This document shows positions 1 to 64,000 of a stretch of 64,000 bases of DNA, piece after piece. The DNA is from Cynocephalus volans (lineage: Eukaryota > Chordata > Mammalia > Dermoptera > Cynocephalidae): contig NC_084472.1 in the NCBI RefSeq assembly GCF_027409185.1, positions 49,525,427 through 49,589,426 on the forward strand, written 5' to 3'. The notes under the pieces are model-generated. The model had not been told where the DNA came from, made no database searches, and worked only from the letters and a program-made list of their open reading frames with translations. How positions within the stretch are numbered: position 1 is the first letter of the stretch; each line of letters opens with the position of its first letter. Both the position numbers and the translations under genes were made by a program.

Positions 1-2323
1 TCATTTTGTTTCACTATAAAATATCGATATATGTCTTAATATGAGGGATTGATTATAACCAAAAATAATTATTTTGCAGATGGAAGAGTTATGAAATACT
101 TGTTACTTTCTCTTTACTTTAAGCATTTCCCCTTCTTCATATATTAAAGCTATCCTTTTCTTTTCGTTTATATTTTACTTTCTTTTTTAGTCATTATTTT
201 CCTTAAATGATGATGCATTTTCTTCTGCATCCTATTGTATAAATTCTTGTAGTTCCTAACATTATTTGTGTGCTTAACTTTTCTGTGATATAGTTTCTCA
301 GAATAATTTAAAAAGTATATCTAGATACCTGAGAATGTGAGTGTGGAATTAGAATTGGAAGTTTATATGGGAAAGTTTTTATTCTTAGTGATATTATTAC
401 ATTTGGGCTTATCAACAGTGCATTCCTGGTAACCCTATATCATGCCTTAGGCTCTGGTAATTTATTATCATCAGTTGTCTAACCCTTTCATTTTGTTATA
501 GACAGAGTCTGTCACTTCCTGTCTTCTTTTTTGATTGTTTCTCAGTTGAGTACCTTATTTTTGAATGTATTTGCTGACTGTAATGCCAGTTTGGAATGCC
601 ATCTCTGCCACTTTCTTGCTTTGAGACCTTGTACAAGTTACTTCTCTAAATGTTAAAGATGGAGAAATAAAATGTTTCAGGGTTGTGAGGATTCAATTGA
701 TTAGAAAATGAATATGAAGTACTTAAGGCAGTTTCTAACTTAGGGTGAGATCTCTTATAAGTTGTAGTAGTGGTGATGATTATCCAGAATATTTTATTTT
801 TTCCTTTTAGCCTCATTTCTCAAGTTGTTTCAGTGGTACCTTCCCCCACTTCCCTCCAACCTGGGATAATAACAAGCTCACTTGATGTTTAACTTCTGTT
901 ATACTTCTTATTTTCTAATTTCTTATTTTCTTATCAGTTGGTTTGTGTACTAGCAAAGTATCATAGCTGCAATATTTTGCTTTCAATTGGACCCAAAATG
1001 AATGACATGTTTAAGAGTAAAATTTTTGAGTGCATTTAATCATTTTAGTAATTAGGTAATATAACTTCTGGCTTGTATAATTAATATTATCAATGGTTTG
1101 GCCTAGTACCTTGTATTCAATAGCTCATTTTTGGAAGATTGAATTTATATTGTGACAGGTATGTTTGTAGATAAAACTAACAATGGATTGATGAGAAGAA
1201 CGAATAGACTTTAGTTTGAGATCGACAAATTATTGTCAACCTGCTATCAAAAACAGAATTGAAAAGGAAGTATTAAAGGTAGTATTCTAAAAGGTAGGGT
1301 AAAACCACAACTAGGTAATTGCTTTTTAAAAAAACTTTTTATTACGGAAAATTTCAAACAAATACGTAAGTAGAATAGTATAATAAACCTCTATGTACCC
1401 AGCACCCATTTTCAACAATCAGGTAAATGTTTTTTGCTAACAGTGGGTGGATGTGCAAACTATGTTGGTAAAGAGTTGGGGAAAAGACTACCTGGGAGTG
1501 AGAAAAAGCTCATACCAGATTACGAATCAAATATGTCAGTACATAAGTACCATTTATTAGGAAAAAAAATAGCATTGTGACATTTAAGTGTTATAAAAAG
1601 CTTCTTAGATATTGGAGTTCTTGAGTTACAAACGTTATAGTGATCATTAAGAGATAAATAGGATGAATTTATTTATTTTTGTGACTAACAATTTGATTTG
1701 AGGAATATTCTTGTTTATGCTAGGGATGTCCTTTACTACCCCTTGAACATCAGTAGAAAAATTAATATTTATTGAGCATTATTAAATATACCAAGTATGC
1801 CGAGAATTAATTCAGTGTATTTATACAACACCTCAGTGAGATAAGTGGGACCACAAGTGTAGAAAATGAAGTTCTGATAAATAAATTATACCTAAGATCA
1901 TATAGTGGGTGGGACTGGGATTTGCACTACAGAATTTTAATTTCAAAATTGTTGCCTTGAAGAAGGAGAACATGTAATTGCGGTCCCATTAGAAACTCTT
2001 ATGAATTCATGGGGTTTTTTATTATCGTTGGGTAACTAACAGTGTTTAATGGGAAAATTATGCTGCTTATTTCAATCAAATGAGCTTTTGGAGCATAGTC
2101 TATAGTTGAGTGCTTATCTCTTTTAAGTTGGGGACTAATATCTTCAGTTTCTTTGAAGTTTGAAAGAAGAAGCAGGGAGATAAGTAGGGGTTGGATTCTG
2201 GTATTAGTTTAAGTATAATTACCATGCCACATTGATAAAAAGCATATATATCATGGTTATTTCTTGGTGATCACTTATATTGGAAACTTAATTACTATCT
2301 TGTATCCTTTAAATCCTGCTTAG
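1..2323 (+). other. C18orf54: Intron of the C18orf54/LAS2-like gene, left edge
   Basis: AT-rich non-coding sequence that ends in the acceptor before position 2324. Two old repeat traces can be read. A MIR-like stretch lies at about 560-720, with wording typical of that family such as 'gagaccttgtacaagtta'. A short L1-like remnant lies at about 1325-1435. No open reading frame or RNA gene is supported. Upstream exons of the gene must lie left of the window. Confidence 0.6.
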
Positions 2324-2426
2324 CAAATCTCCTGTTCCTGTTAACTCTGATGATAATCCTCAACAAACTTCAAGGGCAAAGTATGCTGAAGGAGTTCTTG
2401 AAGACTTTTTAAATAATGATAATCAG
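2324..2426 (+). CDS. C18orf54: C18orf54 exon, fourth from the end
   Basis: This 103-nt exon follows the acceptor 'aaatcctgcttag' and ends in AATCAG before donor GTGGGT. The first base completes a codon from the preceding exon; the remaining 34 codons are open and encode [14 protein letters not shown], then [14 protein letters not shown]. It ends on a codon boundary (phase 0), which matches the phase at the start of the next exon. Confidence 0.78.
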
Positions 2427-5400
2427 GTGGGTGAACTTAAATCTTTTTAACTTATTAAAAGAAGATTCATGGCTAACATATAAGTATTTATTTCTAAATT
2501 ATTTAGATGTTTTAAAACAAAAAAGACACAAATCTTCTCCCCAGCACACATCAATAAAACCATCACTCCTTCCAGAGTTATTGTAATTTTATTTTAGAAT
2601 TTTAAAATATAGGAACCTGGGATTGAATTCTACAGATAGCCTAAATTGGCATTACAATTTTCTTTTTCTGGAAAACATTTAAAACAGATAATTATAGCGT
2701 AAATTATAGTAAAATTCTCATAGAGCAGTTGATTATTGAGTGTTGTGTTTCTAAGATACAATGATAAACCTCTATAATTTAAAATAGGAAAACTATTACC
2801 AATTTTACAAAATCAGCTTATGTGTATCTTACAAGTAACCCCCCAAATAAAGTATAAATGTATATATCTGCACATAAGAAATAATATTATAATTTGACTA
2901 TTAGATATTGAAGTAATACATTTGGGATCTTTTTTTTTTTGTAAGTCTCATTTAAAAAAAAAATCGATTATGCATATTCATGAGGCACAAAGCTGATTGT
3001 CACCACCTGTGTTCAAGATGTGATTATCAGATCAATACTATGAGTATGTCCATTACCATAAATTGAAGTTACATTTGGGATCTTAACATCTAGAGGACTG
3101 GAAGGTTTGAACACTCAAAATAAAAATTAGCTAAAACATTTAATGAACTATGTCTTTCCCTTGGTAAAATTTACTAGAGAAACTTGAAATGAGAGAATAA
3201 GCCAAGCACCCATGGAGGAATAGCTTTACACGTAGAGGTCATAGTAAGTTTAGAAGCCCGAAGGCAGAAATATGTTTGGCATGTTTATAGAGTCTCAGAG
3301 TCCGATCAGTGTAGCACAATCAAAATAAGCAAGGGAAAGACTTGTAAGAGGCAAAGTTGGAAAGGTAATCAGGCGCCAGATCATATAGGCTCTTGTAAGC
3401 TATGGAATGAAGATTTTATATTTTATAGTGAGATGAGAAGTCACTGGAGGGTTTTTAGTGGAGATCTACATTTTAAAATATAAAATGGCAGCTGTATGGA
3501 GTATAGTCTTGAGAGGAACTGGAGCAGGAGGAGCAGGGAACCTAGCTGGGAGACTATTGTCATCTTTCAGATTAAGGATGGAGATTTGGGTTAGGGTAGG
3601 TAGATTGGGGGTGGTCAGAAATTGTTAGATTTGGGATGTATTTTGAAGGTAGACCTCATAGGATGAAGACACAGAGGATTCAAAGGATGAATCCAAGATG
3701 TTTGAGCCAAGCAACTAGAGGATTAATGGTGCCATTTACTAAGGCAAGGAACATTGGTGGAGGAACAAATTTGGGGAAGTTTTTTGAAGTTTGAGGTGGA
3801 TGAGTACCCCAATACCCTGTTCCCTGCCCACACATAAACAATCTCACTACCAGGGTCTTTTTCGTTTTTGGATTTCTTTTGTTTGTTTGAAGTAATTTTA
3901 GTTGTACAGAAAGTTATAAAAATAATACAAAGATTTCCCGTGCCCCTTCTCCCAGCTTACCCTACAATTAACATCTTATGTAATCATAGTATAATGGTTA
4001 CCAATAGGGAATTAACATAGATACAAAACTGTAGATCTTCTCATTACCCCAGTTTTTCTATCATGACCTGTTTTAGGATCCAGTCTAGGATCTAACATCT
4101 CATTTAGTGGTCATGTCTCCTTAATCTACTTCACTCTGTGCTGGCTTCTTAGTATTTCCTTGTCTGTCACTTCAGAAGTGTCACTTTTGAAAAGTACTGG
4201 TCAGTTATTTTGTATATAATTCCTCAATTTGGGTTTGTCTAAAGCTTCAGTGTGAATAGAATGAGGTTATATATTTTTGGCAAGAATAACAAAGTGACGT
4301 AGTACCCTTCTCAATACATCATATTAGAGAGTTTATGATATGTTGATATCATAGATACGTTGATATGTTAATGTAATAATATAACAATATATAACAATAT
4401 AATATTATGTTAATGCAGGTGGTGTTAACTTTGAACACTTGGTGGCGTTACTGGCTATTTCCTTAATGAAGTTACTGTTTCCCATATCTTAGGGTTCTTT
4501 GCGGTTATGCAAATATCCAGTTTCTCATCAAACTTTCATCCACTAAATTAGTATCCGTTGGTGAATCTTGTCTTTTCTTCTATATTTATTCATTTATTGA
4601 CTCAAATTCTTGTGTAATGAAGAGCTATACTTTCTCTCCCATTTACATGTTTATTAAATTATGTCAGTAGGGACTCATAAATATTTATTTTATTCTAGGT
4701 TTATAAAATAATATTATTTATGTCGTTGTTCATACTGTTCAGTTTAGGCCATTAGGAGTTCCTTGAGGTTGGCTCCTGTGTCCTTTTGCCTTGTCCCTAT
4801 TCTTTTTTGAATATTTTTCTGAGGACTGTGGTACTTTTTATTGGAAAATGATGTTTAGAAACAAAGATCTAGGTACTAGGTGTGCTTATTGCTACTGCAT
4901 TGTTGTTCATTCTAGATTCTCACAGCAGGCAGACCTAGGAAACATATTTGTTTACTATCCCACACATGCTTCCACATCTACATTTCTGTATCTATGTGTA
5001 TGTGTATATGTGTAAAATACATATTATGTATAAAATCATGGGTTCATACTGATACCTCAGATTCCAGTCCAATACCAGAGGGTTTGTTTTAGCTTTTCTC
5101 ATTCCTTATTTATATCTTTCTCCCCCTCTGATAATTCTGACTCTTATTATCTACAGTAGATTTACTTATTTGTTCAGTCTTAGTATACACATAAAGTTGT
5201 TTCAGAATTGCTAACCTATATCCCTGTAAGAAACAAATTTATTAACTAGATTACATTATTTGTACATTGTTCTTTTTGTCTTTAGCCTTACAATATTCTG
5301 TCAAAATACTGTTTTCCAAAGTTACGTTAGGTTGATTATTTTCTTCCTATCTCCCTTCGGTTTGTGGTTGTGTTGTTTATTTATAATACTGTTAGGTAGT

Positions 5401-8400
5401 TCATTCGTTATTATACAGATTGGGTTCTTCCCACATTCTGCCTTATTTAAATTGTTCATTTTTTGAATATGTGAAACATTTCTCTTGTTTTAAGAGAAAT
5501 GTACAAAAAGTTGTACCCAGAGACATTCACTACCAGGTTAATGACCAGTCTCCGAACAAATTATATCACACATACCAATATTTATTAAATGTTCATTAGT
5601 AATAGCACAGAACAGTTTATATTATCTTTTTTTGTGGTCTTCTATCTTTTTTTGGTACTCTGAGCACCACATTGCATGAAAAGTTTATTCAAGTCAGACA
5701 TAACATATTCCTTAAGTAGACTTTTGTAACCCTTGTGGTTGGCATTGGGCAACCAGAAATTCTAAACTAGTGGCTGGGTGCAGATCATTTGGACATAATG
5801 CCTCACCGTCTTACTTTCTTCCTTTGTGGTTAAGTAGTTTTCTCTAGCAGTATATTTTCGTTTCTTGCTATTTATTTTTAGTACATCTCTTATAAGTGTT
5901 TGGCTTACAAATAACATGTTATAGTTATAAGCAAATATTTCAGACTAATAACAACTTAACTTTGATACCTAAATAAAGAAAAAAACAAAGCTACCTGTAT
6001 GCTTTCATGTCATTCCCCCCTACTTTTTGACATTTTCTTGTTTCATATTACATCTTTCAATATTGCCTATCTCTTATATGGTTGTTGTGTATGTTAGTGT
6101 CTTGTTAGATTTGTCCTATAGTCTTAATACTAAGGAAATAAATGGTTTATTCACCACTCTTATAACTCTGGAGTATTCTGAGGTTGTCTGTGTACTTGCT
6201 TTATTAACAAGTTGTGTATTTTCAAGTGTTTTCTTGCTACTCCTTGGTGTCATCTTTCACGATTGTAGAACTGTCTTTAGCATTTCTTATTAGGCAGGTC
6301 TAGCGTTGATGAGTTCTCTTAGCTTTTTTTTGTCTGGGAAAGACTTTATTTTTCCTTCATATTTGAAGGTTAGTTTTGCCAGATAGAGAATTCTTGACTG
6401 ACAGTCTTTTTCCTTTAGTATCCTGAATATGTCATCCTGTTCTCTTCTGGTCTGTAGGGTTTCTACTGAGAAATCTGCTGAGAGACATTTTGGGGCTCTA
6501 TTGAATGTTATGTGTTTTTTTTCTGTTTCCTTTCAGTATTCTTTCTTTCTCTTTGGTTTTTAATAATGATTATGATGTGCCTTGGAGTGTTCCTCTTTGG
6601 ATTGAGTTTGATTGGCAGCCTCTGAACTTTCTTTACCTGCATGCTGTCACCTTTCTCCATATTTGGGTAATTTTCTGTCATTATTTTCTTGAATCTGCTT
6701 TCTACGTCTCTTCCTTTTTTTCTCTCCTGGCATGTCGGTTATGTGGAGCTTATTTTGTTTGAGGGAGTCCCATAATTCATGTTTTTCTGTTTAATTTTAA
6801 ATTCTTTTTTGTGTTTTTTTGCTCTTTTGATTAGATAATTTCATATGTTTTATCTTTGAGCTCACTGATTCTTTCCTCTGTTTGATTAGGTCTGCTGTTA
6901 GAGCTTGCTGTCAAGTTTTTCAGTTTAGATGATGTATTCTTTATTCGAAGAATTTATATTTGTGTTTTTTAAATTGATTCTGTTCCTTTGTCAATTTTGT
7001 CATTCTCTTGCTGAGTTGTTTTCCAGATATCACTTAATTTTCTATCTGTATTTTCTTGTGACTTTATGAATATACTTAAGAGGGTTATTCTGAATTCTCT
7101 GTCAGATATTTTATAAATCTGCTATTCCTCTAGGTCCGTTACTGGTGCTTTGTTGGTTTCCTTTGGTGGTGACATATTTTTCTGTTCTTTCTTGATCTTT
7201 GTGTGTTGATGCCTGGGCATTTGAGGAGACTGCTGCCTCTTCAAGGTTTTATAAGTGTTCTTTGGTGGTGTTAGACCTTCACTGGTTAATTTCAGAGCTT
7301 TGTCTCTTACCTGTGCTTTTTTTCTTTCTGAAGTGAATTATTAACTACCACTACCACTTAAACTCTTCTCTGGAACTAATATGCTGTCCTGGGGTTAATT
7401 CCAGAATTGGAGGAACTTCCTGTGGGCACCAGAAGTTGAGCCCCGTGCTAGAACTAAATTGCTACTTTGCTGCTGATTCTTTGGGGAAGACTTTTTGGGG
7501 AGATTGGATTTTACTTGTCGCTGTTTTAATCACTTCTGGGTCTCTACAGATATGATTGGGCTTTGTGGAAATACTGGCTTGGGACTGAGTTTTTCCTGCT
7601 AACTTTGCCCCCTGCAAGTTCTGTCACCCTGACCGGTCTCTACTGAGTGGCTCTCATGCCAATTAGAAGGTACATTAGCTGCCTACACTGTGCCACAATG
7701 TTCCCCCAGTGGGCCAGTCTCCTCTTCTTTCTTCAAACACTTCCCATGGTTCAGGCTGTGCACAACCCCTCACAATGACTCGCTGACCTCTGGGTGGCTT
7801 TCTTCTCTGGTTGGCTATGGCTCCTTGCTCCTGTGTGGGACCAGAGGAACTCTGCCTGTGGCTGTGTTGTCCTGGGGGCTGGTATGGTGCGCTCTCAGGC
7901 CCTCTTCTCCACTGCATACTCTAAGCAGCATCACACAAAGGGTGTGGCTGTGGCTTTTCTAGCTTCTGGAAGCTTCTTGGTATGTAGCAACTTTTTGCCC
8001 CACACTACACCAGAAGCAGCAGGGGCTCGATACAGTCTGAGCAGTCCCTACTCCCTATTGCCGCAGCTTCTCATGCCTTCACGAACTCCGTGGGTCTGTA
8101 CTCCTCTTCCCCTGAGCTCCATTGCTCCCAGGATGGCAGACTTTGCTTTTTAGTAGTTGTGAATTGATTGGTTGTAATGGAGAGTGATGCTGGGAATTGT
8201 CTATTCTGCGATCTTGATGACATCACTGTCTCTTTAAAAATTTTTATTTTATTGTGGTAAAATATACATAACATAAAATTTACTATTTTAACCGTTTTTA
8301 AGTAGATACAGTTCTGTGGCATTAAGTACCCTTACGTTATGTGTAGCCATCACCATCATCCATATCCAGAACTTTTTCATCTTCCCTAACTGAAACTGTA

Positions 8401-11400
8401 TCCATTAAACACCAACTCCCCATTTCTTCCTCCTTATCCTGTGGCAAGCAGCATTCTACTTTCTTTCACTATGAATTTGCTACTCTAGGAACCTGGTATG
8501 AGGGATCTTCAAAAAGTTCATGGAAGGATTAGTATTATCTTTTACTTCAGTTTTTCCACGAACTTTTTGAAATATGCTTGTATAAGAATCATAAAATATT
8601 TGTCCCATTTTGACTGGCTTACTTCACTCAGCATTATGTCTTCAAGGTTCATCCATATTGTAGCATACATCAAAATTTCCTTCCTTCCTTAGACCAAATA
8701 ATATCCGATATATATCTATGTACCACATTTTAATTATCCATTTATCCATCAATGGACGCCTGGGTTGCTTCTACCTTTTGGCTATTGTGAATAATGCTGC
8801 TGTGAACACGGGTGTTCAAATATCTGTCCTAGTCCCTGCCTTCACTTCTTTTGGATATATACCTAGAAGAGAAATTGCAGGATCATATGGTAAATTCTAT
8901 GCTTAATTTTTGAGGAATTGCTGTACAGTTTTCTACAGTGGCTATACCATTTTACATTCCCACACCCTGTTTCTTATATTGTGTTCATATAACTGTGGAA
9001 TTATCTTTAAAACCTTCTTAGCCATTCTGCTTGCCTTAAATATCTTATGGTAGTCAACAATTTCCTATAGAATTGAAGCTAAAATAGTACATATACTGTA
9101 TTGTCTATGCAGAAATATGCTTAATCACTGACATCTTAGGCCTTTTTGCTGCTTTGTGGGTAGCTATCAGGACACAACAACTGATTGGAAAGATGTAAAA
9201 TAATAGATGGCAGGACTTTCAAAAAGAAGTTTTAAAATATCCCTTACAGATTATCTTAAGAGAAACATGACCACCTTATGTGTTTAAGTGCTGTTGCCTT
9301 CTCTGGACCAGGTAAGGTCAGTAATAATTGAGGTATAAGTGTTATTTAGGTAGCAAGGAATATGTGGCTCATGTAGAGGTGAAATGCCAGCATTCTTTCT
9401 ATGAAAACATATTTAAAAGTGTGCAGAGAATACTTTATTTGAAATTTTATTTCTCACTCAGCTGATAACCAGCTTTATTTACATACCCGAAAAGAGCACG
9501 TTGGTTTACCTGATCTCTGAGGGTCCTTTTCATTTCTAAAACTGTGATTTTTAAATGTACTAAATGAATTTGTTGTAAATGTAAACATGTACTATTCATT
9601 TTAAAAGAGCAAGGACTAGAAAGCATATGCCAAACTTTTTAATTATGATTGTTTCTAAATAATTTCATCTGGGGACTGAATATGGGGAAGTGGTGAGTTG
9701 TAATTTCAGTTTTTAAAACACTTTATTGACATGTATTGTTTGGATTTTTCATTAATTTTATATTGGGGGGAAAATAATAGAAAATAAAACTTTTCCCCCC
9801 AAATTTGAATGGTTAATCTTATACTGTCATCTGTTTTAATATTAGACCTGTACCCTTTCTGGAGGCAAACATCATGGTCCTGTTGAAGCCCTGAAACAAA
9901 TGTTATTTAATCTTCAAGCAGTACAAGAAAGTTTTAGTCACAATAAAACATCAGAGCCAAAAGAAGAGATTAAGCAAGTAAGTACAAACTTGATTTATGA
10001 ATTGAGATCTGTGAATTTATATAAAGATGCCTTCCTGTATCCTTTTTAGTTGTTTATCTCTGAACAGATTATTCTATTTGGTTTATAAATCCAACATCTT
10101 ATTTAGATTTAATGAGGTTACAACTATAGTATGAAAGGGTTGTAAGAATTGTTTTTAATGCCCTACAAAATTAATCAGTAGGGCCCAGCTTCTTGTAGTT
10201 ATATTTGGGGAGGCATAAAACACCTTTTCAACATTTGACTGCTCCACACACCTTTGTCATCTGAAATTTAATTTTGTTACCATGTGTTCTTGTTGTGAAT
10301 ATAGTTATGTAAAGTTTTATTTTAGGACCGTGTTTTTTTAATTTGTGTATTTTCTAGGAATTTGAAAATCTGTTTCTGCTTAGGGCTGCTATTTTATAAA
10401 AGATAGATTTTCTTCACAAAGGTATAGTGTTTAAGAGCCTAGAATTTATATTCTTTCAAGTCTGTGAATTCCACTTCTTCTTACTAGCAAGTGCAATATT
10501 TGTATAAATCACTTAACGTCTTTAGTTTGTTTTGTTTTCTTTTTAAAAATTTATTAATTTGTTTTTTAAGAATTGTGTATATTTTTTGATGTACAACATG
10601 ATATTTTGAAATATGCATACATTGTGAAATGGCTAAATTGAGCTAATTGACATGGATTACCTCACATAGTTATTTTTTGTGGTGAGAACACTTAAAATTT
10701 ATCTTAGTGGATTTCAAGTATATTGTTATTAACTACAGTGACCATGTTGTACAACACATCTGTTAAACAGATCTCTCCTCCTGTCTAACTGAAATTTTGT
10801 ATCCTTTGACCAACATCTTCCCTGCCCTCCAACCCTGCTTTGCTCCAGTTCTTGGTAAACAGCATTCTACTCTCTGCTTCTGTGAGTTAGACTTTTTAGA
10901 TTTCACATATAAGTGAGATGTGGTATTTTTCTTTCTGTGCCTGGCCTATTTTGCTTATCAGTTTCCTTTTCTGTAAAATGAGGTTGTTGAGAAGACGAAA
11001 TGAGACAGATAATAGTACTCAGTATGGTGTTTGGCACTGAAGGAAGTGCTTTTTACAAGGGTATAGGGAAAGTACAGCCAAGAGGGCAGGTCTGAGATAT
11101 CTGCAGTTATGCACCTGGGCCCCAGCCCGGAGCCAAGGGCGGATAGTTCCCAGAAATAGACAAGTCAGTTAAAGTTTCAAGAGTGCCCCTCAGCTGTTTC
11201 AAGGACTCCCACTTGACCGAAGTTCACCCCTGGCTTGATTTAAACTAACCAATTAAACTTGCTTCTCGCTTCTGTACCCGCGCTTATTTGAACTGACCAA
11301 TTAAACTTGCTTCTCGCTTCTGTACCCGCGCTTTTTGCTATAAAAAGGACCCAGGAGCTCTACTCGGCGCGCCAGTCTTTCGAAAGACTGAGTCGCCCGG

Positions 11401-13329
11401 GTACCTGTGTGTTCAATAAACCTCTTGTTTTTGCATCCGAAGCCGTGGTCTCGCTGTTCCTTGGGAGGGTCTCCCTGAACTGACTGACTACCCACTGCGG
11501 GAGTCTTTCATTTGGGGGCTCGTCCGGGATCGGAGACCCCCACCCAGGGACCACCGACCCACCAACGGGAGGTAAGCTGGCCAGCAGTCGTTCTGTGTCT
11601 CGTTTCTGTGTCTCGTTTCTGTGTCTCGTTTCTGTGTCTCGTCTCTGTGTCTGACTCAGTGATTTCGACTGTCCCTCAGGGTGCGCACATTTTGGTTTCG
11701 GGTTTGTTCCGGGTTGATGTGTGAGTAGCGAACAGACGTGTTCGGGGGCTCACCACCCGGCAATCCTGGGAGACGTCCCAGGATCAGGGGAGGACCAGGG
11801 ACGCCTGGTGGACCCCTTGGCAGAGGATTATTGTGTTTTGGTCTCACCGCGTCTCGGGAGGCGCGCTCTGCCATCGGACTCTTTCTTCTATTTCTACGGC
11901 ACTCGGTCTCGTCGCCGTTTCTGGTTTCTTTTTGTCTTAGTTGTGATAGGTCTTTGCGTCGTCGTTCCCCTATTGGAAATTTTCGAGATGGGGCAAGGTG
12001 CCCTTACGCCTCTCTCCCTTACTCTAGATCATTGGAAAGATGTCAAAACCAGGGCTCACAATCTGTCCGTGGAGATCAAAAAAGGAAAATGGCGGACTTT
12101 CTGTTCGTCTGAGTGGCCCACATTCGGCGTAGGTTGGCCGCCAGAGGGAACCTTTGATCTTACTGTCATTTTTGCAGTTAAAAAGATTGTTTTTCAGGAG
12201 ACCGGAGGACACCCGGACCAGGTTGCCTATGTCGTGGTATGGCAAGACCTCGCCCAGAATCCCCCTCCCTGGGTGCCACCCTCCAGCAAAGTCGCTGTTG
12301 TTTCGGGATCAGAAAATACTCAAAGGCCACCTACAAGGAAGCCTTCCGCCCCTCCCCAACCCCCCGTCCTCCCGACACCAGATGACCTATTTTCTCTCTC
12401 TGAAACCCCACCTTACCCGGCGGCTCCGCTGCCCCCTCTGGCCCCTCAACCAAACAGATCGGCACCAGGACGAGCACCCAGTGACCCCAACCCTGAAGGA
12501 CCGGCTGCAGGGACTAGGAGCCGCCAACCTCGCAGTCCGAAAGGCGACTCGGGTCCTGACTCCACCGTAGCTTTGCCCCTCCGAGCCATAGGGCCCCCAG
12601 CCGAGCCAAGTGGCTTGGTCCCTTTGCAGTATTGGCCTTTTTCCTCAGCAGATCTTTATAATTGGAAATCTAACCATCCTTCTTTTTCTGAAAATCCAGC
12701 AGGACTCACGGGACTCCTTGAGTCTCTTATGTTTTCTCATCAGCCCACTTGGGACGATTGCCAACAGCTCCTACAGATTCTTTTCACCACTGAGGAGCGA
12801 GAAAGGATTCTCCTAGAGGCCCGCAAAAATGTCCTTGGGGACAACGGGGCCCCCACTCAACTCGAGAACCTCATTAATGACGCCTTTCCCCTCAACCGAC
12901 CTCAGTGGGATTACAACACAGCTGCAGGTAGGGAGCGTCTCCTGGTCTACCGCCGGACTCTAGTGGCAGGTCTCAAAGGGGCAGCCCGGCGCCCCACCAA
13001 TTTGGCTAAGGTAAGAGAGGTCTTGCAGGGACCGGTAGAACCCCCCTCGGTTTTCTTGGAACGCCTGATGGAGGCATATAGGAGATACACTCCGTTTGAC
13101 CCCTCTTCTGAGGGACAGCAGGCGGCAGTTGCCATGGCTTTTATCGGCCAGTCAGCCCCAGATATCAAGAAAAAGTTACAAAGACTAGAGGGGCTCCAAG
13201 ACTTTTCCTTACAAGATTTAGTGAGAGAGGCAGAAAAGGTGTACCACAAGAGAGAGACAGAAGAGGAAAAACAAGAAAGAGAAAAAAGAGAGACAGAAGA
13301 GAGAGAGAGACGGCGCGATAGGCGCCAAG

Positions 13330-13370
<41 letters not shown>

Positions 13371-16300
13371 TGACTAGGATTTTGGCCGCAGTGGTAGGTG
13401 AAAGAGGGTCTAGAGATAGGCAGACAGGGAACCTGAGCAACCGGGCAAAGAAAACACCTAGGGATGGAAGACCCCCTCTAGACAAAGACCAATGCGCGTA
13501 CTGTAAAGAGAAGGGTCACTGGGCAAGAGAATGTCCCCGGAAAAAGAATATCAGAGAAGCCAAGGTTCTATCCCTAGATGACTAGGGGAGTCGGGGTTCG
13601 GACCCCCTCCCCGAACCTAGGGTAACACTGACTGTGGAGGGGACCCCCATCGAGTTTCTGGTCGATACCGGGGCTGAACATTCGATACTGACCCAACCCA
13701 TGGGGAAGGTAGGGTCCAGGCGGACAGTCGTAGTAGGAGCGACCGGCAGCAAAGTCTACCCCTGGACCACACAGAGACTTTTAAGGGTCGGACATAAGCA
13801 AGTGACCCATTCCTTTTTGGTCATACCTGAGTGCCCTACTCCTCTGTTGGGCCGGGACATCCTGACCAAACTAAAAGCTCAAATCCAGTTTTCTACAGAG
13901 GGCCCACAAGTAACATGGGGAGATCACTCTACCATGTGCCTGGTCCTAAACCTAGAAGAAGAATACCGGCTACATGAAAAGCCAGTTCCCTCCTCTATCG
14001 ACCCGTCCTGGCTCCAGCTTTTTCCCACTGTATGGGCAGAAAGGGCAGGCATGGGGCTAGCCAATCAAGTCCCACCAGTGGTAGTAGAGCTGAAATCGGG
14101 TGCCTCACCGGTGGCCGTCCGACAGTATCCAATGACTAAAGAAGCCCGGGAAGGCATCAGACCCCACATCCAAAGGTTCTTAGACCTAGGGGTCTTAGTG
14201 CCCTGCCAGTCGCCCTGGAACACCCCTCTGCTACCAGTAAAAAAGCCAGGGACTGGCCACACAACTGGGGATAAATTGGAAGTTACATTGTGCGTATAGG
14301 CCCCAGAGCTCAGGTCAAGTAGAGAGAATGAATAGAACCATCAAAGAGACCTTAACTAAATTGGCCTTAGAGACCGGTGGAAAAGACTGGGTGGCCCTCC
14401 TTCCCTTAGCGCTGTTCAGAGCCAGGAATACCCCTGGCCAGTACGGTCTAACTCCCTATGAAATCCTCTACGGGGGACCCCCCCCATACTTGAGTTGGGA
14501 GAAACACTGGGTCCCGATGATAATTTTCTCCCTGTCTTATTTACCCATTTAAAGGCTCTAGAAGTTGTGAAGACCCAGATTTGGGACCAGATCAAAGAGG
14601 CATATCAGCCCGGTACCATAGCTGTCCCCCACCCGTTCCAGGTCGGAGACCGAGTGCTGGTCAGACGCCATCGACCCAGCAACCTTGAGCCTCGGTGGAA
14701 AGGCCCGTATCTGGTATTGCTGACCACCCCGACCGCAGTAAAAGTTGATGGCATCGCTGCCTGGGTCCATGCTTCCCATCTCAAGCCTGCACCACCCCCG
14801 GCACCAAACGAGACCTGGGAGCTGGAAAGGACTGATCATCCTCTTAAGCTGCGTATTCGGCGGCGGAAAAATGAGTCCACCGGGTAAGAACCCTCACCGG
14901 CCTGTGACCCTCACCTGGAAGGTACTGTCCCAAACTGGAGACGTTGTCTGGGTCAAACAGGCTGCCCAGCCTCCTTGGACTTGGTGGCCCGATCTTAAAC
15001 CTGATGTATGTGCCCTGGCGGCGGGTATTGAAACCTGGGATATCCCGGGATCCAGTGTATCGGCCTCCAAGGCCCAGATCAGACCCCCTGACTCAGACTA
15101 TACAAAAGCTTATAATCAGATCACCTGGGGGGTCCCAGGGTGCAGCTATCCCCGAGCTAGAAACAGGCTTGCCGCTTCCCCCTTCTACGTGTGCCCCCGG
15201 GATGGCCGGACCCTTTCAGAAGCTAGAAGGTGCGGAGGGCTGGAATCCCTATATTGCAAAGAATGGGGTTGTGAAACCACGGGGACAGTCTACTGGGGAC
15301 CTAGTTCCTCATGGGACCTCATAACTGTAGAACGTAACGGTAGCAGTAAAAGCTGTGACAACTCCGGCTGGTGTAACCCCCTTAAAATAAAATTCACAGA
15401 GAAAGGAAAAAATTCCAGAGATTGGGCACAAGGAAGAACCTGGGGACTAAGGTTCTATTTGACGGGAAACGATCCAGGTGTACTGTTCACCATTCGCCTA
15501 GATATCACCAATATGCCAACTGTGGCAGTGGGCCCCGACCCCGTCCTTGCAGAACAGGGACCTCCTAGCAACAAGCTGTTCCCAATGACTAGCAGGCAAC
15601 CCCCCGCGGCACAAAGGAGCACTGCTACACAGAGCCTCCTATCACCAGGCACTCTACCCCCCACCACGGGTGACAGGCTCTTTGGTCTTGTACAGGGGGC
15701 CTTCCTAGCTCTAAATGCCACCAACCCGAACGCCACAGAGCATTGCTGGCTCTGTCTGGCCATAAGCCCCCCCTACTATGAAGGAATAGCCTTTTTGGGA
15801 GAGGCCAATTATACCAGCGCCGAGAGTTGCCGTTGGGGGACCCAGGGAAAGCTTACTCTCACAGAGGTCACAGGACAAGGGTTATGTATAGGAACAATAC
15901 CTTCTACCCATCAACATCTTTGCAACCAGACCCTATCCATCAATTCCTCCGGGGACCATCAGTACCTTCTCCCCTCCAACCATAGCTGGTGGGCTTGCAG
16001 CACCGGTCTCACCCCTTGCGTTTCCCTCTCAGTTTTTAATCAGTCTAAGGATTTCTGTGTCCAGGTTCAGCTGATTCCTCGCATCTATTACCATCCTGAA
16101 GAAACTTTGTTGCAGGCCTATGACAACCCTCATCCCAGGTTTAAGAGAGAACCTCTCACACTTACCCTAGCTGTCCTACTGGGAATTGTGGCAGGTATAG
16201 GTACCGGCTCGGCTGCTCTGATTAAAGGACCTATAGACCTCCAGCGGGGCCTAACCGAGCTCCAGACTGCCATGGACACTGACCTCCGGGCCCTCCAGGA

Positions 16301-19300
16301 TTCAGTCAGCAAGTTAGAGGACTCATTGACTTCTCTATCTGAGGTAGTACTCCAAAATAGGCGAGGCCTTGACTTACTGTTTTTAAGAGAGGGAGGCCTC
16401 TGCGCGGCCCTCAGAGAGGAGTGCTGTTTTTATGTAGACCATTCAGGTGTGATACGAGACACCATGGCCAAACTCAAACAAAGACTAGATAAAAGACAGT
16501 TAGAGCGCCAAAAAGATCAAAACTGGTTTGAAGGTTGGTTCAATAGCTCCCCTTGGTTCACTACCCTACTATCAACCATCGCCGGGCCCCTAGTACTCCT
16601 TCTTCTGTTGCTCATTCTGGGGCCCTGTGTCATCAACAGGTTAGTCCAATTCATCAATGATAGAATAAGTACAATTAAAGTCCTGGTTCTTAGACAAAAA
16701 TATCAGACTATAGATAATGAAAATAACTTTTAACTCCGCTCTAAGATTAGAGCGATCCACAAGAGAAATGGGGGAATGAAGGAAGTGCTTTTTACAAGGG
16801 TATAGGGAAAGTACAGCCAAGAGGGCAGGTCTGAGATATCTGCAGTTATGCACCTGGGCCCCAGCCCGGAGCCAAGGGCGGATAGTTCCCAGAAATAGAC
16901 AAGTCAGTTAAAGTTTCAAGAGTGCCCCTCAGCTGTTTCAAGGACTCCCACTTGACCGAAGTTCACCCCTGGCTTGATTTAAACTAACCAATTAAACTTG
17001 CTTCTCGCTTCTGTACCCGCGCTTATTTGAACTGACCAATTAAACTTGCTTCTCGCTTCTGTACCCGCGCTTTTTGCTATAAAAAGGACCCAGGAGCTCT
17101 ACTCGGCGCGCCAGTCTTTCGAAAGACTGAGTCGCCCGGGTACCTGTGTGTTCAATAAACCTCTTGTTTTTGCATCCGAAGCCGTGGTCTCGCTGTTCCT
17201 TGGGAGGGTCTCCCTGAACTGACTGACTACCCACTGCGGGAGTCTTTCATTTGGGGGCTCGTCCGGGATTTGAACCGCACTTGGTAAATAGTAGCTCTTA
17301 CTGTCTTTGTTTATTTTCTTATTGTTAGAGCTTTATGAAATTCAGTTTTCATTACAGATGAGTGGATTAGCTCTTGAGAACTACCACAGCATGCTCATTT
17401 GAGTTGTATTTCTTAATTTTTCTCCTTACATTCTAATAATCATATCCATCCTTCTTTTCCCTCCCCTTTTAAACATTGAGGCATAACTTTTTTCAATAAA
17501 GTCATAATTTCAAGCCAAGATTTATTTTTAATGGACATACATTTAGAAACATACTTTCGGATAATTGATAGGTAACTCTAAGTAGTAGTTGTAATATTTT
17601 TAGAATAAAGGGAAAATAAAAATAATGTTCTTTTGAAAATTATTTGCTAGAATTCTTTAGAAATGCAGAAAATATTTTTTTATATTCATAATCACATTGT
17701 AAATAGCATTTAATTTTATAATTATATAACATTTTCAATATTTTGTTATATTTGGTGTTTTAAATAATAGGTTTCAGAAGGTGATTTCTCTGAATTACAG
17801 TTGAAGGAAAGTATGATTCCTATTACTAGGTCACTTCAAAAGTAAGTATTCTTTACTAACATAGATGATACAAATCTATTTAGTCATTAGACTGAGATCA
17901 GAAAGTTACAGGGTAGAGTTAAGTAGTTCCAAGAGTAGATATGCTAAGCATATTTAAACTTGGGGAGTACACTGTTTAATCTTTAAGAAAAACATTGTAT
18001 TGTTTTCTCTTACACCTGTGCTATTTCCTGTTTTAAATTTTCTAAGGAGCTAATGAAATACCCTTAGATATCTAAAATATAATGGATGTGAATGGCTCAG
18101 AGATTCTCTTTTCATTTCTGAGAAACAGCAACAATTTGAGATAGTCAATATTGATGTGCATATTCTGTAACAATTTGTTATGAAATGTGTTTTTATATAT
18201 TCCCTCTGGGATAAATATAATAATCATAAATGCATCATTATGTAACACAGCTCCACAAAAACCTAAAGTAGTTAAAATGTCCTGTGTATAATGATAGGTC
18301 TAATTTTCTTATTTACATTGTCTTCAGTAAAAAAAGTGGAGAATTCAAGTCTTTCCTATAGTTGTGATATTGGCAGAAGAGGACTATTTATTTATGGTTA
18401 TGGTTGTGTGAATACGAAGTGTTCCAGAAGATTGGAATACTGAGCTTAGGAAATACTAAGATAAAAATTTTTACTCTAGTAACACTATTTTACTTAACTA
18501 GAAGTGAGCTAAATAAATATTCTCTACCTTTTGTACTTTCAGAATTTGCTTAGGATTCTGTTATCTAATGAAGTGGTGGAAAAGTAAAACACTAGACGTA
18601 TAAACTTATGACTATCATAAATATATATACATATATATAGTTTTCATAGTTGAAAATATGTGATGTATGATGTTTTTTTTTTTTCTCTACTTAATTTATA
18701 ATCTTTAGGGTAGAAAAAAATGCCTCTTTGTAGCTTGCCATAGTATGTGGGTATAGTGTTCATACCTATAAGAATTCAATGAATAATGATAATTTTTAAC
18801 TAATATTTATTGAATATACCAAGTATCAGTATTCTAAGTGCTATTGAATATAATTCATGTAATCTTCGTAACCCTATGAGATAAGTGCTATTATTATCTT
18901 CATAATAAATAACAGGGAATAGGCAAAAAGTAGTAAAGTAACTTTCTCAGTGTTACACTGCTAGTAAGAGGTAGCAGCAGGACTCAAACTAGGCAATCTG
19001 GTTTGAAAGCCAGTGTTTCTAACACTCTTCTCATTAATGACAATGCTGAATTGCTCATTGAGACTACGTGCAGGGCTTCAGTTGATCATCTAGGATAAAG
19101 ACCTCATTATGCTTTAAAATTTAAGGTGGATGACCTCACCACCAGCTTCCTATTGCTCTTAAATGCATTGGTATTAAACTTGTGTTGCAGACCTAAATGT
19201 GTTTTCTGAGTTAAAGTACATACCCTAGAAGATTTTTTTCTTGAAAATGAATATTGGGCTACAACTAATTAAATCACCACAAAAATTGATATTGATCCAT

Positions 19301-22300
19301 AGGTGCTTTTATCATTTGCTAGAATTTTTAAAAATAATAGTAATTTTATTTCTACCATAAACAATAAGTGGTCTTGCCTACATGTTGAATTTCATTTTTA
19401 GGGAGAGCAATATTCATGTTTTGTTAGATGGCTTTTAGTTGTTCATTCTGTTGGATTAGCTGGACCAATCTTAATTAGTCTTTTACTTTACATTTCAACA
19501 GTATTATCAGCAAGGCATTTGTACATTTGTAAAGTAAGTTTAGACTTACAAAAGCATATTAGTACATTTTTTTCCATTTTTTTCAGTCTGTAGATTAACC
19601 TTTTTAAGGACAGTTGAAAACTTATTCAGTCTGAATTCTTTATAGGCTGCAAAATGTTCTGGATAGGTATATTGCCATCTTTTCATATTTTAAAATAAAT
19701 AGAATAGCTTCTTCAAAAGTTACATGTTGTACTTTGCTTTAATGACCTTTTCTAAGGAGAAAACACTGTTACGTTGGTACTGGAGGAGTCTGGGGAGGTT
19801 GGATGCTGGACCTCAACCCTGTCTTCTACCAGGTTCTTTTTTTTACTTTTTTTTTTAAATTACTTTTTAATTTTATTAATTTTACTTTTTTACATTCTAG
19901 GATGTTGTTGCGGAGCAATTGGGAGGGAGGGAGAGGGGAAAGGGGAAGGAAATGTGATGGAAGAAGGAGGAAGGAGGAGGGGCGGGATTGAGGCCTGCGG
20001 CACCCCCCTCATTCCCACAGGGGAGACCAGGGAGCTTCCAGCAGTGGCTTGGTCATTGCTGGGCTGGGTGCAGATGTCAGGGGGGTGTGGCAAAAGCCCT
20101 CATCTCCCACCACCCCAGCTCGAGAACCCAGGGCCCTGCTTGATGTGGCTTGGTGGTTGTCACTGGGCTGGTTGCACATGTTGGGGTGGTGCAGCCGAGG
20201 CTCTTGGCCTCCCATCGTCCCATCTCGGGAGAGCCCGGGGTGCTTCCTGTGGTGGCTCGGTGGTCATCGTTGGGCTGGCTGTGCGTGTCGGGGGGGGCAT
20301 GGCCATGGCCCTCGGCCCCACCCACCGCCAAGCTCAGGAGAGCCTGGGTGCTTCCTGCCTTGGCTTGGTGGTTGCTGCTGGGCTGGCTGCACATGCTGGG
20401 GGGCATAGCTGAGGTTTTTGGCCCCCCACTGCCCCAGCTTGGGGGAGCCTGGGGTGCTTCCTGTGGTGGCTTGGTGGTCGCCACTGGGCTGGTTGTGGGT
20501 GTTGGGGGTGTGTGGCTGAGGCCCTCAGTCCCCCACTGCCCTGGTTCAGGAGGGCCCAGGGTGCTTCCTGCAGTGGCTCAGTGGTTTTGGGGGGGCATGG
20601 CCGAGGTCCTCAGCCCCTCACCTCCCTGGCTCAGGAGAGCCTGGGGCACTTCCTGTGGTGGCTCAGTGGTTATTGCTGGGCTGGCTGCACGTCGGGGGGC
20701 CATGGCCGAGGCCCTCAGTCCCCCACCGCCCTGGTTTGAGAGAGCCCTGGGGCGCTTCCTGCAGCAGTTTGGTGGTCATCGCTGGGCTGGCTGCGGGTGT
20801 GCATGCATACCACCAGAGGCTGATCTTGAAAGACAGCATCATCTGGGCTCACTTGCTTTTGGGCTTTCTGTTGGGTTCACCCAGTGGGAGGTACCACAGG
20901 AGATCTAAGTGCTCGACTCAGCTCAGTGCCTGGTGCACACCAGGCCCCAGGTGAATGCTAGTTCCAGCCCTCTCGTGAATAAGCATCTCTTTCTTGTTCT
21001 TCAAAAGGAATTTCTCCAGGGTTGGCAGTGGGTGCTCACTGCCAGTCACCAGGGCCTCTGTGTTCCCGCACCTTGACCTTAATGCTGCAGACCCTGTTTC
21101 CAGGGACCAAGTTCTCTGAAGGTCCTGCGGGTCACTCTCCTGGCCTTCTGTGCACCTCTCCGAGTTCTCACCCTGCATAGTCATAGCTTCTGCAGTAACT
21201 CTAAGAGATCTCTAAGTCTACCCCTGAGAAGCACCGGTTGCCATTCCTCCAACTCCATTGGTGGCGAGTCCCTTTATTACTCCAGAAGCAACATGCCCCA
21301 TACTTCCAAGCTTGAGTGAATGTCCTCATATCCAGCAATGACCAAATATTTAGGGCACACTTGAGTGTCAGGCCCACACCACCCCTGCTTCCTTTCCTTT
21401 CACCTTTACTAGGCCCCACTACGTGCCAGATCTAAGTAAAGAGGCTCCTGAGGTTCTGGCTGTCTGCTGGGGCGGGACAGCCTCATAGGCAGATCATGTC
21501 TGCCTGGTGGGTGGCCTTGATCCCTACCAAAGGCCCTCTACCCCAGAGGCTCATCAGAGGACAAGAGGCCTAGGTTGTAGGGAGTAGCTGCCAGGCTGAT
21601 TGTGTTGGGTGTCGGGCGGGACTTGTGGGGCTCTAACAGGTTCTTGACTCCGCCACAGGAAAGAATTCAAGAGCAGAGTTGGAGTAGAAAGCAAAAACAG
21701 GTTTAATGCAAAGAGAAAGAAATACAGACTTCACAAAGTGCAGGCTGGCTTGAGAGTGAGCAGCAGCCCTGCCTTCTTTCTGGATTCTACCTTTATAGTT
21801 GGCTGTTCTGTACATATTCATGCTATCTAGTGAATGTTTAATTAAGGGAGTGGTTCCCAGTTATGTAACTGGTTATGTAACCTAGCTTTATGCATGCTCT
21901 TTTGGTCTCTCTGGAGCATGCTCATTGGTCAAATTCCAACATATACACTGAAAATTATTTAAAATATATTTGGTGTTCTCTAGTGCCTCCAGTGGAAGTT
22001 CATTCAAGGATAAACTCTTTTCTACTGAGTATGCTCGGCCACTGGAATTATGTAAGTCTGCCTCTTGTGGTCTCAATCTCCCAGTGTTGGTGCCAAAAAT
22101 AGATGCAACAAGCAACAGTAACTCAGGACTTAGAGGAGGGGCTTGAGTCCTAAGGGAGTGGTTTGAGACCCAGGAGAGTGGCCTAAAATACTAACCCAGG
22201 GAAATTGAGCACCTCCTATCTCAATGTCTTCCGATTCCTCAAATAACAGTTTTTTTTTTTTTTTTTAGCGATTTGGATGGCTAGCTAGTTTTAAGATATC

Positions 22301-25300
22301 TTTCATTAACTAGGGAACTGTAAGCTCTTAGTTTGGGTTCTGTTTACTCCCTGAGACACTCAGTTCTCTTATGTTCTCCTGTTAGAAATGTCTGCTCCCT
22401 AGGAAGACTCATTGGAACTGAAGTATAAATGGTTGACAGCAGCTTAAAATATTATTTTTTCCAGAAGGATTTCTCTTTGGTCGGAATCTAAATTGTAATA
22501 GTTTTGTATCCCTATAATACTTAGCTTTTTCTTATACATTCATATATTAGGAATTCAGTGAAAATGTATTAAATGAAACTTCCGTAAGACATTTGTCATC
22601 TTTAAGCAAATGAAAGAATTGTAGTTTTTGAGCAAGGGGCTTTCCTAAATTGTTTATTATGTCATGTAGACAACCAGCTACTCTGCACAGGCAGGAGGTA
22701 AAGAATGAGCAGTAAGCATTGCTCGTATATTCTAAAGGTGAGCAATAGCAGAGTGCTGCAAAGTCATCAGTCATTCAGAAGTAATTTGTATTTGACTTTG
22801 GAATTTGTTGTTTTATATATAATTTGGAAATGAATGTATAAGGTTTTGTAATTCTCATTACTACGGGCCATGCTTTGAAGACCAAACTTAATGATAGCCA
22901 GAAAGTTGTCCAGTTTCCTACTTCACTTTTCCTGTTAGATTTTCTGTTCTTCATTCCATACTAGAGATAGACAGAATTGCCTCTCAGACTTGCAAAACAT
23001 GATCTTAAAGGAAAGGTATTTTTTTATTCTAATGTACTCAATACTTTGCTTAGATTTAGGGAATGGTGGGCAGTTCTGAAAAGCCTTTCATTCAGTTCTT
23101 GCTGAAGATAGGCCAGCAGAAAGTATTTAAGAGAAAGTTAGTGGTTAATACTAATAGGAGACCAAAGGCAAGATATCTGTAAGTAAATGAAAATATAGAT
23201 AAACTGCCTCCATGTAATTATTCTGTTACTGAGTTTCTGTAGATTGATTTGTATTTACTTAATGCTCATTGGTTGATACATTATTATAAGAAGTGAGTTT
23301 CTTTTACTTCAGTTTTTAAGGTGGATGACTACTCAGTGTTGTAACCATCACCCTTAAATTGCTGTTTACTCCATTAGCCTACTTTTTTTTTTTTTACTTT
23401 TTTTACTTTTTTAGAGAAGAAAATAAAAAATAATTTCCTTCCATCATTTTATTCTACGCTACTTCTTACACATGCCTGTGAAATAGCAATCACTTTCTGA
23501 TCTCCGCTTCTTTAAGTAGATTGAGTTGTCTTAGTCTCAGCAGGCAGATAGAGGCCAAGTAAAGGAAGGAACCAGCAGCTGACTGTGTAGCCAGGGTAGG
23601 GGGACTAAAAACTTCACATTTCTGCTTAGCTTTTCTATTCCTTCTCACCATAACACGTACCTCTCCTCACCTTTTCTCCTGTTCTCTCCCCTCCCTTCTC
23701 CTGGCCATTGTTTTGTAGAGGCATAAAATAACCTACACAGGCATAGAAAGGAAATCAATTATACTGAATTATAGCTATGATATTAAAACAAATTTTTGAT
23801 ATGGTAATATGTGTTTATTAACACATTTAAAATAGGACAATACATTTAAAATACAGGTAAGTTAAAATTCATTTTGTAAAAACTTAGTATGGAGGGAAGC
23901 TTTTTGTATAGCTTGAATAAAAACACTAACCCATGGAGTTTTCTTTTACTTACCTCCTTCTACATGTTGGTCAAAAGTTAGAGAAATGGACTCTTGGAAA
24001 GCATTGACCTCTGGGTCACTAGTGAGACCTCATTATTTGGTGGATGAACAGCTGGGTGTACAGTTGTCTAATAGTTGTCCAGTTCTATCACATGGACTTT
24101 TGTAGACAGATTTAGATAACATATGTTCCAGCAGTGGGTTTAATAACGCTTGTAATATTATAACTGCTAGTCACTATTGTAATTTCGAAGTAGTGATGAA
24201 TATATAAAAGATATTTTGAGATACGTGCAGTGACTACAATGTGGTGTATAAATATCTGTGAATTCTATGGGGTACAAGGTCACAGGTATTGGTCTGTTGC
24301 TTGTATTCATAATGGAAGGAAATGCTCACTTACAGATAGCATTTGGTGAAAATAAAGATGACCCCCCTCTCCCCCATCTAATTTCACAGACCTTCTAAAT
24401 CCAAGGGATCTGTGGCTCTCAGGTTTACAACCCCTTCTCTTGGGGTTGTAACAAATAAGGTAGGACTCTGTTCACTTGCCTTTTTCCTTCCCTTGAATCA
24501 CAGATAAATGACAAGCCTGAAAAAAAAGGGAAATAAGTCCCAAGTATATTTATAAGTTATCTTTTTTCTCATTAATGTGTGCCTTTAGGAGGAAAATAAT
24601 TCTTCAGGTAGAGAGAGTTTATTATAGGATGTAGAAATGATGGAGTCTTTAAAAAATTTTAGTTATTTTATCTCTAATTGCTTAGTAACCTTGGGTGAGT
24701 TATTGTCATTTAGTTAATGAAGGTGGGAATCTCAATAATTAACTAAAGTTGCCAAAAAAGGTGAAAGAATCCTGAGTCTTCTCTCATTACGGTTGGGTAA
24801 AAGTGTCCAAGAAATGCAGAGTACAGGGAAATAGATAGAATTTCCTCCCATCTCCTTGTCTTGGTAAAAAGGAAGATGTATTTTATTTAACGTACATTTA
24901 TTGAGCCTCTACTATATGTTAGAGACTGTAGAATAGGGTGTTCTGGTCACTATCTCTCAGCTCACCATAGAAATGGAAATTACTAACATTAGAGATTACT
25001 GTGCATCCTGATTGTTGTCTCTCTGTTTTTCTTAGTATCTTTCTCATTTATCAAAGAATGTGACTGATTAACATTTTCTGAGAGGTCTTTAAGGAGCTGA
25101 AAGATAGAGGAGAGAAAAACTGAAAGAATATTTTTAGAGGAAGCCTGGAAAGTTAGGGGCCTCTGTCTTCCTGGTTTGTTTGAGGAATGATTGAATTTTC
25201 TCCACTGAAACTTGATTTATAATCTTGGCTTTATTTTAGAGAAAAATTCAGGATATTGGAATAATTCCACATTATTCAGCCTTATTGTAGAAGTTATTGG

Positions 25301-25901
25301 TTTCCTCCATACTCAGTAAAAATGAGTTTTCCTTAGAAATGTAACTGATCCTTAAATGCTTTAAAAAATTTTTTTTTTAATTTTAGCTATCTGGAGCAGT
25401 ATAAATGTTAAAAATGAATTATGTACTTTATTTCTTAAATGATGTACACAGCATACCAAAATAAAAGTATCATTTTGCAGAACTGTGGTGAAAATTACGT
25501 GAAATAAAGTTTTGTAAAGTGTGATATAAATGATACCTATTATTGTTTTCTTATTAAGCTACTTGGCAGATTAAGTTTAAAAAAATTGAATGTCAAAAAT
25601 ATAATTTTTTAAGTAAACGTTCACAGAACTTTAAATTATTTTAACCTTCATTTATTCAGATCTCAAGGTTTTATAAGGAACAATTTTCAAAGTTTTATAT
25701 TATTCTATATATTTATTTTTCATTAATTTTGAAGTTAATAAACAATGTAATCACCATTTCTTGCTGTCTGCATTGGCTATTCAGTCCTTAATATTGGTTT
25801 ATAATGTGTTTTATACTTTTTAATGAAGGGCTTTGCACCATTTATCTCGCCTGAGAGACCTGGTCGATGATACCAGTGGGAAACAGTCACCGAAAATATG
25901 A
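2324..25901 (+). CDS. C18orf54: C18orf54 (LAS2, lung adenoma susceptibility protein 2), last four coding exons
   Basis: The four exons 2324-2426, 9846-9977, 17771-17841 and 25829-25901 join in one open frame and end in TGA at 25899-25901. All internal borders are AG...GT. The encoded C-terminus contains [12 protein letters not shown], then [20 protein letters not shown], then [15 protein letters not shown], then [21 protein letters not shown] recognise this from memory as the C-terminus of C18orf54/LAS2, a vertebrate protein of poorly understood function linked to lung adenoma susceptibility. No catalytic motif is visible; the tail looks helical and charged. The downstream neighbour, with a DYNAP-like membrane segment, fits the human order C18orf54 then DYNAP. 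The 5' part of the gene is outside the window. The intron before exon 17771-17841 is enlarged by a 6.2-kb sense-oriented provirus. Confidence 0.8.
2932..3069 (-). mobile_element. Short 5'-truncated retroposon (L1 3'-end-like) with 15-bp target duplication
   Basis: A 138-bp insertion in antisense orientation, marked by poly-T at 2932-2940 (its poly-A tail on the minus strand). The target duplication 'tacatttgggatctt' lies at 2917-2931 and 3070-3084, which fits L1-driven target-primed reverse transcription. The body resembles the 3' part of a mammalian L1 as I remember it. The exact duplication suggests a moderately young insertion. Confidence 0.7.
3885..4330 (-). repeat. Antisense L1 3' fragment (L1M-type)
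   Basis: Wording typical of mammalian L1M 3' ends read antisense: 'tttagttgtacagaaagtta', then 'ggtcatgtctccttaat' and 'cctcaatttgggtttgtct'. The same family recurs at about 49,915-50,345. Divergent and non-coding. It may extend toward 5,500, but I cannot follow it reliably past the AT-rich stretch at 4330-4420. Confidence 0.55.
6290..8215. repeat. L1-type 5' region block, degenerate
   Basis: The phrases 'tttgtctgggaaagacttta', 'ccttcatatttgaaggttag' and 'ggtttctactgagaaatctg' recur in mammalian genomes in old L1 5' regions, as I remember them. The right part (7,400-8,200) is more GC-rich and gives overlapping short frames on both strands, which I treat as chance. The orientation was not resolved and the family name is a recollection. 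Confidence 0.45.
8225..8960 (-). repeat. Antisense L1 3'-region segment, split by a MITE
   Basis: Reads like the antisense of the L1M ORF2 end and 3' region: 'ggtaaaatatacataacata', 'caaggttcatccatattgta', 'ggctattgtgaataatgctg', 'ggatatatacctagaagag'. A small palindromic element (8497-8582) interrupts it. Several short frames in the segment are relics of the antisense strand and not genes. Confidence 0.65.
8497..8582. mobile_element. Palindromic mariner-like MITE, copy 1
   Basis: An 86-bp near-palindrome. The left arm 'gggatcttcaaaaagttcat' pairs with the right arm 'cacgaactttttgaa', and TA dinucleotides flank both ends, as expected for a Tc1/mariner-type miniature element. Two relatives are at 58,420-58,504 and 63,899-63,983. 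It is inserted in the L1 segment and so is younger than it. Confidence 0.6.
9846..9977 (+). CDS. C18orf54: C18orf54 exon, third from the end
   Basis: A 132-nt exon (44 codons, phase 0 at both ends), with acceptor 'ctgttttaatattag' and donor AA|GTAAGT. It encodes [19 protein letters not shown], then [20 protein letters not shown], then EEIKQ. This is the segment that most clearly identifies the gene. Confidence 0.82.
10540..10930 (-). repeat. Antisense L1 3'-UTR fragment
   Basis: Contains 'gaaatggctaaattgagcta', 'ctcctcctgtctaactgaaa' and 'agtgagatgtggtattt', wording I associate with L1 3' UTRs read antisense. It lies just upstream of the MIR that received the provirus. Confidence 0.65.
10960..11037 (+). 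repeat. MIR SINE, left half, interrupted by the provirus
   Basis: 'tctgtaaaatgaggttgttg' followed by 'agtatggtgtttggcac' is typical of the 3' half of a MIR. It resumes after the provirus as 'ttggtaaatagtagctct' at 17,281. The four bases gcac (11,034-11,037) are repeated at 17,277-17,280 and form the target duplication of the insertion. Confidence 0.75.
11243..11338 (+). repeat. Tandem 48-bp CCAAT-containing repeat in U3
   Basis: Two direct copies (11,243-11,290 and 11,291-11,338) each start 'aact(a/g)accaattaaactt' and end in 'tgtacccgcgctt'. Each carries a CCAAT box. The duplication lies just upstream of the TATA box, where gammaretroviral enhancer repeats usually sit. The 3' LTR has the same duplication, so it preceded this integration. 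Confidence 0.85.
11339..11346 (+). promoter_or_regulatory. TATA box of the 5' LTR promoter
   Basis: TATAAAAA lies about 28 bp before the predicted R start near 11,367, the usual spacing for an RNA polymerase II promoter. The 3' LTR has the same box at 17,078-17,085, which could drive transcription into the downstream host intron. Confidence 0.88.
11373..11390 (+). promoter_or_regulatory. R-region stem-loop palindrome
   Basis: 'cagtctttcgaaagactg' is a perfect 18-bp inverted repeat at the start of R and would form a hairpin at the 5' end of the viral RNA. Gammaretroviruses are known to carry a comparable R stem-loop that affects RNA export and use. Repeated at 17,112-17,129. Confidence 0.75.
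11415..11420 (+). terminator. AATAAA polyadenylation signal in the 5' LTR
   Basis: A canonical hexamer within R, followed by the U5 sequence 'cctcttgtttttgcatccga'. The matching signal in the 3' LTR is at 17,154-17,159. Both are in the sense direction of the host gene and could cause premature polyadenylation of C18orf54 transcripts. Confidence 0.85.
11513..11530 (+). promoter_or_regulatory. Primer-binding site for tRNA-Pro
   Basis: The 18 bases 'tgggggctcgtccgggat' are complementary to the 3' end (including CCA) of vertebrate tRNA-Pro. They follow the LTR end after two extra T bases. tRNA-Pro priming is usual for MLV, GALV and KoRV. The same 18 bases appear again after the 3' LTR, which is not normal. 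Confidence 0.95.
11570..11576 (+). promoter_or_regulatory. Viral 5' splice donor
   Basis: AG|GTAAG in the untranslated leader (cut after 11,571) matches the consensus exactly. It is placed like the donor that gammaretroviruses use to make spliced env mRNA. The matching acceptor near the end of pol was not located with confidence. Confidence 0.7.
11591..11655 (+). repeat. Five 13-bp tandem repeats in the viral leader
   Basis: The unit 'ttctgtgtctcgt' starts at 11,591, 11,604, 11,617 and 11,630; a fifth, divergent copy ends near 11,655. It lies between the splice donor and the Gag-leader frame, in the region where packaging structures normally sit. Repeat number probably varies between copies of this virus. 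Confidence 0.85.
11721..13373 (+). pseudogene. gag: gag (broken): leader extension, matrix, p12, capsid, then frameshift at a poly-A tract
   Basis: The Gag ATG is at 11,988, giving MGQGALTPL with a Gly-2 myristoylation site. An in-frame open extension of 89 codons runs upstream to 11,721 from a non-AUG codon (GTG there). It contains the hydrophobic stretch [19 protein letters not shown], as expected of a glycosylated-Gag leader. The proline-rich p12-like part has a PSAP late-domain motif. Capsid starts near PLRAIGPP (about 12,577), and a charged Glu/Lys/Arg helix follows from about 13,240. The frame enters a 39-A tract (13,330-13,368) and stops at 13,371-13,373, so nucleocapsid lies in another frame. 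The function would be virion assembly at the plasma membrane. The break is real in this sequence, but the A-run length could be a sequencing or assembly error. Confidence 0.9.
13330..13368 (+). repeat. A39 homopolymer inside gag
   Basis: 39 consecutive A bases replace what should be a short Lys-rich stretch between capsid and nucleocapsid. The length throws the downstream frame out. Runs this long are unstable and error-prone, so the true length is uncertain. Confidence 0.85.
13374..13585 (+). pseudogene. gag: gag nucleocapsid part, out of frame, ending at the UAG read-through stop
   Basis: This frame holds one CCHC zinc knuckle, [15 protein letters not shown] (C-x2-C-x4-H-x4-C), surrounded by basic residues, which is the RNA-binding nucleocapsid. 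It ends at TAG 13,583-13,585, followed by GGG, and the same frame stays open into protease. Gammaretroviruses make Gag-Pol by read-through of exactly such a UAG. The segment has no start of its own and is cut off from capsid by the A39 tract. Confidence 0.88.
13586..14299 (+). pseudogene. pol: pro-pol remnant: protease plus the first part of reverse transcriptase
   Basis: Open in frame from the gag UAG. The aspartic protease active site LVDTGAEHS lies near 13,662-13,688; the later GRDIL motif is at about 13,852. Reverse-transcriptase N-terminal sequence follows from about 13,950 to LPVKKPGT near 14,255, the start of the fingers. There the frame runs into the deletion junction and stops at 14,297-14,299. 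The YxDD catalytic region, connection, RNase H and integrase core are absent. The protease itself looks complete, but nothing upstream can supply it in a normal Gag-Pol because gag is frameshifted. Confidence 0.88.
14255..14275 (+). other. pol deletion junction
   Basis: Between the RT words KKPGT (before about 14,255) and the integrase words from 14,271, roughly 2.3 kb of pol is missing. The junction also changes reading frame: protease/RT is in one frame and the following integrase in another. The bases 'ggccacacaactgggg' at 14,255-14,270 are the likely joint. I cannot place it to the base without a full-length relative. Confidence 0.75.
14271..14552 (+). pseudogene. pol: Integrase fragment, upstream of the frameshift
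   Basis: The frame starting at 14,271 encodes end-of-core integrase sequence, including [16 protein letters not shown] and [20 protein letters not shown]. That places it in the last third of gammaretroviral integrase. After a run of eight C bases at 14,478-14,485 the frame no longer looks like integrase and stops at 14,550-14,552. The D,D-35-E catalytic centre is mostly or wholly lost to the deletion. Confidence 0.85.
14495..14887 (+). pseudogene. pol: Integrase C-terminal domain fragment, shifted frame
   Basis: This frame continues the integrase after the C8 run: a basic SH3-like C-terminal domain with [10 protein letters not shown] and [14 protein letters not shown], which in gammaretroviruses binds DNA and host BET proteins. 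It stops at 14,885-14,887. The first 140 nt of env overlap it in another frame, the normal arrangement for this genus. Confidence 0.85.
14748..16733 (+). CDS. env: Gammaretroviral envelope glycoprotein, open reading frame of 661 codons
   Basis: ATG at 14,748 opens a signal peptide with the hydrophobic core [11 protein letters not shown]. The surface subunit has the isomerase motif CWLC (15,744-15,755) and several N-x-S/T sites. The furin site RFKR ends at 16,148. The transmembrane subunit begins with a hydrophobic fusion peptide ([16 protein letters not shown]), followed by a heptad region, the CX6CC motif (CAALREECC, 16,401-16,427), the anchor [11 protein letters not shown] and a short tail. 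Length and order match GALV/KoRV-type Env, which in the exogenous relatives mediates receptor binding and fusion. I see no stop or frameshift. Whether it is expressed or functional cannot be read from the sequence. Endogenous Env proteins of this class can block receptors, but that is inference here. Confidence 0.93.
   Translation: MASLPGSMLPISSLHHPRHQTRPGSWKGLIILLSCVFGGGKMSPPGKNPHRPVTLTWKVLSQTGDVVWVKQAAQPPWTWWPDLKPDVCALAAGIETWDIPGSSVSASKAQIRPPDSDYTKAYNQITWGVPGCSYPRARNRLAASPFYVCPRDGRTLSEARRCGGLESLYCKEWGCETTGTVYWGPSSSWDLITVERNGSSKSCDNSGWCNPLKIKFTEKGKNSRDWAQGRTWGLRFYLTGNDPGVLFTIRLDITNMPTVAVGPDPVLAEQGPPSNKLFPMTSRQPPAAQRSTATQSLLSPGTLPPTTGDRLFGLVQGAFLALNATNPNATEHCWLCLAISPPYYEGIAFLGEANYTSAESCRWGTQGKLTLTEVTGQGLCIGTIPSTHQHLCNQTLSINSSGDHQYLLPSNHSWWACSTGLTPCVSLSVFNQSKDFCVQVQLIPRIYYHPEETLLQAYDNPHPRFKREPLTLTLAVLLGIVAGIGTGSAALIKGPIDLQRGLTELQTAMDTDLRALQDSVSKLEDSLTSLSEVVLQNRRGLDLLFLREGGLCAALREECCFYVDHSGVIRDTMAKLKQRLDKRQLERQKDQNWFEGWFNSSPWFTTLLSTIAGPLVLLLLLLILGPCVINRLVQFINDRISTIKVLVLRQKYQTIDNENNF
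16762..16776 (+). promoter_or_regulatory. Polypurine tract
   Basis: 'agagaaatgggggaa' lies directly before the TG of the 3' LTR and is the primer site for plus-strand DNA synthesis. Its G-run and position match other gammaretroviruses. Confidence 0.9.
16777..17249 (+). repeat. 3' LTR of the provirus
   Basis: 473 bp, with no difference from the 5' LTR by eye. TATA box 17,078-17,085, palindrome 17,112-17,129, AATAAA 17,154-17,159. It ends in TCTTTCA at 17,249. In an ordinary provirus the host duplication would start at 17,250; here 27 further non-host bases follow. Confidence 0.95.
17250..17276 (+). other. Retained TT plus a 25-nt DNA copy of the tRNA-Pro 3' end at the provirus right edge
   Basis: After the LTR come TT (normally removed by integrase) and 25 bases, 17,252-17,276. 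They equal the reverse complement of tRNA-Pro positions 76 back to 52. The first 18 repeat the primer-binding site; the next seven, 'ttgaacc', are the T-loop complement and are absent after the 5' binding site (which continues 'cggagac'). They therefore cannot have come from the viral genome. The host duplication gcac follows at 17,277-17,280. The primer tRNA was evidently copied past m1A58, the usual stop, and not trimmed before integration. Confidence 0.9.
17277..17320 (+). repeat. MIR SINE, right half after the provirus
   Basis: 'gcacttggtaaatagtagct' completes the MIR that begins at 10,960. Removing the provirus and one gcac gives an uninterrupted MIR tail, which confirms the insertion point and the 4-bp target duplication. 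Confidence 0.75.
17771..17841 (+). CDS. C18orf54: C18orf54 exon, next to last
   Basis: A 71-nt exon with acceptor 'tttaaataatag' and donor AA|GTAAGT. It enters in phase 0 and encodes [20 protein letters not shown], then SLQ plus two bases of a Lys codon. The first G of the last exon completes that codon, which supports the pairing. Confidence 0.82.
18790..19030 (+). repeat. MIR SINE
   Basis: 'accctatgagataagtgcta', followed by 'tactagtaagaggtagcagcag'-like wording and the ending 'ctggtttgaaagccagtg', follows the MIR pattern. It is divergent and non-coding. Confidence 0.65.
20031..20815. repeat. Minisatellite: eight units of about 106 bp
   Basis: Units are marked by 'tgcttcctg(t/c)ggtggct' and 'gggctggctgcac' words. 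Unit starts fall near 20,033, 20,135, 20,241, 20,349, 20,455, 20,562, 20,647 and 20,753; the sixth is shortened to about 85 bp. The units differ by scattered substitutions. Long open frames on both strands arise because the unit is GC-rich and stop-poor. Confidence 0.85.
21610..22200 (-). repeat. LTR-like segment (ERV1 type) within the composite element
   Basis: On the minus strand it carries TATAAAG near 21,795, then 'gcattaaacctg' about 90 bp later. The T/C-rich stretch that follows leads to 'ctcttgaattctttcctg' and 'ggagtcaagaacctgttag', wording usual for R-U5 of class I endogenous retroviruses. I cannot name the family. Its right boundary is unclear. Confidence 0.5.
25829..25901 (+). CDS. 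C18orf54: C18orf54 last coding exon with stop codon
   Basis: The acceptor '...tttttaatgaag' precedes GGCTTTG. The first G completes the split Lys codon, then [20 protein letters not shown] and PKI end at TGA 25,899-25,901. Two AATAAA hexamers follow in the 3' UTR, at 25,909-25,914 and 25,926-25,931; a further one lies near 26,883. The length of the UTR cannot be fixed from sequence alone. Confidence 0.85.
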
Positions 25902-28892
25902 AGAGGAAAATAAAACTGTCACCAAAATAAATAGTCACCACAAAACAAACATGTATTTTTTTCTGTTACTTAAACTGACAATGTAATTATAAGCCATACG
26001 TTATTCTGTGATTAGTTCAAGTATTATATATTTCTAAAAAACTGAACTTGAAAATATCCATAGGTTTTATGACCTATCCTCATTTTGTGCCAAAATACTA
26101 GAATGCGAACTGGAAAGATCCACGGTAAAGTCTTACTTTGGTCCTCAGGCCTGCAAATGTCTAATTTTGAAAGATGGATGATTTCCGTTTTTAAAGCTTG
26201 CCTGGACTTACCCTCTTCAGCATCCCCTTTATTTTGTTGTCTGGTTCTGTATCAGTAAGAATGCCTCATTTCTGTCTAAAATCTCTTAAGTTAAATAGAC
26301 TTTTTTGACACAGTTAGCACTTATTGTAAAGTAGCTTAAAGGAACATCAAAATTGTTATGATGTGTCTTCTTATCCATATGGAAGTCTGTTGCTTTTAAG
26401 TTTTCATAAATGAAATATTTAAGATATTTTGTATTTTCAAATGGCATCAATTTAATAGTGGGTGATGCAGAAATGTTTTTATTTTGTGACATCCTAGAGA
26501 ACCTCCTCATTTAGTTAGTGTTTGATTCTGTTTAAGATAATCTTGATAATACATGACAGTTTACAAAACATTTTGCGGGGGAGATATTTAAGAAGTTAGT
26601 ATTTTGATAAAAGATTATTTCTCAGATTTTAGTTTTGGTGTTAGCTCAAGCTAGTGAAAATTGTGACTCCGTGGCCAATTGCTTTATGAAATTTGATAAC
26701 TAAACCTAAAGAAAATGAATATGGATAATCAGAGAGCAACTCTGTATTTTAAAGCTATTTTGTTAAGAGTTGAGCTTTCATTAAAGCAATCTGTAGTCTT
26801 CAAAGTTTGTCTCTGGCTGAAACTGAACAGAGCTCTGTAATTTTGTAATTTCTACCAAGCAAGTATTATTATTAATATTTCTAATAAACAGGAAGAATCT
26901 TTACAAACAAAACTAAAAGTTAAGTCATAAAACATAACTAATACAGCATAATAAAAAAATCTGATGAAATTCAAGAACATCTGTGTGCATATACAAATAC
27001 TATAAATTAACACTATCCAAATGGTAGCATCTTTTTTATGTAGATTTTCTGTCAAATAGTAATTCCTAAGCATGGGTGAATCAAAGAATTTTTTTTTTCC
27101 AAGTTATTAAGGCACTGACATGTCAAACACTGTCAAGTGAACCCTGTTTTTTCTTTTTCTTTCTTGGCCAGTGGGTTTTTCATCATCATATGCTGTGGGT
27201 ATTTGAAAGGCACTTGCCAATAGGTTTGTTTTGTTCACTCTGTGGAGATCTTTTTGCCGCTGACATTCTATTTTCTGATTATGGTCTGCTTCAGAGAAAA
27301 TAGCTTGTATAGCCAAACAAGGAGTTACTTTGAAGATTGAAGTACATCTGACTAAAAAAATGCAGATTTTAAGTAGGCAAACATCAGGTGGATCCAAGTG
27401 GGTCATGTTCTAGGCCTAGCAAAATCCACTATTAGACAAATTCTAAAGAAGGAAGAGAAGATAAAGACATCAGGTAATAGCTTCTAATTGCATATTAGTT
27501 ATATGTTGATCATACATAATATACACTGTCTGGAAAGCATGTTCAAAGAGATTATGCTGTAATGACTGAACAGCACTCATTTAGTTAGTGTTCCCATTTG
27601 CAAGAACCTATCTCCAGTACTAAAAAAGATAATCCTGTTCTAAAATTTTGTTATAAGTAATATTTTAAGAAACTTGATTCTACTTACCAGAGGAGCATTA
27701 ATTTTTCCTTTTGTGCTAAATATGGAAAGGTTTAGTCTTTTATCTAAAAGAAGAATTAATTTTTTCAAAATGATTGATTTCAACCTTTTAAAAAGGTATA
27801 GGAGAGTCAGTTAAGAAAACACATCTGAATGATGTTCAAGAAATTCTCTGAAGAAGTGATTTTAATTAAATGTTTCATAAATATTTCAGGGTTTTTGATG
27901 TATTTTTATTTTTTTGTTGTTTTGAGGTTTTCAGGAGGCAAAAGGGGGACAATAATATGGAGACTGCTAAATTGAGAATTTAAAGCAGATGAGAACAATT
28001 AGATTTGAAAAATTGCTTTGTGAATGTAAAATTTTATCAATCCCTTGCTCTCTTTTAGGTATATTGAGAAAATGTTAATTGAGAAAAAAATTAAGGAACC
28101 TTTAGTATTATGTTTCAAATTTGAGTGTCAAAAAGAAAAAAAAAAAAGCCCAAATCCAAAAATTATTTGAGATCAAGGGATAAAAGTGTGACCAGTATGT
28201 GAAGAGTCAAAACTGAAGTGTATTGTCTTTACTATCAGTAAGAACTCTGCTTTCAGCTTTTTTTGGTAACAATTCATTTCCACTTCATAGAGATTTCTGA
28301 CCAAATCTAGGAGTTCTTTCTTCTTGGGTTTGTTTTGGGTATATGTCTCCGTATTGATGTTATTTTTTTGTTGGAATTAATAAATGTGCGGGGGGTTAGT
28401 ATTATTTTGTATCTAGTAGTTTATGATATCTTGTTAAATTATATGTTATACCAAAATGTTGCCTGAAGATAATCATGACAAGATTCTTTTTTTTCCCTGT
28501 GTTTTGAATACATGGAATTGCACTTATAAATTTGAATTTTTGTTTCATTTTTTCTGTCCCACCCTTCACTCTCTATATCTTAAAATTTGGTGGAAGTGCT
28601 ATCAGAAGTGAACTTGTCAGAAGGTAGCTAGACTGAAAGGAGATAAAAGAAGCAAAAGGTCAATAAAATTGATAATTTCTGAGCAATTGAAGTTTCTTCA
28701 AATGTGCAAAACTGTGTATCTCTCTATTCCATGTATAGATTGGATATTTTACACCTGTTTATATGTTGTGTTGGATTGCAGTACCTATCATATATGATTG
28801 AGATGAATGTAAGCCTAAACCTGAATGCATTGTATACGAGGTAATATTGTTAGATATTTTACCTGTGATATTTGAAATTATTCCTTTCCCAT

Positions 28893-28956
28893 TTCCTTCC
28901 TTCCTTCCTTCCTTCATTTCTTCCTTCCTTCCTTCCTTCCTTTTTTTTTTTTTTTT
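28893..28956. repeat. (CCTT)n microsatellite with T-rich tail
   Basis: Repeated 'ttcc' units with one 'ttcatttc' interruption, then about 16 T bases. A simple repeat. Confidence 0.9.
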
Positions 28957-29379
28957 CTTCTTCTTTAAATTCATATGTCCCTAAGATTGTTTTCCCTTTT
29001 TGGACACACACACACACAAAAATATCTTAGCTTTCTATCCTCCCAGTTTATTCTGCATTGTCTTTACCCTAGGTTAGACTCTGCTATGTAACTTTTCTCA
29101 CAGTGTAACAACTTTTATCCATCCTTCACAGCCTTCATCAGGACTAATTCATTTTTTTTCTAATACTTCAATCTCAAACATTCCTCCCTCAATTGGAAGC
29201 CAGACTTTTGAAGCCAGACTGACTAGTCTTTGCCAGACACTGTTGTATACCACTACTCTAACCTTACTGATTTATTTCAACACATTTGCTGTAGCTAAAT
29301 TGCTTTACTCAGATTCTCTGACACTTTCTATGTATATTTTTATCTTTGTGCAAATTATTTCTCATACTTGAAATACTCA

Positions 29380-29590
29380 TTTTCATTCTTCATTTATCTA
29401 AATCTTACTCTTACATTTCTTTAAAGGTCTGACCAAATCTTGCATTTCCTTTTCCATACAGGCTAATCATTCTTCAAACTCTGGTAGATTGGCTTCCTTC
29501 CTCTATCACTCAGCTTTTATATTTCTTGTTTTAATATTTTGGATAGTGCCTCTTATACCATGTTGTACCCCTAGTGGAGAAAATGTATCT
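29380..29590 (-). repeat. L2-like fragment
   Basis: The wording 'ttaaaggtctgaccaaatct', followed by 'ggctaatcattcttcaaact', resembles the antisense 3' part of LINE-2. Weakly conserved; the family call is tentative. Confidence 0.4.
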
Positions 29591-29784
29591 CAAGAAATGT
29601 TAGGTGATTGATTCTGTTTTATCTCCTTGATGATAGTGCCTCTTATATTTCTTTAGATAATCAAGAAAATGTAAACTATGTTATACACAGTGGCCTTAAG
29701 TGTTGATTGATGATTCTAAACCTGGTTCCCTGTATAAGATTGTAAGTTCAAGATAAGAGAAACCACATCTGCAAATCATTCTAT

Positions 29785-30180
29785 TTTTTAAAAACTTTTT
29801 TTTAGATTAAAGACAATTTTTTTAGAGCAGTTTTAGGTTCATGTCAAAATTAAGAGGAATATACAGAGATTTTCCATATGCCCCCACACCCATACATATA
29901 GCCTCCTTGTTATCAACATCCTCCACCAGAGTGGTGGATTTGTTAAAACTGATGAACCTACACTGACACATCATAATCACCCAAAGTCCATAGTGTTTAT
30001 ATTAGGGTTCAATTTTGGTATCGTACATTCTATGGGTTTGGATAAATGTACAATGACATGTATCTACCATTATAGTATCACGCAGAGTATTTTTCTCTGC
30101 CCTAAAAATCCTATTTGCTCTGCCTATTTATCCCTCCCACTGCCCTCTGCAAATCCATTTTACAACGAGGTAAATTAAAC
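29785..30180 (-). repeat. Antisense L1 3' fragment
   Basis: 'gagcagttttaggttcatgt', 'accagagtggtggatttgtt' and 'tgtacaatgacatgtatcta' are words of an L1M 3' region read antisense, as I recall it. The short open frame here is an antisense shadow. Confidence 0.55.
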
Positions 30181-30399
30181 CTATTTTGGGAGAGGTATTT
30201 CCTTTTTGATGTTGCTGCTTTTATCAAATAGGATCAACAGTTGTGAAAGTATTTTTAGACAACACAGTTGTAAGACTTCTGATCTCCTGAGCCCAAAAAA
30301 CTTGAGATTTTTGAGTTTTTAAGTGTTTTACATTTCCTCAGATACACAATCCATTTTATAGATCTAGGACTAAATCTAGGAAAATTTTCAATGGCTGCT

Positions 30400-30780
30400 T
30401 GTCTTAATTTGCTTGTGCTGCTACAACAAAATACCTGAGACTGGGTAATTTGTGAAGAACAGAAATTTATTTCTCACAGTTCTGGAGGCTGTGGAGTCCA
30501 AGATAAGGTCAGCAGTTTCAGCTGTCTGGTGAGGATTTCTCTGCTTCCAAGATGGCACATTGAATGCTGCATCCTTTAGAGGGGAAGAACACTGTATCCT
30601 CAAGTGGTAGAAGGGACGGAAGGCAAAAGGGACCAAACTCCCTCTGTCAAGCTCTTTTATAGTGACATTAAGCCACCTAAACACTTTCCCGAGTCCTCAC
30701 CTCCCAATACTGTTGCATTGGGGATTAAGTTTCCAACACATGAATTTTGGAGGAAATGTTCAGACCATAGCACTAGTTTT
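30400..30780. repeat. Dispersed mammalian repeat, family not assigned
   Basis: 'gctgctacaacaaaatacct', 'tttatttctcacagttctgg' and 'tgaattttggaggaaatgtt' recur widely in mammalian genomes as I remember them. I cannot name the family with confidence. Confidence 0.55.
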
Positions 30781-32759
30781 GCATTGTGTTGCTTTGAGCC
30801 TGGCTTGATGGTAATAGTTTGGATACAGTCTAGAAACAAACCACACACTGATTTTAAAAAGTTTAGTATAAAAGTTTTAAGCTACATCAGAAGATAAGGT
30901 GTAAGAGAACTGTCTGTGGTACCCTAGAGCTGAGGGAGTATCCAAGGAAAGACAAACTTGGAAGAGAGAGGCCGAAGTTTGGGTTCAGACCTTGTTGAAG
31001 GAGAGGTAGCTGTAGCTCAGTTGATGGCAGAGATTACTGGTTTGCCCAGACCAAAGCTGGTCTCTAGTCGCCAGGCAAACAGGAGGTCACCCTCCAAGGT
31101 ACAGGGAAGGTACAGCTTGTGATTGAGTATGTGGGCATGCAGAGGGACTCCGGGTGGGGGTGTGGGGTGTGGGGTGGGTGGAGGCGCAGTGAACTAGTGC
31201 TGGTAGGACGTCTGGAACATGAGGTGTATGTGCTCGGGGCGGGTCGTGGAAGGTGATCACCAGCCTCTGCCAGGTTTGTGAAGTCAGTAAAAACTACATT
31301 CTGGGAGAGTGGCTGGGGCAGAGCACCACCAGATGTCTTCACGACCACACCTCTTACTGATGGTGCAGCTGCCAAAAAGCAGCAGGAGAGCCCCTTCAGG
31401 GTGAACTTGGAGCTGAAGGACTATAACTGATAACTCATGCAGAAGTTAATCAGGTTCTAGGAAGGTTTTGTTAGTAGGGAATATCACAAGGTATATACAA
31501 AATGTCTTACCAATCCACCTCTGCCCTCCCTCTTTTGCAACATCCTGTATAGCCTGTCCAAGAAGTGTGGGCCTATAGGTAGGGTAGCAAAATGTCAGGT
31601 CACTTAGAAAACAGGAAAAATGAAAAACCTTGAGCCAATATTTCTGAAATCTAATGAATATTTCTGAAATCTAATGAGCTTCATGAAATAATTCATGAAC
31701 TAGAAATTTGGAACTATTACGTGAGTATTTTGGAGTTAGGTGAATGGTATCCTCAATCAAAATGTTAGGAGTATAGAGCATTCCTTTCATTAGTTTTCAT
31801 TAAGGTGGCTATATATCTTCTATATAAACATTTCTGGAGGTGGGAAATTCCCTACAGTTGGAATGCTCTATTTCTTAGCATATTCTTGCTTTAGTTAAGC
31901 CATGATTTGCTTTTCTGTCTTCCAAATATTGCTCTTAATTTTGCCTTTCAAGACAATATTATATACATATTTCAGTATATAATACTAAAACCAACGAGTA
32001 ATGTTCTATCCTTTGGGCTAAATGTTTCTAGTTTCTAAATTATTTCTTTGGACAAAGTTTTATTTCTTTGTTATTGTCTCACTTTTCTGGATGCCCTCCA
32101 GCTTTCAGTGTTTCTGGTTTTGTTTTGTTTATGTGGCACCAGAAGTCCAAGAGTAGAATGAGAGGACTCTGATTTTTAAATAATTTGTTACTCTATTCAA
32201 CTAGCATTTATTTGGCTCCTGGCACTGCTAGGTGTGTGTTGGGTGGATGGGGAGTCAGGGGAGCGTAGGAGTAGAAGAGGTAATGAAAAATAAGGCATGA
32301 CTCTATCATGAAGAACTCTAGTGGAGATGTATATAAATAGGTAAATGTGCACTACGATCAGGTAAGTATTGCTTCAGAGAAATGAAGATGGAACAACTGA
32401 TATAGAAGCACAGAAGATGGATCAACTAATTAGCTTGGGAAAAATCAGGAAAAATTTTGCTCAGGAAGGGATACTTGAGTTAATCTAGAAAAATGAACAG
32501 AAGTTTGCCGTCAAAGAAATTGGTTAGTAATGTATTTATTCTAGTCAGGAGGAAATATGTGCAAAGATCTGACAGGTGAAAAGGTCTGATAACAACTTAC
32601 TGCATTAGAAGGGAATATATCATGTGTTGTAGGGAAAGAAATCTGAGCTTTAGGTTAAGAAAGATTTGTTTTATAATTCCACCTCTTATTGGCTCTTTAT
32701 TGTGGACAAGTGGCTTGACCTTGCCTGAGCCTTTTTGTTTATCCTCTCATTTTAAAAAA

Positions 32760-34693
32760 ATTTAAAATGATATTATTTAATGAAAAAGACTCATACTGTC
32801 ATATACAAGATATGTTGACATTTACTCTTATCTGTCATGTTTAATGAAAAACACCATTATTGTGCTTCAAATATCCTCAAACCTAGTCTCTCATGAGTGT
32901 CTGTCATAATTTAAAGGGTATTTTCCCCACTCAGAAAAAAAATCTGTATAATTATATACCAAAGCAAAACCTAGTTACATGCTTTACATAGTCCTGTGAA
33001 AAAATAATTCAGTTGCTCCTAATCCCTGATGCAAGTTACTTCAAAGCACCTGCACAGACCATCTATGTAAATAGTAGTACAGTATATCATTTAAATAACA
33101 TGGATGACTTTACACAGCTTGACCTAGACTTAAGGAAAAATAAAATCCATCATAGCCACAGCTAAAAATAATGTTAAGATTCACAGGAATTTGTTTCTCA
33201 GAAGGAGAAATCTCCTGGGGGTGGACCTCATAAGTATTTCATATCGAAGAAACAGCATGCTCCCAGGCTATGTATGAAGTCAGAATATTTAGAAATGATT
33301 AAGAGTGAATGCAAATGGCATTTTTGAGTACCCAATTTTAATATCCACCAGATTTGGCAGTCTGGACTCCTTGTAGCACCATGGAAAATGCATTAGAAAA
33401 TTGCGAAGGTACCAACTTTTCCATAAGGTTAATTTAGTCCACGGTAACATACAGCAATTGCAAAGAAAGAATTTTGAAAATTACTGGCTCATTAGATTTG
33501 CCTAGCAAGAAAAATTTTGTATTTATTTTAGTACATTTCATGTATTTAAAGTACCAGTTTAAAGTATGGTTATCAAACTTCTCCAGCATCTTATGCCTCA
33601 GCCTGAAAGTTTATTTCTTATCACTTTCAATGTCACATCCTTAAAGCCGAGGAGGATCAAATAAGAATAGTAATAAATATTGCCAGAGATTCTGTTCCTT
33701 CCCTATCAAATGTAGGTCTCTCACGTCAAACATAGGTGAATGACAAAATGTAAAAGGTCTACTGCATTCTCTGGAGCCTACCATCCCAGAAAAATTCCTG
33801 CCACTAGAAGATTAACACACGGGTGAGAAGGGCAAAGCCAAGGCTCGATGCCCTGTCAGATAAGACCAGGTTAGCCTTGCTACTGCAAGGCCATGCTCTA
33901 CGTTTCTCCTACTAAGCAACTCTTATATACACACACATTGGTAAAGCAAAAAGGTGTGAATGTGAATACAGTTCAGGAGCCCATTAAACACCACTAAAAA
34001 CTAATGAAGGAGACTCCACAGAGGGTTAACTTCATATGTGAAAATCAACACATTTACCTCTTTGTCAGTGGTAATTATTATTAGCATGCCCTTCTTAGGC
34101 ATGAATTAGATGATAGTGTATCTAGGTTTATGCACAGTTAAGAATCAGCTATATTTAGACTTGTATTTTAAAATTTCAGGGCAAAAGTGACTCCCAGAAG
34201 AAAATCAATTTCTTCATAAATCAAATGCAGTATATAAAAAGCTAGGAATGATGGTTAATTCAAATACAAAAACTCATATACAAAACCTCTATTTTTTCCT
34301 TCCAAACTACTTAAGTTCATACATTTGATTCTACCACACAACTCTTTTGTACTATATTACACCACTAGGGTAAAATACTAATAGAATACTATAGTTAGCA
34401 AACTGAGGCTCTGCTTCTTGACAACTGCTTTAAAACCAGCATTTAAGCAGAGCTGAGAAACACCATTCTTAAGCATGGTTTCCTTCTTCCTGTCCTTGTG
34501 TTCCACAATGATTATTAAAGCATGGCCTCTGGTCTGTAAACAACTTGGGTCCTCCACTGCCCATCTGGAGTGTCACTAAAGTTGATTCTCCTCTTAACTC
34601 TGCACTGTCAGCCCATTTGAGGACAAGCTACAAGGTTCACTATTGCATGGATTTTCACCGTAAGCATTACCATACACTGTTTCATAACCTAGA

Positions 34694-34748
<55 letters not shown>

Positions 34749-35895
34749 TTTGGCTCTAGTAGCCGCCATCTTGGCATCTTGGATAAGCTGTAGGTAAAAT
34801 GTATATTGCACTTCTTGAATGTCTGTGTTTCATTCAGTGCCTTTCAACTGATCTCAAGTCCTTCAGCTTAATGTAGTAGTGAACTTTGTCCTGGGCTTGA
34901 GGAAACTGGGCACATTTTGCACTGGATGATGGCATAACATAGCATAGAGTTTCTGTGTTGGCATCTTATGTGGTTGAAGCCCAAATTCCAAGTTCCTATC
35001 CTTTACCCCAAAAATTTTACCGAAAATTTCATAAGTACATTTTCCATTAAACACCTCTCTTTACGGCTGATACTTCTGTAATTGCTGTACTAGAATACAT
35101 CCTCCTTCATGAAATCTTTTACTGGAAAGATCTTTGCTGCCAGGAGTTATCCTTACCACAATAGTGGTAAAGCCAGTACTTGCCTGGTAACGTATGATCA
35201 TCCACATGATTCAGTCGGTGTTCACTCAGCCCTGACATAAACAGACACTTTCAAAGATGCTTTCTGTGTCCAAGATGATGCCTTTTCTAAGAAATCATTA
35301 GTCCTGGGTTTATTTTATGCCAGTAATCACAATGTCCAGACTGAAGATCAAAATATCAGGAAGAGTCTTCTTGATCAATAGTTTAGCTTCTGAAACACCA
35401 TTAACATTGTCTACTTCGCTTTTCACTTTAAATTTCTGTAATTGTTTTCTTGTTTTTCTTTAGATTTTGTGGACTTGTCAATTGTCTCAGCAGGTTTTTT
35501 GGGTCACAGTGGGTTTTTTTGGTTCTGTTGTTCTAAGTTTTCTTTTCCTTATTTTGGAGCCTCTTGTGCAGGTTCCTGAGCAGGAGCTGTGCCTGTAACT
35601 TCTGCTGGCATCTGTTGTTCATTCATAAATGCCGTATTAGGAGCTTTAGCCTTCATTCGTTGAAATGGAAATGTATAAAAAGATTGTACTTGCTGAAGTG
35701 AATACCTGCCCATGTTCTCCGTTTCTATTCCCTGAGGCCACTTGTGCGTGTGTCTTCTGCTGACAGGCAAACAGGCGACTGGTCTGCAGTACAGTGGTCT
35801 ACATGTGGCCACAAGACAGTACCAGAGACGGACCCCTTTCTTGGCAGTAGACAGCAGCTGGCCTCAAGCTTCTCCTCCAAGTTCTTCCTTTTCAT
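32760..35895 (-). pseudogene. TDG: Processed pseudogene of thymine DNA glycosylase (TDG)
   Basis: On the minus strand an intronless copy follows TDG from its N-terminus (SLQQVQSFYTFPFQRM near 35,700, then NEQQMPAEV and APAQEPAQEAPK) through the glycosylase core (VNGVSEAKLL and LPDILIFSLDIVITGI). It continues with [17 protein letters not shown] and [12 protein letters not shown] to the C-terminus, with a stop at 34,469-34,471. The codon aligned with the start is ATA (35,726-35,728), and stops and frameshifts interrupt the frame many times. A GT microsatellite (34,696-34,742) has grown inside the last part. The region 32,760-34,468 fits a long 3' UTR. Active TDG removes T from G-T mispairs and takes part in DNA demethylation; this copy cannot. 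It splits an older MIR, whose halves remain near 32,690 and 35,915. Exact ends were not fixed. Confidence 0.85.
34696..34742. repeat. (GT)n microsatellite
   Basis: About 23 uninterrupted GT units inside the TDG pseudogene. Probably highly variable in length. Confidence 0.95.
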
Positions 35896-36179
35896 TTTTG
35901 ATATCTTCCTTGCAGTTTTGTTTTGAGGATTAAATGAGAGAAAGTATGCCTGGCAGGTATGATCTCAGAAAATACTGGCTGCCAAGGTGGTAACACATTT
36001 ATGTGGGGGAGGCACTAGGAATGACACAAAGCTGCTCTGTCCTTGTGCTGCCCCATTCTGTGCCCCACACTACAGCAAGAATGATCCGTTACAAACATGT
36101 CATGATGTTGATCTCTTCTAAAAATTTCCAGAGTAAAATGTGAAGTTCCTTTTGTAACCTAACAAGTTGCGTGGTATGC

Positions 36180-36590
36180 CAACACCTCAGTCCCCTTGCC
36201 CCCAAAACCAGACATTTCCTGCCACTCTATTTGCTCTTTGATTCAGCCACATTGGTCTTGCTGTTCTCAAACAACTACAAACATACTAAAACTCCAGACC
36301 TTTGCACTGTTTCGTCCATCTGGATAGTCTTTCCTCAAATACTCCATCATTCACGCCCTCACTTCCTTCAGATATCTGCACAAATGTCATTTTACCAGAA
36401 GCCTACCCTGACCACCACCGCTCCCCATGCTGTTACTTTTTGCCCCTTCACTCTTTTATTTTTCTTCACTTAATATTGAGAGTAGGGACTTTGCTTCATT
36501 CACTGCCGTATCCCCAACAATTAGAATAGTGCTTAGCAGTAATGTAAAATGCTCCACAAATATTTGTTCTCTGAATGAATGAGGCTGGAA
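36180..36590 (-). repeat. LINE-2 3' fragment
   Basis: 'gcctaccctgaccaccaccg', 'agaatagtgcttagcagtaa' and 'atatttgttctctgaatgaa' follow the antisense L2 3' end pattern. The two overlapping short frames here are repeat-derived. Confidence 0.6.
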
Positions 36591-37529
36591 AAGTGGCTTG
36601 GGGGCTCGCCTGCAGCACTTGGTATATTCAGCTAAGAATTTTGGATTTTATCCTATAGGCAAAGAACGGGGACCAGCTTTTGTGATAAAGCCTAAAATGA
36701 GTATTATTTTTTTGTTAGTTTTGTATTGATTTGTGCTAGCAGTAAGTTGAACTGTTTTTCAGATACTAAAACCAACATTTTTCTTCATTACAGTGGCCAG
36801 TCCTTAAAATATGATACAATGGTAATAATGCACTATGTTAATAATTTTTTTATATAGTAATAAATGGTAGAATGCAGTCCTATTGTTTTTGTTCAGAGAT
36901 AGCCTACTCTTAGTGAGGTTCCTATGATGTTTTAATATAAAGTAAGTTCTGAAAATATAGGCTTGAGTGTTTTTATAACAACGTTAAGATTTGTTTTAGG
37001 TTGCAGTAGGTAATATTTAACTTATTGATCCATTTATTGTTTTTTTAGACAATAGTAAAAGAAGACAACAGAAATGAGCACAAGGAAGTCTCTCTTGGAA
37101 GAGGGTCCAGAAGCACCAATGACAGCAAGGAATATCGTTCATGACTCGGCTCTGAGCCAGTGATGGAAGGGACATGATGGTACCCCTGACAAACTAACAG
37201 TTTAGCACCCCTTTAAATCACTTGAGCATTCAACAGGTTTTTTAGAGAGAGCTGGGGGAAACATAAACAATTTTATTCAGAAACAGATTTACTTATTCCA
37301 AGTGGAGGCACAATCAATATTCTATTAAAAATGAGCAAAGAAATGTCAATCATAAAGCAATTAAAAAAAAACTGTCAAAAGAAAAAATGAGCAAAATGTA
37401 GCAAATATTTCCCAAGTTTCTGTAGTTCTTGTTCTTTGTATGTCTGTGTGTGTGCATGCATGTGTATAGTTTTATGAGTCAGATTTCTTAGAAGCATTTG
37501 AAAATTAAATGTCATGTTTGTTCTTTCTT

Positions 37530-37700
37530 AGCTGGGGTACCTTGGGCATGTTGAAGCTCTGAGCTTCAGTTTCTAAAGTGGAGCTAGTGATACCTATCTC
37601 ACACAGTTGTGAAGATTAATTGAGTCAATGCCTGTAAAGTACTTGGCTAGCACAGTTCCTGGCACATAGTAAATGCTCTGTGTTAGCTATTACTGGGAAA
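37530..37700 (+). repeat. MIR SINE
   Basis: 'gttgtgaagattaattgagt', then 'cagttcctggcacatagtaa', is the standard MIR 3' half in sense orientation. Confidence 0.75.
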
Positions 37701-40349
37701 CAGAATTATGCCAGTACCTGGTGGCAGAATTTCAGATGATTAGGACTGCTTGTTGCCAGTCAGCGGTGTGTGTCTTTATAGATACTTTGTAGAAACAGAC
37801 ATAGGTCTGTTAGTAGGTGCTGTTATACTCCCCCCGCCCCCCACCGGAGGGCACCTTTCTCCATACTATAAACCAGATGAATTCTTTAGATTTAAGGTAT
37901 TATGACTCAGCCCTCAATTTTCTTTTCCTTCTCTTTAGCATGCCTCAGCCTCAGGATTATTGTTAGACCACTAGTGAAATTACCTTGTGCCAGGTCTCTC
38001 TCTAGTTATCCTCTCCATGCTCACATAATGGGAGGGTATTTGGGCCTTAGCATGTGCTTTAGCCAGTGTAAAGGGGTGGCGCTCTCGTATGTAGAAAGGA
38101 TAATAATTGGCTTTGGGTCTCCAGTAAAACATAGGTTTGACCTAGTGAGATGGGAGTGGAGGTCAAAGGGAAGTACCCTTGTTACCTCTTACCCCTGAGG
38201 GCCCCTTCCCAAACACAATTAAAGCAAGCTTAGCTACTTGACTAAACCAGTTGCGTAGCCTCCCCACCATCTCTCTTATTTTAAATCAGGGAGAAAAGAG
38301 AAGATGTGGGATAGGGAAAGAGAAAGGCAGAAAGGGGGAAAAAGTGAAATATAAACTTTGATAGCATCACTATTTTGTACTGACAGATCCTGAACTGTAA
38401 AACTGGGAGCTGGAGTCCCTGCAGCCCAATTCTAGGTTCTGGAAAGCAGCATTCTCTATGACCCATGATCTCAGTTTCAAATGAAAAAGTGCAAACTCAG
38501 CATCAACTGTGTACTAGGGACTTCCCTGGCTATAGGAAGGCCCTCACTTGTTAAGAATGAGCCAAATCCTTTTACAGGTCTCCATATCTGGGATACAAAC
38601 ATAAACTAGAGATCTGATTCAATAATATGAGCACACATTCTGACTGAGTACAAAGGGGGCGAGGTAGGAATGTTTTTGATGTTGACAGAATTGAAATAAA
38701 GGTGAAAATTAAGATACGACTAAGGGGTTTTCTGAAAGCTACTAACAAAGTGGTCAACCACTAATTCTGCTGGAACTAGATTATTAACAATCTAGTATAG
38801 AAATAACCACCCCTTTAATAAAGTACAGTTCACCCTGTGTGGAAGAGAAGCCAATAAATGGTAATTAATCCTGATCACACACCTTTCTAAGTGATCATAG
38901 GTTCTGAATATGGGAGTGAAGAGAAGTGAGATCTGTACTCTAGAGGAGGGGGGGCAAACCACAGCCCACAGGCTGAATCTAGACTGCCTCCAGTTTTTGC
39001 ACAGCCTGCCAGCTAAGACTGTTGTTTACATTCTAAGTTGTTGAATAAAAGTTAAAAGATGAATCATACACAAAAAGTTATATGAAATTCAAATTTTAGT
39101 GTCCATAAACAGAGTTTTGTTGGAACATAATTGCAGTTATTCATTTATGTATTTTCTATGGCTGTTTTTGCACTATATTGACATATTGAGTAGTTGCAAT
39201 AGAGACTGGATACGGGGCTTTCATCACTTTGCACTGCTGCTGGACACACTACAAATTACAGTGATGTAGTTATAGCAACAGTGTTTTGAGTGCTGTGCAT
39301 ATCACTGTACCATGACATCTTATTTTTACTGTCAATGAATACCCATTATTTCAAAATGAGAAGAGAAAAAGTAAAATTCAAATATTTTCAGGCAAAGTGG
39401 AGTGTATTTTGTTATTGAATTACATAGCAAAGCATTGTGTGAGTTATGCAATGACCACTATACCTCTGCTAAAAGAGTACAGTATACACTAACATTACTA
39501 GGTTAGAGATTTATCACATTTTCAAATAACAGGAAAGCAGTAGTTGGACAAATTAGAAAATTTCCCAGTAGAATTTCTTTGCAAAAGTAAAAAATCAAAA
39601 TGAGGCTGAAAACACAGTAAATTGTGAGTGTCTCATTTGTTAGCCAACTAAAGAAATCTGTTTATTGATGGTGGGTTTCTTAAATTGTGTTTGATTGCAG
39701 CAACTGAAGGAATGTGTCCAGAGAAAATAAATTTGTTTAAGACTGTTAGCTTTTGGGGCAGAATAGTTGCTCAAAGAGTTGAAGACATTGAGAAGGACAT
39801 CAATAGTCAATTTAAAAGCAGGGTAATTATTTATATGCAAATTTTATACTGTGGTAGTGTCATTTTGATGACAGCTAACATTTGGATCACCAGTAATCTC
39901 AAACACTTAAAACTCCACTTGTACACAAACTTGCAGTGGCTGTGTTTTCTGAGATCAAACTAAAGTTTTAGCAGCACTTTTTGCTAAACCTTGATTCAAG
40001 AGCAAAGAGTGCATCAATACTTAAAAATCCATTTAATTCTGCAGTTGAGAAGATTTCACATTCAATTGGAGGTGATTAATGACATGCTTAAAGGCAAATA
40101 TCAAGAGAAGAATTTAATAGGATTATATAAATGCTTTTCAAATGAATAAGTTCAACTAAAATGATGTGCTTGTGGTTTGATATCAGTATTTGGTAGTACC
40201 TATCTGTGTGAAAGGACATTTTCAAAGATGAAATGTGTAACTGAACAGAATTAACAGATGAATATTTGCAATTGATTTTAATGATGAGAAGCACAAAGTG
40301 AACTCCAAATTAAGCAAAATCTTATTCCCCAAAGAAGAGTTCATTTTTT

Positions 40350-40999
40350 TTTTTTTTTGTGACCGGTAAGGGGATCGCAACCCTGGGCGTGGTGCCGTCT
40401 GCACCAGGCTCAGCCAGTGAGCGCCCCGGCCATTCCTTTTTTTTTTTTTTTTTTTTTTTACAAACAGGAATTTCAGGCAAATTTATTAAATGATATGCTT
40501 TGGGGTAAGTGGGCAGGAAACAAAGTGTAGCTTCTTCTTTTTGATTGGTGCTTAAAGTTTTTGCCATGATTAGAGCTTTAACAGTTTTGGTTAAGTTCTT
40601 GTCCCTTATTATAATACAGCTATGCTAGGAAAGAAGAAATATGATATAAAGGGAAGAGCACTTGGGTGGGCAATGATGTCCCCTGAGTGGTTATTCCAGC
40701 TCTGCCACCATATGGCTTTGAGATCTTGAGGAGGTCACTGTACATCTCTGTGAACTGTGGTTTACTTGTTTCTTTTTTTTTTTTTTTAAATTTTATTTTG
40801 TCGATATACATTGTAGCTGATTAATGCTCCCCATCACCAAAACCTCCCTCCCTTCTCCCTCCCCCCCTCCCCCCCAACAATGTCCTTTCTGTTTGTTTGT
40901 TGTATCAACTTCAAATAATTGTGGTTGTTATATCTTCTGCAGGAGCGCCGCTGCGCTCCCAAGCGCCGCACTCTCCCGAGTGCACCATGAGGTCGGCCC
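40350..40999 (-). mobile_element. Composite retroposon: tRNA-like head, L1-like 3' part, foreign segment, nested SINE
   Basis: Flanked by the 17-bp duplication 'agaagagttcatttttt' (40,333-40,349 and 41,000-41,016). Read on the minus strand: a GC-rich tRNA-derived head (about 40,999-40,940) and an L1-like 3' segment with a G-rich run and A-tail (about 40,940-40,773). Next comes a unique segment ending in its own AATAAA and A-tail (about 40,772-40,437), then a tRNA-type SINE (about 40,436-40,361) with a final A-tail. The middle segment looks like a transduced piece of another transcript. The last SINE either inserted into the earlier A-tail or was joined by template switching. Confidence 0.65.
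40361..40436 (-). repeat. tRNA-derived SINE in the composite retroposon
   Basis: On the minus strand the body starts 'ggccggggcgctcactggct' and ends 'gcgatccccttaccggtcac', followed by about 15 A. It has tRNA A-box-like and B-box-like spacing. It resembles, from memory, colugo-type tRNA SINEs. Confidence 0.6.
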
Positions 41000-41217
41000 A
41001 GAAGAGTTCATTTTTTCTCATTAACGGACCTGTATTATGAAAAAAATATTATATTCAATTATTATTATTATTATATTTTAAACTTTACCTGTAAAAATTT
41101 TCTTTGGAAATTTATTTTCTGTCTTGATAGGTAAGTATTTTCTTCTTGGACAGCAAAGCCTGAAATATTTACTATCTGGCCCTTTACTGGAAAAGTTTGC
41201 CAACCCCTGCTCTAGAG

Positions 41218-42080
41218 GAATGTTCTTAGAATGTAGGATAGAGGAGTAACCTTATAAGTACATGGCAGAAATAGACCTAAGGCCTGAATTTTTCTGCATA
41301 TTTTAAATTATTATTGATCGATCCTTTGTCCCAGAGATCCTCTGAACATGGAAAGCAACTCCAACAACTGTACAGTTGTTAAATGTGTTAAATTTTATAA
41401 CAACTTTTCTAAGCATTTAGATAGTCATTAAAAATTGATTAATTAAATTCCCTGAAGTAATTTAGATTGTGAGTTCAGACTAGTATATTTGATTCTTTTA
41501 ACCACTTTAAATAAAAGATAAAATATACACAAATACAGTAATTTCAAAAATATTTCTAGAGTTACGCTTAAACCTAAAACATCAACACCATGACTTTAAT
41601 TCATATTTCTGTATTAGATCTTATATTTTCCAAGTGTTGTTCTTACACTTATTTTGATAGCTTCCCAGGGTTTTATATTTTGATTCTTTCTCAGGGATTT
41701 TGTAATCTCATGTGATGTTGCAGGAACTGATTCTCAACAGTTAATTATTGGTTAAGATACTGGACCTGCTTGTAGGAGCACTAGATGGAGTTTCTTTTTT
41801 CACAGTGAAGTTTTACATATTACATCATGAGACTTTTAAGTACTTGTCTTTCATACAGAATGGTGTTTATCCAAGAAATAATTTAATCTTTAAATTTTTT
41901 ATGGCTAGCAGTACCTGAACGATTTCCAATTATTACATTTTAGTGACCTGGTATGTTGGCATTGTTAGAACATACGTATTCCTTAAAGAATTTTACTATA
42001 ATTAGTAGTATCATCTAGAAATTTTCTTCTCCTGGGAGATGAAGGTGGACTCTATAATTATCCTTTTTCTTTAAAAAATT
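41218..42080. other. Intergenic, no feature seen
   Basis: AT-rich sequence between the hAT element and the tRNA-derived SINE. I see no gene, RNA or clear repeat. Confidence 0.5.
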
Positions 42081-42085
42081 AGCTT

Positions 42086-42180
42086 GGCTAGCTGGTTAGC
42101 TCGGTTAGTTAGAGCGCTGAGTTGATAGGTCAAGGGTTTGGATCCCTGTACTGGCCAGCCACCAAAAAAAGATATAAATA
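42086..42180 (+). repeat. tRNA-Ile-derived SINE (CYN-like)
   Basis: 'ggttagctcggttagttaga' (A box region) and 'ggtcaagggtttggatccct' (B box region) track tRNA-Ile, ending 'gtactggccagccacc' and an A-rich tail. It carries a body deletion in the anticodon arm, so it is not a tRNA gene. Colugos are known for tRNA-Ile-derived CYN SINEs, which is one basis for the host guess. Confidence 0.75.
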
Positions 42181-43299
42181 AATAGCTAAGTGATCATTTT
42201 GGAACACACAGTCCAACCTTCTTTTACTTGGTAATTGTGTGCGACCACAGGTGCTGATAAACAGTTGAGCTCTTCCCAGTTATTATGTGTGACAACTGGT
42301 GATCCTCACTCATTCGTGTTTTGGGTACAGTACCTGCTTTTCCCAGGATTACTCAGTTTACTCATTATTCCCTTCCCTATGTTTATTGTGCCTACACAGA
42401 AATAAGTATACATCTATAATTTCTAAAGAGATGTATCATTAATAGAGGAAACAAACCCCTCTATATTAATACTCTTCTACTTATTAAGATATAGCATTTA
42501 TTGTATTGACTATTTTATATTACAAAGGTAGTTAACTTTATCAATATCCTATATTACCTTTCTTATCCTTAGAGTATCACTTCAGGCCTCCCATAGGTGC
42601 AGTGTATTCCAAATATAACTATTATTTGAAGCTCAAATTGTCACAATCTGGTTTGTGGGAGCGCTTAAAGCCTCCTTTGTGTTGACATTATTGAAAGCAT
42701 CATTGCTCTTTGACAACAACAGGGTGTTTTAGACACTCCTTATTTTTTTCTGCCCTAACACATAGACACAACCTCCTTCCAAGGAATTGGTAGTTGTGGT
42801 TCCTCATAGTAAAGAATAGCACTTATTCTCTATTTAGTAACTAATTAGAATTAATTAGAATTAATATAATTCTAATAGAATCAGAGACCAAAGTCTGGTC
42901 ACTAGAGAAGCACACAAAAGTGGATGAAGGGCAAAAGTACAGCTACTGCAACTGTTATTGGACTGTTTTCATTAGTGGCAGAGCTGGACCATGTCTACAA
43001 GAATTCACACTGGTATTTCTTATTTAGCGTATCATATTGCTATACTGTACCTGTTTTAAAAACTTTAAACAGTACTGCATATGGTTTCATCGACTATTTA
43101 AATTTTCTCCTATGTTTATAGCACTCTAGAAGCGTAAGATAAGGGGAAACTGATGAAGACTGGATACATTGGTCACTAGTTGATAGTGGTTTAGTGGAAG
43201 AGATGTGGTTGTACTGAATTGTAAAGATCACATAAAAGTCAATTATTTATTCATTGAAGCCTAGTAAGTTCCAGGTCTTATGGTAAGCTTTAATAATAG

Positions 43300-43592
43300 T
43301 CTCTCTCAGCCAATCACAGCAGCCATACTTCAACAACTTACAGGCAGCCAACTGTTTAAACTGTGTTCAAATGAGACAAATGCCAAGCTGTAACCAATCT
43401 GGCTGTTTCTTTACCTCACTTCTTTTCTTTTCTGTCTGTAAATCTTAACTGACCACGTGGCATCGGCAGAGTCCCTTTGAATCTGTTCTGATTCTAGGGG
43501 CTGCCCTCTTCTGAAACATTTTTTGTTTTTGTTTTTCTTTTGCCCAATTAAACTCTGTTAAATTAATGATGATGATGATGATGATGATGATG
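43300..43592 (+). repeat. LTR-like segment ending in (GAT)n
   Basis: 'cagccaatcacagcagccat', 'aaccaatctggctgtttc' and 'caattaaactctgttaaatt' follow the layout of a class I retroviral LTR (CCAAT boxes, then a polyadenylation region). A GAT repeat of about eight units (43,567-43,592) sits at its end. Family not named. Confidence 0.4.
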
Positions 43593-44189
43593 TCTCTGGT
43601 CTATGCAATCTATAATCTGGCTGTAGAGGCATTTGTGTAACAAATAATTTTACAAATTATTAACTGAAATGAGCATTTGAAATGAAACATGCAGGGTGTT
43701 CTGAGAATGTGTTATAGAAGCATTTAACCTAGTCTGAAGGTATCAGAGAGTTCTGATAGATGGGAGCAGGGCAATGGCATTTGACAGGTGGGTGGTAAAG
43801 AACAATGAACAATATTCAGAAGGAACTTGCTATATTTGGAGGCATTCAGGGACCCACACAGACAGGAGATGAAATTGTAGCCATTGAAGCTTGTTTTTTA
43901 AGACATAATTTATTTATTTTTCCAAAGCTTTGTGAATTTACCAAAAAAGAAAAAAAAAATTCAATGTTTACAGACTGCATTCATACGAATGCAAAAGAAG
44001 TAAGAATCTGTGACACCGTGGTGACTGGTAGTCATGATGTTGATGTTTGTCAGCAAGTATGCACGAGAATTACATTCTTTGCCTAAGGGCACACGGTTTG
44101 TCACTAAATCAAGCTGAGACTAGCATAGAAGTCTCTTTTCTATAAATTTCACTAATCTCTGGACAAGGCCTATATGATCACCTTGTTAA

Positions 44190-44465
44190 ACTATCTCCTT
44201 CTTGCATCACACTCTCCTGCCTCCCTTTCTGCTTTTTATTGGTTTTGTTTTTTCATACCACTTATTACTTTCTAACACAGTATGTAAGTTACTGCTTATT
44301 ATTTATTCATCTATTTATTCTAACTCTTCTACTAGAATGTAAGCAACACGTGGGCAGGGAATTCTTGTCTATTTTGTCTACCAATAAAACCCAAGCACCT
44401 GGAATAGTGCCTGGCACAATTGTAGTGGGCATTCAATCAGTATTTGTTGAGTGAATGAATATGAG
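44190..44465 (-). repeat. L2-like 3' fragment
   Basis: 'ctagaatgtaagcaacacgt', 'ggaatagtgcctggcacaat' and 'tatttgttgagtgaatgaat' are typical of antisense LINE-2 3' ends. Confidence 0.6.
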
Positions 44466-45081
44466 TTGTAACAGAAGTTTTCTGGAGATGGACTCAGCTG
44501 AATTTGTTGTCCATGTTGGTCACTCAGTGGCCTTCCTGAAGTTTTCCTTCTCTTTCAATATGCTATTAAATTGGCATTATAAATTACATATAAAGCACTT
44601 ATTTGGGAGGAAAAATAGCTGGAATGTTGAATGTTATGTCCAGTGGAATCTGAAAAAAATGAGAGTATTGGAAAGCTAGCAGTTTGACTTTTTTTCTCAA
44701 AATAATTACAGTATATCACCAACTCAAATGGTACATGTAGACGATCTTAAGGGTCATTTAATCTAGCCTTAATTTTATACACATGAGGAAACAGACTTCA
44801 GATTAAGGAACTAGTCCAAGATTGTACTGCTATGTGGAGTGAATAGAATATTTTTTGTTTTCTTAACAAGTTCAGGGCTCCTTCCCAGCATTCTCTGATA
44901 CTTATATTAGAAGCCCATTCCCACCTAATCCTGTAGGGTGAGGATTTTTCCTAAGAACAAGGGTGTTTATAGAGTGGGTATTGGAGAGATGTAGGAGCAG
45001 TGGAAATATGTATTGAAACTTTTTCCACAAAGATCTGGAATTTAAATGTATGGCATTAGTTTTTAGATGATAAAATATTTA

Positions 45082-46855
<1,774 letters not shown>

Positions 46856-46869
46856 TGATAAAATATTTA

Positions 46870-47609
46870 AATACTTGTTTAAGTTTTATCTGTGAGAGTG
46901 GTAATGTGATTTCCCCAACTTGTTATCAAGGTACCATAAAACACAATTGTTTCTCCTGTTTAATTTTACTGTGCATTTCTTACACATTAGATGGGACGAA
47001 TCATTACATTGTAAAATCTCTGAGGCAAGAGTCTGTATCTTCTATGATCTGGTAACTCCCCATAGTGTCTGGTATATAGTGTATTCTCATATACGTCTGA
47101 TATCCAGCAGTCGTATGAAAGTTTGGCAATAGATCAGAAACATTTGCGTAATAAGAATGTTGATGAATCTTGTTACTGGTAGACATTTCACAGGAAATGA
47201 TTGGCAAGAATTGCCCAACACTGTCTTAGCCTCTCCCATCTGAATGATTATAGAAGGTAGGTAACATAGAGATGAGGAAAATTTCTTACTGGAACTTAGT
47301 ATCATTGCTATTTCTCCTCTACCAGGATGGCATATAGAAGGATCTACTTGGCTCAGTTTTTCTAAAGAAAACAATATTCTTTTGTGATTGGGTGCTGTGA
47401 TATTATAATATATAGTTTGGTTTTGGTCCACAGTTCTGGCTTATAACTCTCATAGCTCTTGTTATTTCCTAAGTGACTAAAACAATAAACATATCTTTTG
47501 TTAAGGTATTTGGCCATCTGTCTTTTGTTCCTGAAGAAGCTTCATAACAGTTTCAGAGTGATAAAGGTGTAAGACAGTCTTTTGTTATAACGTTGGAGTA
47601 CTTTAGACA
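46870..47609. other. Intergenic, no feature seen
   Basis: AT-rich sequence between the CBX3 copy and an old LTR. The short frames on both strands have no recognisable motif. Confidence 0.5.
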
Positions 47610-49165
47610 TGTTGGGGCTCAGAAAACGATACCCAAAAGTGAAGCAGCCTCAGAAGCAAACTCTCTCTCTGACCTTCTGCCCTCCTGTCTCTTGCCCCTC
47701 ATTTATCCTTGAGGCAAATTCTACTTTTATAGAAACTAGAATTCCTCTTCCTCAAGGCAGGTCATAGATTCAAGAATACCTTTTCCCCAAAGCCAGCCAT
47801 AAAGCCTAAAGTATTACTCTAATCTTCTGTCCCACCCTCTCCCCCTGCCACTCTGTGTAACAGCTGGCCATAAAGAAATTAAGATCCTCATTTCAGAAAT
47901 AGTTTACCCCATAACCAGGAGGAAGAAATGCTACAACAGAGAGACCAAGAAGAATCTGAACAGACATGCCATGCTGGGTTTTCCACCACAGTCTATTACT
48001 ATTGAAACATTCCCTTTTTGTCCAGTCAGTTCTACAAAGCTGTCTGTTCTTCATTGAGCATAAAAATAGATAGTTTCTTTGGGTCTTCATTCTGAAGGCA
48101 CCCATGTCACATAAAACTATGATCAAATAAATTTGTTATGGTTTTTCTTGTTAACCTGTCTTTGTCATAGGGGTGTTGGTCTTCACCCTTATGATGGGGA
48201 GAAAAGGGATTTTCCCCATCTGCCCCTACAACCCTTAGAAGCATGCCTCAAAAAAAATAAAATACTCTCTCTCTCTCTCTCTCTCTGAACTTTTCCTGCC
48301 CTCCTTTCACCCGCTCCTTTTTCTCCCCAGTGAAGACTATAGAAACTAAAAATATAGTCTAATCTTCTCCCACTTTGCTGTCTTGGAACTGGTGATAAAG
48401 AAATTTAATGACCTACCTTGTCTGATTGTAGGTGGTAAGGTCCTCATTCCAGAGGGGTCCTGCTACATACCTGGGAGGAAGTAATGCTGTGCAGAGATGC
48501 CAGGAAGAATTTGAACAGACAGTCCTTTCTGGGTTTCCCCTCCCAGTCTGTTAGTATTAGATCACACACTTTTTTGTCCAATCACATATCTACATAGTTG
48601 TCCATGCTTCAGTCATGCCTATCCAATGGAGTCTCCATAAAAGGCCCAAGAGGATGGGGTACGGAGAGCTTCTGGACAGCTGAACTTGGGGAGGCTTGCA
48701 GGAGGTGAACAAGAACTCATACATATGCTGGGAGGGTGGTGCACACCAACTCCATAGGAATGGAAGCTTCTGTGCTTAGGACCCTTCCAGACCTTGCCCT
48801 ATGTATTTCATCATCTGGCTGTTTATTTCTATCCTCAGAAATGTCCGTTAAAGTAACCTGATAAATGTAAATAAGTGTTTCTCCAAGTTTTGTGAGCTGC
48901 TCTAGAAAATTTATCAAGCCTAGAGAGGGGGTCATGGGAACTCCAATTTATAGGTGGTCCATCAGAAGTTCTGGAGACTTGAACTTGTATCTAGAAGTGG
49001 AGGCAGTCTTGTAGGACTGAGCACTCAACCTGTGGGTTTTGATGCTATTTCCAAGCATCAGAATTGAATTGTATTAGAAGATGCCCAGCTGGTGTCCACT
49101 GCAGAACTGATTGCTTGCTTGGTGGTGGGAGAAATCCCCACACATTTGGTCACAGAAGTCTTCTG
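47610..49165 (+). repeat. Two related old ERV LTRs in tandem
   Basis: The first copy starts TGTTGGGGCTCAG at 47,610 and runs to about 48,225; the second runs from about 48,230 to 49,165. They share blocks such as 'gaggaag(a/t)aatgct', 'gaacagaca', 'ctgggttt(t/c)cc' and 'tttttgtcca'. The second keeps a longer 3' part with 'ccataaaaggcccaagagga' and 'ggtgtccactgcag'. The pattern matches a mammalian LTR family I cannot name. A (CT)n repeat (48,265-48,286) lies near their joint. Confidence 0.5.
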
Positions 49166-49914
49166 GGTTGATTGTTGTGATATGAGAGCCCAGGAAAAGT
49201 AGTTTGTCTTCTCAACACTGATGTGCTTCAGGAAAACAAGCTCAAGTCATGTAACAAAGAGTTATATCTTAGTATATACTCAGTTCATCCCTTTGATAGA
49301 TACTGCAATCAGCAGCTCTTTGTACTTGCCAAATTTATTATTAGTACGAACCTAGCCCTGTAATGAAAATAAACATTTCAAAAAATAAAACTTGCAGCAT
49401 ACCCTAGCTGGAAATAAGGGCTAGAAAGTTTATAAATATGTTTTAGTTTGAATTTGTGGTAAAAAAATAGACCTCCCAAATGTGTAATGGTGCAGTACAG
49501 CAAAACTTTGTTCCTTGTATATCCAAGAGTTTGAGATGTGTATTCTTCCTTGACAGGTGGGTTCCCTCTACACAGTAAATCGAGGACCCGGGCCTCTTCC
49601 AGCTAGTGGCTTTGCCATCTCCCCAACCCCCCAGCGCATCACTACCTCCAGCTAGTGAAAGTGTAGGGGGCATGGTGGGGACTTACCCTTTTTTTAAAAA
49701 AAAATCTTAGCCTGGAAATGGCACACAGAATTTCTGCTCATATTCTATTGACTAAAACTCATATTCTATCAACTAAAACATGGCAACACCTAACTGTAAG
49801 GGATGTTGGGAAATATAGACTAGCTGTGTGTCCAAAAAGAAGTAATAGATATTTTTTATGATTTTTCTCCCTCCCTTTCTTTTTCACTCTCTCTTCCCTC
49901 CCCCCTTCTTTCTT
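49166..49914. other. Intergenic, no feature seen
   Basis: AT-rich sequence with one GC-richer minus-strand frame (49,443-49,673) that has no recognisable motif. Nothing called. Confidence 0.5.
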
Positions 49915-50345
49915 TATCTTTTTTATTTTGAGATAATTTTAGGCTTTAGACTTTAGAGTTGCAGAGGTATTTTCTGAATACATTTCTCCCAGCTTTTCTT
50001 TATGTTAACATCTAAAGAGCCATAGAACAATTTTCAAAACCTAGCACAATGCTATTGACTAAAACTGCAGACATTGTTCAGATTTCACTAGTTTTTCCTA
50101 TAATGTCATTTTTCTTTTCCAGGATCCAGTGAATTTAGTTGTCACATTTCCTTAGTCTGTTCCATCTGTAACAGAGGTTTTTATGACCTTGTCACTTTTG
50201 AAAAATCTATAGTTACAGGTCAATAATTTTGTAAAATGTCACTCAGTTTGTGTTTGTCTGATGTTCTCTCATGATTGGATTGAAGTTATGCATTATTGGG
50301 AAGGCTTCCATAGACTGGAGGTGATCCACCTTTCTCAGTGCATCA
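49915..50345 (-). repeat. Antisense L1 3' fragment (same family as 3885-4330)
   Basis: 'cctataatgtcatttttctt', 'ccaggatccagtgaattta' and 'gtttgtgtttgtctgatgtt' align in order with the fragment near 3,900. Old and divergent. Confidence 0.55.
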
Positions 50346-50558
50346 TATATATGATATCAACGTGTATTACAGGAAAAAGAAGTATGTGAACCTTGATCAC
50401 TTGTGAACTGCCCTTCCCATTGTAATATACAAGATGTCAATGTGTATTACAGGAAAAAGAAGTACGTGAACCTTGATCCCTTGTGTTCTGCCCTTCTCAG
50501 TGTAATATACAAGATGTCAATGTGTATTACAGGAAAAAGAAGTATGTGAACCTTGACC
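50345..50558. repeat. Tandem repeat of 80 bp, about 2.7 copies
   Basis: The word 'tgtattacaggaaaaagaag' begins at 50,363, 50,443 and 50,523, with near-identical sequence between. It sits at the end of the L1 fragment, so a local duplication followed the L1 insertion. Confidence 0.85.
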
Positions 50559-51237
50559 ACACGGCTAAGGTGGTGTCTGCCAGCATTCCCCACTATAAAA
50601 TCACTATTTTTGTCTTTGAAATGATCAAATATCATTTAAGAATGTGGAAATATTCTGCTTTCAGTTTAACCTATAAACCAGTGATTTTAACACCCATCAG
50701 GATGTCTTGCCTGCAGCAATTATTACTGTGGTATTCTAACGATAATTTTCTGTATCCTTCATCAAAAAATATATTTTGGGTGGATATCTGATGGTTACAT
50801 AGAAATTAAGGATTTTTGCCCTCCTCTCTTTCTCCCTCTTTTAGAGATTAAAGTGACCGTGGTTTAAATGTTAGATAGTGACAGGAGGTTTGGAAGAAGA
50901 TGAAAGGGCTAAAGGATAAGAGATGTAATGCCACAGCTTTGCAGTACTTAGATATGGTCCAGAAAGGAAGCTCTCGGGAATGGCGGAAAGAAAACCTGGG
51001 TTTTAGTTACAATTCTCCTTTTACCTTAATATAAGGAGGTGTTTTTACTTTGCTTTTCTAATTTATAGACAATTCTATAAATTGTTCAAGGTAATGAGTT
51101 AGGATGTAGCACTTTGAATTACTAGGAGGGATAATAGCTGATTTATGAATTCAGGGTATTCTTATGCCACACTAAAATGTAGGTATTATTAAAGTAGCAA
51201 GTCTACTTGTGCTTATTAAAAAGGAACAAGGCTAATG

Positions 51238-51470
51238 TTGTTTGGGCATTTACTATGTGCAGGCACTGTGCTAGGAGCTTTACATATACTAATGAGTTTA
51301 ACCCTCTCGTACCATTATGAGGGCAATATTGTTAGTCCTATTGGATAGATGAAGAACTTGAAGCACAGGGAGGTTAAGTAACTTGCCCTAGGTCTCATGG
51401 TTAATAAGTGGTGCAATTACGAATTGAACCACTGTGATCTGGCTCCAGAGTTTGCACTCTTCATCACTTC
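51238..51470. repeat. MIR SINE
   Basis: 'tttactatgtgcaggcactg', 'gaggttaagtaacttgccct' and 'agtggtgcaattacgaattg' follow the MIR pattern. Confidence 0.7.
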
Positions 51471-53454
51471 ACTGTAAACTTGTGCCCTGGTTGTAGCCAC
51501 TTGCTGGACTAATATTCATCTGGTACACACAGTATGGCCACACTGACTAATTACTTCTTTTCAGATTGGTCAGTGCCTGTGCCCTACAGGCTGTTAAATA
51601 TTTGGGGTACAAGCCTGGCCACTGGAGAATAAAAATGTTTTTATTTCTTAATTAAGTTTGAATTGAGCAAGTATATTTGAAAGCATAAGTGAACCTCAGG
51701 ATATATTTTCTGGTATTTATGTTTATGATTGGAGCACAATAACTTAAATATTGAAGTGAAAAAGGAAGTATTAGACAATTGTTAATTGTTCTTCCAATTT
51801 TGAGGCATTAGCCCATGTTTGTCTTTGGCCACAATGTATAGGTAGTATGATTCTTGTTTAAAAGTGGTTATTAGATGTGTGATTAGGTGTGTTATAAAGA
51901 AATCTAAATAGAGTCACCAATTTACTACTCTTCTGATATGTCTGGTGCTTGCTTGGTGATTTGGCTGCTATGAGTGTTTGTAGAATCGGTTCAGTTTACA
52001 ATTCTGCCTATTTTCTTCCCAGCCTGCCAATCACTTCTGGTCTAATAGGACCCTCTCCTTTACTAAGGGGTATGTGAATGGCTGGCATACCCACTATTGG
52101 AGGAGGGAGGGCATCCTCTGGATTGCACCACAGAGTTACATTCACATGCCTGAAAATGATTTGTGTAATATTCCTGCTTGTAGTGTCCTGCTTCAATTCG
52201 CCTTGAGTCATTTACACGTATATGAAAGGCATGAAGTTCTCCTGCAGCAAATCAGAAAAGTTTGAGGAAAAGCTCTGGATGACCACGGGAGGGCTGGGCT
52301 TTTGTTTTGGCTCCACCAGTGACTTGTTACCTTGGGAAAAATACTTAGCCTCTTTGGGCTGTTTTCTTAACTGCAAAGATAAAAAGGACTATATCCAATG
52401 GCAGGATTCTTTCAAGCAGTATTTTAGTGAGTTTGGTGTAGTTTGGTTGATGATTTGCTTGTCTTGACATTTAAATAAATGCTAAGCACAACCCCTAGAC
52501 AACGCTGGTGACAAAGAAGTGTGCACATTTTCAAGAAAGAATAGCAGCAAAAGATGAAATTGTATGAAACTTGCTTTGAAGATTAGTATAGTACTATTGT
52601 CTATTAAAACCAAAGAAAAGTGACCATACTGTATTTCACTGAGTATAAAAGACCACTCATTTAAAAACATCCCATTTTCATTTGTTAAAATGTGGAAAAT
52701 TATGCACCTTCGATTTGATGCAATGTGGTAGGAAAGCCCTAAGGTCAACTCCCCCATCTCTTGAGCATAGACTAACCTGCAGCCTTGTTGGAACCTAGTG
52801 CTGCCTGATCCAGAGAGGGTCTACATTCTTGCCACATGGTCTGTTCTGGAGTTGCTTATTGACAAAACATTAATATGGACTAGAATGTAACTGACTAAAT
52901 GTGCCTACATAGTAAGACCATGCTGGAACTTGAAGGCTCAGTTCAAATTACAATTTCAAGACTTACCTTCTCTCACCTTTTCGGACACAGTCACTCTGTT
53001 CTGTTTCCTCATAGGACCTTGTACATAGTTCTACTGTAACACTTAGCACATTTTGTTGTAATTACTTGCTTTCTTTTCTGTTTCTTTTACTAGATTATGA
53101 GCTTTTCAAAGGCCTTTTGAGAAGGAATAAAGATAGGAAGCTGGGAAGGAAAGAAGGGCAGATGACTGTTTTGTAGATTATAGTAGCATTTTTTAGATAA
53201 CTCAGACCACCATTCATCACCAGGAAAGATGATGCAAAATTAATTTTATATGAAGATTTAACTTTCAGATAACAATATTATTCCATAAACCATTAGAAAA
53301 ATCAATCACATTATTCAGAGGCAAGATTGATATGGGTAAAAAAAATTTTACTAGACTGAGCACCAACTATAGGAAGTCACAGAGAACCAATGTCATGGAA
53401 GAATTTTATGATAAAGGATGCTTTGCTCCAACACTGAAACTGCCTCTGTGTCTT

Positions 53455-53620
53455 GAGGCAGTTACCACACCTCTGTCTCAGGTTTCCCATCTGCAAAATG
53501 GGAATAATCATAGCATGTGGTAGGATCACTGTAGGAATGAAATCACATAATGTTTGTAGAACATGTAGCACAGTGCCTGGCACATAGTGAGAGAAGGAAA
53601 TAAATATTGGTTATTGTTAT
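53455..53620 (+). repeat. MIR SINE just upstream of the bicupin promoter
   Basis: 'tctgcaaaatgggaataatc' and 'agcacagtgcctggcacata' are diagnostic MIR words. Confidence 0.75.
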
Positions 53621-53788
53621 TACTGTAGATGTGTCATCAGTGGGCAAAGAGTTGGGGACTGAACAAAGCAAGTGTTTTATTGGTCTCTCACCTGGTAATT
53701 CTTTCAGGGATTTTTTTTTTTTTTTTTGTAAACCAATATTGGAATTCAAGAGACAGCTTCCTTATTCCATTTCCTTAACTTTCAGCTC

Positions 53789-53796
53789 TATATAAG
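53789..53796 (+). promoter_or_regulatory. Candidate TATA box of the transmembrane bicupin gene
   Basis: TATATAAG lies 122 bp before the ATG at 53,911. A start site near 53,820 would give a 5' UTR of about 90 nt containing no earlier ATG. There is no CpG island, which suggests tissue-restricted expression. The inference rests on position only. Confidence 0.5.
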
Positions 53797-53910
53797 TACT
53801 CTCTTACTTAAGAGTTTCCATTCTTCTCTCAAGGATCTGCCAGTTTGCCAGAGCTGTATTTCCCTCCCCACTCCTTTCTTTTTCAGTGAATTGCTTGCTC
53901 CTCTTTGCCA

Positions 53911-53994
53911 ATGGACAACTTGGCATTTGAAACGCAAGAAAATGCAACACATGATGCTTCGTCTATGGGGAAGATAAACACCATCTCCAGAACG
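53911..53994 (+). CDS. Bicupin gene exon 1 (start codon)
   Basis: ATG at 53,911 with G at +4. 28 codons encode MDNLAFETQENATHDASSMG, then KINTISRT. Donor ACG|GTAAGG, phase 0. The stretch is polar with no signal peptide, as expected for a type II anchor protein. I chose this start because it is the first ATG after the TATA box and the frame continues into exon 2. Confidence 0.75.
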
Positions 53995-56900
53995 GTAAGG
54001 TGGGGATTTACATTTTATAATTAGTTTCTTCCTTCATGCAGAGCTCAGGAAAGAATCCCTTTCTAGAGTAACTCTCTCAAGTAACCCTTTTCAGAAAGAT
54101 AGCATGTCCTGCTCTAAATATGTCCTCATTTGCCTTCTCTCTCATAAACTCTTAACTCACAACTCCTTTAGCTCTTTAATGGCACAACTCTCTTTGAATA
54201 TTTGAATGGGTATTATCACCAGGTAAACTATTTGCCTCTTAATTGGGGTCGTCTAGAGGCAATGTCTTTATCCATGCTGATCAGTGAACATCAGACAAGT
54301 TAAAGGGGAGAACTCTTTTATTTTTATTCTTTTGCTCAGCTGGTTTTTCATGGTCCCTCTTTATAATATTTTCTTTCTCTGTCAATTAGGGGCGGCAGAG
54401 TAATGATTTATCCTCTCTTCTGTTTAAAGGGATCCAGGCAAGGAGGTTTTCAAGCTCCAGGTTGTAATACACTAGTCATGAAATCAATATAGTGGGTTGG
54501 AATTGGCATTTAAGAATGGATAGTGTAACAAATAAGTATTGTTTTGTGAAACTTTTGTTTCAGTGATATGTATCTATTTACATGCGTGTTTGTGTGTGCA
54601 CATATACATATGGATTGTACTGGATCACAATTGGAAATGTATTTTTTAATGTGGATGTGGTAAAAAAGTTTGAGAAACACTCACTGATCAAGGCCAGTGA
54701 TTAAGGAAGAAATGTTAATATCTAATAAAGCAGTACTCTTTGAGATATACAAAATTATATGCTGTCCTTTTCTTTTTCTTTTTTCAACCTAAATGTGACC
54801 TTACAGATGTATGTAAATATAAACTTTCCTTTGAGAGCACTGGACAATAAGTATTAATTCAAGTTTTAATAATCCCCAAAAGATATGCAGTGGTAGCACT
54901 GTCGTTTAGTGGAAATAGCACAGATTCAGGGGGACTTCTTTCTAGAACTACAATTACAGATTAACAGTGTGGCTATTCACAAGTTATTGCTCCTCCCTGG
55001 GCCTCAGTTTACTCATTAGGAAAATATGACACAGACGTTACACTGAATCTTTAAGATTCTTTCCAGGGTAAAATTTCCGTGTTTATATCTTGAGACTAGT
55101 TCCTACCAGGACCCTTACACAGAGCTCAGAACAGACTCTTTCAGCCAGCTATCTTCGTAAGAAAGGTAGTACTTCCTGCTCTGATCATTCCCCAGTTCAA
55201 CATCAAAAAAATAAACATAAATTTTAAGTACTTTAAAAAGACAGAACTTTTCACTATGTCAGTTGAAGTTAGTATAAAGAAAAATTTAAGTAATTAAGAG
55301 AGGAGTCAATGTTTCTAATGCATCATGAGTAGAGAATGATGGCTTCATAATTTCTCCTAGGAGAAGAAGAGGCAGTGGTCATTGATGAGCATTTTCCTGG
55401 TGTGTCTCTTGGCCTGCGTCATTACCACAGCAATAGGAGTGCTGATTCTCTCCTTGGTTTATGTCATCACCTACCAGCCTCATTCAGATGCTCATATTCA
55501 ACCTGAAACCTGGACTCTGCAAACTTCCATATTGCAAAAGGCTGTAGATCCAAAATTCCAGTTTCTTAATCATTTACCTGAATCCAAGGTATGGATCATG
55601 CATATCTGGAAAAAGAATTATTCTAAATGGCAATTTCAAACCACCTTTTAGTTGCATATTTATTAAGCTTTGTTCTCTATAGGAAGGAACCAGCTATGGG
55701 CCATCAGGATGAAGGGAAGGGATGGATAGAGAAGATGGAAGGGTTGGGTTGATATTGGCCTCAAGCAGAAATTTTCTTTAGTAGCCAGTTCTATGTCTCT
55801 TTGGAGGGGAGAACTGCAAGTGGGCAAATAGAAATCCCTCTATTCTCTTGCTGAGCTAGGGGCCTTTTTGAAGTCTAACAGGGTTTAGAATTATAGCACT
55901 ATGTGTGCCACTATTGTCATTCCTGAGTTCTTGCAGACCTATTCCTTGTATTCCTTTTTGGGACTCCAAAATTTACCTCACTCTCATTGCTTTTTCTGTT
56001 TTGCTTCCCTCTTACTCTGTAGGCCATGGTAATCTCATGTTCCTTAGGAAATGGCCTCCTTACTGATGGTTGCTTGTTTATGATTTTTTAGGTCTTTGAG
56101 TACCCTGGCGGTGAAATCCAATGGGCCCGGTACAGAAGCAATGTCAAAGACTACCTCAGTGATGAAGAAGAGGCCTTTGGCACCAGCTTGAACAGTCAGA
56201 GATCACAGATGACTCTGGGGACCCTGAGAATAAAAAGCAATGGCCTCCGGGCTCCTCATTGGCACTTCAATGCCAATGAACATGGCTATCTGGCACAGGT
56301 ATAACCAGTTTGCCTACACTCTGCTCTTAAGCATCTATGTTGCACATCCTCAGGGATATTATTTTAGTTGTTGCAAAACCTACTTAACTAAGTGACAGAC
56401 AAACATGCAAGCTTTGTCTATATATTCAATTAGATTAGTTAGCTGTGTCTCGAAGTGTTAGCCTGTTTGTTTTAATTATTTTTGGCATCACTTTCAACTT
56501 CTTTTTCAATATGAAATCATTTTTCACACACTATTGTTAAAATAAGATCACTGTTTAGTTCTCTGAGCCAAAGCCACAACTGGCAGCTCTGATCTAATGA
56601 TCAAAGAAATGACAGTTTTCCTCTAAGGAAAAAAGCAGCCACCAGAATAACAAATTAATTTGCTGATGTTAGGCTTGGAGTCTCTAAGATCAGGCAATTT
56701 GGATGCTCTTTTGTGGCTCAGACCTTTCAGAATATTCTTGAAGTCAAGTGAGTGAAAAGCATGTACTTACTTGAATTTCAAATAAATCTTTAATTCCAAA
56801 AAATATTTATTAGTTTCTTTTTGTGTTCCAGACACTGGGGAAGCTGTAATGTCTAAGCCCTCACAGAACTTTCAGAGTTTTGTCTTACCCTGGTGATCTG

Positions 56901-59900
56901 GTTAATAGATGTGTAGCCAATTTTATGTGACTTTTTTTTTTTGTGGTTGTTGTTGTTAATAAAGCCCCCTTTTTGATACTTGGACAATTCATTCAATTCT
57001 AGAATTTACAACAGGAAGAGAGATTAGAGTTTCATCCATATGAGACCAAACCCTTCTTTTTTCCTCATGAGTGAACAGAGGCTAAGAGAGATTAGGTGAC
57101 TTTTCTAAAGATAAACTGTTGTCATTGGCTGGACTGAGACAAAATCTATGTTTTCTGACTTCTTGTTTTGTTCAATATATACAAAATATGTAAAAAAATA
57201 TCTTCAAAAGTAATGTCTTGTCTGTAAAGCACACATCTGTACGTAGCACATGCACATGCACATGCACAAACATATATACCTGTGTGATCACCTATGAACG
57301 TGCATACATCCTGCATATGTGGTTCAAACTCTAAAACATGGAGTCGCAAAAATTGGTTCTTGAGGAGAGGGGCAAAAAATTTTACCCATTGTGTGTATAA
57401 AGCATAGATACACAGAGCACATAAGCAGTGTATGTATACAGCATACTGATCTATGGTGTACTTATGGTATTAAAATTTCACAGGGTGGTGATAGGAAAAA
57501 AAGTATAAAAATGTGCTTTAGAATGAAAAAAGGTGAGAAACATTGTTCTAAAGTGATGTTGGCTGTGCTTTTTGGTTTATGTTTTAGGGTACAGCATGGA
57601 TTGGTGTGGTTGATGACGGTGGTGAAGTAGTTACCACGTACAATGTTACAGCTGGCCAGGTGATCTTCTTCCCTAAAAATACACTACACTGGATAAAGAA
57701 TGTGGGGACTGAAGACTGCTTTTTCTTGCTCTTCTTTTCCACACATGATGAACTTCAGACCCTGGATGTTGATGATGTATTGTTTTCTACGCCTGAGGAC
57801 ATTGCTTCTAGGTCACTTAAGGTATGTACCATTTCTGAAACACATCTCACCTTGAAGGTTTGTATTACACAGGCACAAAGAGAGCATGCTTATTCATGTT
57901 TCCAGGGCAGCAGTCAGCACAGGTCCAGAAGAAATTAATTAATAGGTATTGTGACAGTTGGATAGTGGACCCCAAAGCATATCTTGTGTTCCTACTAAAG
58001 ACAGAAAAAAAAGAAAAATTGTTGAAATTGAGTGCTTTTTATTTTCCTTTATGAAGGTCTTCCATAGGAAACTATAATGTATTGACAGAAAGATTGTGGT
58101 ATTGTTAATCGAAAAAATTGCTGTAATTGTTATCCCTGAAGAGTCATAAGCTGGCCCATTCTTTCTGTGTGGAGAAGTTTGCTTCAGATAATGTAAAAAT
58201 GTTTTCTTAATCTCATGCAAAGGATTCCATACTTTTTCCTGAAGAATCACTACTTTTGATCTCTCCAAATGTTTACATTATTTCTCGGGGTGGGCACTGA
58301 TAATGCTGGTTACAGAGAGTCAGGTGTGGATGCTGACAATGCAAAAGGATAAGAGCAATTGATGATGGCCCACGATTCACAACTGGGGGAGGTTCTGTGG
58401 TAAGCATAGAAACCTATACATAAGGGTCCTTCAAAAAGGTCATAGAAAGATTAGCATTATCTTTTAATTCTATTTTTCCATGACCTTTTGAAGTACCCTC
58501 ATAATAAGTTTTTGAGATCTACCTTGTGGTAACCCTAGTCTAGTGCTACAAGGAGAAGTAGGAGAGATTAAGGAGATTTTTGGTAAGCACGGGAACCAAT
58601 GTATATTTTTGCAGGAGTTTATGTTGACCATAAAAAACCAACACATTTAAAAGCAAAATACATCGAAAACTTTGTAAGTTTCAATGGATTTCATAAATGT
58701 CATAAGCCTTAGCCTAACTGAGGTCAGCTCTTCTGACTGGGCCACTGAAAACCACACTGGTGCTAGTGCTACCCGATCCTCAGCCACCCACCCTTCTAGT
58801 AGGAAAATTTGTAGAGCGTTCCACAAATATCTTATGTGATTTCTTCTGTGTTTCAGCCTGAAGGTGGAATTAATTTCATTAGAGCATTCCAGAAGCAAGA
58901 AGAGGATCAGGGGGTCAATCTCCCTCCCAATTTGGCAGAACTGGTTACCAATGCTAGTTATGTACAGTCTCCAGACAGCCTTGTGTGGAGATACTTTTAT
59001 GACCTTAAAGGTACTGTATGTTACTAAGTGAAGCCTCTTTGGTTAACTACTTATATATATGATTATATATGTATATTGAATTGGCATTTTTTTTATGGTA
59101 GGTTGCAATCAAGAGAAATTTGAAAAAACACATTTCTCAACAGAGTAGGCAATGTGAGAAAAAGCCTGGAGGCAAAAGAGAATGTGACAAAGGATTTTGA
59201 AGTGTGAGGGGTGTGTGTTGGGGCTGGGGTGCTGTAAGAGAAGAGGCTGGTGAAAGAGGAGGGGTCAAATCATACAAGTTTTAGAAGCCATGCTAACACG
59301 TTTGTATTGTATTTTGATGGAAAAGAGGAGCAATTGAAGGGTTTTAAATAAGAGAGTGATGCAATTTGTTTTGCTTTTTGAAGCGATGACCACTCTGGCT
59401 GAATTGTAGAGAATGCATTGGAAGGACTAGATGGGGGGCAGGGAGATGAGTTGGGGGCTCCCTCCCATAGTCCCTCAAGTAGGGGACCATGGTGGCCTTT
59501 ATTATGGCAGTTGTGAGAGGGAGAGAATTGTTGTGAAGCAAAGAATTTAAGGAGGTAGGGCAGACAGGACTTGGTAGCTGACTAACTTGAAGGGTGAGGT
59601 AGAGATTGGTGTTGAGGATGACTCTCCAGTTTTTTAGCGAAGTCCCCTGAATTGAACAGTCCATCCTGAAGAGGACACACTATGTTAGGAATCTCAAGTG
59701 AGCTCAGAAGGTAGGATAGCATCTGACTATGTCAGGTTAATATTGGGGGTGCGTATGATCTGGTGTCAGTTCCTGCTGTGTAAGTTTTATGTGAATACAG
59801 AAGAGCTGTGTACTTTACTGGGACTAAATCTGGCTCTCCATTGGAGTTTCATTTTGAGATATTTCATCTCTTTTTGTTTTTTAATCTTCATCTGATGCAG

Positions 59901-62131
59901 GTTCAAAAGAATATAAATTTCCAGGAGGAGTAATACAACTGGCACAATATTGGAAAAATGAAAGCGAACTGAGCAACAATGAAAAAATTTTTAGTAAATT
60001 CCTGAATCAGGTAATTGAGAAACATGTTTTGATGAGTATTAAGGTGAATGACATATGGAATTTAGATTGAATTCAGGCTCCTTTTGGACAAAAGAAAAAA
60101 AAAAAGATCTAGTCAAACATTGGTTGATTCGATCAATGTAAACTGTTAAATGAAGCTTCAATGTGGATTTAGGAACTTAACTTCTCTGGCACGGATAGAT
60201 ACATTAATGAAAAGACTAGATGCTGGTGCTCTCTTTCCACTGGTTTTAAAGGCTGAACTGGCTGTATTGCTGAGTTGTAGAATCAGATTTTCTGGGTTTA
60301 AATCCTAGTTCTGCCACTTCTTAGGTGTGTGACATGAGGTAAATTTCTCAGCCAACTTAGATTTTAATTCCATCATCTGTGAAATAGGGAGACTAATACT
60401 ACCAACCTTATAAGATTGTTGTGAGGAATAAGTGACATAATAAATGTAAAGGACATAGAAAATTGCATATTCTTAGTGAGGGCTGCATAAATATTAGTTA
60501 CTATTGTGATTATATGAATTGTTAAGTTGCTGAGTAGGTCGTTATCTAGCTAACTGCATTTCTTTTGTCTCTTTCTTTTTTAAGCATCAAAATGCCCTCA
60601 GTCTGAGTACACTCAGGATTTATAACAATGGATTAAGACAGCCACATTTTCATTTTAATGCAAATGAAATGGGATATGTATTAAGTGGATGTGGACAGGT
60701 AATTTCTCTGTAAACATTTTTGACTTTCTTTTTTAATACAGAAAAAAGAAAATGGGAGGTATTTCTTTGTTTTGGCTCAGTAGTTAGTAAAAAGACTCAG
60801 TCCTAATGGCTTTCTGGACACAGTTTCTATAGAGGATACCATGCAGACCCTGCGAGTTTCTAAGTATGGTGAGATAGATTCAAGACGTGCATGAGAAGAA
60901 GCTAAGAATATTTCAGAAGTGATAAAGATATTATCACTTATAATAGAGGGAATGCAATAATTGCTTAAGTTTTCAGGGTTTTGTATCCTCAAGTAACACA
61001 AAGGGGAAAATACTGCCCTTTGGGAAAGAGGAAAAGCTGTTTGCCTCTCAGTATAATGTGAGTGGGGGTAGCTCGGGAGGTGTGGAGCATCAGTAGGGTG
61101 GCCATATAGTCCAGTTTGTCCAGGACACTCCTGATGTATACTTGTTGTCTTGGTGAAATTATTGATAGCACCCCTGTTGACTGTTCAGAGAACCTGATTT
61201 GGATAATCAATTATACGGGTACCATAAGAAAAGCCAGGCCGTGTAGTGTGTTACCATAGTGATTTGGCTGTGGTTTGTCCAGACTTTCACTGGGGTTCCC
61301 TAGGGAAATGTACAATAGTATGCACAGGTTGAATGGGCTTGTCTAGCCTGTACCTTTCTCGACCTTGAAGGGAAGAACCAAAACCATACTGAAATTCACT
61401 CATTGTGTCATCCATAGCAAAAGTTTCATATTTTTAGAGGTGAAGGCTTTAATACATTGGAAAAGGGCATTGTAATTTTTCACAAATTATATTTCAATGA
61501 TCAGACTTTATTTTTGTTGTGCTTGTGTGTGTTGTGTGTGTGTGTACACATTTAGTCTCTAACTCTTTTAAGGAAGACTGTTATGATGCTGCTTTCCCAG
61601 AGGCCAATTTTTCCCAAGCAAGTGGAAAAGAGGGCATGGGAGTAGAAAACACTGAGGTTTAAATCTTCTGCCCAATCTGTTATGGAACGTAATTTGTAAC
61701 CCTTTATTAGAACACGGCAATCGATGCTCTTTTTGCCTGAAGTTCTGTGTATTAAATTCACTAATGCATTTTAAGGAAACTACTTAAATAGAGTATCTTT
61801 TGATTTCTGTGGGCTATGTCTCTGACACAGGAGATTTAATGTGAAAGATGGCCTCTATCTTCCATTTTTATCCTTGCTTAGAAGTCCCTATATAACCATG
61901 TGCTTTTATTCACCCGTTCTTCACTATTAATACTCATTCTTAATGAATATTTTATTTTATTTGCTTGTTTTTTTCCCCCTTTAGGTGGGCATTATTAATA
62001 CTCAGGGTGACATAGAGTTTAACATTCACATTGGAGATGTGATATTTTTCCCCATTGGAACTCAGCATTACATTAAAAGCACATGTGATGAGGATTTGCT
62101 TTTCATTCTTGCCTTCAGCACTGGAGACCAG
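53911..62131 (+). CDS. Type II membrane protein with two cupin domains (germin/oxalate-decarboxylase-like); DYNAP-related N-terminus; 3' end beyond window
   Basis: Eight exons (53911-53994, 55361-55588, 56092-56298, 57588-57821, 58857-59010, 59901-60010, 60585-60698, 61985-62131) join in one open frame of 426 codons, all with AG/GT borders and no stop. Residues 1-33 are short and end basic (EKKR). Residues 36-64 form one membrane span. The large C-terminal part is predicted outside the cytosol, with N-glycosylation sites at N192, N283 and N322. Cupin 1 has H160, H162, E167 and H207; cupin 2 has H360, H362, E367 and H405, so both metal sites look complete. The domain pair resembles oxalate decarboxylase and spherulin/germin-like bicupins; Mn binding and enzyme activity are inference. 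The span resembles human DYNAP from memory. At least one further exon is expected right of 64,000. Confidence 0.88.
53995..55360 (+). other. Bicupin gene intron 1
   Basis: 1.4 kb, AT-rich, with a MIR at about 54,905-55,075 ('gcctcagtttactcattagg'). No other feature seen. Confidence 0.6.
55361..55588 (+). CDS. Bicupin gene exon 2: membrane anchor
   Basis: A 228-nt exon (76 codons, phase 0 both ends); acceptor 'aatttctcctag', donor AAG|GTATGG. It encodes EKKRQWSLM, then IFLVCLLACVITTAIGVLIL and SLVYVIT, a single long hydrophobic span with basic residues on the N-terminal side (positive-inside rule: N-terminus in the cytosol). A juxtamembrane linker follows. From memory the span is nearly the same as that of human DYNAP, which reads FLACLLACVIMTAIGVLI. 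Confidence 0.88.
56092..56298 (+). CDS. Bicupin gene exon 3: cupin 1, first motif
   Basis: A 207-nt exon, 69 codons, phase 0; acceptor 'tatgattttttag', donor CAG|GTATAA. It begins VFEYPGGEIQWARY and ends RAPHWHFNANEHGYLAQ, the cupin motif G-x4-HxH-x4-E (H160, H162, E167). The PGGxIQ word recurs at the start of cupin 2. Confidence 0.9.
56299..57587 (+). other. Bicupin gene intron 3
   Basis: 1.3 kb, AT-rich, with a short 'catgca' repeat near 57,248-57,266. No gene or clear interspersed repeat is seen. Confidence 0.55.
57588..57821 (+). CDS. Bicupin gene exon 4: cupin 1, second motif
   Basis: A 234-nt exon, 78 codons, phase 0; acceptor 'gtttatgttttag', donor AAG|GTATGT. It encodes GTAWIGVVDDGGEVVTTYNV and then AGQVIFFPKNTLHWIKNVG, the motif G-x5-P-x4-H-x3-N with metal ligand H207. 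The usual PxG is PxN here. It then encodes FFLLFFSTHDELQTLDVDDV, the closing strands and linker helix. Confidence 0.9.
57822..58856 (+). other. Bicupin gene intron 4
   Basis: 1 kb, containing palindromic MITE copy 2 at 58,420-58,504. Nothing else is seen. Confidence 0.6.
58420..58504. mobile_element. Palindromic mariner-like MITE, copy 2
   Basis: The left arm 'gggtccttcaaaaaggtcat' and right arm 'catgaccttttgaagtaccc' are inverted repeats around 'gcattatcttttaattctat'. TA-rich flanks. Same family as copies at 8,497 and 63,899. Confidence 0.6.
58857..59010 (+). CDS. Bicupin gene exon 5: inter-cupin linker
   Basis: A 154-nt exon (51 codons plus one base); acceptor 'ttcttctgtgtttcag', donor AAG|GTACTG. 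It encodes PEGGINFIRAFQKQEEDQGV, then NLPPNLAELVTNASYVQSPD and SLVWRYFYDLK, a helical linker with a glycosylation site (N283). The trailing G splits a Gly codon. Confidence 0.87.
59011..59900 (+). other. Bicupin gene intron 5
   Basis: 0.9 kb with no supported feature; some GC-richer unique sequence at 59,200-59,650. Confidence 0.55.
59901..60010 (+). CDS. Bicupin gene exon 6: start of cupin 2
   Basis: A 110-nt exon; acceptor 'ttcatctgatgcag', donor CAG|GTAATT. Its first two bases complete the split Gly codon, then SKEYKFPGGVIQLAQYWKNE and SELSNNEKIFSKFLNQ. FPGGVIQ mirrors YPGGEIQ of cupin 1, which points to an internal duplication. N322 is a glycosylation site. Confidence 0.88.
60270..60520 (+). 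repeat. MIR SINE in bicupin intron 6
   Basis: 'tttaaatcctagttctgcca', 'tctgtgaaatagggagacta' and 'agattgttgtgaggaataag' are MIR words in sense orientation. Confidence 0.75.
60585..60698 (+). CDS. Bicupin gene exon 7: cupin 2, first motif
   Basis: A 114-nt exon, 38 codons; acceptor 'ctctttcttttttaag', donor CAG|GTAATT. It encodes SLSTLRIYNNGLRQPHFHFN, then ANEMGYVLSGCGQ: ligands H360, H362 and E367. The match to cupin 1 (TLRIKSNGLRAPHWHFNANE) is striking, and the first His of each pair lies exactly 200 residues apart. Confidence 0.9.
60699..61984 (+). other. Bicupin gene intron 7
   Basis: 1.3 kb, AT-rich, with a short GT-rich stretch near 61,520-61,545. No other feature is supported. Confidence 0.55.
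61985..62131 (+). CDS. Bicupin gene exon 8: cupin 2, second motif
   Basis: A 147-nt exon, 49 codons; acceptor 'tttttccccctttag', donor CAG|GTAAGA. It encodes VGIINTQGDIEFNIHIGDVI, then FFPIGTQHYIKSTCDEDLLF and ILAFSTGDQ, with ligand H405 in the PxGxxH motif. The intron before it sits at nearly the same place in the cupin fold as the one between exons 3 and 4. Confidence 0.9.
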
Positions 62132-63689
62132 GTAAGAATAAACCAGCTTAACAGAGATTGCTGAACTTCAATAGTCTGCAGAATATTCTGCTAAGCAGTG
62201 TGTCTGGACTAAAGAGGGCCCTCCGTAAACGTGTGTTAAATGAATGAATGAATGAGCTGCATGAACCAATGTATGAAGAGAAGGAGAATCAAATAATTTT
62301 TTCATTTGGTTATAAAGGGGTTCAGTATATCACATTTCCTCTTAATTCCCCAAATTCTGAACCAACTGGGGGAAAAAAACCAGTATGTAGAGATCCATGA
62401 AATAATCTTTATTACTAATAAAACAGATATTAGAGAATGTGACTAATATCTTTGGGCAGGTGGGTTTCCTAATATTGCTCCTCAGAAGCCTCTCCATGTT
62501 GAGGCAGGCCCTTGTACACCTTATGGCAGAAAATAACAGAGCATGCTCTTTAAAGGTTTGCCAGCTCCCAGACAGAAAGAGGGAGAAGTTGTAGTGAGCA
62601 TACCCAATTTATTCTCCCCAAATGTACTGGGGTGGAGGGAAGACAGCAAGAGAAATGGGGGTGGGGGGGTGCAGGGAGAGAGAGAGAAATGCAGTTTCTT
62701 CTATATGAAAAGAAACTTCAGGAATTAGTAAAGTAGCATTTTTTCCCATCATTTTTAATTTTAAACAAATCTAATATATGATGATCTATATTTATTAAGA
62801 GAAATTATTCACTGCATTAGTTATCCACTTTAAAAAATTCACCCCAGGTTTCCTTAATTAGATGGAATAATGGGTTTGAGGAACAGGAATAGATTGTAGC
62901 AATTAAATTTTTAAAAATCCTTAGGGTTAGGTTATCTTCAGAGGCTGGGTGAGAATTAAACAGTCTGCTTAGGCACCGCTGGGGCAAGTCCAGGAGCAGA
63001 CAGACATCTCTCTTGACTGTGGTTCTTCCTACAAGGAGACCTAACAAGATCTCCAGGGAAGAACACAGAGTGAATTCTGCAGTATCATCAACAGGGCCTA
63101 AGTCTAAAGGGGGGCTAGGTCCTGCTTGATGATGCTCACTTCCCAGGATGACATCCTAGCTTCTTTGAGGCACACTGGCAAATTCTAGCACCTGTTTCCT
63201 TGGTTCTCAGAACCTTCCTAGGCATACGTGGCATGGGATTTGTGGAGAGCTATGTAAGAAGGAGATGGAACTACAAGTTGGTAGCAGGGAGGGAAAAAAA
63301 ATTCCAGTGACCCCTACTTTTGGTGTGGGTTACACTGCTACTGCCACCCTCTCAGTCACCACTCTCTACAGACATTTTAAGAATGAATTACAAAGTGAAA
63401 TCAAATCAAATTGAATATACATAGAAAAAGGGGAAGCTCAAGTTAAAATTAGCAAGAATTTCAAAAGTTAAGACTAAGAAAAGAGAACTATAAAATGAGT
63501 AGAATAAAAATTTTATGTAAAAGTGGAATATTACAAAGGTAAAAAATAAAGAATTAAAATAAATTTGGGAGATAAAATAAATAAGATCTAATGTATCATG
63601 ACAGGCTAATACCAACAAATTAAACCTCAAAAATATGAAAGAAGGATAAAAATGACAAAGAACCTTAAATACAAGCCAAAAATTAGAGA

Positions 63690-63830
63690 ATACAGATCTT
63701 TGAAAATTATCACACATTGTATACATGTATTGAAATATATCTCTGTACTCTATAAATATGCACCATCAATGTTGCAATAAAAAATTAATAAAAGATAAAA
63801 ATTATTAATAAAAAAAGATTATACTGGGTG
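63690..63830 (+). repeat. L1-like 3' end with A-rich tail
   Basis: 'cattgtatacatgtattgaa' and 'gtactctataaatatgcacc', followed by A-rich sequence, match the sense 3' end of mammalian L1 as I remember it. Confidence 0.55.
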
Positions 63831-63898
63831 TACTGGGTTGAACAAAATAAAGATGAACTCAACGTATCAAAAAAAAAAAGAGAGAGAGAGAATAGAAA

Positions 63899-63983
63899 TA
63901 CAAGAGTACTTCAAGAAGTTGGTAGAAAAATAGAATTAAAAGATAATATATGAATCCACGAACTTTTTGAAGATCCCTCTTGT
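63899..63983. mobile_element. Palindromic mariner-like MITE, copy 3
   Basis: The left arm 'gagtacttcaagaagttggt' and right arm 'ccacgaactttttgaagatc' form an inverted repeat around 'gaattaaaagataata'. It is in the opposite orientation to copies 1 and 2. Confidence 0.6.
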
Positions 63984-64000
63984 GGAGTTTTTAAATGAAA

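Follow-up and report, generated by a model that had tools for sequence, protein, structure and literature searches.

A tRNA-Pro-matching extension at the right end of a gammaretrovirus-like provirus in Cynocephalus volans

For HIV-1 and tRNA-Lys3, plus-strand synthesis normally stops at m1A58 and passes A58 when the methyltransferase is mutated, and the minor over-extension products end at positions 55, 54 and 37 (PMC13191261, accessible sections). The discussion section of PMC11912779 holds that copying of the full tRNA would abort reverse transcription since the translocated plus-strand DNA would not be extendable. In HIV-1 2-LTR circles, PBS sequence was found beside the unprocessed U5 end and was ascribed to defective RNase H activity (PMC5618025, in the part available). 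When the second end of HIV-1 was joined by the host, duplications were usually much larger or deletions occurred, according to the available text of PMC5041404. A literature search that had most subscription papers outside its scope, and is no proof of absence, gave no account of a tRNA-extended end in a germline provirus. Aberrant ASLV integrations with a poor viral end were reportedly described by Oh and colleagues.

Structure of the provirus and of its right end

The window, which is the whole 64-kb stretch of Cynocephalus volans DNA that was analysed, carried a gammaretrovirus-like provirus at 11038-17249, with all features on the plus strand. The 5' LTR (11038..11510) and the 3' LTR (16777..17249, ending CTTTCA) were 473 bp each with TG...CA termini and showed 0 of 473 differences. 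Judged by these identical LTRs, the insertion is recent. The direct repeat amounted to 493 bases since TT and the 18-nt PBS follow both LTRs. Each LTR also contained a tandem repeat of approximately 50 bp, 93% alike (11233-11337 and 16972-17076). Elsewhere in the window, five tandem copies of a 111-base unit were present at 20184-20700 with 85-108-base spacing and 61-79% likeness to the first copy.

Sequence comparison placed the tRNA-Pro PBS after the 5' LTR (11513..11530), continuing as CGGAGACC. Together with the two TG...CA LTRs and this PBS, gammaretroviral gag, env and a gag-pol read-through signal were all found, as is typical of class I elements; these were the gag open frame with matrix and p30 (11721..13370; PF01140, PF02093), the Gag/pol read-through pseudoknot (13583..13644; RF01073, 72.5 bits) and the env open frame (14745..16730; PF00429). 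Pol was incomplete, with remnants of the protease (13634..14296; PF00077) and the integrase C-terminal domain (14495..14884; PF18697) whose matches were 744 bases apart, a distance too short for RT, RNase H and integrase core. The domain scan took in four of the 10 ORFs of 100 aa or more, and no match with RT, RNase H or integrase core was obtained in these four frames. On its domain content, the provirus is a defective copy and not a different family. Since it seems to be without RT, RNase H and integrase core, these enzymes were probably supplied in trans by another copy.

At the right end, the terminal CA of the 3' LTR was followed by TT (17250-17251), normally removed by 3' processing and here retained, then by the 25 bases TGGGGGCTCGTCCGGGATTTGAACC (17252-17276) and by gcac (17277-17280), after which host DNA resumed. 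The 25 bases were identical throughout to the complement of positions 76-52 of CCA-tailed tRNA-Pro, and the identity stopped exactly after 17276, where the window reads GCACTT and the tRNA CGGGAC. The first 18 (17252..17269; tRNA positions 76-59) have the same letters as the PBS, and the last seven, TTGAACC (17270..17276; positions 58-52), differ from CGGAGACC, the viral continuation of the PBS. The right joint reads ...GAACC/gcac/ttgg and the left joint ...tttggcac/TGAAGG, with exactly 4 bp duplicated (11034..11037 and 17277..17280). The left end is normal and the right end, ...TTGAACC, has no terminal CA, so that the two ends do not both lie at CA as in ordinary integrase-mediated integration; it does carry the primer-tRNA complement directly after an unprocessed CATT, as is expected of a U5 end that kept its primer. 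The original prediction of TT, 25 bases of tRNA-Pro 76-52 and gcac was accurate to the base in coordinates, anatomy and tRNA identity.

The chance of a match for seven bases specified beforehand by a tRNA is 4^-7 (6e-5). TTGAACC occurred once on the plus strand between 10000 and 18000, at 17270. Within the provirus it had 0 occurrences on the plus strand and one on the minus strand, and the claim that these bases are absent from the viral genome stood for the former and failed for the latter. TTGAACC alone is not rare (6 occurrences in the 64-kb window, both strands counted), and the evidential weight therefore comes from its place directly 3' of the PBS copy and from the fact that the assembly has the joined string only once.

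This joined 24-mer, GGGGGCTCGTCCGGGATTTGAACC, which links the PBS copy to TTGAACC, was found at one place in the host assembly (2.81 Gb, 130 contigs), the right end of the window provirus. A search with TTTGGGGGCTCGTCCGGGATTTGAA allowing up to two mismatches gave 30 places, which were the window locus, one tRNA-Pro gene (L023) and 28 others that all continued as LTR, PBS and viral leader. A longer tRNA pattern with one mismatch allowed gave four places, each called tRNA-Pro by ARAGORN and each with bases other than TGG before the match. Outside this locus, the joined string was found neither in a provirus nor in a tRNA gene of the assembly. The proposed alignment with host tRNA-Pro genes upheld the tRNA match, and a tRNA gene is unlikely as the template since TGG precedes none of the four. 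Going by its letters, the string from TGG to TTGAACC was most likely copied from mature CCA-tailed tRNA, and at the least the last seven bases would have been.

A search for an empty site in the same genome with 143 joined host bases returned only the two flanks of the locus itself and no paralogous empty site. The joined flanks, including the left host flank at 10960..11037, which we take to be MIR-like, aligned weakly (E 0.04) across the insertion point with window positions 37470-37677, presumably another MIR-like stretch, which does not have the 27 bases. Two further matches (E 0.69 and 6.5) have no bearing on the joint.

Integration of the extended end and competing explanations

The 21-base U5 terminus ending at CA and followed by a non-T base was found at 249 places in the assembly, which were taken as ordinary right ends. 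For 20 proviral pairs on contig C1, LTR ends were matched by position among the matches listed and both outer joints were read. The target duplication was 4 bp in 16 and 5 bp in two of the 18 scored pairs, the LTR start not being found in the stretch read for the remaining two. TT was absent from all 20 sister right ends, which had been chosen for a following non-T base. The duplication at the window provirus is therefore of family-typical length, and the usual 4-bp stagger of the original prediction was found, with gcac on both sides. As 4 bp is the family norm (16 of 18 sisters), we infer that integrase and not host end joining made the right joint as well as the left, despite the CA-less right end.

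The best explanation, with a probability of about 0.8, is that synthesis by reverse transcriptase went past position 58 on a tRNA-Pro that had been retained, and that integrase joined the CA-less end in an otherwise normal concerted integration. The HIV-1 findings cited above, the PBS+1 variability in the family and the tRNA-Pro fragment at the LTR-LTR junction of a second germline copy, both described below, speak in its favour. Minus-strand DNA would have been primed by tRNA-Pro, which RNase H would not have removed at the right (U5) end. Plus-strand synthesis would have left U5 through CATT into the tRNA and continued beyond the normal stop at position 58 to position 52, with A58 presumably either bypassed in its methylated form or unmethylated. 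The U3 end of the viral DNA would then have been normal and its U5 end extended by 27 bp, probably in the form of a DNA:tRNA hybrid bearing a tRNA flap, and a physical tRNA would by implication have been attached to the DNA before integration. Integrase would presumably have used the U3 end in its normal form and, on the other side, the 3' OH of a plus strand that had been over-extended and ended in ACC and not CA, and both ends would have been joined at one 4-bp staggered target, with tRNA removal and gap filling probably left to host repair. Since the over-extension is at the right end only and not beside the left PBS, the transferred plus strand would have been normal and the right end copied separately, perhaps from a second plus-strand start. 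That the tRNA should still be present during second-strand transfer is at odds with the simplest scheme, where it has to leave first, and calls for either a second plus-strand start or an intermolecular transfer. The end of copying at position 52, which is not among the minor tRNA-Lys3 stops (55, 54, 37), is unexplained, and trimming is possible.

It is unlikely, at roughly one chance in eight, that integrase joined the U3 end only, with the over-long, tRNA-bearing U5 end left to host end joining and the 4-bp duplication a chance product of gap filling. The accessible text of PMC5041404 shows that this host route is known when one end is a poor integrase substrate and that viral deletions or insertions are possible at the joint, but the usual outcome is then a far larger duplication or a deletion of host DNA, whereas the window provirus has exactly 4 bp, the commonest value in its family. 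The right LTR could also belong, as its 5' LTR, to a second provirus that suffered a deletion or to a tandem copy, with a viral PBS and with TTGAACC as a deletion joint. The 18 PBS letters do equal the viral PBS and a tandem LTR arrangement is present elsewhere in the genome; however, the PBS copy is followed by seven tRNA bases and not by CGGAGACC, the LTRs are identical and the whole unit is bracketed by the 4-bp duplications, which makes this origin highly improbable.

An equally slim chance is given to a copying skip inside the tRNA, by which GCAC at 17277 would also be tRNA sequence (CTCGCACCC in the complement), integrase would have cut at its CA and the duplication would be accidental. 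The tRNA-Pro complement does contain ...CTCTCGCACCC, but this would take an unsupported 11-base skip as well as a chance agreement (1 in 256) with gcac in the left flank. As LTR copies are numerous, a faulty assembly or consensus at the joint of the 3' LTR was also considered; it is very improbable, since the assembly contains the joined 24-mer at this one place and no other locus found carries, in that form, the tRNA that the extra bases match. With one assembly at hand, an assembly fault or a later local rearrangement at the right joint stays formally admissible.

Traces of primer handling in the provirus family

The search for further tRNA-extended ends covered exact CATT+PBS with defined base contexts, partial PBS after a CGGGAG-type U5 and right ends with a non-T next base; contexts starting with C with non-viral AG at +4 and +5, PBS copies that had diverged and further U5 subtypes lay outside its scope. 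Exact CATT+PBS followed by a non-C base was found at 28 places besides the window locus, all running on as ...GAGAC, AAAAGACC or TAGACCCC like viral 5' leaders. A C start with a non-A fourth base after the PBS was found at 17 places. Five of these were read, and three clearly carried the leader of one other element. L073 and L074, with unsettled downstream sequence, could be further right-end cases. The other element (L073-L077) had the same PBS and a U5 ending ..CATT with a different leader. A C start with A as fourth and a non-G fifth base gave 91 places, all CAGAC, and the one that was read (L078) continued into viral leader. Partial PBS after a CGGGAG-type U5 with a non-T 18th PBS base gave one place, the tandem-LTR provirus on contig C2. 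As to similar ends in other copies of the family, which the original prediction had proposed to examine, the search gave the C2 junction with its tRNA-Pro fragment, and the 28 non-C contexts were leader-like.

The provirus at C2 158281833-158288411 (L179, L180, L181) is a germline copy with two tandem 5' LTRs. The first LTR (158281833-158282257, two ends read) was followed by the 26-base spacer TTTGGGGGCCCGGTCAGGGAACCAAA and a second LTR with an exact PBS, and the unit was bracketed by the 4-bp duplication GGTG (right end CTTTCA/GGTG, left flank ending GGGTG). Within the spacer, unprocessed TT can be read first, then a tRNA-Pro complement of six or seven bases, then CCCGGTCAGGGAACCA and last an unprocessed AA. 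CCCGGTCAGGGAACCA, a 16-mer, was absent from both strands of the window provirus and is presumably the 3' end of tRNA-Glu with CCA. Collection scans for this presumed tRNA-Glu stretch returned 0 viral contigs and two Mycobacterium contigs. As read from its bases, the junction resembles a 2-LTR circle junction with primer remnants, inside an integrated copy. The C2 LTRs were shorter than those of the window provirus by coordinates (approximately 425 vs 473 bp), the gap possibly being one repeat unit of approximately 50 bp.

The base at PBS+1 pairs with tRNA position 58. Among exact CATT+PBS copies, 12 were single-base variants of CGGAGACC at PBS+1 (A in 5, G in 6 and T in 1; L045, L049, L050, L054, L055, L059-L061, L063, L064, L066, L071), a pattern noticed before testing, computed once and set against control stretches that were partly sampled. 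Comparable searches gave 0 single-base variants at +4 and +5 (17 places, and 91 places that were all CAGAC). Positions +1, +4 and +5 were compared by search and +2 from listings, with +3 and +6 to +8 outside the comparison. The bulk of the family consisted of 367 copies with CNGAGACC after TTTCATT+PBS, and 10 of the 12 variants also had TTTCATT. Position +2 varied as well, with CTGAGACC in 5 among the 100 matches listed of TTTCATT+PBS copies and CTGAG, with T at +2, in 12 of the 30 places of the two-mismatch search, on three LTR types. T at +2 equals the tRNA copy; yet +1 is not, on these alignments, the only variable base. From +9 to +45, four variable sites were present in 60 CGGAGACC copies taken from the 100 matches listed, three of them common to 3 or 4 copies.

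The four A copies with the LTR type of the window provirus had 15-33 mutual differences over approximately 1.07 kb and 13-33 differences from C copies, the divergent L007 (51-56) being left out. Their mutual differences are as large as those from C copies, so they do not form a single amplified lineage. Of the six G copies, five belonged to one lineage with 0-5 differences. The PBS+1 variants may represent up to 8 origins, and recombination could lower this count. Opposite m1A, dATP is misinserted efficiently when the 3' neighbour is U, and a 3' neighbour A gives a low C signal, i.e. little G insertion (PMC4787781, in the sections available). The 3' neighbour of position 58 in tRNA-Pro is A59, and the published m1A-A data agree more closely with the A than with the G variants. 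The C and G at +1/+2 make up a CpG, by which the change to T can be accounted for, though not those to A and G. In addition, ten relatives read TTGAGACC after the PBS, of which four bases (TTGA) equal a tRNA-Pro copy to position 55 (L011-L020; also L044, L046, L047, L051-L053, L056, L057, L062 and L068).

Overall, the PBS+1 variability and the C2 junction suggest imprecise primer handling in this provirus family. A joint reading as a germline archive would have the m1A58-opposed base fixed at PBS+1 (A, G or T for C) in several insertions, the TTGA over-extensions as a heritable lineage, one U5 end copied to position 52, and the resulting over-long end, probably an RNA:DNA hybrid, used by integrase in a concerted 4-bp reaction. 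This reading is tentative and held at somewhat below even odds in view of the variability at +2, the place of +3 outside the search and the m1A-A misinsertion data that speak against the G variants.

Comparison with known systems

The window provirus suggests that a U5 end with 27 extra bp and no CA is usable by integrase under natural conditions, in a germ cell, and that leakiness of primer removal and of the stop at position 58 is frequent enough to leave genomic traces. The copying error would have been expected to prevent insertion, yet it was apparently tolerated here. ERV families with hundreds of young copies would allow the leakiness of the tRNA stop to be counted in genomes, a question hitherto approached by cell and enzyme assays as far as the accessible parts of the cited sources go.

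As in the HIV-1 2-LTR circle junctions described in the available part of PMC5618025, the window provirus has an unprocessed U5 end followed by primer-derived sequence; however, those circles are unintegrated and come from infected cells, whereas the window provirus is integrated in the germline with a duplication of normal length and a copy that runs past position 58. It shares with the HIV-1 aberrant integrations of PMC5041404, as far as its accessible text goes, the joining of one good and one defective end to the host, sometimes with extra viral sequence; the joints there usually show large duplications or deletions, less often inversions, in contrast to the exact 4 bp seen here. The lentiviral and spumaviral 'primer over-extension sequence' (PMC13191261, accessible sections) likewise involves plus-strand copying beyond position 58. 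In those viruses the genome has a counterpart of the extra copy next to the PBS, whereas in the window provirus the extra copy lies at the right end and is unmatched; it is the TTGA beside the PBS in 10 relatives that is like the lentiviral sequence.
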